A stretch of 64,000 nucleotides of DNA from assembly GCF_002975435.1 (NCBI RefSeq), contig NZ_PCPT01000001.1, positions 496,001-560,000 on the forward strand, written 5' to 3'. Positions 1-64,000 of this stretch are shown here, piece after piece. Under the pieces are notes generated by a model, which did not search any database, was not told the origin of the DNA, and saw only the letters and a program-made list of their open reading frames with translations. This stretch comes from Arthrobacter sp. MYb227. GTDB lineage: Bacteria > Actinomycetota > Actinomycetes > Actinomycetales > Micrococcaceae. The translations under genes and the position numbers were made by a program. Within the stretch, counting starts at the first letter, position 1. Every line of letters begins with the position of its first letter.

Positions 1-1
1 G

Positions 2-214
2 GGAGTGACTCCACAAGCTCAGGGAACCGGTCTGGGGAAAGCGCTAACGCTTGCCGGGATTAGGCATCTGAACTCTAAGGGCCTAGAAGCGTTGATGCTG
101 TATGTGGATGCGGATAACACCGCCGCCGTCTCGCTCTACCGCAAGCTAGGTTTCACCAGGTGGGATGTCGATGTCATGTACGCCCCAGCAACCGGAACTG
201 ATTCGGTAGAGTAG
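2..214 (+). CDS. mshD: Mycothiol synthase, C-terminal end (partial)
   Basis: This is the last 70 or so residues of a GNAT acetyltransferase; the gene begins before the window. The segment [16 protein letters not shown] is the acetyl-CoA-binding motif A, and [19 protein letters not shown] is the typical MshD tail. MshD puts the acetyl group on the cysteinyl amine in the last step of mycothiol synthesis, in the cytoplasm of actinobacteria. The assignment is from family resemblance of the tail only. The gene ends at a TAG and is followed by a hairpin that probably terminates its transcript, so ppk downstream is likely a separate unit. Confidence 0.8.
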
Positions 215-228
215 AACTATCGACGCAC

Positions 229-277
229 AGCCGCGTATCCGTCGGTAATTCCGCGAGATACGCGGCTTGCTTCTGTT
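229..277 (+). terminator. Probable terminator of mshD
   Basis: Arms AGCCGCGTATC (229-239) and GATACGCGGCT (257-267) form an 11-bp stem with a 17-base loop, followed by a T-rich stretch. Confidence 0.6.
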
Positions 278-382
278 ATCCGGACAGAAAGATCATTTTT
301 CTTACGCCGGCACGTAACATCACAGCACTAATTTTCAGCACCAGATAGCTCGCCACCACCCGAACGACCTAGGGGCATATTG

Positions 383-2596
383 ATGGATCCGCAACCAGCC
401 ACCTCCTCCTTGGGAATAACCGATGTGCCAGCGGCACGCGCCACCCAAGACCGCATTGAGCTACCGGACTTTGAACCCGCGGCGCTTCCGGACGGTGATT
501 TTGCCGATGATAGGTTCCTTGACCGCGAACTGAGCTGGCTACACTTCAACGCCCGCGTGCTAGAACTTGCCGAAGACCCGGAGCTCGCCTTACTCGAACG
601 GGTAAATTTCCTCTCGATCTTCTCCTCAAATCTCGATGAGTTCTTCATGGTCCGCGTCGCAGGACTCAAACGCCGCATCGCCACCGGGCTTGCGGTGCCC
701 TCGGCGGCCGGCATGAACCCGGTAGATCAGTTGGAAATGATCCTTGCCGATGCCCATGCCCTGCAGCTACGTCATGCACAGGTTTTCGCCGAGCAGGTAC
801 GCCCCGCCCTCGAAGCGGAAAAGATCTTGCTCACCAGCTGGGAAGAGCTCGACGAGCGTGCCCAGAACGAGCTGCATCGTTGGTTCATCAACCAGGTCTT
901 CCCCATTCTGACCCCGCTGGCGGTGGACCCGGCGCACCCCTTCCCCTATATTTCCGGACTGTCGCTCAACCTAGCCGTGGTGGTGCGCAACCCGGTATCA
1001 GGCAAGGAACTTTTTGCCCGACTCAAGGTCCCGGACACCATGCCCCGGTTGATCTCCGTCGATGGCCCGCGTGCCGGAAATACCGCTGGACGCGTCGCCC
1101 GCTTTGTCACCCTCGAAGATGTCATCGCCCAACACCTCGAATACCTCTTTGCCGGCATGGAAATTGTTGAGCATCATTTCTTCCGGGTCACCCGCAATGA
1201 GGACCTTGAGGTTGAGGAAGACGATGCGGAAAATCTACTCCAGGCGTTGGAGAAGGAACTGCTGCGTCGTCGTTTCGGTCCCCCGGTACGACTTGAGGTA
1301 GTAGACGATATTGCCCCGAATATTCGTGCCTTGCTGGTACGGGAACTTGGGGTTGAAGAAGACGAGGTATTTGCGCTGCCTTCACCGCTGGATTTGCGTG
1401 GGCTGGGTGTGATCGCCAATATTGACCGCGCCGACCTGCATTACCCCAAGCAGCTGGCTCATACGTCCCGCTACCTCAATGAGTCGGAAACCTCTAAGGC
1501 AGCAAACGTCTTTGCGGCAATGCGCCGCCGGGATATCTTGCTCCATCACCCCTACGATTCGTTCTCCACCTCCGTTCAGGCGTTCTTGGAGCAGGCGGCA
1601 AACGATCCAAAGGTCATGGCCATTAAGCAGACCTTGTACCGCACCAGTGGCGATTCTCCGATCGTCGATGCGCTGATTGATGCCGCCGAATCCGGTAAAC
1701 AGGTTCTCGCCCTGGTGGAAATTAAAGCCAGATTCGACGAGCAAGCAAATATCTCCTGGGCGCGGAAGCTCGAGCAGGCGGGCGTGCACGTTGTCTATGG
1801 GATCGTCGGGCTCAAAACCCACTCCAAGCTCTCCTTGGTGATCCGTCGCGAGGGCGATAAGCTACGTCGTTATTGCCACATTGGCACCGGCAATTATCAT
1901 CCACGCACTGCCCGCTACTACGAGGATCTGGGCCTGTTGACCAGCGATGACCAGGTGGGTGAGGATCTTTCCCACCTGTTCAACCAGCTCTCCGGCTACG
2001 CACCACGCTCAACGTTTAAACGCCTGTTGGTGGCACCGCGTTCGCTGCGGTCGGGGCTGATCGATCGGATCGAAGCGGAAATCGCTAACCGCAAGGCAGG
2101 TCTTGCCGCCCGCGTGGTCATCAAGGTGAACTCGATGGTTGATGAGGCAATTATCGATGCACTGTATCGTGCCAGCCAGGCCGGGGTTTCGGTCGATGTG
2201 ATCGTGCGTGGCATCTGTGCGCTGCGTCCGGGCATTGCCGGGCTGAGTGAAAATATTCGGGTTCGCTCGGTGCTTGGCCGTTTCCTTGAGCACTCACGCG
2301 TGTTCATGTTTGCCAATGCCGGTACGCCGATTGTGTACATTGGTTCGGCGGATATGATGCACCGTAATCTTGACCGCCGTGTTGAAGCCCTTGTCTCGCT
2401 CAGTAGCCATGAAGATATTGCGGAGCTGGTGACGCTTCTTGACCGTTATATGGATGCGGGAACGGCAAGCTGGCATCTTGATTCGGATGGCGATTGGACG
2501 CGTCACCACAAGGATGAAAATGGTGCACCGCTTGAAGATATTCAATCTTGGTTACTTGAATCCCGGGCCCGTCAGCGTACGGCAGTGAGGCGCTAG
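383..2596 (+). CDS. ppk: Polyphosphate kinase 1
   Basis: The enzyme reversibly transfers the gamma phosphate of ATP to inorganic polyphosphate. The protein is about 737 residues, close to the family length. Near the N-terminus [19 protein letters not shown] is the PPK1 N domain. The catalytic histidine region is [19 protein letters not shown], and the second histidine motif region is [17 protein letters not shown]. An AGGGG ribosome site at 371-375 lies 7 bases before the ATG at 383; a TTG three bases earlier is less likely. The Nudix/phosphatase gene starts 11 bases after the stop, so the two probably share a transcript, as is common in actinobacteria. Confidence 0.96.
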
Positions 2597-2606
2597 AAAG
2601 GTGCAC

Positions 2607-3566
2607 ATGCTTCGCTCCAGCGATCCCGTTGAGGTTCGTGAGGGTTCCTTTGCCGTTGAGGCCGCCGGTGCCATTATTTGGCGTATCACCTCCGGTGAAC
2701 TCGAGGTGCTGATGATTCACCGAGAACGTTACAACGATTGGTCCTGGCCCAAGGGCAAAATCGACACCGGTGAAACGATGCCCGAGTGTGCAACCCGTGA
2801 GGTCTTTGAAGAGGTGGGACTCGATATTGAGTTGGGTATCCCACTTCCGGCTATGACATACCAAGTCGGTTCCGGGATGAAGGTTGTCTATTATTGGGCG
2901 GCCAAGTCCCCTGGCACACCGGCGGTTCCAGATGGTAAAGAGACCGATGCCGTGCGTTGGTGTTCGCCGAAGATGGCCGCCAAATGGATTTCAAATCCGG
3001 GTGATCTTGAACCCTTGCAGGCGTTGGTTGCGGAACACACGGCAGGGCGGCTTGATACGGTGCCATTCTTGGTGTTGCGTCATGCCAAGGCCAAGCCACG
3101 TTCGAATTGGACCCGTGAAGAAGGTAAGCGGCCGCTTGCCGCCACCGGGCAGCGTCAAGCACTCGCCGTGGCGAGGCTTCTTGACGCATGGCGTCCGGCA
3201 AAGGTTGCCTCGAGCCCGTGGACTCGTTGTGTGCAGACTATTACCCCGTATGTGAAGCAGCAGCACTTCACGCTTAAACTTATCAATGCGATTACCGAAC
3301 ATGAGGCAACACGCAATCCCCAAAAGGCGCGTAAGGCAGTGGCGAAGCTCCTTGATAAGCGTCGCTCACAGGCGGTGTGCACGCATCGCCCGGTGCTGCC
3401 GCTGATGATCGATGAATTGGCTGCGCGGCTTCGAGATTCTTTGGTGAAGTTTCTTCCCGATGCTGACCCGTATCTTCGTCCCGGTGCACTCATAGTTGTT
3501 CACCAACCAGCCTCCGGCAAGGGAAAACTCGTCTCGGTGGAAGTTTACGACGCTTTTGAGGACTAA
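2607..3566 (+). CDS. Nudix hydrolase fused to histidine phosphatase (MutT1-like)
   Basis: The protein has two domains. The N-terminal half holds the Nudix box, GETMPECATREVFEEVG, with all the metal-binding acidic residues. The C-terminal half begins with VLRHAKAKPRSNW, the RHG-type phosphohistidine motif of histidine phosphatases, and carries a second conserved histidine near THRPVLP. This order matches mycobacterial MutT1, which degrades 8-oxo-dGTP and diadenosine polyphosphates; the substrate here is inferred. GAAAGG at 2595-2600 supports the ATG at 2607 over the in-frame GTG at 2601. It sits directly behind ppk. Confidence 0.9.
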   Translation: MLRSSDPVEVREGSFAVEAAGAIIWRITSGELEVLMIHRERYNDWSWPKGKIDTGETMPECATREVFEEVGLDIELGIPLPAMTYQVGSGMKVVYYWAAKSPGTPAVPDGKETDAVRWCSPKMAAKWISNPGDLEPLQALVAEHTAGRLDTVPFLVLRHAKAKPRSNWTREEGKRPLAATGQRQALAVARLLDAWRPAKVASSPWTRCVQTITPYVKQQHFTLKLINAITEHEATRNPQKARKAVAKLLDKRRSQAVCTHRPVLPLMIDELAARLRDSLVKFLPDADPYLRPGALIVVHQPASGKGKLVSVEVYDAFED

Positions 3567-3672
3567 CTTCTGCCACTGGCGAGGTACTCGCGGTAGGCTC
3601 GAAGTAGGTACTAAATCACTTCTTGAGTAGTGCCAGCTGAATCTGTACTTCGCGATATGCAAGGAGCGCATT

Positions 3673-3999
3673 ATGGTCGAGAATAATCACGGCACCGTCG
3701 TTCAAAAGATTGCTCATCAGGGACTGCGTCTTGATCACGATTCCGACCGTGGCCGCTACAGCCTGTGGCATGGTGCTACCTATGTGGGATTCTTGGGCTA
3801 CCAGCTCGACGGGGATGTTGCCACGCTGCAACACACCATCATTAACGAGGAGTACGGCCGACGTGGGTATGCCCGAGCACTTGTCACATTGGTGCTCGAG
3901 GATCTTCAAAAGAAGCACGTGAAGATCATCCCCGAATGCTCCTACGTGCAGGATTATCTGCGCCGTTACCCGGAATACCACGAGATGCTCGCCGGATAG
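3673..3999 (+). CDS. Small GNAT-fold acetyltransferase (COG2388 type)
   Basis: This 108-residue protein resembles the short single-domain GNAT group of COG2388. The segment NEEYGRRGYARALVTLVLEDL is the acetyl-CoA loop, and ECSYVQDYLRRYPEYHEML is the typical end, where a conserved cysteine and tyrosine sit. The substrate of this group is not established. AAGGAG lies just before the ATG. It is a single gene between the ppk unit and the GntR operon. Confidence 0.8.
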   Translation: MVENNHGTVVQKIAHQGLRLDHDSDRGRYSLWHGATYVGFLGYQLDGDVATLQHTIINEEYGRRGYARALVTLVLEDLQKKHVKIIPECSYVQDYLRRYPEYHEMLAG

Positions 4000-4055
4000 T
4001 ACGCGCTAAAAAGACTGCTTTCCGCCACGCAATACCGCGCGGCACGCACCCTTTA

Positions 4056-4103
4056 GATTGAACTTTGTCTCAATGAGTTGATACATTGATACAAAGTTCA
4101 ATC
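4056..4103 (+). promoter_or_regulatory. 20-bp inverted repeat, putative GntR (YtrA-type) operator
   Basis: Left arm 4056-4075 (GATTGAACTTTGTCTCAATG) and right arm 4084-4103 are reverse complements with one mismatch, around an 8-base spacer. The first 13 bases of each arm match perfectly. A plausible promoter, TTGAAC at 4058-4063 and TACATT at 4082-4087, lies inside the repeat, so a bound dimer would block it. It sits 15 bases before the first gene of an operon that encodes its own GntR regulator, which suggests autoregulation. Confidence 0.75.
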
Positions 4104-4118
4104 CAGGGGGACTATTCG

Positions 4119-5963
4119 ATGACCTATTTCGCCTCGACCATGACGGGCGTTGCGCTGTCGGCGGGATTCATTTTCCTACTGCTGCGCATCTTTTCTAGCA
4201 ATTCGCACCAGAACAATCGGGCCCGGAATATCTCGAGCCATGCATTTTGGACGGCCGTCATCGCCTTCTTCGCCAGCGGTGTGAACGGATTAAGCAACCT
4301 CTGGGCGCTACCTAGCTTCACCACGTACGGCGAATCCAACTGGGAAAACCGCGTCATGCATGCGGCAGCCCCCGGCCTCTGGCTTGGCATCATCTACCTC
4401 ATCGGACAATTCACCTGGCCCAGGCACCTACAACCGGTCCGCTCGGCCTCTCTTGAGGTACGCAGCGCCAAGGCACTGATCCCCACATACCTTGCCGGGT
4501 TACTGCTGATCGTTACCCTGCTGAGCTCGGTGGCCATCGGCTTTGCCTGGAACGATGCCGGGGCGGCACATCGGACCGGCATCGACCAGTCCAGCAGCTA
4601 TATCAGTGACTACGAAACCGATGATTTTGGAAATCCCGTCGACGAACAGGGCAATCCCATCGACCCGAGCCGCTTCGATGAGGACGGATACCTCATCGTC
4701 GAAGCAGACCAAGAATATGTTTCCAACATCGACGGGGCGCGTCCGGGCGATCAGGTCGGCCCATATCTTGCCGGTGGCCTAGCGCTGATGATGCTCAGCG
4801 TCGTGGCCGTCACAGCCACGGTGGCACACCGCCCACCCCTACAAACCTTGAGCACCGAAGAAAACGACATCCTGCGGCGGATCTGGATCAACCGGCTACT
4901 GCGCACCGCCATCATTGTGAGCGCGGGGTTCGGCTCCATGGCTCTGCAATATATGGGTCAGGCCGCCAGCGATCGTGCGACCTGGGCCGTTGCCCAAGAC
5001 CCGGATACCAGCTACCAGTTTTCCGATTCTGGATTGAGTGTCAATTGGCTGCTGGGAAGTGGGAGCCTGTGGATGGTAGTCATCGTGCTGGCCATGGCCT
5101 TTTGGGCACCACCGCGGCTTCCCCACGAACTTTCCGACACCCCGCGCACCGATGCTCCGAACTCGGCAAGCTATTCCAAGGCTCGCGATTTCCTGCTGCT
5201 GATTCAGGGAACGCTCCTGGTGGCGATCGTCATTGCAGGTGTCATGCCCTCGTGGTCGACCACGAGCTCTGAGACCTCACAGGTTTGGCAGGTCACCGAG
5301 GTGGATGGGGAAACCGTTGAAGAACTCGTGCACTCCTCCGGGCCACAATTCCTCGATGAACTTCCGGGGGCGACCTTCACTCTTGCGGTAATGGTCGGCG
5401 CCTATCTCCTCCTTCATTTGCTGGGCAACTATGTCATCAGACGCCGCTTGGGCGACTCGACGCCGGTCGATGTTCCCTTCAAGAACCTATTGCCGCGCTG
5501 GTTCCTGATCGTTGTTGCACTCGCGGTGGGAACCGGCCTTGTCTTTACTGCTTCGTACTTACTCAGCGCACCGAGCGAAAACAAGCAAGCGGCAGACTGG
5601 GCGCTGGCTCTCCTGGCAGTAACCGCCCTCCTGGCCTGGTTGCTGTACCGCGCCGCGGCACGCAGGGAAGCGTTGAAGGGGGCTAGTGCCTACGAAGATT
5701 TCCAGATCCGCGTCATCATTGCCCACCGTGGGGCCCGGATATTCGCTGGCACCTCGTTGTTCGTCGCTGCCATGATGTCCAGCAGTAATCTCTGGACACC
5801 CAACCGTTACGCCGATTATATGGACACCTACAACAGCATGGGTCCTTCTGGTGTGCAGGTGGCCCTGATCACTGTCGGTCTGACCCTATGCTTCCTGCCG
5901 GCATCAACCGCAACGATTCCCGCTAGCTTCGGCCAGCAACCAGCAGACCGGCAGCACACATGA
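4119..5963 (+). CDS. Large polytopic membrane protein, paralogue A
   Basis: I do not recognise a family with known function. The 614-residue protein has about 12-13 hydrophobic segments. It is clearly paralogous to the gene at 6394: both share HAFWTA.IAFFASG, PGLWLG and GQFTWPRHLQPVR, WINRLLRT, ARDFLLL, and a C-terminal block LKGASAxEDxxIRV with AHRGAR. Between helices 4 and 5 an acidic loop contains NPVDEQGNPID, the counterpart of NPIDEWG in the paralogue. AGGGGG at 4105-4110 lies 8 bases before the ATG, which makes this start better than the upstream TTG at 4086. The stop overlaps the GntR start in ATGA. Transport, sensing or envelope roles are all possible. Confidence 0.8.
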   Translation: MTYFASTMTGVALSAGFIFLLLRIFSSNSHQNNRARNISSHAFWTAVIAFFASGVNGLSNLWALPSFTTYGESNWENRVMHAAAPGLWLGIIYLIGQFTWPRHLQPVRSASLEVRSAKALIPTYLAGLLLIVTLLSSVAIGFAWNDAGAAHRTGIDQSSSYISDYETDDFGNPVDEQGNPIDPSRFDEDGYLIVEADQEYVSNIDGARPGDQVGPYLAGGLALMMLSVVAVTATVAHRPPLQTLSTEENDILRRIWINRLLRTAIIVSAGFGSMALQYMGQAASDRATWAVAQDPDTSYQFSDSGLSVNWLLGSGSLWMVVIVLAMAFWAPPRLPHELSDTPRTDAPNSASYSKARDFLLLIQGTLLVAIVIAGVMPSWSTTSSETSQVWQVTEVDGETVEELVHSSGPQFLDELPGATFTLAVMVGAYLLLHLLGNYVIRRRLGDSTPVDVPFKNLLPRWFLIVVALAVGTGLVFTASYLLSAPSENKQAADWALALLAVTALLAWLLYRAAARREALKGASAYEDFQIRVIIAHRGARIFAGTSLFVAAMMSSSNLWTPNRYADYMDTYNSMGPSGVQVALITVGLTLCFLPASTATIPASFGQQPADRQHT

Positions 5964-6397
5964 GCGCCCTGATCACCGTCGATCTACGTGATGCAACTCC
6001 CCCATACGAACAGATCCGCGCCCAAGTCGCTTCGCTGATCGCTGTGGGACAGCTGACCGACGGCGCCCGGCTGCCCACGGTACGCGCGCTGGCCTCGGAC
6101 CTCGGCGTGGCCACCGGCACCGTGGCCCGCGCCTACAAGGAACTTGAAACAGCTGGCCTCATCGAAAGCCGCCGCCGACTGGGCACCGTGGTGACTCATA
6201 AATCCAGCTCGGCCACGCAAACCGCGGCTTCACCGCTTGAAGCAATGCTTGATGAGCTGATCAACCAGTCTCGGGCCTCGGGCGTCGCGGATGAAACCCT
6301 GCTGTCCTTGGTACGCGGACGGATGGGCACACTTAAACCGCCTGTGCCAGAGCCACCCTCTACCAAACCGACAAACACCCCCAGGAGTTCCGAATGA
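5960..6397 (+). CDS. GntR-family regulator, YtrA subfamily
   Basis: The N-terminal 75 residues are a winged helix-turn-helix: PPYEQIRAQVASLIAVGQL, then LPTVRALASDLGVATGTVARAYKELETAGLIESRRRLGT. The effector part is short (about 70 residues), which is the mark of the YtrA subfamily; these regulators usually repress neighbouring transport genes and respond to envelope stress or antibiotics. Here the partners are two large membrane proteins, not an ABC transporter. ATGA overlaps join it to the gene before and the gene after, so the three are translationally coupled. It probably binds the inverted repeat at 4056-4103. Confidence 0.92.
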   Translation: MSALITVDLRDATPPYEQIRAQVASLIAVGQLTDGARLPTVRALASDLGVATGTVARAYKELETAGLIESRRRLGTVVTHKSSSATQTAASPLEAMLDELINQSRASGVADETLLSLVRGRMGTLKPPVPEPPSTKPTNTPRSSE

Positions 6398-8244
6398 CCG
6401 GCGCAGCAACCACCATCGGTATCGGCCTAGCGATTTCGGCGGCACTGCTCTACATGCTGTTGCGCTTTGTGGTGGCCACACCGAAATCCGCCAACGTCAT
6501 CGAAGCCGTCTCACAACACGCCTTTTGGACGGCCCTGATTGCATTCTTCGCCAGCGGCACCTCGGGACTTGCAAATCTGTGGGCCAATCCGGACCCACAG
6601 GCATCCGCCCCGGCGGATGTGACCGCCATGATCATGCATGCGGCGTCCCCCGGTCTCTGGCTTGGTGTTGTTTATGTCTTGGGACAATTCACCTGGCCCC
6701 GGCACCTGCAACCGGTGCGCCAGGCGTCCTTGGAGGTGCGCAGCGTCAAGGATGCCATTCCCAGAGCGTTGGCCGCGGTGCTCCTTGGCTGCGTAGCACT
6801 GAGCACCGTAGCGGTCATCGCCGCGTGGAACGATCCAGGAGCTCCAAGCCGGGCCCGCGTCGATCAGGCAGATCTTTCAGCACCGTGGGACGGCAGCCGG
6901 GACGAATACGGAAACCCCATCGACGAATGGGGATATGTCATGAGCCAAGATGAGGTTGATGCCGCCGAAAATTGGACGCCACCGGAGGAACTTGAACCGG
7001 CAGCGGAGATTACCGGCACCAAGCCCGGTTCCGAGGTCGGTCCGTGGATGCTCGGCGGCCTGGCACTTGTGGTGGTTGCCTGCGCAAGCGCAGCGACGAT
7101 CATTATCCGGCGACCTCCATTACAGTCCTTGGACGAGGAAGATAACAAGATCCTGCGCGCTACCTGGATCAACCGACTACTGCGCACCGGCACCTTTGTC
7201 GTCGCCGGATTCGGTGCCGCGTCCCTCGCCTACGTTGCCGAAGGAATCCGGGCCCGCAGCGAATGGGAACACTCAACACCTGAAACAGGGTTTGCGATTT
7301 CTCGCGAGGCAGAGTCGCTGGCCAATCTACTCACCGGCTCCAGCACCCTGTTCATGCTCCTGCTGGTTATCGCGTTGCTCGCTTGGAAGCCACCGCGACT
7401 CACCAATGTTGCCAGCCGGTACCGTCTCAGTGCGGCATATCCTTCCATCGGCTACATCCGCGCCCGCGACTTCTTGCTCCTGACTCAGGGCGTGGGCCTC
7501 GTGTTCGTGGCGGTGTTGTTCAGTATCTTCGGGCTGCTGGGTACCCGTAACACCTTCAGCATGAGCTCAGCGGTTGAGGTATCCCCCGATAGCGGCCCGC
7601 TGCCGAGCGATGAATCACCTTGGATGACCAGGCTCGATGCGGCTGCCCGGTTGGATGAACTATCTCTTTACCTCGGACTGCTGGCTTGCGCGGCAGTCGC
7701 CTACCTACTGGTCCAATTACTTGCCACATTCATCATCCAGCGCCGTTTGGGTAGCACCACCCCGTTGGCCGAACCCCGTACCGCTTTACTACCAGCGTGG
7801 TTCGTCGTGCTGATCTGTGGTGCTCTGGCAACGGTGTTCACCGCGGGCACCAATTTCGTCATCTACGCCGCCGAACAGAACCGCATCGCCATACTCTGGG
7901 TAGGTGCAACCATCCTGATCACCGCGGTATTGGCTGTACTACTTTACCGCTGTGCTGCGCGCCGTCCGGTGCTCAAGGGTGCCAGCGCTCGGGAGGATCT
8001 AGAGATCCGGGTTCTTGTTGCCCACCGCGGGGCACGCCTACTGGCTGGGGTGTCGTTGATCGCCGCAGGCCTTCTGGCCAATGAGGACTTCATGGCTCTG
8101 GAGATTTCCCGGAGCGAGGGTGGCCAGAATGGTTTCCAGATCACCTGCATGGTGCTGGGTATTGCCATGTGCTTCTTGCCTGCCTCAACTACTTATTCAC
8201 GCCGCGCGGCAAAAACCCGCCCTTCGGTATCTAGCGACGCGTAA
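6394..8244 (+). CDS. Large polytopic membrane protein, paralogue B
   Basis: This 616-residue protein is the paralogue of the one at 4119 and has the same helix pattern and conserved blocks: HAFWTALIAFFASG, GQFTWPRHLQPVR, TWINRLLRT, ARDFLLLTQG, LYRCAARRPVLKGASARED and CFLPAST. The extracytoplasmic loops differ most, apart from the shared YGNPIDEWG motif. The pair flanks the GntR gene with 4-base overlaps, so equal production and perhaps a heteromeric complex are likely. No catalytic motif is obvious. Function unknown. Confidence 0.8.
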   Translation: MTGAATTIGIGLAISAALLYMLLRFVVATPKSANVIEAVSQHAFWTALIAFFASGTSGLANLWANPDPQASAPADVTAMIMHAASPGLWLGVVYVLGQFTWPRHLQPVRQASLEVRSVKDAIPRALAAVLLGCVALSTVAVIAAWNDPGAPSRARVDQADLSAPWDGSRDEYGNPIDEWGYVMSQDEVDAAENWTPPEELEPAAEITGTKPGSEVGPWMLGGLALVVVACASAATIIIRRPPLQSLDEEDNKILRATWINRLLRTGTFVVAGFGAASLAYVAEGIRARSEWEHSTPETGFAISREAESLANLLTGSSTLFMLLLVIALLAWKPPRLTNVASRYRLSAAYPSIGYIRARDFLLLTQGVGLVFVAVLFSIFGLLGTRNTFSMSSAVEVSPDSGPLPSDESPWMTRLDAAARLDELSLYLGLLACAAVAYLLVQLLATFIIQRRLGSTTPLAEPRTALLPAWFVVLICGALATVFTAGTNFVIYAAEQNRIAILWVGATILITAVLAVLLYRCAARRPVLKGASAREDLEIRVLVAHRGARLLAGVSLIAAGLLANEDFMALEISRSEGGQNGFQITCMVLGIAMCFLPASTTYSRRAAKTRPSVSSDA

Positions 8245-8277
8245 GAATCCCCGATTCGCCCAAAACTATACGATCAT

Positions 8278-8283
8278 TAGAAT
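8278..8283 (+). promoter_or_regulatory. -10 box, leaderless-type promoter
   Basis: TAGAAT lies exactly 6 bases before the ATG at 8290, so transcription would begin at the start codon. Confidence 0.5.
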
Positions 8284-8289
8284 TGGGGC

Positions 8290-9048
8290 ATGACTCTTAG
8301 CGACCCCACCGCCTCGGCCCTGCCGTCACTGCGTGGCAAACACCTGCCCTGGCTGCTCTTTATCGCGGCGACCGTACTGCTCGGTGCCACCACCATTTTT
8401 GGCATCAACAACTACGCCGCTCTGCCAGATCCCATGCCCACACATTGGGACGCGGCCGGAGAAGCGGATGTTTTTGCGCCAAAGAGCGCTGGCACGGCGT
8501 TCATGCCGCTGATCATCGGCGCCGTGATCCTTGCCTTCTTGGTCTTCGTCTCGGTAGTACTTTCGGCGGTGATTCCGCGCGGTAATGAGCTAAGCACTTG
8601 GAAAAAAGTGCAACGCATTTCAATGGCCCGAGCCACCAACATGCTCATGGGAATCGTTGCCCTAGGACTCTCCGTTGCCGTCTCATCCATGGTTTTTGCC
8701 GGGTGGCAAGCGAAGAACACCGGCACTGTATGGCCCATCGTGATTGGTTCTTCACTGTTGCTGCCGCTCACGCTAGTGTTGTATTGGATGGGGTCACGGT
8801 GGGCCAAACGCCGTGCCGCAGAGCTGGGCATCACCCCCAGCGCGGAAGAAACAGGGGACGATTCCCTGTGGGTTGCGGGGTTCCTCTACAACAACCCCGA
8901 AGATCCGGCCATCATGGTTCCGCAGCGTTCGGGACTCGGTTCGGGTACCACCATCAACGTGGGAAACCCCAAGGGCCGGATCATTGCCACTACTTTCGTG
9001 GTGATCATGAGCGCATTTCCCAGCATTATGCTGCTTCTCTCCAGCTGA
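8290..9048 (+). CDS. DUF1648/DUF5808-type membrane protein
   Basis: The N-terminal half contains INNYAALPDPMPTHWDAAGEADVF, the DUF1648 signature after a first membrane helix. The C-terminal part, FLYNNPEDPAIMVPQR followed by GTTINVGNPKG, matches the DUF5808 type of tail. There are about five membrane helices. Proteins of this kind often sit beside YtrA-type GntR regulators in Firmicutes and actinobacteria (SdpI-like setting), and this one directly follows such an operon, although it has its own promoter-like box. The biochemical role is unknown; a link to immunity or envelope stress is only inferred. Confidence 0.8.
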   Translation: MTLSDPTASALPSLRGKHLPWLLFIAATVLLGATTIFGINNYAALPDPMPTHWDAAGEADVFAPKSAGTAFMPLIIGAVILAFLVFVSVVLSAVIPRGNELSTWKKVQRISMARATNMLMGIVALGLSVAVSSMVFAGWQAKNTGTVWPIVIGSSLLLPLTLVLYWMGSRWAKRRAAELGITPSAEETGDDSLWVAGFLYNNPEDPAIMVPQRSGLGSGTTINVGNPKGRIIATTFVVIMSAFPSIMLLLSS

Positions 9049-9063
9049 TGGGCCCGAGCCGTC

Positions 9064-9069
9064 TAGACT
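9064..9069 (+). promoter_or_regulatory. -10 box, leaderless-type promoter of thyA
   Basis: TAGACT lies exactly 6 bases before the GTG start of thyA at 9076, and no ribosome site is visible. Confidence 0.5.
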
Positions 9070-9075
9070 AATGGG

Positions 9076-9879
9076 GTGACGATTCAAACTCCTTATGAGG
9101 ACCTACTCAAAGAAGTGCTTGCCCATGGCACCCCCAAGGGGGACCGGACAGGCACCGGCACCTTGAGCGTATTTGGCCGCCAAATGCGCTTTGACCTCGC
9201 CGACTCCTTCCCACTGATCACCACCAAACGTGTGCATTTCAAGTCAGTTGCCGTCGAACTGCTCTGGTTCCTGCGTGGAGATTCAAACACCTCCTTCCTG
9301 CGTGAAAATGGCGTGAAAATCTGGGATGAATGGGCCGATGAACAAGGTGAGCTGGGTCCGGTCTATGGAGTGCAGTGGCGTTCTTGGCCCACCGCGGATG
9401 GCCGACACATCGACCAGATTTCTCAGGTCATTGACTCGCTGCGTGAAAACCCAGACTCCCGCCGACACATTGTCTCGGCCTGGAATGTTGCAGAGCTTGA
9501 GAACATGGCGTTGCCGCCCTGCCATGCCTTCTTCCAGTTCTACGTTGCCGATGGCAAGCTTTCCTGCCAGCTCTACCAGCGCAGTGCGGATATGTTCCTT
9601 GGCGTTCCGTTCAACATCGCCTCTTACGCGCTGCTGACGCGCATGATGGCAGACCAGCTGGGTCTGGCACCCGGAGAATTTGTCTGGACCGGTGGAGATA
9701 CCCACATTTACACCAACCACCTAGAGCAGGTCAACGAACAGCTCACCCGTGAGCCGTACCCATACCCGCAGCTACGCATCACGCGTACCCCCGATTCAAT
9801 GTTCGACTACGAACTCGATGACTTCGTGATCGATGACTACCAACACCACCCGACGATTAAGGCCCCCATCGCCGTATGA
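9076..9879 (+). CDS. thyA: Thymidylate synthase
   Basis: The enzyme methylates dUMP to dTMP using methylenetetrahydrofolate. The 267-residue length is typical of the short ThyA form. [20 protein letters not shown] opens the protein; the catalytic cysteine lies in [12 protein letters not shown], and the arginines and [18 protein letters not shown] bind substrate. The start is GTG. The stop overlaps the dfrA start in ATGA, so the dihydrofolate made here is recycled by the coupled next gene. Confidence 0.97.
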
Positions 9880-10448
9880 GCAACACAACTTCAAGCGCAG
9901 GACGCCGCGCAGCATCTACCAGCCCAGAACGCTTGGGCATGATCTGGGCAGAGGCAGCCGATCGTATCATCGGCAAAAACGGCGCCATGCCGTGGAGCCT
10001 GCCCGAGGATCTGGCACACTTCAAGCGCACCACCCTTGGCCACCCGGTGATCATGGGCCGCAAAACCTGGGAATCGTTCCCGCAGAAGTTCCGTCCGCTA
10101 CCGGAGCGTACCAACATCGTCATTACCCGCGATGTAGCTTCTCATGCCGAGCTCAGCGCGGCAGGAGCATTACCAGTGGTTTCCCCGGAGGAAGCCCTAA
10201 AGGTTGCGCGCGCGTCGAGCGGAGCCGAAGAAATTTGGGTCATCGGCGGCGGAGAAATCTATGCGGCATTCGCCAAGCAGGCAAACCTTGTGGTCATGAC
10301 GGTTATCAATGCCACCCCCGAGGGCGATACTCGCTCCCCCGAGCTATCCCCGGGCTGGAACAAGTCAATGAGTGAACCAGATACCGGCTGGCTCACCTCG
10401 GCCAATGGCACCAAATACCGTATTGAAGCATGGGAGCGCACAGCGTGA
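9876..10448 (+). CDS. dfrA: Dihydrofolate reductase
   Basis: It reduces dihydrofolate to tetrahydrofolate with NADPH. After a 20-residue polar extension rich in Ser, Thr and Ala, the core begins at [30 protein letters not shown], in which the acidic residue of PEDL is the catalytic one. [15 protein letters not shown] is the NADPH-binding segment, and [14 protein letters not shown] follows. The N-terminal extension is longer than usual. Translation is coupled to thyA by an ATGA overlap and to the next small gene by GTGA. Confidence 0.96.
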
Positions 10449-10690
10449 AAGACAGTATCAAGGCCCTGAGGACGCATCCCGAGGCACTCTTTGTGCTCGG
10501 CTACATGCTCTTCCCACTTTTTGCACTGATCTTTGCCGGGTTGGGTCTCTTTATGATCCTCACTGGCTCCAAGATCATCGGGTTGATTCTCCTACTGACC
10601 CTTACCCAGCTCTTTGCCTTCGGCTCGCTGTGGGCCGTTGGCGCACGCAAGAAGTTACTGACCGAAGGCGAGACCAGCCCCAAGAAATGA
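10445..10690 (+). CDS. Small two-helix membrane protein
   Basis: This 81-residue protein has two hydrophobic segments, LFVLGYMLFPLFALIFAGLGL and IIGLILLLTLTQLFAFGSLWAV, with a basic tail. I do not recognise a function. The GTG at 10445 overlaps the dfrA stop, and its own stop overlaps the ATG of the next gene, so it belongs to a four-gene coupled unit with thyA and dfrA. The gene order suggests shared expression only, not a folate role. Confidence 0.7.
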   Translation: MKDSIKALRTHPEALFVLGYMLFPLFALIFAGLGLFMILTGSKIIGLILLLTLTQLFAFGSLWAVGARKKLLTEGETSPKK

Positions 10691-11139
10691 CCAATTCGTC
10701 GTCAACGCCCCAAAGCATCTTCAGGCAGTTCGATCCGGCACGCGACAAACGCGATGCCGAGGTCACTCGCGTCCATGAAGAGGCAGTGGCACGCGGTGAG
10801 GCACGACGACTAGTGCGCACCGTTGAGGGCGAATTGTTCAGTTACAAACGCGAGGAAATCGGTTTCATCACCGGTGGTTCGGGTGCCAAAATCTCCAGTG
10901 GGGTCGGAATGCTTTGTGCCGGCATGCTATGTTGGCTCACCGTCCTGGCCCTGGGGACCTATCTGGTCTTCCTCCCCGGAGCCAGTGCCGGGGAACTAAC
11001 TGGGCAGATCTTCGTGCTGGCCATGTTCGGCGCACTCGGCTGGTATTTTATGCACCTGGGCCGCGCCGAACATCGGGCACGGGCGCTGCGCAGGGCTCGG
11101 GGACTGCCCAAGCCTAACCTGGAGTGGAGAAACCACTAG
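10687..11139 (+). CDS. Small membrane protein with cytoplasmic N-terminal domain
   Basis: This 150-residue protein has a charged N-terminal region of about 70 residues (ARDKRDAEVTRVHEEAVARG), then two hydrophobic segments around residues 75-100 and 108-125, then a basic tail. The ATG at 10687 overlaps the stop of the preceding gene. No known domain is recognised. It closes the thyA-dfrA unit. Confidence 0.7.
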   Translation: MTNSSSTPQSIFRQFDPARDKRDAEVTRVHEEAVARGEARRLVRTVEGELFSYKREEIGFITGGSGAKISSGVGMLCAGMLCWLTVLALGTYLVFLPGASAGELTGQIFVLAMFGALGWYFMHLGRAEHRARALRRARGLPKPNLEWRNH

Positions 11140-11215
11140 GCCCCCCGGCTAAGGGAATGGTGCCCCCCCACTGCTGAAGAGCGTAACCAAATAAGGCTTG
11201 CTGCTCCAGAGCGGT

Positions 11216-11221
11216 TAAGCT
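11216..11221 (+). promoter_or_regulatory. -10 box, leaderless-type promoter of asd
   Basis: TAAGCT lies exactly 6 bases before the ATG at 11228. Confidence 0.5.
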
Positions 11222-11227
11222 AGGTAT

Positions 11228-12346
11228 ATGACTTCTTCCGTTGGTTTTGTCGGTTACCGCGGCATGGTCGGCTCCGTTCTGATGCAGCGCATGCAGGACG
11301 AGGGCGACTTCGCGAACCTCGACCCAGTATTTTTCTCCACCTCCAATGCCGGCGGTGCCGCCCCGGCTTTCGCCGCGGGTGCACCGGCGCTGCAGGATGC
11401 CTATGACCTAGACACCCTGGCCAAGCTGCCCATTATCGTTACCGCTCAGGGCGGAGACTACACCTCGGCGGTGCACGGGGACTTGCGCAAGCGCGGCTGG
11501 GATGGGCTGTGGATCGATGCAGCATCGACTCTGCGCATGAACGATGACTCGGTCATCGTGCTTGACCCGATCAACCGCAATGTCATCGACGAATCCCTAG
11601 CCTCGGGCACCAAGGACTTTGTGGGCGGCAACTGCACCGTCTCCTGCATGCTCATGGGCTTGGGCGGTCTTTTCAAGAATGGCTTGGTCGAGTGGGGCAC
11701 TTCGATGACCTACCAGGCCGCATCCGGTGGCGGGGCACGCCACATGCGCGAGCTGCTGACCCAGTTCGGTGACATCAACAACCATGTTGCCTCCGAGCTC
11801 GACGATCCGGCCTCCGCGATCCTTGAGATCGACCGCAAGGTACTTGCTGCCCAGCGCGGCGGGCTGGATGCAACCCAGTTCGGCGTCCCCCTGGCAGGCT
11901 CGCTGATCCCGTGGATCGATTCTGACCTTGGCAACGGCCAGTCCAAGGAAGAGTGGAAGGCCGGGGTTGAGACCAACAAGATCCTTGGCAACACCGAGGC
12001 AAACAAGGTAGTCGTGGACGGACTCTGCGTGCGCATCGGCGCTATGCGCTCGCACTCTCAGGCACTGACTCTCAAGCTCACCGAGGATCTCTCGGTCGCG
12101 GAGATTGAAAAGCTTTTGGCCGAGGACAACGAGTGGGCCAAGGTTGTTCCGAACACCAAGGAAGCCACCGTCGACGCCTTGACCCCAGTCGCTGCCTCCG
12201 GCACGCTGGATATTCCGGTGGGCCGCATCCGCAAGCTGGAAATGGGCCCTAACTACATTTCCGCATTCACCGTGGGCGACCAGCTGCTCTGGGGCGCTGC
12301 CGAGCCACTGCGCCGCATGCTGGCCATCGCGCAGGGCCGCCTCTAG
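11228..12346 (+). CDS. asd: Aspartate-semialdehyde dehydrogenase
   Basis: It reduces aspartyl phosphate to aspartate semialdehyde, the branch point to lysine/diaminopimelate, threonine and methionine. The catalytic cysteine is in [11 protein letters not shown]. The sequence [21 protein letters not shown], the block [19 protein letters not shown] and the end [19 protein letters not shown] are close to the E. coli (gammaproteobacterial) Asd, and the 372-residue length also fits that type; the common actinobacterial type is shorter and diverges strongly. The likeness is from memory of the E. coli sequence. It is a single gene with its own terminator. Confidence 0.95.
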
Positions 12347-12362
12347 TCTGTTCTCGATGACA

Positions 12363-12402
12363 GCCGGTCGTTAGGCGCTCTAACGACCGGCGGCTTCTTT
12401 TC
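12363..12402 (+). terminator. Terminator after asd
   Basis: GCCGGTCGTTAG (12363-12374) pairs perfectly with 12380-12391 around a 5-base loop, followed by GGCTTCTTTTCC. Confidence 0.85.
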
Positions 12403-12417
12403 CTCTAGGGATCTGTT

Positions 12418-12454
12418 GGCTGTCGGCTCCGTCATGTGTACGGAGCCGACAGCC
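12418..12454. repeat. Second perfect hairpin after asd
   Basis: GGCTGTCGGCTCCGT (12418-12432) and its exact reverse complement (12440-12454) surround a 7-base loop. No T-run follows, so it may be a backup terminator, a pause site, or a leader element of the next gene, which starts 32 bases on. Confidence 0.6.
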
Positions 12455-12485
12455 TTCAGCATTTCTACAGGCTTGTCCAACTAGG

Positions 12486-12983
12486 ATGAGTTTCAGAATT
12501 CCGCAATTTGCAAAGGATGAGAGCTTGAACCCTCACGAGTTGGCACCAAATATTTTCTGGCGGTGCTTACCATTACTCGCTGCTCTTTTGATGTTGCTCT
12601 TGCTGGTAGTCATTGATCCGTTGCTTGCAGGTGCACCGCTTTGGAACATCTACGAAGAAGGGCTCTGGCTCCCCTTAGCATTCCCATGGATCCCGTGGGT
12701 TCTATGCACATTTCCGGCGATCATAGCCGGAAATATTGGTGCATCCCGTGCCATGATCGCGTGCCTGTCATTGTTGTCCCTAGCCTCGGGGATTATCCCG
12801 GCAGTCATCTGGGCACTACTAATTCACGATGTCGCACCGAGTTCAGGTTCCTCATGGGTAGCGGCGGCAGTCGCGCTATTTTCCGGGCTAGTGTTAGTTC
12901 TCTTATTGATCTGGCTAGCGCTACGTAGTGCATGGCGTGCGCGAAGGAATGCTCGTGTGCCTCGTCAAGCGGCACGACTCTAA
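12486..12983 (+). CDS. Hypothetical membrane protein
   Basis: This 165-residue protein has about four hydrophobic segments, beginning with CLPLLAALLMLLLLVVIDPLL, and a basic C-terminal tail (RARRNARVPRQAARL). I do not recognise a family. There is no clear ribosome site before the ATG. Its last 4 bases overlap the end of the convergent glycosylase gene, which argues for two compact neighbouring genes with no terminator between them. Confidence 0.65.
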   Translation: MSFRIPQFAKDESLNPHELAPNIFWRCLPLLAALLMLLLLVVIDPLLAGAPLWNIYEEGLWLPLAFPWIPWVLCTFPAIIAGNIGASRAMIACLSLLSLASGIIPAVIWALLIHDVAPSSGSSWVAAAVALFSGLVLVLLLIWLALRSAWRARRNARVPRQAARL

Positions 12984-14128
12984 GCAGAGTCATGAATACC
13001 ACGAAATTTTAGGTAGCGCTCGATGGCTCGGGAAATCTCCAATTGCCGTGTGGCACTGTGTGGTTCTTCGAAGAGATTAGACACTCCGTGCAATGTGGCA
13101 CCGCGACCTTCCACCTTCCAGGTTCCAACGACGTGACCTGCGATAACGATGGTACGTAGGAAAATCCCGTTCTTGCCCGGCGTGACGGCCTGCGTATGCG
13201 CGGCATCGAGTGTTGGCCAACGGTCCTTATAACCCAAGATCAGCTCATCAAATCCGGGTAGCGCTAAGACGGGATGTCCCCCACGGTAGTTCGCGCCAAA
13301 CCTCTCGGAATGCTCCACCGCGTAATAATAGGTTTCTCCGCCCAGAATCCGGCTGGGCAATTCGTGTGCTTGGGCTTCGAGTGCTGCCCGTACCGCGAGC
13401 ACCGGCATGCCCAACCACCACGCACAGTCGGCAGCCGTGGCCGGACCATGGGAACGGATATAGGTCTCCACCAAGAGGCGCAAGGATACCTCCGGGTCTG
13501 GATCACCGTCGTTCTGCGTGATCCATTGGGTGGAAGCCATAAATAGTTGACGGGTGGTGCTTCCGGGCTCCATCGGGCCTTGGACGATGACTCCGCGCAG
13601 CGAGACAGCAACGATCAAGTGATACCCACGCTGCCCGGTAACCGATGAGCCTGCCTTCTCGAAGGCCTCAAGCAATTCGGCTCGGGTAGCGCCACTGTCA
13701 GCACACCGGTCAGCTGCAACCGCAGCTAGTTTCCCAATTTCCGCTTCCGTAATGTTCTCTCGGGCGCGGATGCTTGCCATTGCGGCGTCCATACGTGGAG
13801 CGGTGACCGAAAGTAAAGCCGCATGTAGTTGTGGGGACATCAGCATGAGCGTGCCCCGGGCGCCCCAGCACCGAATCACCGACCCGTGCGCCAACGCCGC
13901 ATGGATAGTTTCCAAGTGCGAACCGGGAAGCCGCACACCAATCGCCCAGCAGGCTTGAGCAAGATCTTGGGCCTGCATCATTCCCATGGTCGCTACAACG
14001 TCGGCCGGGGTGCTGGCAGCCGTCGGTGCCGTGGCAATCGGAACACCGGGCACCAATCCTTGGGCGGCCAGACGCATACGGGCCAACACGGTGCGCTGGG
14101 GTTTGGCGTGCACGGGTGCAAGGTTCAT
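12980..14128 (-). CDS. AlkZ-like winged-helix DNA glycosylase
   Basis: The 382-residue protein belongs to the HTH_42 group of tandem winged-helix proteins that includes Streptomyces AlkZ and E. coli YcaQ. GMMQAQDLAQACWAIGVRLPG carries Q-A-Q at residues 52-54, which matches the catalytic QxQ motif of the AlkZ branch; the YcaQ branch has QxD. The segments CWGARGTLMLMSP and GFDELILGYKDR are also typical. AlkZ unhooks interstrand DNA crosslinks; activity here is inferred. GGAGTGA precedes the ATG. murB lies just upstream on the same strand, with an 18-base gap. Confidence 0.85.
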   Translation of the reverse strand: MNLAPVHAKPQRTVLARMRLAAQGLVPGVPIATAPTAASTPADVVATMGMMQAQDLAQACWAIGVRLPGSHLETIHAALAHGSVIRCWGARGTLMLMSPQLHAALLSVTAPRMDAAMASIRARENITEAEIGKLAAVAADRCADSGATRAELLEAFEKAGSSVTGQRGYHLIVAVSLRGVIVQGPMEPGSTTRQLFMASTQWITQNDGDPDPEVSLRLLVETYIRSHGPATAADCAWWLGMPVLAVRAALEAQAHELPSRILGGETYYYAVEHSERFGANYRGGHPVLALPGFDELILGYKDRWPTLDAAHTQAVTPGKNGIFLRTIVIAGHVVGTWKVEGRGATLHGVSNLFEEPHSATRQLEISRAIERYLKFRGIHDSA

Positions 14129-14146
14129 GATTCACTCCATGATTCC

Positions 14147-15223
14147 TTAGAGGGAACACCCAATCAAGAGCGGTTCATTGTGCAGTTCAATGCCGAAGCG
14201 TTCCTTGACCCCGGCTCGTACGGCCCGAGCAATGGCCAAAATATCTGCACTTGTTGCACCACCACGGTTGGTAATGGCCAGGGTGTGCTTGGTTGAAAGG
14301 GCGGCCCGGCCACCGGCTAGGGATTCACCGTCAGTACCGGACACTCCGAAGCCCTTAGAAAAGCCGGCTCGGTCAATAAGCCATGCCGCAGAAAGTTTGA
14401 CGGTTCCCGGGGCTCCACCTGGATAGTGGGGAGCATCGTCAGGAAGTGTTTCTAGGATTGAGGCATCGACGATCGGGTTAGTGAAAAATGACCCGGTTGA
14501 GTAGGTATCCCGGTCCGTTGGATCAAAGACCATGCCTTTAGAAGCTCGCAGGTCAAGAACCTTGGCGCGCACATCGGTGGCCTTGGCACGTGCACCAATT
14601 TCTACCCCCAGGCTGGCGGCCAGTTCCTTGTAGCGCACCGGGGCGGAGGCCTCGCTGCGTTCCAAGGCAAAACTTACCGAGAGCACTACAAAGTCCGGTG
14701 ACCCATTGGTGGTGGTGCGTTTGAGCAGCGAATCGCGGTATCCAAAGCCCAATCCCGCATTGCCGAAGTAGCTGGTGCGACCGGTACGTCGTTCAAAGAC
14801 TCGCACCTCCAGCAGGGTGTGGGCAACCTCCGAGCCGTAGGCACCAACGTTTTGCACCGGGGTGGCACCCGCGGAGCCGGGAATACCGGAAAGCGCCTCG
14901 AGCCCGCTGAGTCCCGCGGCAACTGTTTGCGCCACCGCATCATCCCAGGGATGCCCGGCAGCAACATCAACCCTGATGCGCCCATCGCTGAGTTCCTTAC
15001 CGATGCTGACCCCGCGAGAGTCAAGGTGCAGTACGGTACCGGCAAATCCCGCATCGTCAATCAGGAGGTTTGAACCACCGGCAATGATCAGCAAATCATC
15101 GGCTCGCACATCCGCATCGCGCACCACGGCAATGATTTGATCCTCGGTGGTGGCGCGCAGCAGGTTTCTAGCGCGTCCACCAACCCCGGTGGTGGTCATC
15201 TGTGAAAGCGAGGGGGAATTCAT
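14147..15223 (-). CDS. murB: UDP-N-acetylenolpyruvoylglucosamine reductase
   Basis: MurB reduces the enolpyruvyl group to make UDP-N-acetylmuramic acid for peptidoglycan, using FAD and NADPH. The FAD-binding part shows TTTGVGGRARNLL, LIIAGGSNLLIDD and GIPGSAGATPVQNVGAYGSEV. The active-site serine is in STGSFFTNPIV. The C-terminus has SAAWLIDRAGFSKGFG and ALSTKHTLAITNRGGATSADI. At 358 residues it is a type I enzyme. The same strand continues with the AlkZ-like gene. Confidence 0.96.
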   Translation of the reverse strand: MNSPSLSQMTTTGVGGRARNLLRATTEDQIIAVVRDADVRADDLLIIAGGSNLLIDDAGFAGTVLHLDSRGVSIGKELSDGRIRVDVAAGHPWDDAVAQTVAAGLSGLEALSGIPGSAGATPVQNVGAYGSEVAHTLLEVRVFERRTGRTSYFGNAGLGFGYRDSLLKRTTTNGSPDFVVLSVSFALERSEASAPVRYKELAASLGVEIGARAKATDVRAKVLDLRASKGMVFDPTDRDTYSTGSFFTNPIVDASILETLPDDAPHYPGGAPGTVKLSAAWLIDRAGFSKGFGVSGTDGESLAGGRAALSTKHTLAITNRGGATSADILAIARAVRAGVKERFGIELHNEPLLIGCSL

Positions 15224-15348
15224 GGTGCGTGCCTGTCTGCGGGAATGCTATTTATGGGTGAGGTGCGGAAGTGGACGGACGCTGTGAGGTCAGCTGAAAG
15301 TTAGGAGGTACGGCCACTTATCTTGATAGTAGCGCTGCGCGCCTATTT

Positions 15349-16551
15349 TTAAGGGGTTTTCTCCGCGGCGGGTTGCGCAGCATTCTTGGTTACCGGCGCC
15401 GTGGCCGAGGCCAACACAAAAGACATCACTATAAGTACTCCAACGGTTGCCAGTGCGTTGAGCAATCCAATCCGGTCGGCAAGTAAACCCAGTAACGGTG
15501 GCCCACCTAGGAAGGCACCATAACCAATGGTTGAGACTACCGAGACGCGGGCGGCTGCCCGCATCGGATCATCGGAGGCAGCAGTCATAGCGATGGGGAA
15601 ACTCAGCGCAACGCCCAACCCCCACAGCACTAGGGCAAGCATCGCTACTTCTACCGATGGGCCGTAAACAAAGAGCAATAATCCCGCAAGTGCACTGGCT
15701 GCCGAAACTCGCATGACAAGAACACGACCAAAACGGTCAAGAATCCGCCCGCCAAGCATGCGGGCAACGGTCATAGCGGAAACGAATATTCCATAACCAA
15801 TGGCACCCACCGTATTTGCCGAACCGTACCCATCGGAGAGGGCTAGTGCCACCCAGTCCCCCGCGGCACCTTCGGCCAGGGCCATGCCCAAGACCAGCAG
15901 TCCTAAGACGAGGGTGCGTGGTTCACGCCAGGCCGCGGCCAGCAAGGATTTATTCGAGTGTCCGGTTCCGGTGACAGTTGCTTCGGGTTGGAAGGTACGT
16001 GAGCCACCATAAACCAGTGAAACAACTATCAGCGCCATGAGCCCAAAGTGCCAGCCAATGGAGATGTGAAGGGCCGCTCCTGCGGCCCCGGCAGCAGCAC
16101 CGACCACGGTGCCCACCGAGAAAAATCCGTGCAGGGCCGGCATAATGCCTTTACGCAGCGCTCGTTCCATGGCCGCACCCTGAACATTTGAGGCAACATT
16201 CCAGCTGGCGGTTCCCAACCCTTGTAGGGCCAAGGCCAATCCAGTGAGCGGGATGGAGCCGAGCCCCGCTGCCGAGGCACCCACTAGGGCCATACCCAGC
16301 GAGGCAATAGTTGCCCCAGCGATCATGGTGCGTTTGGATCCCAAGCGCAACACAATAAATCCGGAGGCGGAGACCGAGAGGAAAGATCCAGCGGTCATGC
16401 AGAGCAGCAAAAGCCCGACCTCGCCATGGCTCAGGCCTAGGGCATCACGTACCGAAGGAAGCCGTGCCACGAGCGTGGAGATGACAAGTCCAGAGGCAAA
16501 GTATGCGGCGATGACTCCGTTACGCCAGGGCAGCACCTGCGGGTTTGCCAC
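15349..16551 (-). CDS. MFS transporter (YbjJ-like)
   Basis: The 400-residue protein has 12 hydrophobic segments. LRLGSKRTMIAGA is the basic loop between helices 2 and 3, typical of major facilitator proteins, and RMLGGRILDRFGRVLVMR is its repeat between helices 8 and 9. The start is GTG (GTG GCA AAC). The overall pattern resembles the YbjJ-like group, whose substrates are not known. It follows the MaoC dehydratase pair with a 29-base gap on the same strand. Confidence 0.85.
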   Translation of the reverse strand: MANPQVLPWRNGVIAAYFASGLVISTLVARLPSVRDALGLSHGEVGLLLLCMTAGSFLSVSASGFIVLRLGSKRTMIAGATIASLGMALVGASAAGLGSIPLTGLALALQGLGTASWNVASNVQGAAMERALRKGIMPALHGFFSVGTVVGAAAGAAGAALHISIGWHFGLMALIVVSLVYGGSRTFQPEATVTGTGHSNKSLLAAAWREPRTLVLGLLVLGMALAEGAAGDWVALALSDGYGSANTVGAIGYGIFVSAMTVARMLGGRILDRFGRVLVMRVSAASALAGLLLFVYGPSVEVAMLALVLWGLGVALSFPIAMTAASDDPMRAAARVSVVSTIGYGAFLGGPPLLGLLADRIGLLNALATVGVLIVMSFVLASATAPVTKNAAQPAAEKTP

Positions 16552-16580
16552 TGCTTTTACCGGTCGAGTGGGGTTAGTGC

Positions 16581-17021
16581 TCAGAATTGCACCAGTGCCT
16601 GCGCCTTGACCAAGACCTTGGTGCCCTCGAAGGTGACGGTCAAATCCACGCGCGCTGTGCGGGCGTCGGCGTCCAGCGCACCGATCGCGCCGCTGATCTC
16701 AACCGCGGTGCCCTCGTGCTCGCTCGGATTACTTCCGGCCGGGTCGGCCACCGGGACCGGCTTGGTGAAGCGGGTCTGATAATCGATGACCGCGCCGGGA
16801 TTACCTGCCCAGTTACTGACCAATTGCACCGCGGCACCCATGGTGAACATGCCGTGGGCGATGACCCCCGGCAGTCCTACCTCGGTGGCGAAGCGTTCGT
16901 TCCAGTGGATCGGGTTAAAGTCTCCGGAGGCACCGGCATAACGCACCAGATCGGCACGATTTACATGGATGGTAGTTGAACCGATGTCCATGCCCTTTTC
17001 AAGGGTTGCATACTCGATCAT
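16581..17021 (-). CDS. MaoC-family dehydratase (HadB-like)
   Basis: This 146-residue hot-dog-fold protein contains YAGASGDFNPIHWNERFATEVGLPGVIAHGMFTMG, the MaoC hydratase motif with catalytic Asp and His. It probably dehydrates a 3-hydroxyacyl thioester as partner of the gene just upstream, whose stop it overlaps by one base (TAATG), like HadA-HadB of mycobacteria. The exact acyl substrate cannot be told from the sequence. Confidence 0.9.
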   Translation of the reverse strand: MIEYATLEKGMDIGSTTIHVNRADLVRYAGASGDFNPIHWNERFATEVGLPGVIAHGMFTMGAAVQLVSNWAGNPGAVIDYQTRFTKPVPVADPAGSNPSEHEGTAVEISGAIGALDADARTARVDLTVTFEGTKVLVKAQALVQF

Positions 17022-17470
17022 TACTGGTCCTCTCCGCGTACCAAGATTGAAGAAATGGTGGTGGCAACCTTGTCGCCGGACGTCGTGGTGATTTCCGCGC
17101 GTGTGGAGATCATTGCTCCGCCGCCCATGGCACGGACGGTATCTACGTGTAGTTCGGCAAGAAGTTCGTCACCGGCAATGATGGGACGGTGGTGGGTAAA
17201 GCGCTGGTCCGCATGCACGACTCGAGAGAAGTCTATGCCGCTTGACGGATCATTGATCAGTTGTGCATCGGCACGCTGGGCAACAATGATGGCGAAGGTT
17301 GGTGGGGCCAGCAGATCGGCGTGGCCAAGTTCTGCCGCTGCGGCTACGTCATAGTGAGCACGGTGCGTTGCTTTGACTGCCGCAGCGAATTCGCGAATTT
17401 TTTCGCGACCCACCACGTAGGGGTCCTGGGCGGGGTAGCTACGGCCTGCCAACTCGGGGTTGATGCTCAT
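17021..17470 (-). CDS. MaoC-like dehydratase partner (HadA-like, FAS1 N-terminal type)
   Basis: The 149-residue protein has the MaoC_dehydrat_N type of fold: YVVGREKIREFAAAVKATHRAHYD at the start, then ADLLAPPTFAIIVAQRAD and VVHADQRFTHHRPIIAGDELLAELHVD. It lacks the full hydratase motif and probably forms the substrate-binding half of a heterodimer with the HadB-like product. AGGAGAG lies 9 bases before the ATG at 17470, which I prefer to an upstream frame extension. Confidence 0.88.
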   Translation of the reverse strand: MSINPELAGRSYPAQDPYVVGREKIREFAAAVKATHRAHYDVAAAAELGHADLLAPPTFAIIVAQRADAQLINDPSSGIDFSRVVHADQRFTHHRPIIAGDELLAELHVDTVRAMGGGAMISTRAEITTTSGDKVATTISSILVRGEDQ

Positions 17471-17540
17471 TAGATGATTCTCTCCTGGGCGGTTATTGAG
17501 TGTTATAAGTGCGTGTGCGGCAAGACCCGCCCGCATAAGG

Positions 17541-17816
17541 CTAGGACTTTTTCTTGCGTTCACGTTTGGGTCGCACGGCAGGGATCAGTCCCTGAGATAC
17601 ACGCCACGCTTTGGCGTCACGTGCTCGAATCACCAAACCGATGACGTGAGTTACCAGGCCGACACCGATGATGCCAACTGCTGTGTACATCAGCACCGGG
17701 TTTTTCATGTTGGCTCCAATGATCGCCAAGATGATGCCGGTTCCGGAGATGATCATCGAACCGAAGGCAAGTTTTCTATAGAGTCCGGAAGAAGCTTCCC
17801 AGGGGGTGTTGGTCAT
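17541..17816 (-). CDS. Small two-helix membrane protein
   Basis: This 91-residue protein has two hydrophobic segments (LAFGSMIISGTGIILAIIGA and LMYTAVGIIGVGLVTHVIGLV) and a very basic tail ending RPKRERKKKS. No known family is recognised. It lies alone between the DUF2797 gene and the dehydratase pair. Confidence 0.6.
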   Translation of the reverse strand: MTNTPWEASSGLYRKLAFGSMIISGTGIILAIIGANMKNPVLMYTAVGIIGVGLVTHVIGLVIRARDAKAWRVSQGLIPAVRPKRERKKKS

Positions 17817-17822
17817 GATTCA

Positions 17823-17828
17823 ATCCTA
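17823..17828 (-). promoter_or_regulatory. -10-like box 6 bases before start
   Basis: On the minus strand TAGGAT lies 6 bases before the ATG at 17816. AGGA inside it could instead act as a ribosome site. Confidence 0.35.
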
Positions 17829-17889
17829 ATTCAGTTATGCCTTGTGCATGGCTCGGTGTGATGTGCTCTGCAAAGTACGAGTTTGGTAT

Positions 17890-18837
17890 CTAAAAGAGTG
17901 AGGCTTGGATGGCAGGTGAATCGGTGCTGTAGTTGCCAAGTTGAAGTTTGCGGCCTTTGAGTTTTGTTGCATCAAGAACGAAGACTTCCGTTGCGCTTCC
18001 TAACTTCACGCCTAGGGTTTGACCGAGCACCGATGCAACGACATACCCGTGTTCTCCTGCGCTGAGGTCTGCCGGGTAGCTTTGTAAGGCATTGGTATTC
18101 CACCCGGCAATCAGCTCCGTGGCTAAAAGCGGTGGCTGCCAGTTTTCCGTGATACTTTTAAAAGTTGATTCTCCGAGCCCCGGCAACCCCGCAATAAGTT
18201 TGCGGGCGCTTGCCGCCTTAGCTTCGGTCAGCGCGGCTAGATCCGTAGCACTGGTATGGGATTCAAGTAGTCCACGCACCTTTGCCTGGGCTCGTACCTG
18301 TTGGGTGAAGCCAAGTTCACGAGTAACTGTGTCTTCAAGGATGCGGATCTGTGCTCCATCGGCGGCCCAGCCCACATAACTTGCGCAAATCGCTCCCTGC
18401 TCTGCGAGCCGGCGCCATTTACTCGGATTCGCTGCGGTGCCAACCTTTGTTGCTCCGTTGGCAAATGATGCGATATAGAGCCAGTGCTCCTGCATGAGGT
18501 AGTCACGCAATCCGACCCCTGCACGTCCCGAGCGGTGAAAATCATGCATGGCGCGGGTCTGATCTGCGGCGGCACAACCATCGCATTGGGTGCCGTGACT
18601 GATTTGATTCTGGCTTGGGCACGGTACATGGGTGCGGTGCGTTCGATCGTGCACCAGTTGATGCCCCAGGCACCAACGGCCGGGTAGCACCTTGAAACCC
18701 ATCGGGCTTCCCGAACTCAACATCAGGTTGTGGGAGTTCTCTTGGGTATCACGTAAGACGAGCACCGGTTGATCATCCGGTGTGCCGAAACTAATGCCCC
18801 GGCACAATAGCTCCGGATTCGCCGTTGGGTGTTCCAC
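17890..18837 (-). CDS. DUF2797 protein
   Basis: The 315-residue protein matches the DUF2797 pattern: RWCLGHQLVH, then HGTQCDGCAA with a CxxC pair, AMHDFHRSG, and LRDYLMQEHWLYIASFANGATKVGTAAN. The YIASF...KVG block, with a later Gln-Gly (EQGA), resembles the core of GIY-YIG-type folds, but nuclease activity is not established. The GTG start lies one base after the stop of the ParA-like gene, so the two are almost certainly co-translated, which hints at a common task. Confidence 0.82.
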   Translation of the reverse strand: MEHPTANPELLCRGISFGTPDDQPVLVLRDTQENSHNLMLSSGSPMGFKVLPGRWCLGHQLVHDRTHRTHVPCPSQNQISHGTQCDGCAAADQTRAMHDFHRSGRAGVGLRDYLMQEHWLYIASFANGATKVGTAANPSKWRRLAEQGAICASYVGWAADGAQIRILEDTVTRELGFTQQVRAQAKVRGLLESHTSATDLAALTEAKAASARKLIAGLPGLGESTFKSITENWQPPLLATELIAGWNTNALQSYPADLSAGEHGYVVASVLGQTLGVKLGSATEVFVLDATKLKGRKLQLGNYSTDSPAIQASLF

Positions 18838-18838
18838 G

Positions 18839-20800
18839 TTAGTTGTGCAGGGCTCCTGCTACCGCGGCCGTTGCATGCAACCAGGCCCGGCGGGTTGCCG
18901 GACGCAGTCCATCAAAACGGATCTGTCCCTTGACCAGTGCCGCATCGTAAGGAACTGTAACCACCTGGCGGGCAAGCCTGCGGAAACCGTGGGCGATGCG
19001 ATTGAGCTGTTCATCGTTTCCCTGCGGTTGATGCTGAGAAATGATCACTACCGCATTCTCCGCCAGATCTGCATAGTGTCCCCCACGCTTAGCTAGCGCC
19101 TCGAGCAAGAGCGCACCGGCCTCGGCATGCTCTTCAACTGTGGTGCTGGCGATGACCAATTGATCGGTGTGGTCGATCATGCGCATCCAACGTTCTGCCG
19201 ATTCATCGTTACCGGAGTCAACAATGGTCAGTGAGAAGAAGCGCGAAACAATTTCATGCAGAACATCGAAGTCTGCTGCATTGACGTGTTGCTCCGAGGC
19301 CAACAACGTGGGATCGGTGCGTAGCACGCTGTAGCAGTCTTCGGGTTGGTAATGCACGAAGTCGTTGACAGCTGGATCCCCGACACGGGTTTCCTTGAGC
19401 TGATCGGCCGCGTCCAGCAGATCCATTGAGTGCCGGGTGTGTGACCCCTTGAGTGTTCGCCAGCCTAGGGTGCCACGGGTGCCGTTGTTGTCCCAGACCA
19501 AAACCGGGTCACCACTATTGCGGCCAAAGACCGCCGACAGGAGTACTGCGGTAGGGGTCTTATTCGCCCCGCCCTTGCCGTTGACTACCGAAATGGTCTT
19601 TGGTTCGTTCAGGCGTTTACCAACGGCACGGCGCCAATTACGTTCTTCGACTTCTTGGGCCGAAGGTTCCATGGCGAAGCCCATGCGGGAGAGGAAACCA
19701 CGGAATCCACGTTCGGCACGGAATGAGGTCTCGTCTTCTGGCCGCAGGAAGGTATCGCGTTCCCCGGCGCTGGGGTTCAGTTCGCGGAATGCCTGTCGGC
19801 GTCCCTCCGCCGTGGAAAGGCTGATGTCCTTTTTAGGTTCAGGTTTTGCGGCTTTGATAGTAGGTACGTCGCTTGGCGTTGCCGGTTTAGGTGCTGGGGA
19901 GGCCTTTTCCGCGGCAGGTGCCGCAGGTGCTGGTTTAGCTACTGGCGAGGTATTTGCTGCGTTTGCTACTGGTGCAGCCTTGGGCGTCTCGGCCTTGGTG
20001 GCCGGTGCCGCCTTGGGCGCCTCTGTCTTAGCAGCTGGCACGGCCTTAGCCGGGGCTGGTTTAGTGACTGGCACTGCTTTGGGCGCTTCGATCTTGGCTG
20101 CTGGCACTACCTTGGGTGCCTCGGCCTTGGCGGCTGGCATGGCTTTAAGTGCGGCAGCCTTAGTATCGGGAGCTGCCTTCGCAGCTTCAGGCTTAGCCGG
20201 GGCAGGCTTGGCAGCTTCCGACTTGGTGTTGACGGGAGCCACTGGCTTGACTACGGCAGCAGGTGACTGCTTTGCCTGGGCAGGTTTTGTGACTGATGTT
20301 GGCGCAACTGGTGCGGCTGCAACACCCTCAACTTTGTTTTTGGCTTGCTGGGTAACTTCCGATTTAGGCGCAGAAACCATGGTTGGCGCTTTGGCTTCAG
20401 TCGGCTTTTGAGTCGTCGGTTGCGCGACAGCTGATGGAGCTTTGGGAGTTGTAACAGCGGGTGCAGCTTTGGTGTCAGAGACGACTGTTAGATTCGCTGA
20501 GGTAACCGGGTTTTTGCTCGCCTGCGATTTGTCAGCTGGAGTGTTAGCTTTCGGAGCAGATTTAGCGCTCGGGGCGCTCTTGGATCCGCTTCCGGCAGGA
20601 GCCGTCCTAGGAGCCGCCGGTTTCACCGGTGAGTTGCGGTTTGATTCGGGGATAGCATCAAAAACGTCTTTTGCCGCATCGCCAACGGGTATGCCTTTGA
20701 GTACTTCGGCCTTCTTGCGCTGGGCTTCCTGCTGTTCCTGGCGCGCGCGTCTCAGCGAGGCGCGGGTCGGAAACTCCTGGTTGAAGTCGGCCTTCGGCAT
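18839..20800 (-). CDS. ParA/MinD-like ATPase with long Ala/Pro/Lys-rich N-terminal region
   Basis: The 653-residue protein has about 300 residues of low-complexity sequence with repeats such as APKAVPAAKTEAPKAAPATK, then a P-loop ATPase domain. The deviant Walker A is VVNGKGGANKTPTAVLL; the signature lysine is kept but the usual G before K is Asn and a Pro follows T. LTIVDSGND is the Walker B region. No ParB or parS-like gene is near. AGGAGAGG, 9 bases before the ATG at 20800, supports this start over one 27 bases upstream. The DUF2797 gene follows directly. Confidence 0.85.
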   Translation of the reverse strand: MPKADFNQEFPTRASLRRARQEQQEAQRKKAEVLKGIPVGDAAKDVFDAIPESNRNSPVKPAAPRTAPAGSGSKSAPSAKSAPKANTPADKSQASKNPVTSANLTVVSDTKAAPAVTTPKAPSAVAQPTTQKPTEAKAPTMVSAPKSEVTQQAKNKVEGVAAAPVAPTSVTKPAQAKQSPAAVVKPVAPVNTKSEAAKPAPAKPEAAKAAPDTKAAALKAMPAAKAEAPKVVPAAKIEAPKAVPVTKPAPAKAVPAAKTEAPKAAPATKAETPKAAPVANAANTSPVAKPAPAAPAAEKASPAPKPATPSDVPTIKAAKPEPKKDISLSTAEGRRQAFRELNPSAGERDTFLRPEDETSFRAERGFRGFLSRMGFAMEPSAQEVEERNWRRAVGKRLNEPKTISVVNGKGGANKTPTAVLLSAVFGRNSGDPVLVWDNNGTRGTLGWRTLKGSHTRHSMDLLDAADQLKETRVGDPAVNDFVHYQPEDCYSVLRTDPTLLASEQHVNAADFDVLHEIVSRFFSLTIVDSGNDESAERWMRMIDHTDQLVIASTTVEEHAEAGALLLEALAKRGGHYADLAENAVVIISQHQPQGNDEQLNRIAHGFRRLARQVVTVPYDAALVKGQIRFDGLRPATRRAWLHATAAVAGALHN

Positions 20801-21057
20801 GCGTTGGGTCCTCTCCTGAACATCCATGGTCGTTTCGAGCGAATACTCTCATTTAGTGCCCCATAGATCGATAAGACACCTATGACCACAAACTTCGCAC
20901 TTTGCCCATCATATCGGCAAAGCATTTCAAGGCGTCGAATTTGCTGGTGTGATTCACATCGAGCAAGAATATGAATTGGGTTCATCGCTAGCTAGCCTTA
21001 TGGCAGACACACCATCAAGTTTGGTGCTGTAGGCCTTTCGACGGGACAGGACTTCTC

Positions 21058-21687
21058 TTGGATTTCATTTCCACAGCCATGGACGCGCTTAGTGCGTCAA
21101 TCATCTCCGCTGCCGGACATCCACTGTCATATCTCATGATTTTCTTGTTCTGCGCAATTGATGGATTTTTTCCGCCGGTACCCAGCGAATCACTGGTAGT
21201 GGCCCTCTCATCGCTGATTCCAAACAAGGGCATGCCAAACCCGTGGTTTTTGGGGATTGTTGCGGCTCTAGGGGCTTTTGTTGGAGATAATCTCGCGTAC
21301 CTCATGGGGCGCTCCATCGGCACCGACAAATACTCATGGATGCGACGGAAACGCTTCCAACATGCTTTCGCTTGGGCAGGCTACGAACTTCGGCTGCGGC
21401 CTGTCTCACTCATTCTGGTGGCTCGCTTTGTACCCATTGGTCGTGTCGCAGTAAATCTTGTCGCCGGCGCTACCCAGTACCCGCATCGACGCTTTGTTTT
21501 TCTTACATGCTTTTCAAGTGTGGGATGGGCGACATATTCGGTACTTATCGGGATGCTGGCCGGTCAATGGTTCCAAGACCACCACCTACTTGGCATGGTT
21601 GTTGCCGTCATAGGCGCGATGGCTCTGGGCGTCCTTATCGACCGCATCGTTTCAAAGGCCAGTGGAAATACATCACTGCGCAAATAG
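21058..21687 (+). CDS. DedA-family membrane protein
   Basis: The 209-residue protein has the DedA (SNARE-associated, VTT) fold. FFCA-type helix text leads to IDGFFPPVPSESLVVALSSL, and the second half has LVARFVPIGRVAVNLVAGATQYPHRRF. DedA proteins move phospholipids such as undecaprenyl phosphate across the membrane or keep proton-motive force; the role of this one is not known. The TTG at 21058 has AGGA about 10 bases before it; the ATG at 21079 is an alternative. Confidence 0.88.
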   Translation: MDFISTAMDALSASIISAAGHPLSYLMIFLFCAIDGFFPPVPSESLVVALSSLIPNKGMPNPWFLGIVAALGAFVGDNLAYLMGRSIGTDKYSWMRRKRFQHAFAWAGYELRLRPVSLILVARFVPIGRVAVNLVAGATQYPHRRFVFLTCFSSVGWATYSVLIGMLAGQWFQDHHLLGMVVAVIGAMALGVLIDRIVSKASGNTSLRK

Positions 21688-21726
21688 CCAGCCCACCCAC
21701 TCCTAGGCCCTTGCCATGGGAAAAAC

Positions 21727-21774
21727 AAAGACCGCGGCCTTCTTCAAAACTTCGAAGATGACCGCGGTCTTTTC
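21727..21774. terminator. Bidirectional terminator between dedA and tRNA-Thr
   Basis: AAAGACCGCGG (21727-21737) pairs with CCGCGGTCTTT (21762-21772), with A and T runs on the two sides. It can end both dedA (+) and tRNA-Thr (-). Confidence 0.85.
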
Positions 21775-21778
21775 TCTG

Positions 21779-21850
21779 AGCCCCCCACCGGAATCGATCC
21801 GGTGACCTCGTTCTTACCAAGAACGCGCTCTACCACTGAGCTAGGGGGGC
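21779..21850 (-). tRNA. tRNA-Thr (GGT), copy 1
   Basis: A 72-base cloverleaf can be drawn on the minus strand: acceptor GCCCCCC/GGGGGGC, anticodon stem CGTTC/GAACG with loop TTGGTAA (anticodon GGT), and T-loop GGTTCGATTCC-like GATCGATTCCGGT. CCA is not encoded. It is identical over all 72 bases to the copy at 28647-28718. Confidence 0.95.
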
Positions 21851-21861
21851 AACGAGAAAAT

Positions 21862-21867
21862 ACTCTA
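21862..21867 (-). promoter_or_regulatory. -10 box of tRNA-Thr copy 1
   Basis: TAGAGT precedes the tRNA by 11 bases on the minus strand. Almost the same leader (TAGAGT, then a T-rich run, then CTCGTT) stands before the second tRNA-Thr and tRNA-Tyr. Confidence 0.6.
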
Positions 21868-21965
21868 CACAACTTTCAACTCAAAGTGCACATCAAACAC
21901 TCAATAAGTGACGAAGGTCGCATTTTGCGGGACTTTTCTCGGGCTTCCTAGCTCTAAACAAGGAA

Positions 21966-22667
21966 TTATTGGGTTTCTCGTGGATTCCGTTTACGCACTT
22001 TGACCAGCTCTATACCAATGGGGATGACCGAGATCAACACAATCACAATAAAGATCACATCAAGGTTTTTTCCGACCCATTCGTATTGTCCGAGCCAGAA
22101 CCCCAACAGCGTTACCCCCGCTCCCCACAATACTGCACCGATGAGGTTATAAAATGCGAAGAAACGGTAGTGCATATGAGCAACCCCCGCGATGACCGGG
22201 ACGAAGGTTCGCACGATTGGAACGAAGCGCGCAAGAATTACCGCGCGTCCACCAAAACGCTCAAAGAAGGCATGGGCCTTTTGGACATATTCCTGTCTGA
22301 AAAGCCGTGAATCTTCTCGGTTGAAAATCGCGGGTCCGGCCTTGCGCCCTATTAGGTAGCCAGTTTGGTCTCCAGCAAATGCTGCAATACAGATCAATAA
22401 GGCGAACATAGGAAGGCTTACATCCAGAGCTCCCGTTGCCACCAGTAATCCAGCGGTAAAGAGCATCGAATCCCCGGGAAAGAAAAACCCCACCAACAAA
22501 CCGGTTTCTACAAACACGATTCCGCAAACTAAAAGAATGACCCATGGGCCCAGGGCCGGATCCCGAAGGAAAACATCGGGGTTCAACCAATCGGGAAGAA
22601 AACTTGCGGTGGGCGGTAGCACCACCGTGGAGGCAACAGCCGTCTGCATATTTACCAATGAAATCAC
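21966..22667 (-). CDS. DedA-family membrane protein
   Basis: The 233-residue protein has the standard DedA text: FVETGLLVGFFFPGDSMLFTAGLL, FAGDQTGYLIGRKAGPAIF, and VILARFVPIVRTFVPVIAGVAHMHYRFFAFYN. It is a full-length second member of the family next to the one at 21058, separated from it by tRNA-Thr. The likely start is GTG at 22667, because TATGGT lies exactly 6 bases before it; an ATG 18 bases later is possible. Lipid flippase or proton-motive-force roles are known in the family; here unproven. Confidence 0.92.
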   Translation of the reverse strand: MISLVNMQTAVASTVVLPPTASFLPDWLNPDVFLRDPALGPWVILLVCGIVFVETGLLVGFFFPGDSMLFTAGLLVATGALDVSLPMFALLICIAAFAGDQTGYLIGRKAGPAIFNREDSRLFRQEYVQKAHAFFERFGGRAVILARFVPIVRTFVPVIAGVAHMHYRFFAFYNLIGAVLWGAGVTLLGFWLGQYEWVGKNLDVIFIVIVLISVIPIGIELVKVRKRNPRETQ

Positions 22668-22673
22668 CGACCA

Positions 22674-22679
22674 ACCATA
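22674..22679 (-). promoter_or_regulatory. -10 box, leaderless-type promoter
   Basis: TATGGT on the minus strand lies exactly 6 bases before the GTG start of the dedA gene at 22667. Confidence 0.4.
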
Positions 22680-22775
22680 CGATAATGCCCAACGAAATTT
22701 GCGTGTTCAGACGATGTATCACCAAACTCCCAGCCAATTCCCCGCTAGCAAAATCAGGTAGTAGTACCTCTAAAT

Positions 22776-24124
22776 TTAGCGGCTCAGACCCATCCTTGGA
22801 GCGAGCAGGTTCAAAGCTTGGCCTAGCCCTGTCTTCGCCGAAGCCCACGAGTGGCCGTCTCCAGCCAGTTGCGCCTCAACCACCTGCATACCCGCGGCCT
22901 TGGCAGCCTTAGAAACTATGCGTGCACCTGGCCCATAATGAGCGTCATTGGCACCCACAGAAATGTAGGCAAAACTATCCGGGTAGGAATTTTTCTTCAA
23001 CAGATGAAGCGGTGTGATTGCGTCGAATGTTCGAACATCTCCGTTGAAGGCCTGCTGAATAGTGTGGTTTCGATTGGCGCTCCGTGCCGGCTCTATCTGG
23101 CCCGATAAGTCAATAATGTTCGGATACAAATCCGGGTGGGCCGTACCCATTTGTAATGCGCATGTTCCTCCGAAGGAAAAGCCACCAAAGCCCCAGCGGG
23201 ATGTATCGGTTTGCATGTTAAGGTGCCTTTTGATCCATATCGGAACGTCAACAGATAGATATGTTCCCGCGTTAGCTATCTGGCTATCCATACACATGGT
23301 GTTCCCCAGGGTGCTTCCATTGGGGTCAACGACTGCCACCACGGGTGCCAGCCCCTGATGCGCCAGGGCAAATTGGTTCATAATCATTTCGAGCTTCCCC
23401 GCACCTACCCATCGTTGTGGACCACCGGGCTGTCCAGCTACCAAAACCAGGACTGGTAGTTCGGGTGGTTGAGAAGTGAGATAAGCCGGTGGAAGATAAA
23501 TAATCGCCTCTCGAGCGTTGAAACCCGAAATACTCCCCGGAATATTCGCTGTTACAAGCTTTCCCGTCTGCGGCATGCTCGCAGGCGCATTCCACTCTGT
23601 CACTGCAGGTTCCAACTTATTCACCTGAGCTTTAAACACTTGGGTGTTACGCATTTCCTGTGTACTAAGCGCAGGTATAGCGGCGGTGTCGGCATTATAG
23701 AAGCTACCGATGGTCTCATACTGGCCAAAGTACGCATTGATTTGTAGGCCGCTGAGCAGGAGAACGGCAACGACGGCAATCGGTGTCGAGATCTTGCGCC
23801 AGAGACTTATTCCTCGCATGCCAACAGCACAGCAGAAAAGCCAACGGATCCCCAAACAACCACCGATGTTGGCAGCTGATCCCCGATGATGTACAGAACC
23901 CACACCAGCAGCCACTGAACCGCATATGCTATTCCGAACGCTGCGATGAGGACTACTGCTGCTTTGAGTAACCATTTAGGTCGCTTCCGCGGAAACAACA
24001 GCAACAGCATTCCGATACCACCCAGAATCCATACACATACTGGAAACCAGCCGTTGAGAAGACTTACGGAATCTATGAAATTCCTGTCATCTCGATTCTC
24101 AAGGAAGACTGCAATAGTCAGTCT
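22776..24124 (-). pseudogene. Membrane-anchored esterase (mycolyltransferase-like fold), frameshifted
   Basis: The catalytic part is intact: VLVLVAGQPGGPQRW, the nucleophile motif GFGGFSFGGTCAL, and DGHSWASAK with the probable catalytic His. These match actinobacterial esterases with several N-terminal helices. The helices, however, lie in another frame: LLLLFPRKRPKWLLKAAVVL to FSAVLLACEE ends in a TAA at 23807-23809, while the continuation ISLWRKISTPIAVVAVLLL is in a frame one base back. One missing base near 23810-23818 explains this. No ATG/GTG/TTG is found where the N-terminus should start, and no slippery heptamer is visible. It is probably a decayed gene, or has a sequencing error; a shorter product from the ATG at 23819 could still be made. 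Confidence 0.75.
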
Positions 24125-24226
24125 CTAGCAAAATTGCTTTCCCTGCTCGAGACTATGCCCAAGCCATCAAAAGTATCCTGTGCGTGAGCTTGGCAGTTTC
24201 ATTGTGTTTCCCGCAGGTGGCATTCA

Positions 24227-25507
24227 CTACCGCTTCCATTCGGTAACTATTTCTGTTGCGAACGCTCCATCGTTTTCTACGTCATGGACCGACCACGCAA
24301 GGTAATTATCGTGACAGACACTAGTGCCAAAGAGCTTAGGCTCCTCCACAGCACGCAGGGATTGGTCTTTGACGTTGTAAACGTACTGCTTCCCCAAAAG
24401 TTCACCACTGACGTCCATATACGCCCACGTCGATAAGTCGCCACATTGAGCAAGGCCCGTAATATTTGAGTCCGTTGGTTCTTCGAAAGAAGTTACCTGC
24501 CTACTCAAGGTATCCACTATCAGCGTTTCTCCGTTGTAGGAGAACACCACCGTGTTGCCAGATCCCCGCATCATGCCAAAGTGGCTGTCCTCCGGTGAGT
24601 CAGCAGCGACTTTCAAAAGCTCTGTCGTATTCCCAAGCTCGTCAACCAACGAGATTCCCGACGGTTGTGGGAAGAGGCTTTCAGCGAATTCATCTTGCGT
24701 TTGTTCAGTGTCCGGTGTCATTGCGAATACTGCCATGGATACATCGAGCGAGGCAGGGTAAGCAACATCGTTGGCTTCGTCTCGAGGGGATTCTGTGCCG
24801 GCTAAGTCAACGGAACGCATTCTGGAAGTTATAGGACTGTCTGCTTCGGTTTGAACCGTCTCATGCCAGTAGACACGATCTTTGCGAATCACAGGTTGAA
24901 TATCGCTGGCGCCCAGGGGCGGCACTTGGGATTTGCTGTCATCCGCTGATGATGCGAGGCGAATCGGCTCATGAGATTTGGCAGGTTTGCTGTAAAGGAC
25001 CCAACTACTGGCAACAATACTTGTATCTGCGGTCTCCACCCACACAAAGTTTTTTCCATCGCTATCTCCCGCGATGACTTGGCGAAATGATTCATTGTTC
25101 GGAGGTTCGACTTGAAGTGGAAAAGCATCGAATTTCCCGTTTTTCACGGTACCCACCATCGAGCCAGCGGTGAGCGCATTCGTTGCAGGATCGATACCTT
25201 GGTTTCTCACCATTGAGCCAAAAAGGTTCCCATTGGCATCCAGTCCCATGGCTCCGAAAGAAGAATCGCCTAGCGCCCATTGCTGTGTATTTGAGACTTC
25301 CGTGAAGTCTTTTCCAGCAATGGCCTTGTTGGCATCTTGCAGGTCAACCCGATTGAGCTTGACCTTGCTCCCATCGGACCACCGCAAGTTCTCGTGTTCG
25401 GCCTGCAGATATGGAGCAGCCTCCGGAACTTGTGATCCGCAAGCGCTCAAAGCCAGGGCAGCTGTTCCGGCGAACACCATTAGCCTCGTAATTCGCCTGA
25501 ATTGCAT
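24227..25507 (-). CDS. Lipoprotein of unknown function
   Basis: The 426-residue protein starts with MQFRRITRLMVFAGTAALALSACGS, a signal peptide with a lipobox ending LSAC, so it should be anchored to the outer face of the membrane. The rest is a soluble domain with repeated short strands and Trp/Gly-rich turns (WVLYSKPAKSHEPIRLAS, FSYNGETLIVDTLSRQVTSFE), which suggests a beta-propeller-like fold. This is an inference from the repeat pattern. I do not recognise a family. It lies between the broken esterase and the SH3 protein. Confidence 0.75.
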   Translation of the reverse strand: MQFRRITRLMVFAGTAALALSACGSQVPEAAPYLQAEHENLRWSDGSKVKLNRVDLQDANKAIAGKDFTEVSNTQQWALGDSSFGAMGLDANGNLFGSMVRNQGIDPATNALTAGSMVGTVKNGKFDAFPLQVEPPNNESFRQVIAGDSDGKNFVWVETADTSIVASSWVLYSKPAKSHEPIRLASSADDSKSQVPPLGASDIQPVIRKDRVYWHETVQTEADSPITSRMRSVDLAGTESPRDEANDVAYPASLDVSMAVFAMTPDTEQTQDEFAESLFPQPSGISLVDELGNTTELLKVAADSPEDSHFGMMRGSGNTVVFSYNGETLIVDTLSRQVTSFEEPTDSNITGLAQCGDLSTWAYMDVSGELLGKQYVYNVKDQSLRAVEEPKLFGTSVCHDNYLAWSVHDVENDGAFATEIVTEWKR

Positions 25508-26039
25508 TTATGAATATCCCGTCCATCTACTAGGGGACCAAGGTAAAGCCTGTGAAGTCGTCCGTTTAGATTACCGTAGCCACGTGGGATTACTGCGGAG
25601 AAAGCCTCCTTTACGCTGCACGTTTGTAGAGCGGAACTCAATTTTTTCGTGTTATGTCGCTAGTGCTCTCAATCGGTTTCTAACCCTCTTTTCGATCGAT
25701 AAGCGGATCCATAACGCTATGACATTGACCAATGATTGTTCTTCAGCCCACGACCGGCGAGAGCGATTCCAGCGGAAACACGGCATAACTTCGGCATCGA
25801 ACCAGCTACCACGCACAACGATATTTCTGGAATTTCCCGATCCTGATGTTCTAAGAAGCGTAGTCGTGACCGGACTCGGTAAGAGTGCCACATCTCCTAC
25901 CGCTTGTGCCATGCAGAACATTATTAGCTAAATAAAGGTGCCTAATTATGGTTTACCAGTCAGAATAAGGTTTCGGGCCGTTGCCACGCTCCGATTTGGC
26001 TTTTCAAACCAGGTAACACTAATAGGTAAGGAACACACC
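25508..26039. other. Gene-free stretch
   Basis: These 530 bases hold the divergent start regions of the lipoprotein and SH3-protein genes. Open frames here are short, lack ribosome sites and show no recognisable protein text. I see no RNA gene or strong hairpin. Confidence 0.5.
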
Positions 26040-27542
26040 TTGACTGCTCCTATCTCCTCGTGGGTGAACGTGAGGAACAATATTGCAGCTGCGGTAGCCA
26101 TCCTAGTGTTGCTCCCGCTCACGAGTTCTCCGGCTGCAGCCCACGCATCATCCTTAATGACCGTGCAGTCCGTGCCCAAGAGCAATACCCATAGTGTGTC
26201 ACCAATACGCGTTTCCGACGTGAAACTAGCTAAGAAACCCGGAATCCCGCACGCGGTTGTACTTCCTATGGCTCAGTCAATAACGAAAACCACTGCCAAC
26301 CTAAATCTGCGCCAGAAGGCAGCAACCTCTTCTAAGTCCTTAGGAATCATGAAGAAGGGCTCAACGGTTAAGCTCACCGGGAGGAAGTCTGGAAAGTGGG
26401 TTCAGCTTCGATTCGGTACCAAAACGGGATGGGCTTCATCGGACTATCTAAAAACCGCCAAAGCCCCAGCGCCCAAGATTCAGTACCGATATGCCCAACG
26501 CAACGGCAACATCTATAAATCTGCGTCCAAAAACGACAAGAAAGCGATCGGAACCCTCACCAAAGGCACCAGAGTCGAGTGGCGCACGTGGGATTCGGGC
26601 AACCGCCGCGACGAAGTCAAAGTCAACGGAAAATGGGTCTGGACCGACATCACCGCACCGAACAAACCAGCCGCAACCCCAGTACCGAAGATTCAGTACC
26701 GATATGCCCAACGCAACGGCAACATCTATAAATCTGCGTCCAAAAACGACAAGAAAGCGATCGGAACCCTCACCAAAGGCACCAGAGTCGAGTGGCGCAC
26801 GTGGGATTCGGGCAACCGCCGCGACGAAGTCAAAGTCAACGGAAAATGGGTCTGGACCGACATCACCGCACCGAACAATCCAGCTGCAACAAAGCCGGCC
26901 GAAACAAAACCAAAGCCCGCTCCCAAGCCCGCTAACCAGGACAAAGATGTTGCCGATTACGGTCGTTTCGTCACAGCAAATTTGAATCTTCGTCAAGGTC
27001 CTGGGACTCAACACAAATCCTTGACTCGTGTTCCCTTGGGCAACAAGGTCACTGTCACCCATCATGCCTCCGTGAACGGCTGGGTCAAGGTCAGGCACGG
27101 TTCGCAGTCAGGTTATCTTTCCGGTGCTTATCTGAACAAAGCTGGGCAGCATTCGGTGGCTGTGTACGGCACACTCCGGACTGGCCAATCTGCTTACTCC
27201 GTTATGGGCAAGTTCCAGCAAAAGACAGTCAACCAACGAATCGCCGAGTCCTCGTTGTACCAGCTGTGGAATAGAAACTGGACGTTCCTCACCAGCGGGC
27301 CCAAGACTGTCGTTGCCGAACAGTTCCAATACGGCGCGTCTAACGGAGCTTCAATGATGAAAAGGCTCGATATTTACGAAGGCCAGTTGAAGTACAAAGG
27401 AAAAAACATGTACTCCCGACAACGTGTGACGATGGCCGATGGCTCCGTTTCATGGGCCTACAAGACAACTCCAACGGGAGAAAAAGTTGCGAAGTCCTCG
27501 GGCAATCTAGTTTCGTCGGGCGACTTCCTCAAACGCTCGTAA
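26040..27542 (+). CDS. Secreted SH3-repeat protein with gamma-glutamylcyclotransferase-like C-terminal domain
   Basis: From the TTG at 26040 (AAGGA 8 bases before) the protein has a signal peptide: IAAAVAILVLLPLTSSPAAAHA. A bacterial SH3 domain follows (TANLNLRQKAATSSKSLGIM to GWASSDYLK). Next come two identical 63-residue units starting KIQYRYAQRNGNIYKSA, a KP-rich linker, another SH3 domain (TANLNLRQGPGTQHKSL) and a C-terminal domain beginning VAVYGTLRTGQ. That last motif is the GGCT/AIG2 glycine loop. The SH3 domains suggest binding to cell-wall peptides, and the GGCT-like domain could act on gamma-glutamyl or related bonds; both are inferred. A membrane-anchored protein gene follows 37 bases later. 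Confidence 0.82.
   Translation: MTAPISSWVNVRNNIAAAVAILVLLPLTSSPAAAHASSLMTVQSVPKSNTHSVSPIRVSDVKLAKKPGIPHAVVLPMAQSITKTTANLNLRQKAATSSKSLGIMKKGSTVKLTGRKSGKWVQLRFGTKTGWASSDYLKTAKAPAPKIQYRYAQRNGNIYKSASKNDKKAIGTLTKGTRVEWRTWDSGNRRDEVKVNGKWVWTDITAPNKPAATPVPKIQYRYAQRNGNIYKSASKNDKKAIGTLTKGTRVEWRTWDSGNRRDEVKVNGKWVWTDITAPNNPAATKPAETKPKPAPKPANQDKDVADYGRFVTANLNLRQGPGTQHKSLTRVPLGNKVTVTHHASVNGWVKVRHGSQSGYLSGAYLNKAGQHSVAVYGTLRTGQSAYSVMGKFQQKTVNQRIAESSLYQLWNRNWTFLTSGPKTVVAEQFQYGASNGASMMKRLDIYEGQLKYKGKNMYSRQRVTMADGSVSWAYKTTPTGEKVAKSSGNLVSSGDFLKRS
26475..26878 (+). repeat. 191-bp perfect tandem duplication inside the SH3 gene
   Basis: Bases 26475-26665 and 26688-26878 are identical, with a period of 213 bp (71 codons). 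Identity at synonymous positions means the duplication is recent or kept uniform by recombination. The linkers after each copy differ slightly. Confidence 0.95.
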
Positions 27543-27579
27543 GAACACCTTCACCCATGCTGCTCAAAGGAAGTAGATC

Positions 27580-28260
27580 ATGAAAAAGCGTAAGAACTAC
27601 AAGATTGGGCTCATTTCATTGGGTGCCCTCGCGACTACCGCGTTAGTTATTGGCATTGTGGCTGCTTTAGGCACCGTTGCCCCGGTTCAAACGGCCGATG
27701 CTGGAGCACTCAGTCCAGGAAAAGCCGCTGAGACTGCAGATGTCGCTAAGGTTGATCCTCAGACCGGCAAGCGAGTTCGAGTGGATGCACAGGCACAGGT
27801 AGTCAAGGAACTCGGCGAAGAAGGAAAACTCACGGCCGAAGGCGAATCAAAACCGACTTTCTCGATCATCGTCAAGAATGTCCAAGTGAAAAAATCGTGT
27901 GCAGTTCGCGGGTTTGGTACCACTATTGCTCCGGACAATGGTCATTTCCTCATCGTTGAGGTGCAAGCATCACTGGCTAAATCGGCAAATGCGGTAGTTC
28001 GCGAAGATGAGGCAATCATGCCGCTAGATGCTTCATCGTTCGGGGTCTCAAACGGATCCAGCGACAAGATTTCTTATAACCTAAATACGGAGAAAGCCTA
28101 CGGTTGCGAAGTTCGCAAGCCACTGGACATCGCTGTAGGTGCCGGGGACACCGTTACCGGCCAAGTTGTACTAGATGCCAAGACCGCACGCGGAGAACTT
28201 GTCTACAACCCTCTTGATGCCCAGCAAAAGCGCAGCGGCGGCTGGACCTGGTCATTTTAG
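27580..28260 (+). CDS. Membrane-anchored or secreted protein of unknown function
   Basis: This 226-residue protein starts with KKRKNYKIGLISLGALATTALVIGIVAAL, a signal anchor, then a variable Ala-rich spacer and a C-terminal domain from about residue 90 (TFSIIVKNVQVKKSC). The domain looks like the telokin/DUF4352 beta-sandwich: an early conserved-looking strand, ...DNGHFLIVEVQASLAKS..., and a late VTGQVVLDAK strand. Cysteines at KKSCAV and YGCEV may form a disulfide. AAGGAAG lies 7 bases before the ATG. It follows the SH3 protein and may be in the same transcript. Confidence 0.75.
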   Translation: MKKRKNYKIGLISLGALATTALVIGIVAALGTVAPVQTADAGALSPGKAAETADVAKVDPQTGKRVRVDAQAQVVKELGEEGKLTAEGESKPTFSIIVKNVQVKKSCAVRGFGTTIAPDNGHFLIVEVQASLAKSANAVVREDEAIMPLDASSFGVSNGSSDKISYNLNTEKAYGCEVRKPLDIAVGAGDTVTGQVVLDAKTARGELVYNPLDAQQKRSGGWTWSF

Positions 28261-28459
28261 GGCCTCGGTCATGTGCCTAGCCTAAGCCGCTGGGACGCAG
28301 CGCTCGACTATTCGCCTTGAAGGCAACGATCCGGCGGACAGCTACCAGCATCTTGAATAGCCAGTTCCAATCATGATGAAGGTTCGCATTATGGTTTTGG
28401 CCCATTGGGGTACAGCAATGGCTACAGTGAAGCAAAATATGACTATATTTTGGGCCCAA

Positions 28460-28494
28460 AAAAACCCCGGAAACATTGAGCTTCCGGGGTTTTT
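28460..28494. terminator. Terminator next to tRNA-Met
   Basis: AAAAACCCCGGAA (28460-28472) pairs perfectly with TTCCGGGGTTTTT (28482-28494). It can work in both directions: for the gene at 27580 and for tRNA-Met on the minus strand. Confidence 0.88.
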
Positions 28495-28501
28495 CCTTGT
28501 G

Positions 28502-28575
28502 TAGCGACTCCGGGACTCGATCCCGGGACCTCACGATTATGAGTCGTGCGCTCTAACCAGCTGAGCTAAGCCGCC
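28502..28575 (-). tRNA. tRNA-Met (CAT), elongator type
   Basis: On the minus strand 74 bases fold with acceptor GGCGGCT, D arm TTAGCTCAGCTGGTTAGAGC, anticodon stem CACGA/TCGTG with loop CTCATAA (anticodon CAT), and T arm GGGATCGAGTCCC. The first acceptor pair is G-T in DNA, that is a G-U wobble. The body matches actinobacterial elongator tRNA-Met more than initiator. Confidence 0.9.
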
Positions 28576-28646
28576 ACGAATGGTAAAACACGACTCCAAC
28601 CACTGATTCCCTTACGGGTAGGCTGAACACGAGCTATTCCACTCAG

Positions 28647-28718
28647 AGCCCCCCACCGGAATCGATCCGGTGACCTCGTTCTTACCAAGAACGCGCTCTA
28701 CCACTGAGCTAGGGGGGC
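28647..28718 (-). tRNA. tRNA-Thr (GGT), copy 2
   Basis: This is identical over 72 bases to the copy at 21779-21850. It lies just upstream of tRNA-Met on the same strand; the Thr-Met order is common in actinobacteria, so this copy is probably the ancestral one. Confidence 0.95.
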
Positions 28719-28729
28719 AACGAGTAAAA

Positions 28730-28758
28730 ACTCTACCAGCATTTTTGGGCGCTGTGAA
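28730..28758 (-). promoter_or_regulatory. Promoter of tRNA-Thr copy 2
   Basis: On the minus strand TTCACA (28753-28758) and TAGAGT (28730-28735) are 17 bases apart, and the tRNA begins 11 bases later. Confidence 0.7.
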
Positions 28759-29098
28759 ATCAGGCGGCACTTTTGTGGCAGAGAGCACAAATCTTCACCA
28801 TTTTTGTCCGGATACCTCGAAAAATCGTCTAAATTCAGAGACGTAAGTCACCAACATTACCGTTGGGGCAATTGCTCATAACTCGTGGGTGGCCTGCTCT
28901 TTAACGAATCGACGGGTAACGGCCCAAGTGACCGTCAGGCGACACCCACTTCCATTTCGTTGCGGCAGGCCTGTAGCGCACACTCAGCTGCCACTGGGAC
29001 CCAGTGTGCGGGGCCGTCGGCACTGCGGAGCATGGCGGCCTCTTGATGCTGACTTGGCGCCCTCGCGGCGCCTCCCGCCTCCTGCGGCATTAACAAAA
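28759..29098. other. Gene-free stretch
   Basis: About 340 bases between the tRNA promoter and the deaD terminator. A possible 70-codon frame on the plus strand has no ribosome site and no recognisable text. I see nothing convincing here. Confidence 0.4.
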
Positions 29099-29144
29099 TA
29101 AGCCTCGGTCGGATCTTCCGTGCAGAAGATCCAACCGAGGCTTA
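29099..29144 (-). terminator. Terminator of deaD
   Basis: TAAGCCTCGG (29099-29108) pairs with CCGAGGCTTA (29135-29144), and the stem goes on with GGATCTTC/GAAGATCC after a small mismatch. On the minus strand it is followed by a T-rich run. Confidence 0.8.
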
Positions 29145-29158
29145 CCTCAAATTAATGT

Positions 29159-31228
29159 TTAGTAGTCGCGACGACGCGGTCCACCAGTGGTGCGTGGCTT
29201 ACGCGCGCCACCGAACCGGTTCTCGCCACCGCCCTGGCCGCCCTGGCCGCCACGGTAGCCACCGCCGCCGCCTTGACCACCACGTTCGCCGCCGCGTTCG
29301 CCACCGTAACCGCCGCGGCCGCCTTCTGAGGAGCCACCTTCGGTACGACGATCGTTGCCGCCACGGTATCCGCCGCCGCCACCTTCACGGCCGCCACGGT
29401 AGCCGCCACCGCCGCCGCCCTGACCGCGGTATCCGCCGCCGCCTTCGCGACCACCACGGTAACCGCCACCGCCGCCGCCTTCACGGTCGGACTTCGGGCT
29501 ACGGCCGTTATCAAGCTCGAGGTGGATCAGTTCGCCACCAATGCGGGTGCGAGAAAGCGACTTGAGCTGCTCGCCGGAAAGATCTGCTGGCAGTTCTACC
29601 AGAGTGTGATCGGCACGGATGTCGATGCCACCGATCTGGGCGGAGGTCAGACCACCCTCGTTGGCAAGTGCACCAACGATGGAACCTGGCATGACGCGCT
29701 GGCGACGACCTACCGCGATGCGGTAGGTAGCGTTGCCTTCGGTCAGTGCACGGGACGGGCCACGGGAGTTGAATCCATCGCGTCCACCGCTGGACATGCG
29801 AGCCTGCTTGGCCGGCGGGGTCGGCAATTCCTGCATCAGCAGTGGGCGGCCGCCCTGTGCCATGTGCGCAAGAGCCGCAGCGATCTCGACCTCGTCGATG
29901 TCTTCGTGTTCTGCGGAGAACTTCTCAACCAGGTTGCGGAAGACCGTCAGGTCCTGCGAGGAGATGGTCTCGCCGATCTTGTCTGCGAACTTGGCAAGGC
30001 GCTTGTCGTTGACTGCGTCAACGCTTGGCAGGTGCATCAGTTCAACGGACTGGCGGGTTGCCTTTTCGATGGCACGCAGCAAGTACTTTTCGCGCGGGGT
30101 CATGAACAGGATCGCGTCACCGGTACGCCCTGCACGACCGGTACGGCCAATGCGGTGCACGTAGGACTCGGTGTCGTGCGGGATGTCGAAGTTCACGACG
30201 TGGGAGATGCGCTCAACGTCAAGGCCGCGAGCTGCAACGTCTGTTGCAACAAGGATGTCGATCTTGCCATCGCGAAGGTTCTCAATGGTGCGCTCGCGCT
30301 GCTGCTGCGGGATATCACCGTTGATGGCTGCGGCGGTGAAGCCACGAGCCTTGAGCTTGTCGGCAAGGTCCTCGGTGGCCATCTTGGTGCGCACGAAGGC
30401 AATAACACCGTCGAAGGACTCCGATTCCAGGATACGAGTCATGGCATCGAGCTTGTGAGCTCCCATGACCTGTACGTAGCGCTGGCGGATGTTGGTACCG
30501 GTCGAGGTGTTCGACTTGACCGAGATTTCCTTCGGGTTGCGAAGGTACTGCTTGGAGATGCGGCGGATCGAGGAAGGCATGGTGGCCGAGAACAGCACAA
30601 CCTGCTTGTCTTCCGGGGTAGCTTCGAGGATCTTGTCGACCTCTTCAGCGAAGCCCATGCGCAGCATTTCGTCGGCCTCATCAAGAACCACGTACTGCAG
30701 GTCCGAAAGGTCAAGTGAACCCTTGTTGATGTGGTCGATCACGCGACCCGGGGTACCGACGACTACCTGAGCGCCACGGCGCAGGCCGTTGAGCTGCGGG
30801 CCGTAGGCGGAGCCACCGTACACGGGAAGGACGGTGAAGTCGCCCATGTGCTTGGCGTAGGAGGTGAAGGCCTCGGCGACCTGGAGCGCAAGCTCACGAG
30901 TCGGGGCAAGAACCAGCACCTGGGTCTTGCGGGCGGTGCCGTGCAGGTCGGCAAGTTCTGCCATCTTGGACAGGGCAGGCAGAGCAAAGGCAGCGGTCTT
31001 ACCGGTACCGGTCTGGGCAACGCCGACAACGTCGTTGCCTTCGAGCAGCAGCGGGATGGTAGCGGCCTGGATCGGCGATGGCTTTTCGTAACCAAGATCG
31101 GAGACGGCGGCAAGAACGCGGCCGTCAAGACCCAAATCGCTGAAAAGAACAGTGTTCTCTTCGGTCTTGGTTGTTTCGGCGGTGTTCTGGTTTTCGGGCA
31201 TGTCAGAAGACAAAGAGAATTTCCTCAT
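29159..31228 (-). CDS. deaD: DEAD-box RNA helicase
   Basis: All helicase motifs are present: Q motif region YEKPSPIQAATIP, Walker A AQTGTGKTAAF, PTRELA, VLDEADEML, FSATMPSS, and HRIGRTGRAGRTGDA. After the core, ATYRIAVGRRQRVMPGSIVGALANEGGL to HLELDNG is a DbpA/CsdA-type RNA-binding domain. The last 110 residues are Gly/Arg/Tyr-rich (GGGGYRGGREGGGGYRG), probably an unstructured RNA-binding tail. The role is RNA unwinding in ribosome assembly and mRNA turnover, often cold-induced. The ATG at 31201 (MPENQN) is an alternative start; neither start has a clear ribosome site. Confidence 0.95.
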   Translation of the reverse strand: MRKFSLSSDMPENQNTAETTKTEENTVLFSDLGLDGRVLAAVSDLGYEKPSPIQAATIPLLLEGNDVVGVAQTGTGKTAAFALPALSKMAELADLHGTARKTQVLVLAPTRELALQVAEAFTSYAKHMGDFTVLPVYGGSAYGPQLNGLRRGAQVVVGTPGRVIDHINKGSLDLSDLQYVVLDEADEMLRMGFAEEVDKILEATPEDKQVVLFSATMPSSIRRISKQYLRNPKEISVKSNTSTGTNIRQRYVQVMGAHKLDAMTRILESESFDGVIAFVRTKMATEDLADKLKARGFTAAAINGDIPQQQRERTIENLRDGKIDILVATDVAARGLDVERISHVVNFDIPHDTESYVHRIGRTGRAGRTGDAILFMTPREKYLLRAIEKATRQSVELMHLPSVDAVNDKRLAKFADKIGETISSQDLTVFRNLVEKFSAEHEDIDEVEIAAALAHMAQGGRPLLMQELPTPPAKQARMSSGGRDGFNSRGPSRALTEGNATYRIAVGRRQRVMPGSIVGALANEGGLTSAQIGGIDIRADHTLVELPADLSGEQLKSLSRTRIGGELIHLELDNGRSPKSDREGGGGGGYRGGREGGGGYRGQGGGGGGYRGGREGGGGGYRGGNDRRTEGGSSEGGRGGYGGERGGERGGQGGGGGYRGGQGGQGGGENRFGGARKPRTTGGPRRRDY

Positions 31229-31522
31229 TCATAGGGGCGGATACACCCCGTTTCAACGAGGCCCCGCAGCACAATCGGACTCAATCACTTTGGTCCGGCG
31301 ACTCCCCTATGACAGAAACATCCCGCAAAGCTTGGCGGGCTCACACACGACGAGCTCCTGCCTCAAAAATTGGGCAGAATGCGAGGGAAGCCGGATACAG
31401 TGAACACCTAAGCTTATCGCCCGTTGGTGTTTATGGGTGTCTTTTTCCCGGTGAGCTTGGGCACAGGGCTGTGCACACCAGCGTGTACCGGACGCCTGCG
31501 ACCCCCAAGAACTGGGCTTTCA
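31229..31522. other. Long leader region of deaD
   Basis: About 290 bases separate deaD from the convergent-facing end of the MOSC gene. Any deaD promoter must lie here. No conserved riboswitch or strong hairpin is evident to me. Confidence 0.35.
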
Positions 31523-32230
31523 CTAGGCGTACAGGAAACCTAATTGACCTAGTTTCCGGGTAATTTTCTCAGGTAGCAGGGATCCTGAAAGTTGCTCTTC
31601 AGCTAAGAGTGCACTGGCTTGCTCGGGCGTGGGCCCGGTAAAGACTTGCCGGATACTCACGGTGTGCGTTGGTCGCGAAATAACCCGGATTTCGTCCCCG
31701 GCACTGATCTTGCCCACCCGGATAACCTTCAAATAACAGCCGATATCTCCGCGTTCAGTAAACCGGCTCACCCATTCGGAGTCATCCATGTGCCTAGCAA
31801 ATGTTGAACAGGGAACCCGCGGCAGGGTCACTTCTACCTCTACGTGTTTGCCAATGCGCCAGCGCTCCCCCACGATGGCATCGCTTGTAGTGATTCCTTT
31901 GACACGTAAATTTTCACCAAAGAATCCTGCCGGGATTTCGTGGCCCAGCTCCGTACTCCAACGCGCAGCTTCCTCGCTTGAATACGCGTAGATAGCTTGG
32001 TCAAATCCGCCGTGGTGAATCCGGTCCGCTTGTAAATCGGCAAATAAGCCTATCTTGCTGACCTTGACCGGACCGGTGACCGGCCGTTTATCGATGGCGG
32101 TGACGCCATTGCTGCGGTCCGGCTTCAGCGCATGAACCACACAAACGTGCTCAATGACACCCGTATTGCCAAAAACCCCCAGTGCCGATTCGCTAGTGCT
32201 GGTCAATTGGGTGTCTTCGTGCTTAGCCAT
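31523..32230 (-). CDS. MOSC-domain protein
   Basis: The 235-residue protein shows the MOSC core: LQADRIHHGGFDQAIYAYSSEE, GFFGENLRVKGI, and the conserved cysteine in LPRVPCSTFARHM. It looks like the YiiM group. These proteins bind the molybdenum cofactor or sulfur carriers, and YiiM-type members reduce N-hydroxylated compounds; substrate unknown here. It lies on the same strand as the CsoR-family gene upstream with a 40-base gap. Confidence 0.88.
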   Translation of the reverse strand: MAKHEDTQLTSTSESALGVFGNTGVIEHVCVVHALKPDRSNGVTAIDKRPVTGPVKVSKIGLFADLQADRIHHGGFDQAIYAYSSEEAARWSTELGHEIPAGFFGENLRVKGITTSDAIVGERWRIGKHVEVEVTLPRVPCSTFARHMDDSEWVSRFTERGDIGCYLKVIRVGKISAGDEIRVISRPTHTVSIRQVFTGPTPEQASALLAEEQLSGSLLPEKITRKLGQLGFLYA

Positions 32231-32236
32231 GGAAGT

Positions 32237-32242
32237 ATCCTA
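32237..32242 (-). promoter_or_regulatory. -10-like box before the MOSC gene
   Basis: TAGGAT lies 6 bases before the ATG at 32230. AGGA could alternatively serve as a ribosome site. Confidence 0.35.
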
Positions 32243-32270
32243 GTCAGTTGCGTCTTGGCTGCCGTAATCG

Positions 32271-32543
32271 CTAAGCCAGTGACAAAAAGAGTTTTTCTAA
32301 TTTTTCGCGATCCAGCTGGCCCGATGCCTCGCCGTTGGCCTCGGCACGCATGCACGACTGCAATCCGATGGCGATGATACTGAACCCTGCCCGGTCCATG
32401 GCCTTGGAAGCAGCGGAAAGTTGGGTAATGACTTCGGCGCAGTCTTGGCCGTCCTCGATCATGCGGATGACCGCACCGAGTTGCCCTTGGGCACGCTTGA
32501 GCCGATTGATAACAGGTTTAAGTTCGACTGGGTCCAATTCCAT
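32271..32543 (-). CDS. CsoR/CstR-family regulator
   Basis: This 90-residue all-helical repressor (DUF156) has the core LKPVINRLKRAQGQLGAVIRMIEDGQDCAEVITQLS and the second cysteine in GLQSCM. In copper-sensing CsoR the residue four before that cysteine is His; here it is Gly. A pair of cysteines without that His is the pattern of the persulfide sensor CstR and related proteins, so copper sensing is unlikely. This is my reading of the alignment. A strong palindrome lies 11 bases before its ATG, so it is probably autoregulated. No rhodanese or persulfide dioxygenase gene is near. Confidence 0.9.
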   Translation of the reverse strand: MELDPVELKPVINRLKRAQGQLGAVIRMIEDGQDCAEVITQLSAASKAMDRAGFSIIAIGLQSCMRAEANGEASGQLDREKLEKLFLSLA

Positions 32544-32549
32544 AACTAG

Positions 32550-32570
32550 AGAATATGCCCCCGGGGGTAC
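32550..32570 (-). promoter_or_regulatory. CsoR/CstR-type operator overlapping a leaderless promoter
   Basis: ATATGCCCCCGGGGGTAC (plus 32553-32570) contains a C5G5 palindrome with T/A-rich ends, the usual form of CsoR-family operators. On the minus strand TATTCT (32550-32555) is exactly 6 bases before the ATG at 32543 and touches the palindrome, so binding would block transcription. Confidence 0.78.
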
Positions 32571-32682
32571 CTCCGGCCAACCCCCTTGGGTGTTGCGAGG
32601 TCTTTTCTCTTCATTTGCAGCAGTGCACCACTAATTAGGCAAGAAATCCGTGTGCGACCTCTGCTAAGTACACATTTTCGGG

Positions 32683-32688
32683 TATTCT
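32683..32688 (+). promoter_or_regulatory. -10 box, leaderless-type promoter
   Basis: TATTCT lies 7 bases before the ATG at 32696. Confidence 0.45.
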
Positions 32689-32695
32689 CCGGAAC

Positions 32696-34180
32696 ATGAA
32701 CTTGTTAGAAAACGATGCCTTTGCCACGTGGTTGGCAAACCAAGGCGACATGCTCTGGACCTATGCGGTGTTGCCCATCGTGGCGATAGTGGGCATCTAC
32801 TTCACTGTACGTACGGGTGCAGTGCAGCTCCGGATGATCCCGGCAATGTTCAAAACACTCACCGATAAGGCACTGCTCAACGAGGCAGGTGAAAAGAAAT
32901 CTATCTCCGCATTCCAGGCTTTTACCATCTCCGCGGCCTCACGCGTGGGTGTGGGAAATATCGCAGGGGTCGCCACAGCAATTGCGTTGGGTGGACCCGG
33001 TGCCGTGTTCTGGATGTGGACCATGGCGTTCATCGGTGGCGCTTCAAGCTTTGTTGAGTCGACCCTGGGTCAGTTATACAAGGTCCGGGCCAAAGACGGT
33101 TACCGCGGTGGGCCCGCGTACTACATGCAAAAAGGACTTAACGCTCGCTGGATGGGAATTGCCTTCTCGGTCATCCTGATTGTGTGCTTCCCCTTTGCTT
33201 TCAGCTCCCTGCAGGCAAACACCATCAGCGCAACGGTTGCTGGGGCTTTTGGCACCGAGGGCGAATCCAACTCTGGCCTGCTCTTGGGTGTTGGCATTGT
33301 TTTGGCGTTACTCACCGGGGCCGTGGTCTTTGGTGGCGTGCGACGCATTGCCAAGGTCACCGAGTCGTTGGTTCCTTCCATGGCGGTGCTTTACCTTTTG
33401 TTGGGTATTGCCGTTGTCATTTCCAATATTGATCAGGTTCCGGTGGTGTTCGGAAAAATCTACGGTGAGGCCTTCAATTTCTCTTCGGTCATTGGTGGTG
33501 GGCTCGGCACCGTGATCATGATCGGTGTGAAGCGTGGCATGTTCTCCAATGAGGCAGGACTCGGTTCGGCACCCAATGCTGGCGCAACGGCAGCCGTCAC
33601 ACACCCGGTCAAACAAGGTTTGGTCCAAACCCTGGGCGTGTATTTCGATACGTTCCTGATCTGTTCTATTACCGCATTCATCATCTTGGTATCGATTGAA
33701 AACCCTGTCGGGGCCGGCCTTGGCATCGAACTAACACAGCGAGCCCTGAGCGATTCGTTGGGATCCTGGACCGCAGTACTACTGACCATCATTATTTTCT
33801 TGCTTGCGTTCTCCTCAATCATCGGAAACTACTACTACGGTGAATCGAATATTGGTTTTATTACCAATAATCCGCAGGTCATGATGGGTTATCGCGTGCT
33901 AGTCACTTTGGCGGTGCTTGGTGGGGCGATGGCTACCGCCGATGTTGTCTGGAATCTTGCCGATATGGTCATGGGCATCATGGCGTTGATTAACTTGATT
34001 GCCATTGCTTTGCTCTCACCCGTTGCATTCAAGATGCTTAAGAACTATTCAGCGCAGCTCAAACAAGGCCTGAACCCCACGTTCACCGATTCGCAGCTGC
34101 CCGAACTAAAAAATATTGAGTGCTGGACCGAGGACGATGTTCTTGACCACCGAGCAGTTCAGGTCAAGGTAAAGAAATAG
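32696..34180 (+). CDS. Sodium:alanine/glycine symporter (AGCS family)
   Basis: The 494-residue protein has about 11 helices and AGCS text: ISAFQAFTISAASRVGVGNIAGVATAIALGGPGAVFWMW, YRGGPAYYMQKGL, GMFSNEAGLGSAPNAGA and a C-terminal ENPVGAGLGI region. These carriers take up alanine or glycine with Na+ or H+. The exact substrate is not told by the sequence. A small membrane gene starts 3 bases after the stop. Confidence 0.94.
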   Translation: MNLLENDAFATWLANQGDMLWTYAVLPIVAIVGIYFTVRTGAVQLRMIPAMFKTLTDKALLNEAGEKKSISAFQAFTISAASRVGVGNIAGVATAIALGGPGAVFWMWTMAFIGGASSFVESTLGQLYKVRAKDGYRGGPAYYMQKGLNARWMGIAFSVILIVCFPFAFSSLQANTISATVAGAFGTEGESNSGLLLGVGIVLALLTGAVVFGGVRRIAKVTESLVPSMAVLYLLLGIAVVISNIDQVPVVFGKIYGEAFNFSSVIGGGLGTVIMIGVKRGMFSNEAGLGSAPNAGATAAVTHPVKQGLVQTLGVYFDTFLICSITAFIILVSIENPVGAGLGIELTQRALSDSLGSWTAVLLTIIIFLLAFSSIIGNYYYGESNIGFITNNPQVMMGYRVLVTLAVLGGAMATADVVWNLADMVMGIMALINLIAIALLSPVAFKMLKNYSAQLKQGLNPTFTDSQLPELKNIECWTEDDVLDHRAVQVKVKK

Positions 34181-34183
34181 GCC

Positions 34184-34657
34184 GTGCTCTCTAATAGGTC
34201 TCGGGATTCTGAGAAATCACAACATAGCAACACGGTACGTTTGCCGGTACCGCAATCCCTGCTGGTAGGGCGTTGGTGGTGGGCGGTTACCGCCCTTGCG
34301 GCCTTCGGTTTTGCCGCTAGTTTCTTTGCTAACTCGACCAAGCGTCCGGCCGCTGAGGCACCGGGTCTAGTGGGTGCCGGGATCGCCTTGGTTGGCTTCG
34401 GCCTGCTAGTCAGCTACGCGGTAGTTCAGCTGTGGCGTGGCAAGCTTTCCGGCAGATTGTCGCTTTCTTGGTGCGGGCTGATCATTGGGTTGCCGTTGCT
34501 CACCAGGGGCTTCCGCTTTGGGTTCTTTGCTGCGCTGATTCTGATAGGCGTTGCCCTGTTATGGACACCGGGCAGCATTAAGTACTTTGCACCGCAGTCG
34601 AAGGCCGCCCGTGAGGTGCGTAGGGCCGAACGATTGGCACGCAAGAACGGCAGATAG
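34184..34657 (+). CDS. Hypothetical membrane protein
   Basis: The 157-residue protein has four hydrophobic segments (WWAVTALAAFGFAASFF, GLVGAGIALVGFGLLVSYAVV, LSWCGLIIGLPLL, FGFFAALILIGVALLW) and a basic tail. The GTG start lies 3 bases after the symporter stop, so it is probably in the same transcript. No family recognised. A terminator follows. Confidence 0.65.
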   Translation: MLSNRSRDSEKSQHSNTVRLPVPQSLLVGRWWWAVTALAAFGFAASFFANSTKRPAAEAPGLVGAGIALVGFGLLVSYAVVQLWRGKLSGRLSLSWCGLIIGLPLLTRGFRFGFFAALILIGVALLWTPGSIKYFAPQSKAAREVRRAERLARKNGR

Positions 34658-34714
34658 CTTCTCTCCGGGAACCGCTCGTGCTCTTTGAGGGCAGATACCT
34701 CCAGATATAACGCT

Positions 34715-34765
34715 GGAGCGCTTGGCTATACCTTCACGGTTTAGTCAAGCGCTCCTACGTTTTTA
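34715..34765 (+). terminator. Terminator
   Basis: GGAGCGCTTG (34715-34724) pairs with CAAGCGCTCC (34746-34755) around a 21-base loop, followed by TACGTTTTT. Confidence 0.75.
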
Positions 34766-34819
34766 AGGTCCTCCTGCCGTCCAAATTCTCGTGGGCTCGG
34801 CTATGCTCATCAAATCTTC

Positions 34820-35146
34820 ATGCCTTCCACGCTTCGGTCCAGATTCTTCTTCGGTACAGAATGGAATCGTATGTTTAGGCCGGCTCGAACTATTTCGTTT
34901 TCAACGTTCGTCATCGGCACACTGGTGCTCATCGCTGCCGCGGCTACGGTTTTTCTCTTAGCGCTCTTCAAGCCTTGGGCCCATTGTGCACAAGAAGAGT
35001 CGGCAATGGGGTGCCCCGCAACGCCACTTGAATCTGGTCTCTTGCTTCTGGGGCTGTTCCTTGGCGTTGCGGGGATTGTGCTCTTGTGGCTGGCTCCACG
35101 TATCTGGGCCAAATATTTTGCAGCTCAGACCGACACGTCATCCTAA
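34820..35146 (+). CDS. Small two-helix membrane protein with loop cysteines
   Basis: The 108-residue protein has two hydrophobic segments (STFVIGTLVLIAAAATVFLLALF and LLLLGLFLGVAGIVLLWLA). Between them the loop HCAQEESAMGCPAT holds two cysteines that could form a disulfide outside the membrane. The start may instead be the ATG at 34871. There is no strong ribosome site, and function is unknown. Confidence 0.5.
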   Translation: MPSTLRSRFFFGTEWNRMFRPARTISFSTFVIGTLVLIAAAATVFLLALFKPWAHCAQEESAMGCPATPLESGLLLLGLFLGVAGIVLLWLAPRIWAKYFAAQTDTSS

Positions 35147-35197
35147 ACTTTGTAAGCCACCCACCTGCTAGCGCGGTGACTGTCCCCGCGGTAAGGC

Positions 35198-36364
35198 TTA
35201 GAGCTTCGCAAACGCCTGCTCGAGATCGGCAATGAGATCTTCGGGATCTTCGATACCCACCGAAAGGCGCAAAAGGTTCACCGGTACGGCAAGTTCGGTA
35301 CCCTTCACAGAGGCGTGGGTCATTTCCGACGGATAGTTCATCAGCGATTCAATGCCGCCCAGGGATTCGGCAAGCGTGAAGATGCGGGTGGCTTCGGCAA
35401 CCGTTCGAGCCGCTGCTTCTCCCCCGGTGAATTGCACCGAGACCATGCCACCAAAATCGCGCATCTGCGCCTTGGCAAGCTCGTGGCCCGGGTGATCTTC
35501 AAGCCCCGGGTAGTGTACCGCCTCAACTTCGGGGCGGGCCTGCAGCCAACGAGCAACCTCCATCGCGTTGGCCGAATGTGCCTTCATGCGCACCCCCAAC
35601 GTCTTGAGCCCACGGGTGGTCAAAAATGCATCCATGGGTCCGGAGACCGCACCAACGGCAAATTGGATGAAACCGATCTTTTCCGCAAGTTCGGCGTCCT
35701 TGACGATAATTGCGCCACCTACCACGTCGGAGTGCCCGCCGATGTACTTGGTGGTTGAATGCACCACCACATCGGCACCCAGATCCAGTGGCTGCTGCAG
35801 ATACGGCGAGGCGAACGTGTTATCGACAACCAACAGGGCTCCGGCCTCATGGGCGATCTGCGCAACGGCGCGGATATCGGTCACCCGCATCATGGGGTTA
35901 GACGGGGTTTCAACCCACACCAGACGGGTGTTGTTGGCCTTGATGGCTTCGGCGAGCGCCGTGTGGTCTTCCATGTCCACTGCAGTGTTTCCGATTCCCC
36001 AGCTGCCCAAGACGCGGGAGATCAGTCGGTAGGTTCCTCCGTAGGCGTCGTTACCTAGAACGATGTGATCCCCGGGTGCGGTGAGCGCTCGGATCAGTGA
36101 GTCTTCCGCGGCGAGGCCCGAGGAGAAGGAGTAGGCGTGGGTGCCGTTTTCTAGGGCTGCTAGTTGTTCTTGGAGTGCGTCGCGGGTGGGGTTTCCACCG
36201 CGTCCGTATTCGTAGCCGGCGCGTAGGTTTCCGATTCCATCTTGGGCGTAGGTTGAGGAGAAGTGTAGGGGTGGGACGACGGCGCCGGTGCGTGGTTCGA
36301 ATCCTTGGCCTGCGTGTACTGCGCGGGTGTTGAAGCCTTGGGTGTTTTGGGTGTTCTCGCTCAT
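35198..36364 (-). CDS. metB: Cystathionine gamma-synthase/lyase
   Basis: The 388-residue PLP enzyme is of the Cys/Met metabolism family. GYEYGRGGNPTRDALQEQLAALENG lies in the N-terminal part; the PLP lysine is in VVHSTTKYIGGHSDVVGG; VEATRIFTLAESLGGIESLMNYPSEMTHAS is the C-terminal signature. Family members make cystathionine from an activated homoserine and cysteine, or cleave it. Cbs lies directly upstream on the same strand, so the pair may run reverse transsulfuration (homocysteine to cysteine), as proposed for mycobacteria. Confidence 0.93.
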   Translation of the reverse strand: MSENTQNTQGFNTRAVHAGQGFEPRTGAVVPPLHFSSTYAQDGIGNLRAGYEYGRGGNPTRDALQEQLAALENGTHAYSFSSGLAAEDSLIRALTAPGDHIVLGNDAYGGTYRLISRVLGSWGIGNTAVDMEDHTALAEAIKANNTRLVWVETPSNPMMRVTDIRAVAQIAHEAGALLVVDNTFASPYLQQPLDLGADVVVHSTTKYIGGHSDVVGGAIIVKDAELAEKIGFIQFAVGAVSGPMDAFLTTRGLKTLGVRMKAHSANAMEVARWLQARPEVEAVHYPGLEDHPGHELAKAQMRDFGGMVSVQFTGGEAAARTVAEATRIFTLAESLGGIESLMNYPSEMTHASVKGTELAVPVNLLRLSVGIEDPEDLIADLEQAFAKL

Positions 36365-36415
36365 GGTGTGGGAGTCCTTTACTGACTAACGCTGTGAGGT
36401 TCTGCGTTGAGGTGG

Positions 36416-37792
36416 TTAGTTGGTGAGGTAGGCCAGCAGGTCGTGGCGGGTGATCACGCCTATTGCTTCACCGTCTTGGGTTACCAGCAGTGCATCGTTA
36501 CCTGCAAGGCGGGTACGGGCCGTGTCGATGGATTCGTGGATACCGATTTTGGGTAGGTCTGTGGTGGCCAATGGACCCACCGGATCGGTGAGGGAGATTT
36601 CTTTACGGAAGAGTTTATCGGTCAGCGTGCGTTCGTCGATATACCCGCGAACTTCACCTAGGCGTACCGGCGGTTGGGTGCTGAGAACCGGTAGTGCGGA
36701 GACCGCGTAGTAGTTCATGGTGGCGATTGCATCACGGACCGTCTCGTTTTGTAGCGTGTGGATCAGTGCCGGTAGTTCGGTAGTCTTGGTGCCCAGGAGT
36801 TTGGCGACAGTATCTGAGTCATCGGTACCCAAGAAGCCGTAGGAGCGCATCCAGGAGTCGTTGAAGATCTTGCCCAGGTATCCGCGTCCCCCATCCGGGG
36901 CGATGACAACTACCAGGGCATCTTCGGGTAGGTCCTTGGCCACGCGTAGGGCCGCGACTACTGCCATCCCGGAAGATCCACCCACCAGTAGGCCTTCTTC
37001 CTTGGCTAGGCGTCGGGTCATGGCGAAGGCTTCGGCATCGCGTACCGGAAGCACCTCATCGGGAACCGTCGGATCGTAGTTTCCCGGCCACATGTCCTCG
37101 CCAACTCCCTCAACGAAGTAGGGACGTCCATTACCCCCGGAGTAGACCGAGCCATCGGGGTCCGCGGCAATGACACGTACGGCCCCGCCGGTGCGGTCTG
37201 CCGAAACTTCTTTGAGATAGCGTCCGGTGCCGGTGATGGTTCCACCGGTTCCGGCGGCAATGACCACATGGGTGAGGTTCCCATCGGTATCGTTCCAGAT
37301 TTCTGGTCCGGTGCTCTCATAGTGGCTTTGCGGGGCTGCGGGGTTTGAGAATTGGTCTGGTTTGTAGGCTCCGGGAATTTCGCGTACCAGCTTATCCGAG
37401 ACACCGTAGTAGGACTGGGGTGAATCCGGTGCCACAGCGGTGGGAGTGACTACTACTTGGGCCCCGTAGGCGCGCAGCACATCACGCTTTTCTTCGCCAA
37501 CCTTGTCCGGGGTGACGAATATAGTTTTGTAGCCCTTGAGTTGGCCAACCATAGCTAGTCCTACCCCGGTATTACCGCTGGTGGGTTCCACGATGGTTCC
37601 CCCGGGTAAGAGCTGTCCACTGGATTCTGCGTTTTCAACCATTTTCAGGGCAATGCGGTCTTTAATTGACCCGCCGGGGTTGAGGTATTCGAGTTTTAGT
37701 AGCACCGTTGCCTTGATTCCGGCCGTCACGGAGTTGAGCCGAACCAGTGGGGTGTTACCAATCAAATCAAGGACTGTATGTGCGTACTTCAT
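36416..37792 (-). CDS. cbs: Cystathionine beta-synthase
   Basis: The 458-residue enzyme joins homocysteine and serine. The catalytic part has DLIGNTPLVRLNSV, the PLP lysine in YLNPGGSIKDRIA, SGNTGVGLAMV and GTGGTITGTGRYLK. The last 120 residues are a pair of CBS domains (AIATMNYYAVSALPVLS and GEAIGVITRHDLLAYL), a regulatory module in some family members. I take the ATG at 37792 (MKYAHTV) as the start because homologues begin there; an extension to 37861 is open. The metB gene follows after 51 bases. Confidence 0.92.
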   Translation of the reverse strand: MKYAHTVLDLIGNTPLVRLNSVTAGIKATVLLKLEYLNPGGSIKDRIALKMVENAESSGQLLPGGTIVEPTSGNTGVGLAMVGQLKGYKTIFVTPDKVGEEKRDVLRAYGAQVVVTPTAVAPDSPQSYYGVSDKLVREIPGAYKPDQFSNPAAPQSHYESTGPEIWNDTDGNLTHVVIAAGTGGTITGTGRYLKEVSADRTGGAVRVIAADPDGSVYSGGNGRPYFVEGVGEDMWPGNYDPTVPDEVLPVRDAEAFAMTRRLAKEEGLLVGGSSGMAVVAALRVAKDLPEDALVVVIAPDGGRGYLGKIFNDSWMRSYGFLGTDDSDTVAKLLGTKTTELPALIHTLQNETVRDAIATMNYYAVSALPVLSTQPPVRLGEVRGYIDERTLTDKLFRKEISLTDPVGPLATTDLPKIGIHESIDTARTRLAGNDALLVTQDGEAIGVITRHDLLAYLTN

Positions 37793-37926
37793 GGCCGAAA
37801 CTCTACCGCCGGAGATATCGAATGATGCCGTGGTTTGTAGTGAATCTTCATGAAGAGTCATGAGGAGTCTTAGGTGAGCGCCGTAGCGATCGGTTTACTG
37901 TATGGGCTAGATGGGAAGATGGAACT

Positions 37927-38919
37927 ATGCTCCTCGAACCGGCCCACAGGCTCCCGCCAAGCGACGCCCACTTGGTGTGGGAGCCGGGTGGACCCTATGC
38001 GTTGCGCTCAACCCTGGGGATCTTGCAGCGTGGACCTCAAGATCCGAGCACCACGGTGGGGAACGCGCAGGCGTGGTTATGTTTTGTTACCAGTAGCGGT
38101 CCGGTGACCGTGCGAGTCTCACGTGGTGGTGGGATCAGTTCACCGGTGCTCCTTGAAGCGTGGGGGCCCGGGGCTCATGCTGCCGTGGAGCATGGGTTGG
38201 AGCTTCTGGGCGCCACCGATCTGTGGGATGAGTTTGATGCGCCCACGTTTAGGGAAAGCCTTCCCCCATTTGTTGCCCAAACGCGTCGGGCACATCCCGG
38301 GTTACGGTTTCCTACCACCGGGCGCATGTTTGATGCCTTGCTACCGGCAATCCTTGAACAAAAGGTCACCGTCATAGAGGCGCACTTCGCCTACCGATAT
38401 TTGACTTTACTCGTGGGCGAAATTCCGCCGGGTCCCGCTCCCGAAGGCATGCGGCTCCCGCCATCTCCGGAGTCCATCAGGTCGCTTCAGCCATGGCAGT
38501 GGCACGAGGCGCGTGTTGATGCCAAACGAGCCGCAACTGCTGTGCGGGCCGCGGTGCTTGCGCAAAGTCTTGAACGGTGGGGAGGGGTACCGTTAGGCGC
38601 ACGCCGTGCTGGTGTGCCGGGGGAAGGTTCGCTTGAGGCCGCGCTTGGTTCTATCCCGGGTATTGGGCCTTGGAGCATTGCCGAGGTCTTACAACGTACC
38701 CATGGTTCACCGGATCATATTTCGGTCGGAGATTACCATTTGGCTGCTTTTGTTGGTCAGGTACTCACCGGACGACGGGTCAACGATGAGGCAATGCTAG
38801 AGCTGTTAGCTCCCTATAACGGGCATAGGCAACGCGTGGTTCGTTTGCTCGGTGCCTCGGGCGTGCGAAAGCAGGCCTTTGGTCCCCGACTGGCGCCGAT
38901 GGATCATCGTCGCCGCTAA
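37927..38919 (+). CDS. AlkA-like DNA-3-methyladenine glycosylase
   Basis: The 330-residue protein has the helix-hairpin-helix glycosylase fold: LPAILEQKVTVIEAHFAYRYL, the hairpin LGSIPGIGPWSIAEV, and the catalytic aspartate in ISVGDYHLAAFVG. It probably removes alkylated purines. The N-terminal 90 residues are an AlkA-type extra domain. GGAAG lies about 7 bases before the ATG. It diverges from cbs and ends convergently with thioredoxin. Confidence 0.9.
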   Translation: MLLEPAHRLPPSDAHLVWEPGGPYALRSTLGILQRGPQDPSTTVGNAQAWLCFVTSSGPVTVRVSRGGGISSPVLLEAWGPGAHAAVEHGLELLGATDLWDEFDAPTFRESLPPFVAQTRRAHPGLRFPTTGRMFDALLPAILEQKVTVIEAHFAYRYLTLLVGEIPPGPAPEGMRLPPSPESIRSLQPWQWHEARVDAKRAATAVRAAVLAQSLERWGGVPLGARRAGVPGEGSLEAALGSIPGIGPWSIAEVLQRTHGSPDHISVGDYHLAAFVGQVLTGRRVNDEAMLELLAPYNGHRQRVVRLLGASGVRKQAFGPRLAPMDHRRR

Positions 38920-38941
38920 AGACCGCTGAAAAGCTCTTGTA

Positions 38942-39313
38942 TTACTGGGCTTGTGCTTCTTGCTCGGCAATCTGCGCGTGCACTTGTTCCATATCGATCC
39001 CCTTAACGGCGACCACAAGGTCATCGAGTTGCGAGGCATTAAGCGCGCCTGGCTGTGAGAAGACCAAGACCTTGTCACGGAATGCCATCAAGGTAGGAAT
39101 CGAGGTGATGTTTGCTGCGCGAGCCAAGCCCTGCTCCGCTTCGGTATCTACCTTGGCGAATTTGACCTCGGGGAACTTTTCGGACATTTGCTCGTAAACC
39201 GGCGCAAATTGGCGGCATGGTCCGCACCATTCGGCCCAGAAGTCAACGAAGACAATGTCATTTTCTTCAAGTGTCTCGGTGAACTCAGCTTCGGTGATAT
39301 TGATAGTAGCCAT
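38942..39313 (-). CDS. trxA: Thioredoxin
   Basis: The 123-residue protein has VDFWAEWCGPCRQFAPVYEQM with the redox pair CGPC, the cis-proline segment ITSIPTLMAFRD, and a C-terminal helix that ends in an unusual Gln/Ala-rich tail (AQIAEQEAQAQ). It reduces disulfides in the cytoplasm. GAGGT lies 1-6 bases before the ATG. The order with the convergent AlkA gene has no evident functional meaning. Confidence 0.93.
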   Translation of the reverse strand: MATINITEAEFTETLEENDIVFVDFWAEWCGPCRQFAPVYEQMSEKFPEVKFAKVDTEAEQGLARAANITSIPTLMAFRDKVLVFSQPGALNASQLDDLVVAVKGIDMEQVHAQIAEQEAQAQ

Positions 39314-39493
39314 ACCTCAACGGTACCGCGAAGAGTCTTTGAAGCCCCACTTTTGAGCTCCCAGAAGCAACCGGGTCTTTGGCTAACGCAGCGTTTATCC
39401 ACAGTCCCGCGCTCGCTGACCCACTATCGGTCAAACGAACCTATCCTCGAATGACAGCGTTTTGGAGAGGGTTTGAAGCGAAAGGAGCCAGCC

Positions 39494-39907
39494 ATGTCAC
39501 GTTGTACTTTGTTACTGATTACCACCGGTGAATCCGGCCGAAAAGCCATGTCGGAAGGAATGCTTTTGGCCGAGCGGTATGTAGACGGTTTACCCGTCGA
39601 TCTGGCTATTACCGATTCCGTTCCATTTGCCGTTGCTCCGGCACAACGGATTCAACAGCGCATTTCTTATCCAATACAGTTGGATGATGCTTCGGAGGCC
39701 GCTACCGCCGTTGGACCGCTGCAGGCCATCTGGGATGGCAAGAAATGGTTGACCCCAGGATTCTGTCCGCCCAAACCTTTGGATGACAACGGAGCCACCT
39801 CATGGCAGTGGGCACACTACAATGCGGTGTTGCAGGCACCAGAAGATGCTTTGATGTTGCTCTGGGATATTTTTGTGGTTCCTATGAATCAGCACATGGC
39901 AGCCTGA
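39494..39907 (+). CDS. Hypothetical protein
   Basis: The 137-residue cytoplasmic protein starts MSRCTLLLITTGESGRKAMSEGM and includes PGFCPPKPLDDNGATSWQWAHYNAV. AAAGGAG lies 7 bases before the ATG at 39494, so I prefer it over the ATG 21 bases earlier. No family is recognised, no signal peptide or membrane helix is seen. It is isolated between trxA and tRNA-Tyr. Confidence 0.65.
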   Translation: MSRCTLLLITTGESGRKAMSEGMLLAERYVDGLPVDLAITDSVPFAVAPAQRIQQRISYPIQLDDASEAATAVGPLQAIWDGKKWLTPGFCPPKPLDDNGATSWQWAHYNAVLQAPEDALMLLWDIFVVPMNQHMAA

Positions 39908-40048
39908 GGAAAAATACCTGGTCAAAACTTTCCGCAGTCAGTTCTCGGTTAGTTGAGTGGGTCACTAACGTGGCTCTGGCTGCGGGATCTCCTACTTGGC
40001 TTGCCAGCACCTCAGACTAGCTGGGATGCCGGGTTCGCGCAGAAAATG

Positions 40049-40094
40049 AAAGAAGCTCGCTTTCAAATCTTTCGATTTGGAAGCGAGCTTCTTT
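40049..40094. terminator. Bidirectional terminator before tRNA-Tyr
   Basis: AAAGAAGCTCGCTT (40049-40062) pairs with AAGCGAGCTTCTTT (40081-40094); the stem goes on with CAAATC/GATTTG. It can end tRNA-Tyr on the minus strand. Confidence 0.82.
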
Positions 40095-40101
40095 AGTTCG
40101 G

Positions 40102-40183
40102 TGGCAGATACTGGATTCGAACCAGTGAAGGCGATGCCAGCTGATTTACAGTCAGCTCCCTTTGGCCACTCGGGTAATCTGCC
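40102..40183 (-). tRNA. tRNA-Tyr (GTA)
   Basis: On the minus strand 82 bases begin GGCAGATTACCCGAGTGGCC, with anticodon stem GCTGA/TCAGC and loop CTGTAAA (anticodon GTA), a long variable arm typical of class II tRNA, T arm CTGGTTCGAATCCAG, and acceptor ATCTGCC. CCA is not encoded. Confidence 0.95.
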
Positions 40184-40210
40184 GAACTGTTCCCTTGGGA
40201 ACGAGTAGAA

Positions 40211-40216
40211 ACTCTA
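40211..40216 (-). promoter_or_regulatory. -10 box of tRNA-Tyr
   Basis: TAGAGT on the minus strand, with TTGTAT 18 bases upstream as a -35 candidate. The following leader matches that of both tRNA-Thr genes. Confidence 0.6.
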
Positions 40217-40340
40217 CCCGACTTTTTTCAAAAGATACAATCGAATCGTACGTGAGCTGCCCCACACCCTACTTTCGGGGCATTTGCGCACCCCCGGTAG
40301 GCTTGTAGGTAAAGCCAATCACTACTCAAGGAGGCTCCAT

Positions 40341-40829
40341 ATGGCGAGCGATTCAACCTTTGATGTTGTCAGCAAGGTAGACAGCCAAGAAGTGTCCAAC
40401 GCACTGAACCAGGCCCAGAAGGAAATCGTACAGCGCTACGACTTTAAGGGTGTCGGCGCAGAAATCGACTTCAGCGGCGAAAAGATTCTCATGAAGGCGA
40501 ACTCCGAGGAACGCGTTAAGGCAGTTCTGGATATCTTCCAGTCCAAGCTGGTTCGTCGCAACATTTCCCTCAAGTCTCTGGACGCAGGCGAGCCATTCGC
40601 TTCGGGCAAGGAATTCCGTATCGAGGCCGAGATCGTCGAGGGCATTGCCCAGGATATTGCTAAGAAGATCAACAAGCTCATTCGCGATGAGGGACCCAAG
40701 GGCGTTAAGTCCACCATCCAGGGCGATGAATTGCGTGTCTCTTCAAAGTCACGCGATGATCTGCAGTCCACCATGGCACTGCTGCGCGCCTTTGAAGATG
40801 CAGACCTACAGTTTGTGAACTTCCGCTAA
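40341..40829 (+). CDS. YajQ-family nucleotide-binding protein
   Basis: The 162-residue protein opens with DSTFDVVSKVDSQEVSNALNQAQKEIVQRYDFKGVGAEIDF and ends LRVSSKSRDDLQSTMALLRAFEDADLQFVNFR, both nearly invariant in YajQ. In Xanthomonas a YajQ protein binds cyclic di-GMP; in other bacteria the ligand and role are unclear. AAGGAGG lies 7 bases before the ATG. It is a single gene with its own terminator. Confidence 0.95.
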   Translation: MASDSTFDVVSKVDSQEVSNALNQAQKEIVQRYDFKGVGAEIDFSGEKILMKANSEERVKAVLDIFQSKLVRRNISLKSLDAGEPFASGKEFRIEAEIVEGIAQDIAKKINKLIRDEGPKGVKSTIQGDELRVSSKSRDDLQSTMALLRAFEDADLQFVNFR

Positions 40830-40851
40830 ATAAGGATTATCAAAACGCACC

Positions 40852-40892
40852 GAGAGCCGGCACCCATGCAATGTGGTTGCCGGCTCTCTTGC
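40852..40892 (+). terminator. Terminator after yajQ
   Basis: GAGAGCCGGC (40852-40861) pairs with GCCGGCTCTC (40879-40888), followed by TTGC; the loop also pairs partly. Confidence 0.7.
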
Positions 40893-40952
40893 GCTGCTCC
40901 CCGGTAGCTCGCTGACCCGCGGCGGTGGACCCGTCACCATGGCACTCCGCGA

Positions 40953-42251
40953 CTACGTAAATAGCCCTTGCCCCAGGTACTGCCCTGCTCTGATTCCAGG
41001 TGGCACGGCAAAGAGGCCCGAACCAGTGTGTTTGAGATATTCCGATAGCGCGTCGTTCTTGGCCAGGTTGTTTTGCATTGGAATAAAATGGGTCCGCGGA
41101 TCCACTACGAAGGCTATAAAAAAGAGCCCGGCGTCTAATCTCCCCAAGCCATCGGACCCATCGGTGTAGTTAAACCCCCGACGCAGCATCCGAACCCCGG
41201 CATTGGTATCCGGGTGCGCAAGTCGAACATGGGAATCCATGGGCATAATCGGGCCGCTCCTGCCTTCCATAGCAAAATCGGGCTCACTGAATTCCGTACC
41301 ACCGGAAAGTGGTGCGCCCTGTGCCTTGGTGCGTCCAAAGATATTCTCTTGCTCGCGCAGTGAGGATCGATCCCAGGTTTCAATGTGCATCCGAATGCGC
41401 CGCGCTACAAGGTAACTACCAGCATTCATCCACGCCTCGTTACCTGTCTTGCCGCTGACCCAGACATGTTCATCGAGCGCCTTTTGCTCTTCCGCCTTGA
41501 GGTTCGCGGTGCCATCTTTGAACCCAAAGAGATTCCGTGGTGTCTTTTGCGCGGTGCTAGTCGAGGAGGTGCGCCCAAACCCAATCTGCGACCAGCGCAC
41601 GGTAGCCGTCCCAAAGGCTATGCGCGCCAGATTCCGTACGGCATGCACCGCAACCTGCGGATCATCGGCGCATGCCTGCACCACAAGGTCTCCCCCACTG
41701 CGAGCGTCCTCCAAAGCATCCCCGGGAAAATGAGGCAACTGCACTAATGCTTCGGGAATCTTGTCCGAGAGCCCGAAGCGAGGCTGGGAGTTGGTAAGGA
41801 AAAAAGAGCGACCAAAACCAACCGTCACACTCAAATGACTTGCGCTCAAATCCAGTGCTTCACCGGTGTCCTCGGGCGGTGCATCATAGCTACCCCCGGT
41901 CGCCCCAAATTCCCCAACATCGGCACCACGCATCATGTGCTCGATTGCATCGGTCCAGTCTTTGAGCAGCGCGATGACCTCGGCGCGGTCTTGGGTGATG
42001 ATGTCGAAGGCGGCCATGTGCATACGATCTTGAGCCTCGGTGGCGATCCCCGCTTGGTGTTCTCCATAGAATTCAACAACATCGCTTACCGGGACGGCTG
42101 CGGCTTGGGAACCCGAAAGGATTCCCTGCCCCAGGGCCCCGGCAGCCACCCCTAGCCCACCGGCACCGAGCGCACCGAGCATGGCACGCCGACTGAACCC
42201 TCGTTGTGAAGTTGAAGAGGGGTCCTTATCGGCGGTTGGGGGTTGGCTCAT
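40953..42251 (-). CDS. efeB: Dye-decolourising heme peroxidase, Tat-exported
   Basis: The 432-residue protein has a twin-arginine signal, FSRRAMLGALGAGGLGVAAG, for export with heme bound. The DyP motif is LFGFKDGTANLK (GxxDG) and the proximal His/Arg region is PDTNAGVRMLRRGFNYTDG. EfeB acts with EfeU and EfeO on iron: it has been proposed to oxidise Fe(II) for the permease or to release iron from heme. It is the third gene of the efeUOB operon, with a 4-base gap to efeO. Confidence 0.94.
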   Translation of the reverse strand: MSQPPTADKDPSSTSQRGFSRRAMLGALGAGGLGVAAGALGQGILSGSQAAAVPVSDVVEFYGEHQAGIATEAQDRMHMAAFDIITQDRAEVIALLKDWTDAIEHMMRGADVGEFGATGGSYDAPPEDTGEALDLSASHLSVTVGFGRSFFLTNSQPRFGLSDKIPEALVQLPHFPGDALEDARSGGDLVVQACADDPQVAVHAVRNLARIAFGTATVRWSQIGFGRTSSTSTAQKTPRNLFGFKDGTANLKAEEQKALDEHVWVSGKTGNEAWMNAGSYLVARRIRMHIETWDRSSLREQENIFGRTKAQGAPLSGGTEFSEPDFAMEGRSGPIMPMDSHVRLAHPDTNAGVRMLRRGFNYTDGSDGLGRLDAGLFFIAFVVDPRTHFIPMQNNLAKNDALSEYLKHTGSGLFAVPPGIRAGQYLGQGLFT

Positions 42252-42255
42252 AGTT

Positions 42256-43416
42256 CTACTTCACCACTGCTGCGGTGAGTTTGGACAGTGGTTCGGCCAG
42301 TGCGTCAACAGCTGTGCTCAATTCCTTGACCTGTACCTCGGTTAGATCGTTGTAGAAGGTGAACCCGTCCCCTACCTTGTGTGTGTCCAAGATTTTCTGC
42401 AAGGCACTGAATTTGGCATCCAACGCGGCATCCAGTTCGGCGTCGGCGTCACCAAGTAGTGGCTTGAGGTCTTCGTAGGCAATGCGCGCGCCATCAACAT
42501 TGGCCTGGAAATCCCAAAGGTCAGTGTGCGACCAGATCTCTTCCTCGCCGGTAACCTTTCCGGTTGCCACCTCATCGAGCAGTTCCTTAGCCCCATTGGC
42601 CAATTTATCCGGGGTAAAGGTCAAGGTAAGTACGCGAGCTTGTAATTCTTCGGTGTCAGCAACCATCTTCTGAGCCAACGCGGCACGCTGGGGTGCGGTC
42701 ATTGACGTGTAGCCGCTGGCAGGTGGCCACAGGTCTTTTTCCGCTCGGTGCCAGCCTGTCCACTCTTGATCCGCTTCAAGATCGGCCTCGCGTGCATCCA
42801 GGATTGGATCGAGGTCTCCGAATGATTCGGCAACGGGTTCGATGCGTTCCCAGTGCATGCGAACCTGCGGGTAGAGCGCACGGGCCGTGGCTTCATCGCC
42901 CTGTTCAAACGCCGTAGCGAATTCCTTGGTCCCGGCCAGTAGCTGCTCGGCCTGATCTTTCACATAGGCCGCATACAAGGTGACTGCCTGCTTCTGCAGT
43001 TCGGCCCGGTCTGCACTTACGGTTTGTCCTTCGGGCGCGGCACTGAGTTCGAAGCCGGCACGAATCCCCTCCCCGACCATTCCGGGTTTGCAGGCGGTGA
43101 TGTATTTACCTTCCGGTGCCATGACAACGAGATCTCGAGTGAGACCCGGGCCAATGTTTTCCACTTCGCCAACAATCCGTAGCCCGTCTTCGGCAAGCAG
43201 GTAGAACTCGGTGACCTGTGTTCCATCATTTTTGACTTCAAATTTCACGGTTCCACCAGGTGCCGTTGCCGCCGAAAGCGCGCAGGCGTCAGCGGTGCTG
43301 TTGACCTTGATTGAATCATCCGCTGAACTATCAGGTGCGTTGGTAGTACAACCGCTGAGGGCCAGCACCGCCACCGAGAAGGCGGCGCTCAGGTACAAGG
43401 GGCGAAGTTGTTTCAT
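42256..43416 (-). CDS. efeO: Iron-uptake lipoprotein, cupredoxin plus M75 domain
   Basis: The 386-residue protein has a lipobox (VLALSGC), an N-terminal cupredoxin-like domain (VKVNSTADACALSAATAPGG, ACKPGMVGEGIRAGF) and a C-terminal M75 domain with the metal motif in VRMHWERIEPVAESFGDLDP (HxxE). It should bind iron or copper outside the membrane and pass iron to EfeU. AAGGAA lies 7 bases before the ATG at 43416, better than the ATG 18 bases upstream. Second gene of the operon. Confidence 0.93.
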   Translation of the reverse strand: MKQLRPLYLSAAFSVAVLALSGCTTNAPDSSADDSIKVNSTADACALSAATAPGGTVKFEVKNDGTQVTEFYLLAEDGLRIVGEVENIGPGLTRDLVVMAPEGKYITACKPGMVGEGIRAGFELSAAPEGQTVSADRAELQKQAVTLYAAYVKDQAEQLLAGTKEFATAFEQGDEATARALYPQVRMHWERIEPVAESFGDLDPILDAREADLEADQEWTGWHRAEKDLWPPASGYTSMTAPQRAALAQKMVADTEELQARVLTLTFTPDKLANGAKELLDEVATGKVTGEEEIWSHTDLWDFQANVDGARIAYEDLKPLLGDADAELDAALDAKFSALQKILDTHKVGDGFTFYNDLTEVQVKELSTAVDALAEPLSKLTAAVVK

Positions 43417-43440
43417 TGGCGGTTTCCTTGACATTTGGGG

Positions 43441-44286
43441 TTAGTGAGCAGGGCTCGTAAGGGGTGTTGTAGCTGTTGCCTTGTGAGGGCTCTTGATACG
43501 CATCATGAAGATAAACATCACCGGAACCACGTACGCGGTCCAAATAATTGCCTCTAGCCAGGTGGTGGCCGGAGAGAAATTGAATACACCCTTGAGCAGA
43601 GTTCCGAGGAATCCCCCGGGCGCAATCACGTGTGATACGTCGAAGGCAAGATTGTGTAAACCGGGCAGGAATCCGGCCTCTTGCAGATCGTGGACGCCAT
43701 AGGCAAGCACCCCGGCCGCAACAACGATCAGTGCTGCTCCGGTCCACGTGAAGAACTTTGAAAGATTGATTTTCACTACGCCACGCTTAAGCAAGACCCC
43801 GAGCCCAATGGCGACGAGGATACCTAAGGTTGCGCCAAATAGTGGCTGCCAGGTACCGCCAGTGGCACGCGTTGCCGCCCAAAGAAACATCGCAGTTTCA
43901 AGTCCTTCGCGCCCCACCGCAAGCGCACCAACCAGTACCAAGCCGATGGCGGAGCCTTCGGCAACTTTGTCGACCTTGCCGCGTAAATCCGCGGCAAGGT
44001 GTTTCGAGGCGTTTGCCATCCAAAAGACCATCCAGGTCACAAACCCCACGGCAATGATTGACAGGCCGCCTCCAATGGCTTCCTGTGCCTCAAAAGTTAG
44101 ACCACGCGGGCCAAAGGTCAGCAAGGCACCGAATGCCAGTGACACGGCGACAGCGATTCCGACACCCACAAAAATGCGCGGTACCAGCTGGGATCGACCA
44201 GTTTTTTGTAGGTAGGCAAGCAACAGCACAACAACGAGCACTGCCTCCAGCCCTTCGCGTAGGCCGATCAGAAAGTTCGCTGTCAT
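43441..44286 (-). CDS. efeU: FTR1-family iron permease
   Basis: The 281-residue permease has seven helices and two REGLE motifs, IGLREGLEAVLVVVLLLAYL and VGREGLETAMFLWAATRA, which bind iron in the channel. It is the first gene of efeUOB, which imports ferrous iron, often under acid or iron-limited conditions. AAGGAAA lies before the ATG. The upstream region (44287 onward) should carry the iron-responsive control site, but I could not identify a good one. Confidence 0.94.
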   Translation of the reverse strand: MTANFLIGLREGLEAVLVVVLLLAYLQKTGRSQLVPRIFVGVGIAVAVSLAFGALLTFGPRGLTFEAQEAIGGGLSIIAVGFVTWMVFWMANASKHLAADLRGKVDKVAEGSAIGLVLVGALAVGREGLETAMFLWAATRATGGTWQPLFGATLGILVAIGLGVLLKRGVVKINLSKFFTWTGAALIVVAAGVLAYGVHDLQEAGFLPGLHNLAFDVSHVIAPGGFLGTLLKGVFNFSPATTWLEAIIWTAYVVPVMFIFMMRIKSPHKATATTPLTSPAH

Positions 44287-44564
44287 AGATTTCCTTCGCC
44301 GTTCATCGTCAACCGATCGGGTTCGCCCGTGCGAGGGGAGTCTTCGGCGGTTAGGCGTGACTTATGCCAATAGGTGATGTACCTGTTGCCTATTGAGATT
44401 ACGCCCTACTGTTATTCGGCAGCAAACTGAGAGCCAAGACACTGCCCGAACCGTTCTTCGCAGATTAGCTACCGATCAGATCCTCCCACTTCACATGTAT
44501 ATGGGAGAAGAACTGGTTTCGCGATAGGTCGAACCTCAGCAAAGCTGGAGGTGACTTGGCAAAA
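44287..44564. other. Upstream region of efeUOB
   Basis: This region must carry the efeU promoter. A sequence beginning TTAGGCGTGAC near 44350 has only partial likeness to a DtxR/IdeR box. No gene is seen. Confidence 0.35.
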
Positions 44565-44612
44565 GAAAGCCGCCGCTGCTTCGAGAATTCTCTCGAAGCA
44601 GCGGCGGCTTTC
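44565..44612. terminator. Terminator of htpX, perfect 22-bp hairpin
   Basis: 44565-44586 and 44591-44612 are perfect reverse complements with the 4-base loop ATTC. GAAAGCC and GGCTTTC at the base give T runs on either strand. Confidence 0.88.
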
Positions 44613-44636
44613 AGATGTGTCTTGGCTGGGTTCGCA

Positions 44637-45509
44637 CTAGCTGCCGAGGGAGCGTCCGGCCATTTTTTCTAGGCGTGCCACACGATCATCCATGGGCGGG
44701 TGGGTAGCAAAGAGCTTCTTGGCGCCGCCAAGGAAAGGATTGGCAATCATCAGGTGGGACGCATTGACCAAGCGCTGATCATCACTTGGTAGCGGGGCAC
44801 GTTGCACCCCTCTCTCAAGCTTGCGTAATGCCGAGGCAAGAGCCAACGGATCGTTGGTGAGTTTGGCGCCGTCTTCGTCGGCATCGTATTCACGGGTACG
44901 GCTGATGGCCATCTGGATCACCATGGAGGCGAATGGTGCCAGCAACGACATGGCGATCATCGCGATCGGGTTAGCGTTGCGCCGGTCCCCACCACCAAAG
45001 AAGAGCATGAATTGTGCCAGTGAGGTAATGACACCGGCTACCGCGGCGGCAACCGATGAGGTGAGAATGTCGCGGTTGTACACGTGCATGAGCTCATGGC
45101 CCAAGACGCCGCGTAGTTCACGCTCGTTGAGTAGCCCCAGTATCCCTTCGGTGCAGCACACTGCGGCATTTTGTGGGTTACGCCCGGTAGCAAAGGCATT
45201 GGGAGCAGCGGTCGGCGAAACATACAGGCGCGGCATGGGCTGCTGAGCGGTGATCGAAAGTTCACGCACAATTTTGTACATGGCAGGCTGCTCGGCCTCG
45301 GTGACCGGGTAAGCCTGCATGGAACGAATCGCCAGCTTGTCACTGTTCCAATATCCGTAAGCAGTGGTTGCCACGCCAATGAGCGCAAAGATCCAAATGA
45401 AGGAACTACTGCCAGTTCCCGAAGCCAACAGGGCGCCAATGGCCAGCAGCAGGGCGAACATGCCGCCAAGCAGTCCGGCGGTTTTTAGACCATTGTTGTG
45501 ATTATGCAC
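44637..45509 (-). CDS. htpX: Membrane zinc metalloprotease HtpX
   Basis: The 290-residue M48 protease has two N-terminal helices, the zinc motif [10 protein letters not shown] (HExxH), two more helices and the third zinc ligand in [15 protein letters not shown]. It degrades damaged membrane proteins, together with FtsH in other bacteria. AGGAGA lies 11 bases before the ATG. It is a single gene. Confidence 0.95.
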
Positions 45510-45649
45510 TGTGGTTTTCTCCTAGAAAAGCCGGTTGCAACATTTTTCGTCGCAGGTATTACCACTCTAAACAACGCCTGAAGTTCTTACGTTGTTCCCA
45601 AAATACCCAACGGCCAACAGTTTTTGTAGAAACACTTAGTTTTTCTGCA

Positions 45650-46930
45650 TTACGGTTTTGGATGCCGAGAATCGTAACGCAGGAAACCGGGCTGGAACCG
45701 CATGAGCAACGCTGCAGCCAGTATGCAGGCAATGCCACCCAAAAGTAATGTTTTTCCTTCACCGATTCCTTGTGCCACCGAACCGGAGAGCATTTCTCCT
45801 AGGCGAGGGCCTCCTGCAACCACGACAATGAAGACACCTTGCAGCCGTCCGCGTAGATGATCAGGGGTTGCCGTTTGCAAGATGGTGGTGCGAAAGACCG
45901 AGGATATTGCATCGGCGACACCGGCAATCGCCATGCAGGCAGCGGCCGGCCAGATCCAGGCGCTTACATTTCCATCTGCGGGCATGGGGTTCCCGGCGGC
46001 AAGCATAACGACTACGCCGAATCCCGCAATGCTGGCCCCCCAAGCCGAAACACAAATAAACACCGCAACTCCCTGCCGATGAATGCGGCCCAGCGGTCCG
46101 GAGAATAATCCCGCGAGGAAAGCCCCCAGCGCCGTTGCGGCAAGTAGCAGACCCATGGTCATTTCTCCCCCACCAATCAGCACCGCACCGATCGCCGGAA
46201 GTAGCGCGCGTGGCGCCGCAAGCACCATGGCCGCCATATCAATCAGGAAGGTCATACGGACATTGGGTTGAGTACCTAGGAAGCGGAATCCTTCAATGAC
46301 TGAGCGGAATCCGGCCGGGGCTGCCTTCTTATCGGCAGGTAGGGAAGGGAGCATGTAGACGGACCACACCGCGGCGGTGTAAGTAAGTACATCGATGCCA
46401 TAGGTCCAGCCAAAACCAATCTGCGCCACCAGGATTCCACCCAATAGCGGACCAACCATTTGCGCGATGCCAAAGGTAACCATATTCAGCGAATTTGCAG
46501 CTGGCAGGAGCTTGAGTCCCACGATTGCCGGAATGATGGCACCACGCACCGGCTGATTGATGCCACCTGCTGCCGAGTGTATGGCCACCAATCCGTAAAG
46601 TACCCACACATTATTGACACCCATCCAGGCTTGGGCGGCAATGGCAGCCGTGGCACCCCAAAGTACCAATGCGGATATCAACGCCACCCTGCGACGGTCA
46701 TGCGCATCGGCAATGGATCCGCCATACAGCCCGGTGAGGACCAGCGGCACCAGTGCAAAGGCGCCGAGCAGCCCCACCTGGAGACTGGAACCGGTGAGCG
46801 CGTAGACCTCAAGACTGACGGCCACCAAGGTCAATTGGGAACCCACCGCGGCAAGGGCATTGCCGATCCACAGGCGTTTGAACGCCGGACTCTGGCGCAA
46901 GGGTGTCAGGTCGGCAAGGAATTTGGCCAC
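45650..46930 (-). CDS. MFS exporter, EntS-like (MFS_3)
   Basis: The 426-residue protein has 12 hydrophobic segments. SPAFKRLWIGNALAAVGSQLTLVAVSLEVY is the typical MFS_3 start, and IADAHDRRRVALIS is the loop 2-3 motif. The family includes the enterobactin exporter EntS and many efflux pumps; no siderophore genes are near. The GTG start has TAGACT exactly 6 bases upstream. It diverges from the Fur-family gene with a 73-base gap, so the two may share control. Confidence 0.87.
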   Translation of the reverse strand: MAKFLADLTPLRQSPAFKRLWIGNALAAVGSQLTLVAVSLEVYALTGSSLQVGLLGAFALVPLVLTGLYGGSIADAHDRRRVALISALVLWGATAAIAAQAWMGVNNVWVLYGLVAIHSAAGGINQPVRGAIIPAIVGLKLLPAANSLNMVTFGIAQMVGPLLGGILVAQIGFGWTYGIDVLTYTAAVWSVYMLPSLPADKKAAPAGFRSVIEGFRFLGTQPNVRMTFLIDMAAMVLAAPRALLPAIGAVLIGGGEMTMGLLLAATALGAFLAGLFSGPLGRIHRQGVAVFICVSAWGASIAGFGVVVMLAAGNPMPADGNVSAWIWPAAACMAIAGVADAISSVFRTTILQTATPDHLRGRLQGVFIVVVAGGPRLGEMLSGSVAQGIGEGKTLLLGGIACILAAALLMRFQPGFLRYDSRHPKP

Positions 46931-46936
46931 TTCAAG

Positions 46937-46942
46937 AGTCTA
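46937..46942 (-). promoter_or_regulatory. -10 box, leaderless-type promoter
   Basis: TAGACT on the minus strand lies exactly 6 bases before the GTG at 46930. Confidence 0.5.
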
Positions 46943-46973
46943 GTCATCGCGCGCCACGCCAACATCATCGACT

Positions 46974-46986
46974 ATCTTGACAAGAT
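46974..46986. promoter_or_regulatory. Palindrome before the Fur-family gene
   Basis: ATCTTGACAAGAT is a perfect 6-1-6 palindrome 17 bases before the ATG at 47004 and contains TTGACA. It resembles an operator for the gene's own product; PerR/FurA-type regulators commonly autoregulate. Confidence 0.55.
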
Positions 46987-47003
46987 CAAAATAAGGGGAT
47001 GAA

Positions 47004-47432
47004 ATGGAACACATGGATCATTCGACACAGATGCGCGATTTGGGACTCCGGGTCACCCGCGGCCGTCTCGCAGTGCTCGAGGTCCTTGACCAGCTCCCGC
47101 ATTCCTCGGCCGAGACTGTTGTGGCAAAAGTCCACGAGGATTTGCCCGATGTTTCCATCCAGTCGGTCTACAACGTGCTTAATGATCTGACCGAGCAGGG
47201 AATCCTGCGCCGGTTCACTCCCCCACATTCGCCGGCTCTCTACGAGACCCGCGTGAATGACAACCACCACCATGCCATCTGCACCAGTTGCGGACGGATC
47301 GAGGATGTTGAATGCGCCGTGGGCCATGCCCCGTGTCTGACACCCTCCGATGACCACGGCATGGTCATACAGATTGCTGATGTCCTGTATCAGGGCATCT
47401 GTGAGGACTGCAGGAAGTCCGGCGCGGCCTAG
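47004..47432 (+). CDS. Fur-family regulator, catalase-linked (FurA/PerR-like)
   Basis: The 142-residue protein has the winged helix [30 protein letters not shown], the DNA-reading helix [12 protein letters not shown], the metal-site text [19 protein letters not shown], and a final CEDCRKS, giving two CxxC pairs. It lies directly before katA on the same strand, which is the classic FurA-Kat arrangement: an iron-bound repressor that is inactivated by peroxide. AAGGGG lies before the ATG. It could also regulate the divergent MFS exporter. Confidence 0.92.
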
Positions 47433-47487
47433 CCGCATAACGGATCCACTGCAGAAGAGTTACCAAACCACAATGAAGGAGAGTCTC

Positions 47488-48942
47488 TTGAGCGAGAATT
47501 TCACAACCACTCAGTCCGGTGCTCCGGTTGCCAGCGATGCACACTCGCTGACCGCTGGTCCGGATGGCATCACCGCCCTGCACGACCGCTACCTGGTCGA
47601 AAAGCTTGCCTCGTTCAACCGCGAGCGTGTCCCGGAGCGCAACCCGCACGCCAAGGGCGGCGGCGCTTTCGGTGAATTCGTAGTCACCGAAGACGTCTCC
47701 AAGTACACCCGTGCAGCCGTCTTCCAGCCGGGCGCCACCTCCGAGACGCTGCTGCGTTTCTCCTCAGTTGCCGGCGAGCAGGGCTCCCCTGATACCTGGC
47801 GCGACGTGCGTGGCTTCGCACTTCGTTTCTACTCCACCGAGGGCAACTACGACATCGTCGGTAACAACACCCCGGTGTTCTTCATCCGCGATGGCATTAA
47901 GTTCCCTGACTTCATTCACTCGCAGAAGCGCATGGGCGATTCGGGCCTGCGCAATGGCGATATGCAGTGGGATTTCTGGACGCACTCCCCAGAATCCGCA
48001 CACCAGGTCACCTACCTGATGGGCGATCGCGGTCTGCCGACCTCGTGGCGTGAAATGAACGGCTACGGCTCACACACCTACCAGTGGATCAACGCTGAAG
48101 GCGAGCGCTTCTGGGTTCAGTACCACTTCATGTCTCGCCAGGGCGTCCACAACATGGGTGCCGAGGAAGCTGAGAAGCTTGCCGGCTCGGACGCCGACTT
48201 CTACCGTCGCGACCTGTTCGACAACATTGCCGAAGGCAACTTCCCGACCTGGGACGTCAAGGTCCAGATCATGCCGTACGAAGAGGGCAAGACCTACCGC
48301 TTCAACCCGTTCGACATCACCAAGACCTGGTCGCACAAGGATTACCCGTTGATCCCGGTTGGCCACTTCACGCTGAACCGCAACCCGAAGAACTTCTTCG
48401 CCGAGATCGAGCAGGCTGCTTTCTCGCCGTCGAACATGGTTCCGGGCACTGACATCTCCCCGGATAAGATGCTGATGGCTCGCGTCTTCTCCTACCCGGA
48501 TGCCCAGCGCAACCGCATCGGCACCAACTACAACCAGTTGCCGGTCAACCAGCCGCACGCATCGACGGTACGTACCTACATGCACGAAGGTGCCATGCAG
48601 TACCACTTCAACGATGCCGACGCACGCGTCTACACCCCGAACTCCTTCGGTGGCCCGGAAGCCGACGCAGCACGCGCCGGCGAAGGCAGCTGGGAGAACG
48701 ACGGTGCACTGGTTCGCGCCGCACAGACCCTGCGCTCGGAAGACGATGACTTCGGTCAGGCCGGTACCTTGTACCGCGACGTCTTCACCGCCGAGTCCAA
48801 GGAACGCTTCCACGCGACCCTGCTGGGTCAGTGCCAGGGGATCACCATCGAGTCAATCCGCGAAGGTTTCTTCCAGTACTGGACCAACGTTGATGCGAAT
48901 CTCGGTGCGATCCTGCGCGATGCATACAAGGCAAGCCTCTAA
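47488..48942 (+). CDS. katA: Monofunctional heme catalase
   Basis: The enzyme of about 484 residues destroys hydrogen peroxide. [18 protein letters not shown] has the catalytic His, [12 protein letters not shown] the Asn, and [17 protein letters not shown] the heme-binding Tyr. AAGGAG (47476-47481) is best placed for the TTG at 47488 (MSENFTTTQ); the ATG at 47473 has no ribosome site. It follows the Fur-family gene by 55 bases and is followed by two hairpins. Confidence 0.95.
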
Positions 48943-48956
48943 ATAGGGTTTACGCC

Positions 48957-49006
48957 GCTGGTTTGCTGACTACCGTTCCACAAGGCTAGGTGGCCAGCAA
49001 ACCAGC
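48957..49006. repeat. Inverted repeat after katA
   Basis: GCTGGTTTGCTG (48957-48968) and CAGCAAACCAGC (48995-49006) are perfect reverse complements. There is no T-run, and a stronger terminator follows 15 bases later. Confidence 0.55.
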
Positions 49007-49020
49007 ACGCATACGTAGCA

Positions 49021-49071
49021 AAGAGGGACCCCACTTATTTTCACGCTAGTGAAGTAGGTGGGGTCCCTCTT
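49021..49071. terminator. Terminator between katA and the sigma-fusion gene
   Basis: AAGAGGGACCCCAC (49021-49034) pairs with GTGGGGTCCCTCTT (49058-49071), followed by CTGCTATTTTT. It can work for both converging genes. Confidence 0.85.
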
Positions 49072-49130
49072 CTGCTATTTTTACCTTTAAGGCAGTTGCG
49101 TACCGGCACCGCCAGGTACCAACGCCTGCG

Positions 49131-51205
49131 TTATTCGATGATGAAGTCTTTCGAAATTGCAGGCCCACCAAATCCAGAGATCTTTACGTGTATCGTCGTT
49201 GGTTCGATCGCTTCGAGATCGGTCTTCTTCACGTCGAAAGTGAACTTTCCATTCCCCAACTGTAAGCAATTAAACACCGCCGGAGTGGTAAGTGAACCGT
49301 CGGAACTGCACCACGCTCGGCTGCTCACCGTCACATCAGATGAACCCGGTCCGGATCTTTTTTCAAATTCCGCACGCAGCAAATTAATGAACCCAAATGA
49401 CGAAGTATCAATCGTGATGGTGCTTGAGGTATCGCCATGTTCGATATCGATCGGCGGAGTCGGCTCGGTGGTCGGATCCACAGTCGGATCAACAGTCGGC
49501 TCAGTCGGTTCCGTCGGATCAACAGTCGGCTCAGTCGGCTCAGTCGGATCAACAGTCGGCTCACAGTCGGCTCAGTCGGATCAACAGTCGGCTCAGTCGG
49601 TTCCACAGTCGGGTCCGTCGGCGTTACCGTAGGCACCGCCGAAGTCTCAGTACTTGGTGATGCCGGCGCACTAGAAGATTCTGATGGATTTACTGGAGAA
49701 GTTGGCTTGACGGTTTCCGAGGGTTGTCCCGAAACCGATGCTTCCGGCTTCTGAGCAGGATTCGAACCTACAGCTGGCGTTTCGGAGATTTGCGGTGCTT
49801 GCGATGGAACATGGTCATCCGTCGGGGCTGGTAGCGCTGGAATCCCAGAGTCCACGGGTTGTTGAGGTACCAATGAATTGATTCCCGCGGGAGGGATTTG
49901 AACTGGAGCTAGCCCCTTCGGAACTGTTGATACTCCAGAAGACTTTGAATCCTGAACGGTATCTGTGTCAGGCGGTAGCTCGGCTGTACCTAATGAGCTT
50001 GTTGCGGTGGGAGAACTCACTACAGCTTCGTCGAAAAATAGGGTGTCTTGATCTGTAATTCCCGGCATTGGTTGAGTACCAGGCACAGCAATTTCTTGTT
50101 TTGGTGCTACTAGGCCGTTGGTAATTTCTCCGTCGGCTTGTTTGGGCTTTGATTTATTTCCAAGTTCAGCGCCTCCGACCGCAGCAACTGCAACTACAGC
50201 AGCAAGCGCGACGCCCGTGACGGCAATGGCTAGAGCATTTGCACCGGCAAAAGCCCCAATTCCTCCAAATAGACTGCTACTGCCAACCCCCGCAAAGGTG
50301 GTTGTGGTTCCCGCCGTGGCACCTGTAGCAGGTGCGGTTCCAAGCGAAGTTCCGGTACCTGCATGCGTTGCCTTCCCCAGAGAAATACTCAGCGCTGCCC
50401 CAGAAGTAACGGCCGAAGGGATTCCTAAGGCTGTGATGCCGCCGAGGAATAGTGGGGCAATAATGCCACGCATCGAAGAACTTACGTCGTTGATCTGCAG
50501 AAGAATCGCAGTGCACTTATTGCAGTCGGCCAGATGCTCATCAACTTTTGCCTCGTTACGAGCGCTGAGTCCACCGCGAACATACGCCCCGAGCTGGCGT
50601 GAAAATGCTTGGCATTGATCCCCCGTTGAAACCTTTATGTGTCCTTGTAAGTATGCTTGGCGTAGGCCTTCACGAGCTCGGACGGCCAAAGCAGATACAC
50701 CGTTGGGTGAAAGGCCCAGCATTGGTGCTACTTCAGCTGGTTTTAGCCCATCGATTTCCGTATACCAGAGCACTGCTTGCCAGCGTTCGGGAAGTGAGCG
50801 GAAGGCTTCCCCCACAACCCCGGATTCAAATTGATTCATCACGGGGTCGGCATGTTCGGTACCGCGTTCAAAGACACTGAAGTCGTCGGTCAATGTCTGG
50901 CGTTTTTCGTGATTGTTATAGGCGAAAGCTAGGCGAGAAACGGTGGTACACAGATAAGCCCTGAAAAATGCTTCGGGACCATTATCGGTTTGTAAGATAG
51001 AAAAGACTTTTTCAAAGCCCGTGGCCACTAGATCTTCGGCCTCGGCAGGACTATTTGAATGTCGGTACGCAACCCTGAGCGCTACATCGTAGTGCCGTGC
51101 ATAGAGCATCTCTTGGGCATGCTGATCGCCCGCGCGTACCTGGCTAATTAGCTCGGAGTCGCTCGGTTCAAGGGATTCTGCACTGGGTTCCACAAGAATA
51201 CTCAT
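49131..51205 (-). CDS. Sigma factor fused to zinc-finger anti-sigma-like domain, membrane helix and Pro/Thr stalk; frame shifts in the repeat tract
   Basis: From the start at 51205 the protein has sigma region 2 (HYDVALRVAYRHSNSPAEAEDLVATGFEKVF) and region 4 (RSLPERWQAVLWYTEIDGL with SPNGVSALAVRAREGL), an ECF-type sigma core. Then comes an HxxxCxxC zinc motif (EHLADCNKC) as in zf-HC2 anti-sigma domains, a helix (ALAIAVTGVALAAVVAVAAV) and about 230 residues rich in Pro, Thr and Ser that end in EPTVDPT repeats. Near 49560 the frame is lost: the sigma frame runs into RLLIRLSRL-type text and stops at 49331. The matching frame (from about 49490) encodes a 100-residue C-terminal domain, ending SGFGGPAISKDFIIE at 49131. 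Loss of 10 bases from the repeat explains the break; the domain order implies one original protein. A membrane-bound, self-contained sigma sensor is inferred. Confidence 0.78.
49478..49609. repeat. Tandem Pro/Thr-coding repeat tract with frame change
   Basis: On the minus strand the tract consists of GAGCCGACT and GAGCCGACTGTTGATCCGACT units. At about 49560 one unit reads GAGCCGACTGT directly followed by GAGCCGACT; adding TGATCCGACT there would restore the frame. The short repeats are prone to slippage. Confidence 0.85.
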
Positions 51206-51385
51206 TTCACTGCAATGAAGGCACGTAATAGATGCCAGCATCCTTCAGATTATCGCATCGTGTGCAATCGCCCCGCTTGGCTTAAAAGATAAGAGCACCA
51301 GCTCAGCCTTTCATGACGCGAACTGAATGAATTAATTTCTCAAATATCCGCGTCATGATTTTGCCTTCGTGCACTCTCAATTGAC

Positions 51386-52132
51386 ATGAAGTTCTTCTCC
51401 CGTCCCAACCGCACCGCGCAAGACGCCTCGATGCTGCTTGAACAGTGGTGTGCCCTATCACAAGCCTCGGGGTGGATTCGAGAATCGGACTGGTTTTGCA
51501 ATGCGGCGCGTTCGGTAGCTGTAACGTTGTGCGCTGGCGATGAACCGAGCGTGGTGATTCGTTCACTCGCTTCCCGAAGAGCCGTTCAAGGAGTCGGAAT
51601 CTCCGAGTCACTGCGAGACATTCAGTCACTCTTTGGCGTGTATCCACATCCCAAGCGTGATGAATTGTTGGTTTCCTTTGCCGACGCTTGGGTAGAAGCC
51701 ACGGATTTGTTCAGCCATCGGCTTACCTGTGCGGATGCAACAACTGGACTTTCAAACCGCCAACATTTTGAGCGCCGAGTCTACGAGCTACGGGAGAATC
51801 CAATGACACGAAACGAACCATATTTGCTGGCTCTCTTTAAACATCTGCATGTCGACCTCGATGACATGAGCACCTTCATGATGGCAGCAGAGATCGGTCA
51901 GGAAGTTGCTCAGTCGGTTCCCGAGGCTGTTGCCACCTACCGAGGAAACCGCTTGGCGTTGTTGCTGCCGCGCGAGATGGCGGTTCGAAGTCGACTAACG
52001 CAGCTAGGCCGCTCGCTCGAAGATGTACTTGAGGATTACAAGTTACCGCGAGATAGCCTACGAATTGATCTTGAACCGTTGCCACAGGATGCCAAGGAAA
52101 TTCAACGGGTTCTGGGAAGCTTGTGGAGCTAA
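51386..52132 (+). CDS. Degenerate GGDEF-like protein
   Basis: The 248-residue protein has DATTGLSNRQHFERRVYEL at residues 117-135, the first helix-turn of GGDEF domains (D.LTGL.NRR.F). Where GGDEFALLL should be, it reads YRGNRLALLLP (residues 185-195), so the catalytic site is lost. The first 110 residues are a helical region without known family. It probably binds a ligand or partner and does not make cyclic di-GMP; this is inferred. It diverges from the sigma-fusion gene 180 bases away. The start at 51386 has no clear ribosome site. Confidence 0.72.
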   Translation: MKFFSRPNRTAQDASMLLEQWCALSQASGWIRESDWFCNAARSVAVTLCAGDEPSVVIRSLASRRAVQGVGISESLRDIQSLFGVYPHPKRDELLVSFADAWVEATDLFSHRLTCADATTGLSNRQHFERRVYELRENPMTRNEPYLLALFKHLHVDLDDMSTFMMAAEIGQEVAQSVPEAVATYRGNRLALLLPREMAVRSRLTQLGRSLEDVLEDYKLPRDSLRIDLEPLPQDAKEIQRVLGSLWS

Positions 52133-52170
52133 GCCATCAAACTAGTAGTCCCGCAAAGACTCCCCATGAA

Positions 52171-52222
52171 TTAACTGATGCCCGTACATACTCGGTGAAG
52201 AGTGTGTACTGGCATCAGTTAA
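52171..52222. terminator. Inverted repeat between converging genes
   Basis: TTAACTGATGCC (52171-52182) pairs with GGCATCAGTTAA (52211-52222), extended by partly paired inner bases. It is a probable shared terminator, though T-runs are weak. Confidence 0.6.
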
Positions 52223-52240
52223 AAGCGGAAATCAACGCGC

Positions 52241-53638
52241 TTAGCCTCGGGAAATCTTTACCATTTCTTCGCGCTGAACTACCTTGATTCGTGCACGATC
52301 AATGGGGCCATTTGAAGTATCGGTGGGGCTTGCCACGGTTCCCAACGCAATTTCATGAGCGTCGAGCTTCTTCCAGCCTTCCCACGTGGTGTACTGGACT
52401 CCACGTGATTCAAGCAGTTCAATGATTGCGTCTTCGCTCGGGTGCTCTGCTGCGGGCAACGACAAACGGTCTTCAAGGAGATTGCCAATGGTTTCCAAGG
52501 CATCCCCCTTGGTGTGACCGATCAATCCCACCGGACCACGCTTGATCCAACCCGTTGCGTAGAGGCCCGGTACGTGGGTGCCTTCTGCATCGAGCACACG
52601 ACCACCATGGTTGGGAATGACTCCACGCTTATGGTCGAATTCAATCTCGGTAAGTTCGGAACCAAAGTAACCAATAGCCCGGTAAACGGCCTGAACCGGG
52701 TAATCAATGAATTCACCGGTGCCCTTCACGTTGCCGGTTCCATCAAGCTCCTGACGCTCAAACTTAATCCCGGAAACCTTGCCGTCCTCGCCCATAATTT
52801 CTACCGGGTTGTGCAAGAAGTGCAGGTGCAGACGGCGCGATGCGCCGGTGTCCTGTTCTTCCACAATCCAGTTGGTCAGTGTGTTAACCATGGTCTTGAC
52901 CTGGTTGTTGGACTTGATCAGCGCATCGGAAGCCTCGTCGAATTCGAAGTCTTCCGGGTATAGCACGATGTCCACATCACGGCTGTGGGAAAGCTCGCGC
53001 AACTCCAGTGGGGTGAACTTCACCTGGGCCGGGCCGCGGCGACCGAAGATGTGTACATCGGTGACGGGCGAATCCTTCAGACCCTCAAAGACGTTCTCGG
53101 GGATCTCGGTAACCAGCAGATCTTCTGCGTGCTTAGAGAGCACCCGAGCCACGTCCAAGGCCACATTGCCGTTGCCGAGCACGGCAATTTCTTTGGCTTC
53201 AAGTGGCCAGGTGCGCGGGACATCTGGCTGGCCGTCGTACCAAGAGACAAAATCGGCCGCTCCATAGGAGCCCTCGAGCTCGATGCCCGGGATGCTCATG
53301 CTGGCATCCTTGATGGCACCGGTGGCGAAGATGACAGCGTCATACATGTCACGGATGTCGCTCAGCTTTAGGTCACGTCCGTAGGTGATATTACCTAGGA
53401 AACGGATATCACCGCGGTCCAGAACCTTGTGCAGGGCGTTGACGATGCCCTTGATGCGCGGGTGGTCTGGGGCAACGCCGTAGCGGATCAGTCCGTAGGG
53501 TGCCGGGTAGGCATCGAGCAGATCAATGCTTACCTCGAATTCACGTTCCGCCTTGGTGAGAATGTCGGCAGCATAGACGCCAGCCGGACCGGCCCCGATA
53601 ATGGCGACACGGAGCGGACGTTTTGCTGTTTCAGACAC
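52241..53638 (-). CDS. fprA: Ferredoxin/flavodoxin-NADP+ reductase, FprA type
   Basis: The 465-residue flavoprotein resembles adrenodoxin reductase and mycobacterial FprA. RVAIIGAGPAGVYAADILTK binds FAD; LDAYPAPYGLIRYGVAPDHPRIK is diagnostic; AVLGNGNVALDVARVL binds NADPH; and ATGWIKRGPVGLIGHTKGDA follows. It passes electrons between NADPH and ferredoxin. AAGGAA lies 8 bases before the GTG at 53638, which starts VSETAKRPL. Confidence 0.95.
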   Translation of the reverse strand: MSETAKRPLRVAIIGAGPAGVYAADILTKAEREFEVSIDLLDAYPAPYGLIRYGVAPDHPRIKGIVNALHKVLDRGDIRFLGNITYGRDLKLSDIRDMYDAVIFATGAIKDASMSIPGIELEGSYGAADFVSWYDGQPDVPRTWPLEAKEIAVLGNGNVALDVARVLSKHAEDLLVTEIPENVFEGLKDSPVTDVHIFGRRGPAQVKFTPLELRELSHSRDVDIVLYPEDFEFDEASDALIKSNNQVKTMVNTLTNWIVEEQDTGASRRLHLHFLHNPVEIMGEDGKVSGIKFERQELDGTGNVKGTGEFIDYPVQAVYRAIGYFGSELTEIEFDHKRGVIPNHGGRVLDAEGTHVPGLYATGWIKRGPVGLIGHTKGDALETIGNLLEDRLSLPAAEHPSEDAIIELLESRGVQYTTWEGWKKLDAHEIALGTVASPTDTSNGPIDRARIKVVQREEMVKISRG

Positions 53639-53986
53639 GAGAGGGGTTCCTTCCCAAAGGGGGTGTTTACTAGCGCACGTAATAACGCACAACTCCCTAG
53701 TCTAATTGGAATTCCGACGCAGTTGGGAGCCCTTGTGCTGATGCTCACGTCCCACAGCTGATTTTGATGCCTCAAATTCATCACAAGCAGTCATCTAGGT
53801 GCCCAACACCACCTTGGCATCGGTTGTACTGTGGAATATGCAGGTGTCCGGTCCTCCTAGAGCGCTTTGAGATCATTCGTGTTGAAACGTGTCATCGGGA
53901 CTTATTGCCTGCTAAACCAGCAGAACTTTTGAGCTGCTTGAGGTACGCCACGGAATGGATTCCATGTTTTTCCTGTTAGAGACGCT
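53639..53986. other. Gene-free stretch between fprA and rarD
   Basis: These 348 bases hold two divergent start regions. I see no gene or strong hairpin. Confidence 0.4.
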
Positions 53987-54961
53987 ATGACCCAGACACG
54001 TTCAACACAGCCAACGGCTCTGTCTGCACCGGCCTCGGCAACCGCCCAACGCAACACCGGATTGCTTCAGGGTCTGAGCGCTTATGGCATGTGGGGCTTG
54101 TTGCCTCTCTATTTCCTGACAATCAGCATTGCCTCGCCCTTAGAAATTGTTGCCAACCGGATTGTTTGGTCACTTGTCTTTTGCGCCATCTTGCTCACCG
54201 TGACCCGCCAGTGGCTACACATGGCCGAATTATGGCGCAACAAACAGGCAATGCGACGATTGACCGTCGCTTCGGTGCTCATAGCCATCAACTGGCTCAC
54301 GTATACCTTCGCGGTGCTCAACGGGCATGCGGTAGAAGCATCCCTTGGATACTTTATTAACCCACTGGTTTCCACAGCCCTCGGTGTCATTTTCTTGAAA
54401 GAAAAATTACGTCCCTTGCAATGGACCGCCATGGGCTTTGGTCTAGCCACGGTCATGACGCTGACATTTGCTTATGGCAAGGTCCCCTACATCGCGTTGA
54501 CCCTTGCCTTTTCCTTTGGTTTCTATGGTTTTATGAAAAATCGCGTGGGGCGAACCGTCACCGCATTGACGTCACTGAGCATGGAAACCGCAATTCTTAG
54601 TATTCCTGCCGCAGGATTCATGATTTGGCTGGTGGCTACGGGTAAAGACACCGTCTTTTCTTCGGGAGCCACGCACCTCTGGCTCATGCTTGCCAGTGGC
54701 GTAATCACCGCTGTGCCACTCTTGCTCTTTGGTGCAGCGGCCAGGCGCCTGCCATTGACCACCGTGGGAACCTTGCAATTCTTGGCTCCCATTTTGCAAT
54801 TCATTATTGCTTTGACGGTCTTTAATGAACCAATGCCGGTCGAACGCCTCATTGGCTTCTGTCTCGTGTGGGTTGCTGTCATTCTCTTGTGCATCGATAT
54901 GGTTGCCCAACCACGTAGAGACCGGGCAGCGATTGCCGTTGCCGAGCGCACCGGCAAGTAA
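53987..54961 (+). CDS. rarD: RarD-type EamA transporter
   Basis: The 324-residue protein has ten helices. LLQGLSAYGMWGLLPLYFLTI and ALVFC-like helices are followed by LNGHAVEASLGYFINPLVSTALGVIFLKEKLRPLQW, the usual RarD text. The family is predicted to export metabolites; the substrate is not known (RarD is tied to chloramphenicol sensitivity). The first 20 residues are a polar extension. Single gene, followed by a terminator. Confidence 0.9.
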   Translation: MTQTRSTQPTALSAPASATAQRNTGLLQGLSAYGMWGLLPLYFLTISIASPLEIVANRIVWSLVFCAILLTVTRQWLHMAELWRNKQAMRRLTVASVLIAINWLTYTFAVLNGHAVEASLGYFINPLVSTALGVIFLKEKLRPLQWTAMGFGLATVMTLTFAYGKVPYIALTLAFSFGFYGFMKNRVGRTVTALTSLSMETAILSIPAAGFMIWLVATGKDTVFSSGATHLWLMLASGVITAVPLLLFGAAARRLPLTTVGTLQFLAPILQFIIALTVFNEPMPVERLIGFCLVWVAVILLCIDMVAQPRRDRAAIAVAERTGK

Positions 54962-55065
54962 ATATCTTTCAGTTACCCTTAGCCGGGTAAAACACTCACA
55001 GCAGAGTTTGTCTCGGGAGTGAATCTTTGGCGTGGATTAGCTCCCGGCAGTTATGGATAACAAAG

Positions 55066-55117
55066 AAAGGGACCGAAGAAAATTGTCCAAAGCCCTGAAC
55101 AATTTTCTTCGGCCCCT
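55066..55117. terminator. Terminator between rarD and gabT
   Basis: CCGAAGAAAATTGT (55073-55086) pairs with ACAATTTTCTTCGG (55099-55112), and AAGGG with CCCTT extends the stem. It serves the converging rarD and gabT. Confidence 0.8.
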
Positions 55118-55143
55118 TCCCTAGCTCTGTGCTAGCGCGGTGA

Positions 55144-56484
55144 CTAGGCGTTGGCGCGGATAGCGCCTTCCAGTACCTCGAATGCATCTGCAAGTAGCTC
55201 GTCGCTGATGACCAGCGGAGGCAGCAGACGGATGACGTTTCCGTAGGTGCCACAGGTAAGGATCAGGACGCCTTCGGCAAGGCAGTCTGCGGCGATCTTT
55301 TTGGTGATATCCATGTCCGGCTCGGTGCCGCCGGCCTTGACCAGCTCGATGGCAACCATGGCGCCACGGCCACGAATGTCACCAATGACGGAGACCTCGG
55401 ACTGAAGCTTGCGCATGCGAGTGAAGAACTGCTCTTCAATCTCGCGGGCACGGCCTGCGAGGTCCTGCTCTTCCATGAACTTGATGGTTTCCAGTGCTGC
55501 GGCAACTGCAACCGGGTTACCACCGTAGGTGCCGCCCAGGCCACCTGGGTGAACCGAGTCAAGCAGTTCGGCGCGGCCGATAATGCCCGACAGCGGCATG
55601 CCACCGGCCATGCCCTTGGCAATGGTGATGATGTCCGGGGTGATGCCCTCAATGTCCGAGGCGAACCATGCACCGGCACGGCAGAAACCGGCCTGTACTT
55701 CGTCGGCAACGAAGACGATGCCCTGTTCCTTGGCCCATTCGGCAATGCGTGGCAGGAAACCCTCGGCCGGAACGATGAAGCCGCCCTCGCCCTGGATCGG
55801 TTCGATGATGATGGCTGCGATCTGGTCGCCACCAATCTGCTTCTCCATCGCCAAGATGGCGCGCTCGGCGGCTTCCTTGCCCGAGATGTTCGGGTTTTCT
55901 TCGCGGTACGGGTAGCTCATTGGCATGCGGTAGATTTCCGGTGCCAGCGGGCCGAAGCCGCGCTTGTACGGGGCTGCCTTGGCGGTCAGGCCCATGGTGA
56001 GGTTGGTGCGGCCGTGGTAGGCGTGGTCAAAGGCGACAACTGCCTGGCGGCCGGTTGCTACACGAGCAACCTTGATAGCGTTCTCAACGGCTTCGGAGCC
56101 GGAGTTGAAGAAGACAGCCTTCTTGGCGTGGTCACCGGGGGTGATTTCGGCAAGCTTTTCGGCCAGCTCGACGTAGCCCTCGTAGGGGGTCACCATGAAG
56201 CAGGTGTGGGTGAAGCGAGCTGCCTGAGCAGCAACGGCCGCTGCAACCTTTTCGTTGGATGCTCCAACGGAAGTTACTGCGATACCCGAGCCTAGGTCGA
56301 TGATCGAGTTGCCATCGACATCAACGATGACGCCACCATCGGCGTCTGCGACGTAAACCGGGAGTGAGGAGGCAACGCCCATTGCCACAGCTGCGCTGCG
56401 GCGAGCCGCCAACTCAACTGACTTCGGGCCGGGGAAAGCACCATTGATCTGGCGCTTCTGTTCAATGCGGTAAGTGACGTCCAT
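55144..56484 (-). CDS. gabT: 4-Aminobutyrate aminotransferase
   Basis: The 446-residue PLP enzyme moves the amino group of GABA to 2-oxoglutarate. PLP contacts are VFFNSGSEAVENAIKVA, DHAYHGRTNLTMGLT and the lysine in TIAKGMAGGMPLSG. Length and text fit GabT closely, although related omega-amino acids such as beta-alanine may be used too. AAAGGAATG lies before the ATG. No gabD is next to it; a transporter and PucR regulator gene lie upstream. Confidence 0.93.
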   Translation of the reverse strand: MDVTYRIEQKRQINGAFPGPKSVELAARRSAAVAMGVASSLPVYVADADGGVIVDVDGNSIIDLGSGIAVTSVGASNEKVAAAVAAQAARFTHTCFMVTPYEGYVELAEKLAEITPGDHAKKAVFFNSGSEAVENAIKVARVATGRQAVVAFDHAYHGRTNLTMGLTAKAAPYKRGFGPLAPEIYRMPMSYPYREENPNISGKEAAERAILAMEKQIGGDQIAAIIIEPIQGEGGFIVPAEGFLPRIAEWAKEQGIVFVADEVQAGFCRAGAWFASDIEGITPDIITIAKGMAGGMPLSGIIGRAELLDSVHPGGLGGTYGGNPVAVAAALETIKFMEEQDLAGRAREIEEQFFTRMRKLQSEVSVIGDIRGRGAMVAIELVKAGGTEPDMDITKKIAADCLAEGVLILTCGTYGNVIRLLPPLVISDELLADAFEVLEGAIRANA

Positions 56485-56706
56485 GAACGTTCATTCCTTT
56501 CCCGGCCCTTTCGGCTAGCTCCGCGTCTCTCAACCCGCACTAGTGGCAGGACAGAAACGCTCACCAGAAGAAACCCCGGAGTGTTAGTGATGTGTACTGC
56601 ATTGAGCCTATGTTGCAGGTGAGACGGCACGCTAGTGAATTTGGCACAGTGAGCATTCAAGCGGACAGTGCATGTGCACAGAAGCCGCTGGCGCCTGCGC
56701 ATGATG

Positions 56707-56762
56707 GAAAAAAGGATGTGCGGTTCCCAGATGCCATGTGAATAGCGTCTGGGAACCACACA
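56707..56762 (-). terminator. Terminator after metS
   Basis: On the minus strand GTGTGGTTCCCAGACGC pairs with GCATCTGGGAACCGCAC (plus arms 56745-56761 and 56718-56734), followed by CCTTTTTTCC. It separates metP-metS from gabT. Confidence 0.88.
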
Positions 56763-56808
56763 CCCTTATCTAGAGGAAATCCTCAAGGCCTTCTAAATAG
56801 GTAACTAG

Positions 56809-56946
56809 TTAGAGTTCGTGAGGCATTTCTTCTGGAAGTAATTCTTCATCTTCTGGGTGACGGGCAAGGTTCCACATGGCAAGGGCCAAGCCTCCCCAAA
56901 CGGTGACCATGGCGATGATCATCATGGTGATGGCTACCGGGGTCAT
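56809..56946 (-). CDS. metS: MetS small subunit of NSS transporter
   Basis: This 45-residue protein is one membrane helix, ITMMIIAMVTVWGGLALAMWNLARHPEDEE, a close match to the MetS pattern (VWGG and RHPE). In Corynebacterium glutamicum MetP needs MetS to take up methionine and alanine. The ATG overlaps the metP stop (ATGA), so the two are coupled. It is too short for most gene finders. Confidence 0.9.
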   Translation of the reverse strand: MTPVAITMMIIAMVTVWGGLALAMWNLARHPEDEELLPEEMPHEL

Positions 56947-58547
56947 TTCTTCACCTCCTGTGCAGCTTCGGCTGCTTCTTCTGCAGAAAGCGCGGCATCG
57001 AATTCGTCGTATTCGGGGTCCTTGAGCTTTGATTTATCGCTCCATGGAATCAGCGAGAGCAATATTGCTCCAACGATAAGTGCTCCGGCCATGCCCCAAC
57101 CAAAGACTCCGTTGAACCAGGTGGGATACCCGGAATAGGATTCGGTGCTCTTGGTCTGAATTTCGTTGATCAGCATGTAGCCCAGGGCAACAGGTGCGAT
57201 ACCTCCAACGAGGATGCGCCAGCCGGTACCCATCTTGAGCGAGGAAGTACGGTTCAGGTGCCTCTGCAGCTTCGGCAGTGCCGTCAAACCGGCGCTTAGC
57301 ACAATCACCGTAACAAGCGCACAGGCCAAGATGCCGAACTGGTTGACGAATGCGTCCGAGGTATCGAGCAGGTAAAGCCCGGTTGTGGTCGGGAACAGGA
57401 CCATTGAAATCAGCGCAACCGGGATGGTAACAATCAGGGTTGCACCCTTACGGCTCCAGCCCAGCTTGTCTTGGAACGCCGCAACAATAACCTCAAGAAT
57501 GGAAATCAAGGAGGTCAATCCGGCAAAAACGAGCGATCCGAAGAACAACACACCGAGAATTGCACCAAACGGTGCCTCGGAGACGATGGTTGGGAAGGCA
57601 ACGAAGGCCAGCCCAATGCCACCTCCGGCAACATCGGATACGGCCTGCCCGGAGGCTACCGCCATGAATCCAAGGGCAGCGAAGACGCCGATGCCGGCAA
57701 GGATCTCAAAGCCGGAGTTGGCGAAGGCAACGACCATGCCCGAACCGGTCAGGTCGGTCTTGCGCTTGAGATAAGAGGAGTAGGTAACCATGATGCCAAA
57801 GGCCACCGAGAGCGAGAAGAAAATATGGCCAAAGGCAGCCGCCCACACCCCGGGGTTCCGTAGCGCTTCCCAGTTAGGCGTGAAGAAGGCGTTCAGGCCT
57901 TCCATGGCGCCCGGCAGCAGTACTGCCTGGATGACTAGGATGACGAACATGACAACAAGTAGTGGCAGGAAGATGGCGTTTGCACGCGAAATCCCCTTGT
58001 TCACGCCAGCAACCATAATCACGATGGTGACAATCCATACCGCAAGCATTGGGAAGAAGACCCCGGAAACGAAATCGAATGAGAGTCCGATTTCGTCTGC
58101 GGGTGCAGTTTTAAGGTAGCTGTCGAAGAATGCTCCGGCATCATCGCCCCAAGCCTTGGTGATTGAGAACCATGCGTACATGGCTGCCCAGGCAATGATT
58201 GCTGCGTAGTACACGGCAATCACGAAACAAATTAGCACCTGCCACCAACCAAGCGGCTCGGCAGCGCGGCTCAGACGGCGGTAGGAAAGCGGTGCGGAAC
58301 CGCGTCCGCGGTGGCCCACCGAGTAGTCAAGGAAGAGCAGCGGGATACCTGCGCACAGCAGGGCAACGAGGTACGGAATCAGGAAGGCTCCGCCGCCATT
58401 GTCGTAGGCAACGTACGGGAAGCGCCAGATGTTACCCAGGCCTACGGCGGAACCGATGGCCGAGAGTATGAAAAGTTTTCGCGAAGAGAATGTCTCTCGC
58501 TTGGCCGGGGCGGCTTGTCCGCCTCGGCCTGAAGGTGCAGTGGTCAT
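56943..58547 (-). CDS. metP: Sodium-dependent amino-acid transporter (NSS/SNF), MetP type
   Basis: The 534-residue carrier has 12 helices and the NSS start RKLFILSAIGSAVGLGNIWRFPYVAYDNGGGAFLIPYL, in which the GSAVGLGNIWRFP stretch binds Na+ and the amino acid. The last 30 residues are acidic. MetP with MetS imports methionine or alanine in corynebacteria. In this place, next to gabT and a PucR regulator, GABA or beta-alanine are also possible. TAATGT lies 6 bases before the ATG. Confidence 0.93.
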   Translation of the reverse strand: MTTAPSGRGGQAAPAKRETFSSRKLFILSAIGSAVGLGNIWRFPYVAYDNGGGAFLIPYLVALLCAGIPLLFLDYSVGHRGRGSAPLSYRRLSRAAEPLGWWQVLICFVIAVYYAAIIAWAAMYAWFSITKAWGDDAGAFFDSYLKTAPADEIGLSFDFVSGVFFPMLAVWIVTIVIMVAGVNKGISRANAIFLPLLVVMFVILVIQAVLLPGAMEGLNAFFTPNWEALRNPGVWAAAFGHIFFSLSVAFGIMVTYSSYLKRKTDLTGSGMVVAFANSGFEILAGIGVFAALGFMAVASGQAVSDVAGGGIGLAFVAFPTIVSEAPFGAILGVLFFGSLVFAGLTSLISILEVIVAAFQDKLGWSRKGATLIVTIPVALISMVLFPTTTGLYLLDTSDAFVNQFGILACALVTVIVLSAGLTALPKLQRHLNRTSSLKMGTGWRILVGGIAPVALGYMLINEIQTKSTESYSGYPTWFNGVFGWGMAGALIVGAILLSLIPWSDKSKLKDPEYDEFDAALSAEEAAEAAQEVKK

Positions 58548-58553
58548 GAGCCA

Positions 58554-58559
58554 ACATTA
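58554..58559 (-). promoter_or_regulatory. -10 box, leaderless-type promoter of metP
   Basis: TAATGT lies exactly 6 bases before the ATG at 58547. Confidence 0.45.
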
Positions 58560-58647
58560 ACCCACAAGTGATGTACGTCGCGTGATTTTAGCCGCTTTTC
58601 GTGGATTTCCTATGAGAACTCGTCGTTCGAGTGCACAAAAAGTTCAC

Positions 58648-58653
58648 TACAAT
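58648..58653 (+). promoter_or_regulatory. -10 box, leaderless-type promoter of the PucR gene
   Basis: TACAAT lies exactly 6 bases before the ATG at 58660. TTCGAG, 16 bases upstream, is a -35 candidate. Confidence 0.55.
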
Positions 58654-58659
58654 TAGTGC

Positions 58660-60066
58660 ATGGCCATCACATTGTCACGACTTCTTGGGTCGACCGCGCT
58701 TTCGTTGCGTTCGTTGAACGATATTTCCGCGGCAGCGGATATTCCCATCGAGTGGGCAGCGGTGACCGAGTTACGCGACCCCTCCCCGTTCCTCAGCGGT
58801 GGAGAAATTGTGCTGACCACGGGACTTCGCCAAACCACCATTGCAAACCAGCAAGCATTCGTTGAGACAGTCCATGGTGCCGGAGCCTTAGCTTTGGGCT
58901 ATGGAACCGGATTGAGCCATCGCAGTGTTCCCGCAGCCGTTCTGCGCAAGGCCGGTGAGCTTGGATTACCGGTGTTTGAGGTTCCCTATGAAACCCCATT
59001 TGTTGCAATCACCAAGATGATTGCCGATGCCTTGAACGCCGATCACCTCGCCCGCCTTGAACGCCTACTCAAGGGGCACCAGCAGCTTGCCTCGACATTG
59101 CTCACCGGTGGATTACGTGCCATGCTTCGTGAGCTTTCACGCATGCTAGGTAGTGCCGTATCCCTGACCCAATTTGGTGCCCGTGTTCATGGACCAGAAT
59201 TAGGAGAAGAACGGTGGCAAGCGGTCCCCATTGCCACCGGGCTCAAAGACAGATGCACCCTGTATTTGGCCGAACCATATGTTCGAGATGGACTAGTTGA
59301 CTATGCTCAGGGCCTGATCGGTCTCGAATTAGCAAACCAGGCACGGCTTCGGGAATCTAACCGGCTGGTCGCAGGACAGGCCTTTGCCGATCTTATTGCC
59401 GGTTCCTTGACCGGATCCGAGGCAACTGCCCGATTACAGGGAATCGGCGTGAGCCCACAACAAGCACACTCGGTGGTTCTAGTTCAAGCATCAGTGGGAC
59501 ATGAAAAGGCCTTGCGTACCCTGCCGATCCCCCCACAGCTTGAACACGCGGTGTCGGCAATCGTTGAAGACCGCCTCGCCTTGATCATCACGGGAGCGGG
59601 CGCCAGCACCTTTGCCGATCAGATCGATGCGTATCTGGACGGGGCCGGGATTGGCGCGCGGGTTGGTTTTGGTGGGGATTATGCTCAGGCCAACGGTTTA
59701 CGTTGGAGCTTCTTTGAGGGCCTTGAAGCACTGAGACATGGGGAGCGCATCAATACTCCATCTCGGCTTTCACTCACTTCCCTACTGCTAGCTGCTCGCG
59801 ATGTTCCCCTCCAGGCACTTGCGCAGGAGGCATTGGGGCCGCTGGAGGCTTTCGATAAGAAGCATTCGGCGGAGTTGATGGGTACGTTGCGTCACTATCT
59901 TGAATTGGATGGAAGCGTTGGTGCGGTAGCCGAAACACTTGGCTTACACCGAAATACCGTGCGATATAGGCTCCAACAGATCAGTGAGCTTAGCGGTTAC
60001 GATCCAACAACCACGGCCGACCGAGTCCAATTGTGGCTTGCGCTCACGGCCAAAGACGTTACTTAA
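58660..60066 (+). CDS. PucR-family transcriptional regulator
   Basis: The 468-residue protein has the N-terminal PucR domain (SLNDISAAADIPIEWAAVTELRDPSPFLSGGEIVLTTGL), a middle GGDEF-like domain and a C-terminal helix-turn-helix (VGAVAETLGLHRNTVRYRLQQISELSG). Members activate nitrogen-compound catabolism genes when the substrate is present; some control GABA use. It diverges from metP-metS across only 112 bases, with gabT behind, so it probably controls the transport and breakdown unit. The effector is unknown. Confidence 0.93.
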   Translation: MAITLSRLLGSTALSLRSLNDISAAADIPIEWAAVTELRDPSPFLSGGEIVLTTGLRQTTIANQQAFVETVHGAGALALGYGTGLSHRSVPAAVLRKAGELGLPVFEVPYETPFVAITKMIADALNADHLARLERLLKGHQQLASTLLTGGLRAMLRELSRMLGSAVSLTQFGARVHGPELGEERWQAVPIATGLKDRCTLYLAEPYVRDGLVDYAQGLIGLELANQARLRESNRLVAGQAFADLIAGSLTGSEATARLQGIGVSPQQAHSVVLVQASVGHEKALRTLPIPPQLEHAVSAIVEDRLALIITGAGASTFADQIDAYLDGAGIGARVGFGGDYAQANGLRWSFFEGLEALRHGERINTPSRLSLTSLLLAARDVPLQALAQEALGPLEAFDKKHSAELMGTLRHYLELDGSVGAVAETLGLHRNTVRYRLQQISELSGYDPTTTADRVQLWLALTAKDVT

Positions 60067-60079
60067 AATTCTTAGCGCT

Positions 60080-60085
60080 TAGAAT
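60080..60085 (+). promoter_or_regulatory. -10 box, leaderless-type promoter
   Basis: TAGAAT lies 7 bases before the ATG at 60093. Confidence 0.4.
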
Positions 60086-60092
60086 GGATTCC

Positions 60093-60527
60093 ATGTCTGA
60101 TATGTTCCTTGAGAAGTTCCGTTCGCTGGTTCCGTTGTACCTCGAGGACGACTGGCAAAACGAAGATGGTTTAACCGCGAGCGAACTCGCCGAAGCAACA
60201 GCCTCCTTGGCAGTTCCGGTCCCGCTGGTTTTGCGCGAGTTCTACATGGCTTTGGGTGGCTGTGAAGACCTCATGGAGGCTTACCACTACTTCTTCGACC
60301 CCGACGAGCTGGAGGTTGAAGATGGCTACCTGCTCTTCCTTGAAGACGAGGAAGAAAAGTATGTTTGGGGCTTCCGTACCGATCAGCTTGATGTTCCAGA
60401 CCCAATTGTTTACCGGCGACAGAATGCGCGTGGAACGTGGAAGAGCGAAGAAGGCACCTTTAGCGAATACGTTTTAGACATGTTCACCTGGGTCTTCGAA
60501 GAGCTCTCCCCCGAGCTGAACAACTAA
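60093..60527 (+). CDS. SUKH-fold (SMI1/KNR4) protein
   Basis: The 144-residue acidic protein has the SUKH pattern: LTASELAEATASLAVPVPLVLREFYMALGGCEDLM, then FFDPDELEVEDGYLLFLEDEEEKYVWGFR. SUKH proteins are often immunity proteins against polymorphic toxins, but some have housekeeping or regulatory roles. No toxin or secretion gene is near, so it may be a lone immunity gene. I prefer the ATG at 60093 because of the -10 box; ATG at 60084 is also open. Confidence 0.8.
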   Translation: MSDMFLEKFRSLVPLYLEDDWQNEDGLTASELAEATASLAVPVPLVLREFYMALGGCEDLMEAYHYFFDPDELEVEDGYLLFLEDEEEKYVWGFRTDQLDVPDPIVYRRQNARGTWKSEEGTFSEYVLDMFTWVFEELSPELNN

Positions 60528-60546
60528 TCGATTTTCGGTCCCACCC

Positions 60547-61047
60547 ATGACTCTGCGCCGGCTCTGGAACTCACATGCTCCTGCTAACTACAGTTGCCCA
60601 TTTTGTGAGCTCCTGGCCGGCGTCACCTTTTCCCCAGACAATCTCTGTGCCCCAAGTGATTTGATCTATCGGACCGAACACGTAGCCGTCATCATGGCCT
60701 GCGACGGCTTTGGTCCGCATGGTGGGCATGCAATGGTCATTCCCACGGCTCATCATGAGGCGCTCTACGATCTGCCCGATCATGTTGCGGCCCAGATCAT
60801 GTTCGAAACGCGCCGCATTGCCCTAGCCATGAAATATGCGTGGTCTCCGCAGGGAACCAGCACTCGGCAGCACAATGAACCGGCCGGGAATCAGCATGTG
60901 TGGCACTACCATCAACATGTTTTTCCGCGTTTTAGCGATGATGATCTCTATCGGCATCTGCGTCACCGCGTCCCGGTTGAAGAACGCGCACAAAAGGCCA
61001 CCCAGTTACGGGTGGCCCTCGATGAAGCAGGGCTCTGGGACAACTAA
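60547..61047 (+). CDS. HIT-family protein
   Basis: The 166-residue protein has a zinc-type CPFCELLAG near the N-terminus and the histidine triad HVWHYHQHVFPRF. HIT proteins hydrolyse nucleotide phosphoramidates, ApA or similar compounds by attack of the middle His. GPHGGHAMVIPTAHHEALYDLP is the usual preceding segment. It begins 19 bases after the SUKH stop and may be co-transcribed with it. Substrate unknown. Confidence 0.88.
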   Translation: MTLRRLWNSHAPANYSCPFCELLAGVTFSPDNLCAPSDLIYRTEHVAVIMACDGFGPHGGHAMVIPTAHHEALYDLPDHVAAQIMFETRRIALAMKYAWSPQGTSTRQHNEPAGNQHVWHYHQHVFPRFSDDDLYRHLRHRVPVEERAQKATQLRVALDEAGLWDN

Positions 61048-61088
61048 GTCCCAACGATCCGTGCTAAATATTCATTTATTTCATAAAA

Positions 61089-61120
61089 GTTGTGGCCCCA
61101 AATTTCTTTGGGGCCACAAC
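61089..61120. terminator. Bidirectional terminator between the HIT and polyprenyl synthase genes
   Basis: GTTGTGGCCCCAAA (61089-61102) pairs perfectly with TTTGGGGCCACAAC (61107-61120) around TTTC, with T-rich sequence on both sides. Confidence 0.88.
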
Positions 61121-61129
61121 CATTTGAGT

Positions 61130-62227
61130 TTAGAGTTCGCGGGTAACAACCGCATCAGCAAAAGCTGCCAAGGAATCCTTGACCGGTCCCTCAGGCAGTG
61201 GAGTCAGCGCAGCAATTGCTTCATCGGCCCATGCCCGGGCCACTGCCCAAGCCTCGGCGGTAGCCTGGTGGCCAGCGACTGCCTCAACGGCAAGTGCCAG
61301 AGCTGCATCTTCGGTGAGGTCACCATCAACCAATTCAAGGACCCGAGCGGCCTCGGTATCGCCTTCCGCCGCTGCATTACGCATCAACAGAATTGGCAGC
61401 GTTGGAACGCCCTCGCGCAGGTCGGTGCCCGGAGTCTTGCCCGAGCGGATTTGTGCGCCGGTCACGTCGATAACATCATCGGCAACTTGGAAGGCTACTC
61501 CAACCTTTTCGCCATAGGTACGCAGAGTTTCAACGTATTCCGGCTTGCCGCTAAATAGTCCGCCAAAGGCACCCGAGGTTGCTAACAGCGAAGCCGTCTT
61601 ATCCGAGATCACGTTCAGGTGGTGCTCGATTGGATCGTCGCCTTCACGTGGACCAATCGATTCGTGCAGCTGGCCCAGACACAAGCGCTCAAAGGTGCGC
61701 GCCTGCATTGAGACCGCTTCCGGGCCAAGCTCTGCACCAATGACCGAAGCACGGGCAAAGATCAGGTCCCCGGTGAGGATGGCAACCGAGTTGCCCCACA
61801 CCTCATGGGCGGTGGGTGCACCACGGCGCAGTGGAGCGGAATCCATCACGTCATCGTGATAGAGCGTCGCTAGGTGGGTCAGCTCAACAATGGCTGCTGC
61901 CTTGATAATTTCTTCGGTGGGACCATCGCCCAACAATGATGAAAGAACCACTAGCAGCGGACGAATACGTTTGCCGCCGGCTTCAACCAGGTGTCGGCTG
62001 GTGGCATCAATGAGCGGATCTGAGTTCGCGATTGCATCGCGCAAGAGTTTCTCAACCCGGGCAAGGCCTGTGGCAATGGCGGGACCGTATTCCGGGTCCT
62101 GCGCAATTGCGGCAAAGCCGCCGGGAAGGTTTACCGCGGCTGCCAGCACGCTGGTCTCCGGGTTCAGATCGAAGGATTCGGGCACGCCGTGTCCGGCAGC
62201 GGTCCAGTTGGTCTGGGAATCGGTCAC
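61130..62227 (-). CDS. Long-chain polyprenyl diphosphate synthase
   Basis: The trans-prenyltransferase of about 365 residues has both Asp-rich motifs: ATLYHDDVMDSAPLRRG and FQVADDVIDVTG, plus HLVEAGGKRIRPLLVV, the substrate-binding basic stretch. It lengthens farnesyl-type diphosphate, probably to make the side chain of menaquinone, since menG and menF lie just downstream of its promoter side. Chain length cannot be told safely. The start is taken as GTG at 62227 (VTDSQTNW). Confidence 0.92.
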   Translation of the reverse strand: MTDSQTNWTAAGHGVPESFDLNPETSVLAAAVNLPGGFAAIAQDPEYGPAIATGLARVEKLLRDAIANSDPLIDATSRHLVEAGGKRIRPLLVVLSSLLGDGPTEEIIKAAAIVELTHLATLYHDDVMDSAPLRRGAPTAHEVWGNSVAILTGDLIFARASVIGAELGPEAVSMQARTFERLCLGQLHESIGPREGDDPIEHHLNVISDKTASLLATSGAFGGLFSGKPEYVETLRTYGEKVGVAFQVADDVIDVTGAQIRSGKTPGTDLREGVPTLPILLMRNAAAEGDTEAARVLELVDGDLTEDAALALAVEAVAGHQATAEAWAVARAWADEAIAALTPLPEGPVKDSLAAFADAVVTREL

Positions 62228-62418
62228 AGTTCTAAGACTTACTATCTCTCGACGGGCGGTTCCAGCGTGCGACCCAAAAGGTCGATTCTGGTTGCTGGTA
62301 GATGGGTGCCAGCTGCTCAAGTACAGGCTTCACTCTATCGCCATTCGGGACAAGCTGGGCCATGGGCGATTCCACTCGGCAGGTCGCACCCTCGCTTTTG
62401 CGCAATACAACTAACTCT

Positions 62419-63126
62419 TTATGGTGTCTTGGAATGTGGTTTGGTGGCTCTGTGTACCGCAACAATTCCTCCGCTGAGGTTACGGTAGCGCACCGTTTCC
62501 CAGCCAACGGCATCAATCCAGGCGGCTAAACCATCCTGGTTTGGCCAGTCTCTAATGGACTCGGCCAAATAAACATAGGCCGCTGGGTTAGATGAAACCT
62601 TCTTCGCGATGGGCGGAAGCGCTTTCATCAGATACTCGCTATACACGGTACGGAATGGGGCAAAAGTTGGGTGCGAAAATTCCGCGATCACCAAAGATCC
62701 ACCGGGTTTAGTAACCCGTAGCATCTCAGCGATTGCGGCTTGTGGATCTTCGACATTGCGCAGCCCAAAGCTAATTGTTGTTGCATCAAAGCTACTCGAA
62801 GCAAAGGGAAGATTCATTGCATCCCCGGCAACAAAATCAATATCCGGGCGCCGCCGTTTGCCAACCTTAAGCATTCCTTGGGAAAAGTCACACGCAACAA
62901 CGGCGATTCCCGCATCGGCAAAGGGCTCGGCCGAGGTTCCGGTTCCGGCAGCGACGTCAAGGACACGTTGTCCTGGTTGAGCGCCTACCGCGTCAAAGAC
63001 TATTTTGCGCCAGCGGCGTGTCTGACCCAACGAAAGGATGTCATTGACCACGTCATAACGCGGGGCCACTTCATCAAACATGGCTTGGACTTCATCAGTG
63101 TGTTTATCCATCGACGCACGGCTCAT
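62419..63126 (-). CDS. menG: Demethylmenaquinone methyltransferase
   Basis: The 235-residue SAM enzyme (UbiE/COQ5 family) has VRQ-type start [35 protein letters not shown], the SAM loop [15 protein letters not shown], and the UbiE motif [27 protein letters not shown]. It carries out the last step of menaquinone synthesis. It is on the same strand as the polyprenyl synthase, which makes the tail it acts on, and diverges from menF. Confidence 0.94.
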
Positions 63127-63243
63127 TGAATCATTGTTGCAAAGTTAGCGCACAAGAGGAAAACTTTTGGGCCGCCAACAGTGAGTGAGCGCGGACACGT
63201 GGGAGCCTATGCGACGTCCCTACAGCGGTAGGCTTAGCTCATC

Positions 63244-64000
63244 ATGACTTCCCAACTTTCTGCCGGTCCGGGACCAGACGCGCCCATTTCTGTGCCACAA
63301 CTGCGTAGCGTCACCTTTAAACGCCCGGCCATGAGCGACCACGGACTTCTTGATTACGCGACTCGAGATGACTCACTGATGTGGTCCCGTCAGGGTGAAG
63401 GTGTCATTGGATTTGGGCAGATCGCACGCTTTGAGGCCACCGGCCGAGAGCGTTTCGCTTTGGCTCGTCAGTGGTGGGGCGACCTCACCTCTGCTTCCGC
63501 GGTACAAGATGACCTGGAGGTTCCAGGCACCGGTCTGATTGCTTTTGGAGCCTTTTCTTTCTCATTTTCCAGCAGCTACGCATCCCGACTGATCGTGCCA
63601 AAAATCGTGGTGGGACGAAACGATGAATTTAGTTGGATCACCTACACGGTCACAGATCCGCACGCGATACTCACCCTTGAAGCCGCGGAGAGTGAACTTG
63701 CCGAACTGCTCGATGATTATTCTGCAGAACAAGAACTAAGTACCGGCATTGACCAGCTGATCACCGGCCAGATTAGCGAAGATTACTACAAAGATTCCGT
63801 CCGTAAGGGCGTTGAAATCATTGAATCTGGCGCCATTACCAAACTGGTGCTGGCCCGCGATGCGGTAGCTCAGCTGGGTGCTCCAATCGCGGTGGCTCAG
63901 GTATTGCGTCAATTAGCCCTACGCTATGCCGACTGCTGGACCTACTCGGTAGATGGACTGATCGGTGCCACCCCCGAAATGCTGGTCCGTGTACGTGGCG
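63244..64000 (+). CDS. menF: Isochorismate synthase (5' part, cut by window end)
   Basis: About 252 codons are visible. The text KGVEIIESGAITKLVLARDAV and GATPEMLVRV is typical of the chorismate-binding enzymes MenF/EntC, and the position next to menG and the polyprenyl synthase points to menaquinone: chorismate to isochorismate is its first step. The start at ATG 63244 is inferred; TAGGCT is 9 bases before. Other chorismate enzymes, such as a salicylate-type synthase, are less likely. Confidence 0.88.
   Translation, partial: MTSQLSAGPGPDAPISVPQLRSVTFKRPAMSDHGLLDYATRDDSLMWSRQGEGVIGFGQIARFEATGRERFALARQWWGDLTSASAVQDDLEVPGTGLIAFGAFSFSFSSSYASRLIVPKIVVGRNDEFSWITYTVTDPHAILTLEAAESELAELLDDYSAEQELSTGIDQLITGQISEDYYKDSVRKGVEIIESGAITKLVLARDAVAQLGAPIAVAQVLRQLALRYADCWTYSVDGLIGATPEMLVRVRG

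Follow-up and report, generated by a model that had tools for sequence, protein, structure and literature searches.

A probable membrane-tethered ECF52/53-like sigma factor in Arthrobacter sp. MYb227 with a divergent GGDEF-like partner gene and a predicted promoter motif

Several actinobacterial ECF sigma factors are joined to their own anti-sigma part and to the membrane, and the accessible parts of the published accounts describe a few such designs. SCO4117 of Streptomyces coelicolor, an ECF52 factor, combines sigma regions 2 and 4 with a zf-HC2 domain, a membrane helix, a Pro-rich stalk and a C-terminal module; its gene adjoins atrA, and a putative promoter motif, CSGYN-17-SRHA, has been published for ECF52 (PMC5826349). 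It is the first characterised ECF52 member and, in a 2022 review, the best understood of ECF48, ECF52 and ECF53, with two differing promoter predictions. ECF53 and ECF48 are actinobacterial ECFs with a fused zinc-finger anti-sigma part and one to two helices, and IutY (ECF243) of Pseudomonas putida is an aerobactin-responsive factor of an iron-starvation system that is activated by regulated proteolysis (PMC8999054). In the literature searched, which includes the accessible text of PMC5826349, PMC8999054 and PMC10766802 and covers subscription journals thinly, no account was found of the regulon described below, of its promoter code or of the family to which the partner belongs.

Here we describe a locus of this kind in a window of 64,000 nucleotides, the whole stretch of Arthrobacter sp. 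MYb227 DNA that was analysed. The original prediction, made from the letters of the sequence, was a membrane-bound sigma factor with a built-in anti-sigma domain and an outer stalk, all encoded by one gene. The sigma-frame ORF runs on the minus strand from 51241 to 49331, and its ECF sigma regions 2 and 4 (residues 34–179) and ZAS zinc domain (C198...H224-x3-C228-x2-C231) occupy 50513..51205 on the minus strand, as located by Pfam, TIGR02937, invariant columns and AF2 helices. Sigma70_r2 (residues 34–93), Sigma70_r4_2 (131–179) and zf-HC2 (198–231) pass the Pfam cut-offs, and the ORF scores 63.6 bits against TIGR02937 (cut-off 42.9), which confirms the predicted ECF sigma core; the protein has sigma regions 2 and 4 only and is thus of the ECF (group IV) type. 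The predicted zinc domain is confirmed as well: the residues HLADCNKC follow the HxxxCxxC pattern and, with C198 as upstream zinc ligand, make a ZAS domain, and C198, H224, C228 and C231 are invariant across 50 aligned sequences including that of the window. An AF2 model reaching from the sigma part to the second hydrophobic segment (H2, below) has helices in the sigma and zinc part; its pLDDT is below 50 from residue 268 on, where it is uninformative for H2. Against the counterpart at locus L108 the sigma and zinc part differs mainly at silent sites (pN 0.12, pS 0.72), and as judged from sequence comparison it is constrained. A G+C-rich inverted repeat noticed by eye (49021..49071, no strand assigned) separates the sigma gene from a catalase gene and is likely a terminator common to the two.

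Fusion of the sigma part to the membrane part is the rule among the relatives. Of 59 related genomes 18 have a sigma match, as do 93 of the 295 genomes of the family, and the gathered set comprises 115 sigma genes from loci including that of the window, 98 of them closed. In 79 of the 98 closed genes (the window's counted) a single frame holds the zinc motif, H2 and 100 or more residues beyond, and the other 19 miss one or more of these features, are truncated or are short paralogues. The comparison of domain order that had been proposed as a check therefore speaks for the fused order; separate sigma and membrane genes in the homologues, which would have meant an artefact, were not borne out, and some short relatives have no helix or stalk. 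Rarity of the fusion was rejected on the same count. ECF sigmas with C-terminal membrane extensions had rightly been called known, as ECF52/53 and SCO4117 are examples, and the "unusually complete" sensor follows the ordinary plan of ECF52/53-type factors as given in the accessible text of the two sources (PMC5826349, PMC8999054); the all-in-one design is already known. Six loci (L154, L155, L161, L156, L159 and L121) have the zinc motif and no clear membrane helix or stalk, and may be soluble forms of this sigma. Outer modules vary: among 10 relatives scanned, DUF11 is above cut-off in three, two of which also have CARDB or NPCBM_assoc, and seven have no known outer module, and NPCBM is found in both of the presumed Streptomyces genes scanned. 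In a tree of the sigma genes (10 long-branch or short rows left out, rows L050–L107 thinned to every third) the window's gene falls on the side of the NPCBM-type genes against three ECFs of its own genome (97/93), within a backbone that is not resolved and that holds no ECF53 or ECF48 reference sequences. The partner labels on rows L211–L224 of this tree are provisional, that of L216 being wrong, and no statistics on these labels are used.

The membrane helix of the original prediction is confirmed in the form of the strongly hydrophobic H2 and needs amendment in that there are two hydrophobic segments, the second alone likely spanning. The conserved segment H1 (residues 248–266; 50408..50464, minus strand; hydropathy 1.89) was delimited by hydropathy, conservation, AF2 and charges. 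In the aligned relatives it is surrounded by the invariant residues D240, R246 and P251, and AF2 models a helix at 229–259 that covers part of it with confidence falling along its length; H1 is probably an anti-sigma helix or a peripheral, non-spanning one. H2 (residues 325–343; 50177..50233, minus strand; hydropathy 2.66) is likely the sole membrane-spanning helix, oriented N-in/C-out according to hydropathy and family charges. In the relatives, Lys and Arg against Asp and Glu number 64 to 17 before H2 and 39 to 200 after it, and the side before it is the more positive one in 76 of 86 family members, the less positive in three and equal in seven. Given this asymmetry, by the positive-inside rule the start of H2 would lie inside and the stalk outside the cell; the window protein, with charge 0 on either side, carries no topology signal of its own. 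Behind H2, the stalk in the sigma frame (49560..50176, minus strand) consists to 41% of Pro, Thr and Ser over 202 residues, so that the predicted Pro/Thr/Ser region holds. Taken together, the domains, their order and the charges around H2 support a membrane-bound sigma with a built-in ZAS anti-sigma domain and an outer stalk.

The claim of one gene is not confirmed in this assembly. The span 49131–51205 joins two frames, and no single frame reads through from the sigma part to the C-terminal end; a single open gene was rejected, as the frame shifts within a 9/30-bp tandem repeat that codes for (E/D)PT units (49471..49621, minus strand) and the C-terminal domain lies in a frame other than the sigma's (49131..49481, minus strand). 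Past the repeat, the sigma frame reads an Arg/Leu-rich tail until the stop at 49331. A structure model of the C-terminal domain, made from two sequences, is all-beta with 9 strands (pLDDT 80). Neither Pfam, above cut-off, nor NCBIfam yields a family for this piece, a fold search of the PDB with its model gave nothing at E ≤ 0.001, and by sequence the piece matches the adhesin 6xi3 weakly (E 0.0076). In the tails of the gathered homologues, a profile from the window and three congeners picked up nothing further that passed the inclusion threshold. Compared with L108 the domain has diverged (pN 0.55, pS 0.77), as expected of a changing sensor beside a constant output formed by the sigma and zinc part. 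As assembled, the MYb227 product would lack the sensor domain, leaving a sigma tethered without a sensor. A screen of the 115 genes for frame breaks, in which not all flagged cases are real and which missed the window's own break, flagged eight: L109, L040, L052, L114, L088, L104, L101 and L125. Breaks in or near the stalk occur in L109 (genome G006; twice) and in L088 (Demequina litorisediminis), and in G006 the sigma gene, in its stalk, and the partner gene are both broken. L040 has an in-frame stop; the first ORF of L052 ends in YTHLTLPT-like residues, which we take to be an adapter artefact, the truncation probably being an assembly fault.

Divergent from the sigma gene lies a partner gene (51386..52132, plus strand), whose 248-aa product belongs to an unnamed family and has a degenerate GGDEF-like C-terminal half. 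No Pfam family is above cut-off in the partner, with GGDEF (PF00990) at E 0.11 below it, and the GG[DE]EF motif is absent from the aligned members shown; a working diguanylate cyclase was rejected on these grounds. In 346 genomes of the phylum the partner profile gave four matches, namely the window's, one next to the sigma gene of G527, and a pair of larger proteins, of which the one inspected is a kinase whose matched end (E 4e-9) is a Pfam GGDEF domain. The partner thus resembles GGDEF proteins in its match to the kinase end and differs from them in lacking GG[DE]EF and in its N-terminal half, a conserved part of its own; it looks GGDEF-derived as far as these similarities go. Against L108 it gives pN 0.23 and pS 0.80. 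In its own genome (G000) no GGDEF domain exceeds the Pfam cut-off, so that the degenerate partner is without an obvious c-di-GMP synthase beside it.

A member of the partner family stands divergently upstream of 84 of the 115 sigma genes. Within the genus, it is present in four of 15 genomes, the four in which the sigma core is intact; in G012 a stop-bearing remnant of the sigma gene is left, without the partner. Among the 295 family genomes, 24 have the partner, every one of them also among the 93 with the sigma, and none of the 202 genomes without a sigma match has it (Fisher p 9e-14, kinship not corrected); since at most nine candidates per genome were scored in the family and at most seven in the phylum, absence is less sure than presence. 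Of the 30 partner matches, 26 lie divergently next to a sigma match, with at most 352 nt between the match ends, and four are not beside a sigma. The close relatives L037, L039 and L083 have the sigma without the partner, and the Streptomyces-like genomes of the phylum sample give no partner match. One family genome of 3.2 Mb (G159) holds nine sigma matches and five partner matches. The partner is probably a feedback or coupling protein.

The interval between the two genes carries a predicted promoter facing each of them: GCGTCAT-N17-CTCTTA towards the sigma gene (51290..51319, minus strand) and GCGTCAT-N17-CTCTCA towards the partner (51350..51379, plus strand), the ATG of the latter lying 6 nt past the -10 element. 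Their -35 elements are arranged as an inverted repeat. Among the partner–sigma intergenic regions counted (83 of the 84 pairs, L109 being excluded as its partner is broken), GCGTCAY-N17-STCTNA faces the partner in 59 and is absent in this strict form from 24; 100 dinucleotide shuffles gave none, a test of chance and not of choice, as the motif was derived from the same 83 regions. All 59 partner-facing motifs are followed, no more than 12 nt from the -10, by an RTG that opens the partner's frame, which suggests that the partner transcripts are leaderless. By group, the motif faces the partner in most Micrococcales pairs, Nocardiopsaceae keep the -35 half only, and it was not found upstream of five presumed Streptomyces members. 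The strict motif faces the sigma gene in three of the 83 regions, with near copies in Paeniglutamicibacter and Sinomonas, and stands upstream of two of the 31 partner-less sigma genes. In the genus, a match to the pattern lies beside the sigma remnant of G012, which has no partner, and further matches occur, for example L250, L251, G001, G009 and G014.

A scan of the 15 genus genomes also placed the pattern at one non-coding site in G000, G011, G006 and G013. In the window's own genome this site is outside the window, at L252:1500-1810 on contig C23 of G000, and the others are L246, L247 and L235. Over about 1.4 kb its flank shares 83–85% identity with the G000 flank; a flank of this kind is present in all 15 genomes, and the promoter is intact in the four with an intact sigma core and in none of the other 11; decayed remnants were recognised by eye in G004, G008 and G012. 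Downstream of the promoter follow hairpins that repeat loops of the CTTGGGGG type, the two tested having fold z of -5.0 and -3.4, and two Rfam matches are both far below the gathering scores; the locus is a putative structured RNA. AT-rich stretches were seen upstream at this locus. Similar-looking non-coding loci occur in another genus (L372 in G036, L376 in G085), and G085 keeps the ncRNA-type promoter with no sigma found at 1e-25, which counts against the promoter assignment. In L369, L370 and L371, of another genus, the stretch after the analogous promoter is C-rich (TCCCCCG) and not G-rich.

Elsewhere the motif leads to candidate targets. Across 50 sigma-holding genomes reached through other loci, the pattern has 123 matches against 13 for a reversed control; partner promoters account for 35 of the 123, leaving 88. 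The pattern scan of the 295 family genomes is dominated by one conserved match, presumably coding. Targets were read from 40 regions of our own choosing with 44 of the 123 matches, mostly in Demequina, each protein family being tested on one example. These 44 sites include BldC-like proteins at six (one example at 103 bits against the BldC cut-off of 77), LRV-type proteins at ten, NIT/HAMP/ATPase-type kinases at seven (that of L324 with a frame of just 214 aa), a small secreted protein at three, Tat-like secreted proteins, judged by eye, at three and a LuxR-type protein at one; 14 have no recognisable target, one weak EAL-like gene included. In Demequina, the motif precedes genes for BldC-like, NIT-type histidine-kinase, LRV and secreted proteins. 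At L334 (Actinotalea) the promoter is followed by a gene that matches the EAL domain weakly and below cut-off, which is a second hint of c-di-GMP-type proteins near this sigma. Of the original statement that signal and targets are unknown, the part on the signal stands, whereas the targets can now be predicted from the promoter motif.

The frame shift may stem from assembly error, decay or switching. That sequencing or assembly went wrong in the repeat and the true gene is intact has, in our judgement, a little under an even chance: in its favour are the low-complexity repeat in a 27-contig draft and the apparent break in L052, which resembles what we presume is adapter sequence, and against it is that G006, in two contigs, is likewise broken in the stalk. 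The S. clavuligerus orthologue has a stop in this region as well, which its authors put down to a possible sequence error (PMC5826349, accessible text). Decay of the locus, with the genus losing the sigma–partner pair and the frame shift marking an early stage on the way to a pseudogene, is a possibility to which we lend somewhat less credence. It would account for the absence of both genes from 10 of the 15 genus genomes, the sigma remnant in G012, the breaks in both genes of G006 and the ncRNA remnants in G004, G008 and G012, and it sits poorly with a sigma-zinc part and a partner that differ from L108 mainly at silent sites and with three intact promoters. It is very improbable that slippage of the stalk repeat acts as a switch, toggling the sensor domain while sigma, anti-sigma and anchor are kept. 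The stalk breaks in the window, in L088 and twice in G006, and the published S. clavuligerus stop, would suit it, but the cases are few among 98 closed genes (in a screen that missed the window's own) and come from single assemblies, in which errors would look identical.

Two further alternatives concern the sigma itself. GCGTCAY-N17-STCTNA might belong to another sigma, the present sigma and its partner being merely among the targets; we think this unlikely. The assignment is by position and co-loss only, 29 of the 31 partner-less sigma genes have no strict copy, and G085 has the promoter where no sigma was found; on the other side, the motif faces the partner in most Micrococcales pairs, and the only genus genomes that keep it intact at the ncRNA locus are the four whose sigma core is intact. 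More improbable still is that H1 and H2 both span the membrane, which would put stalk and C-terminal domain inside the cell. The hydropathy of H1 would allow it and one to two helices are mentioned in the accessible text of PMC8999054, but the excess of positive charge before H2 in 76 of 86 family members and the extracellular-type modules of some relatives are hard to reconcile with such a topology.

We therefore consider it fairly probable that the locus encodes an ECF52/53-like, membrane-tethered, autoregulated surface-sensing sigma with a predicted regulon. Anatomy, pairing, promoter conservation and co-loss in the genus come directly out of the computation. Like SCO4117, the window's product comes from Actinobacteria and has zinc finger, transmembrane helix and Pro-rich extension on one protein, the extension being cut by the frame shift in the assembly. 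It differs from ECF52 in that no carbohydrate-binding domain was found at its C-terminus by Pfam, NCBIfam or PDB fold, and in its motif, GCGTCAY-N17-STCTNA against the published putative CSGYN-17-SRHA. At L211, presumed to be Streptomyces, a sigma with NPCBM lies beside TetR and NDH2-type genes, in likeness to SCO4117 and atrA, and falls on the window's side of the tree root; SCO4119 is an NADH dehydrogenase. We have not filed the protein as ECF52 because the carbohydrate-binding domain was looked for and not found and because the tree does not separate ECF52 from ECF53. ECF53 and ECF48, by their published description, share the fused zinc-finger anti-sigma part and the helix. IutY likewise has its sigma fused to a membrane-bound anti-sigma part and differs in answering to the siderophore aerobactin.

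In the preferred reading of a tethered, autoregulated sigma, the ZAS domain behind region 4 would, with H1, keep the sigma inactive, H2 would be the anchor, and the flexible stalk would hold the fast-evolving beta domain outside the cell. By analogy with the systems described in the accessible text of PMC5826349 and PMC8999054, the zinc domain probably holds the sigma until a signal at the outer domain brings about its release, probably through regulated proteolysis, as proposed for ECF52 in print. The freed sigma, to which we assign the promoter, would then transcribe from GCGTCAY-N17-STCTNA its own gene, the leaderless partner gene and, in the genus, the ncRNA. More tentatively, the sigma and its dead-GGDEF partner on a leaderless mRNA might form a conserved two-gene module whose main output in Paeniglutamicibacter would be one multi-hairpin regulatory RNA, its hairpins sharing CUUGGGGG loops, and which in Demequina would drive BldC-like and surface genes, as a developmental switch that senses the surface and predates sporulation of the Streptomyces type. 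With a partner that is conserved and a promoter code whose targets recur, the targets of such a sigma become directly testable, and the findings suggest that in actinobacteria outside Streptomyces a BldC-type regulator and a GGDEF-derived protein are linked to surface sensing.
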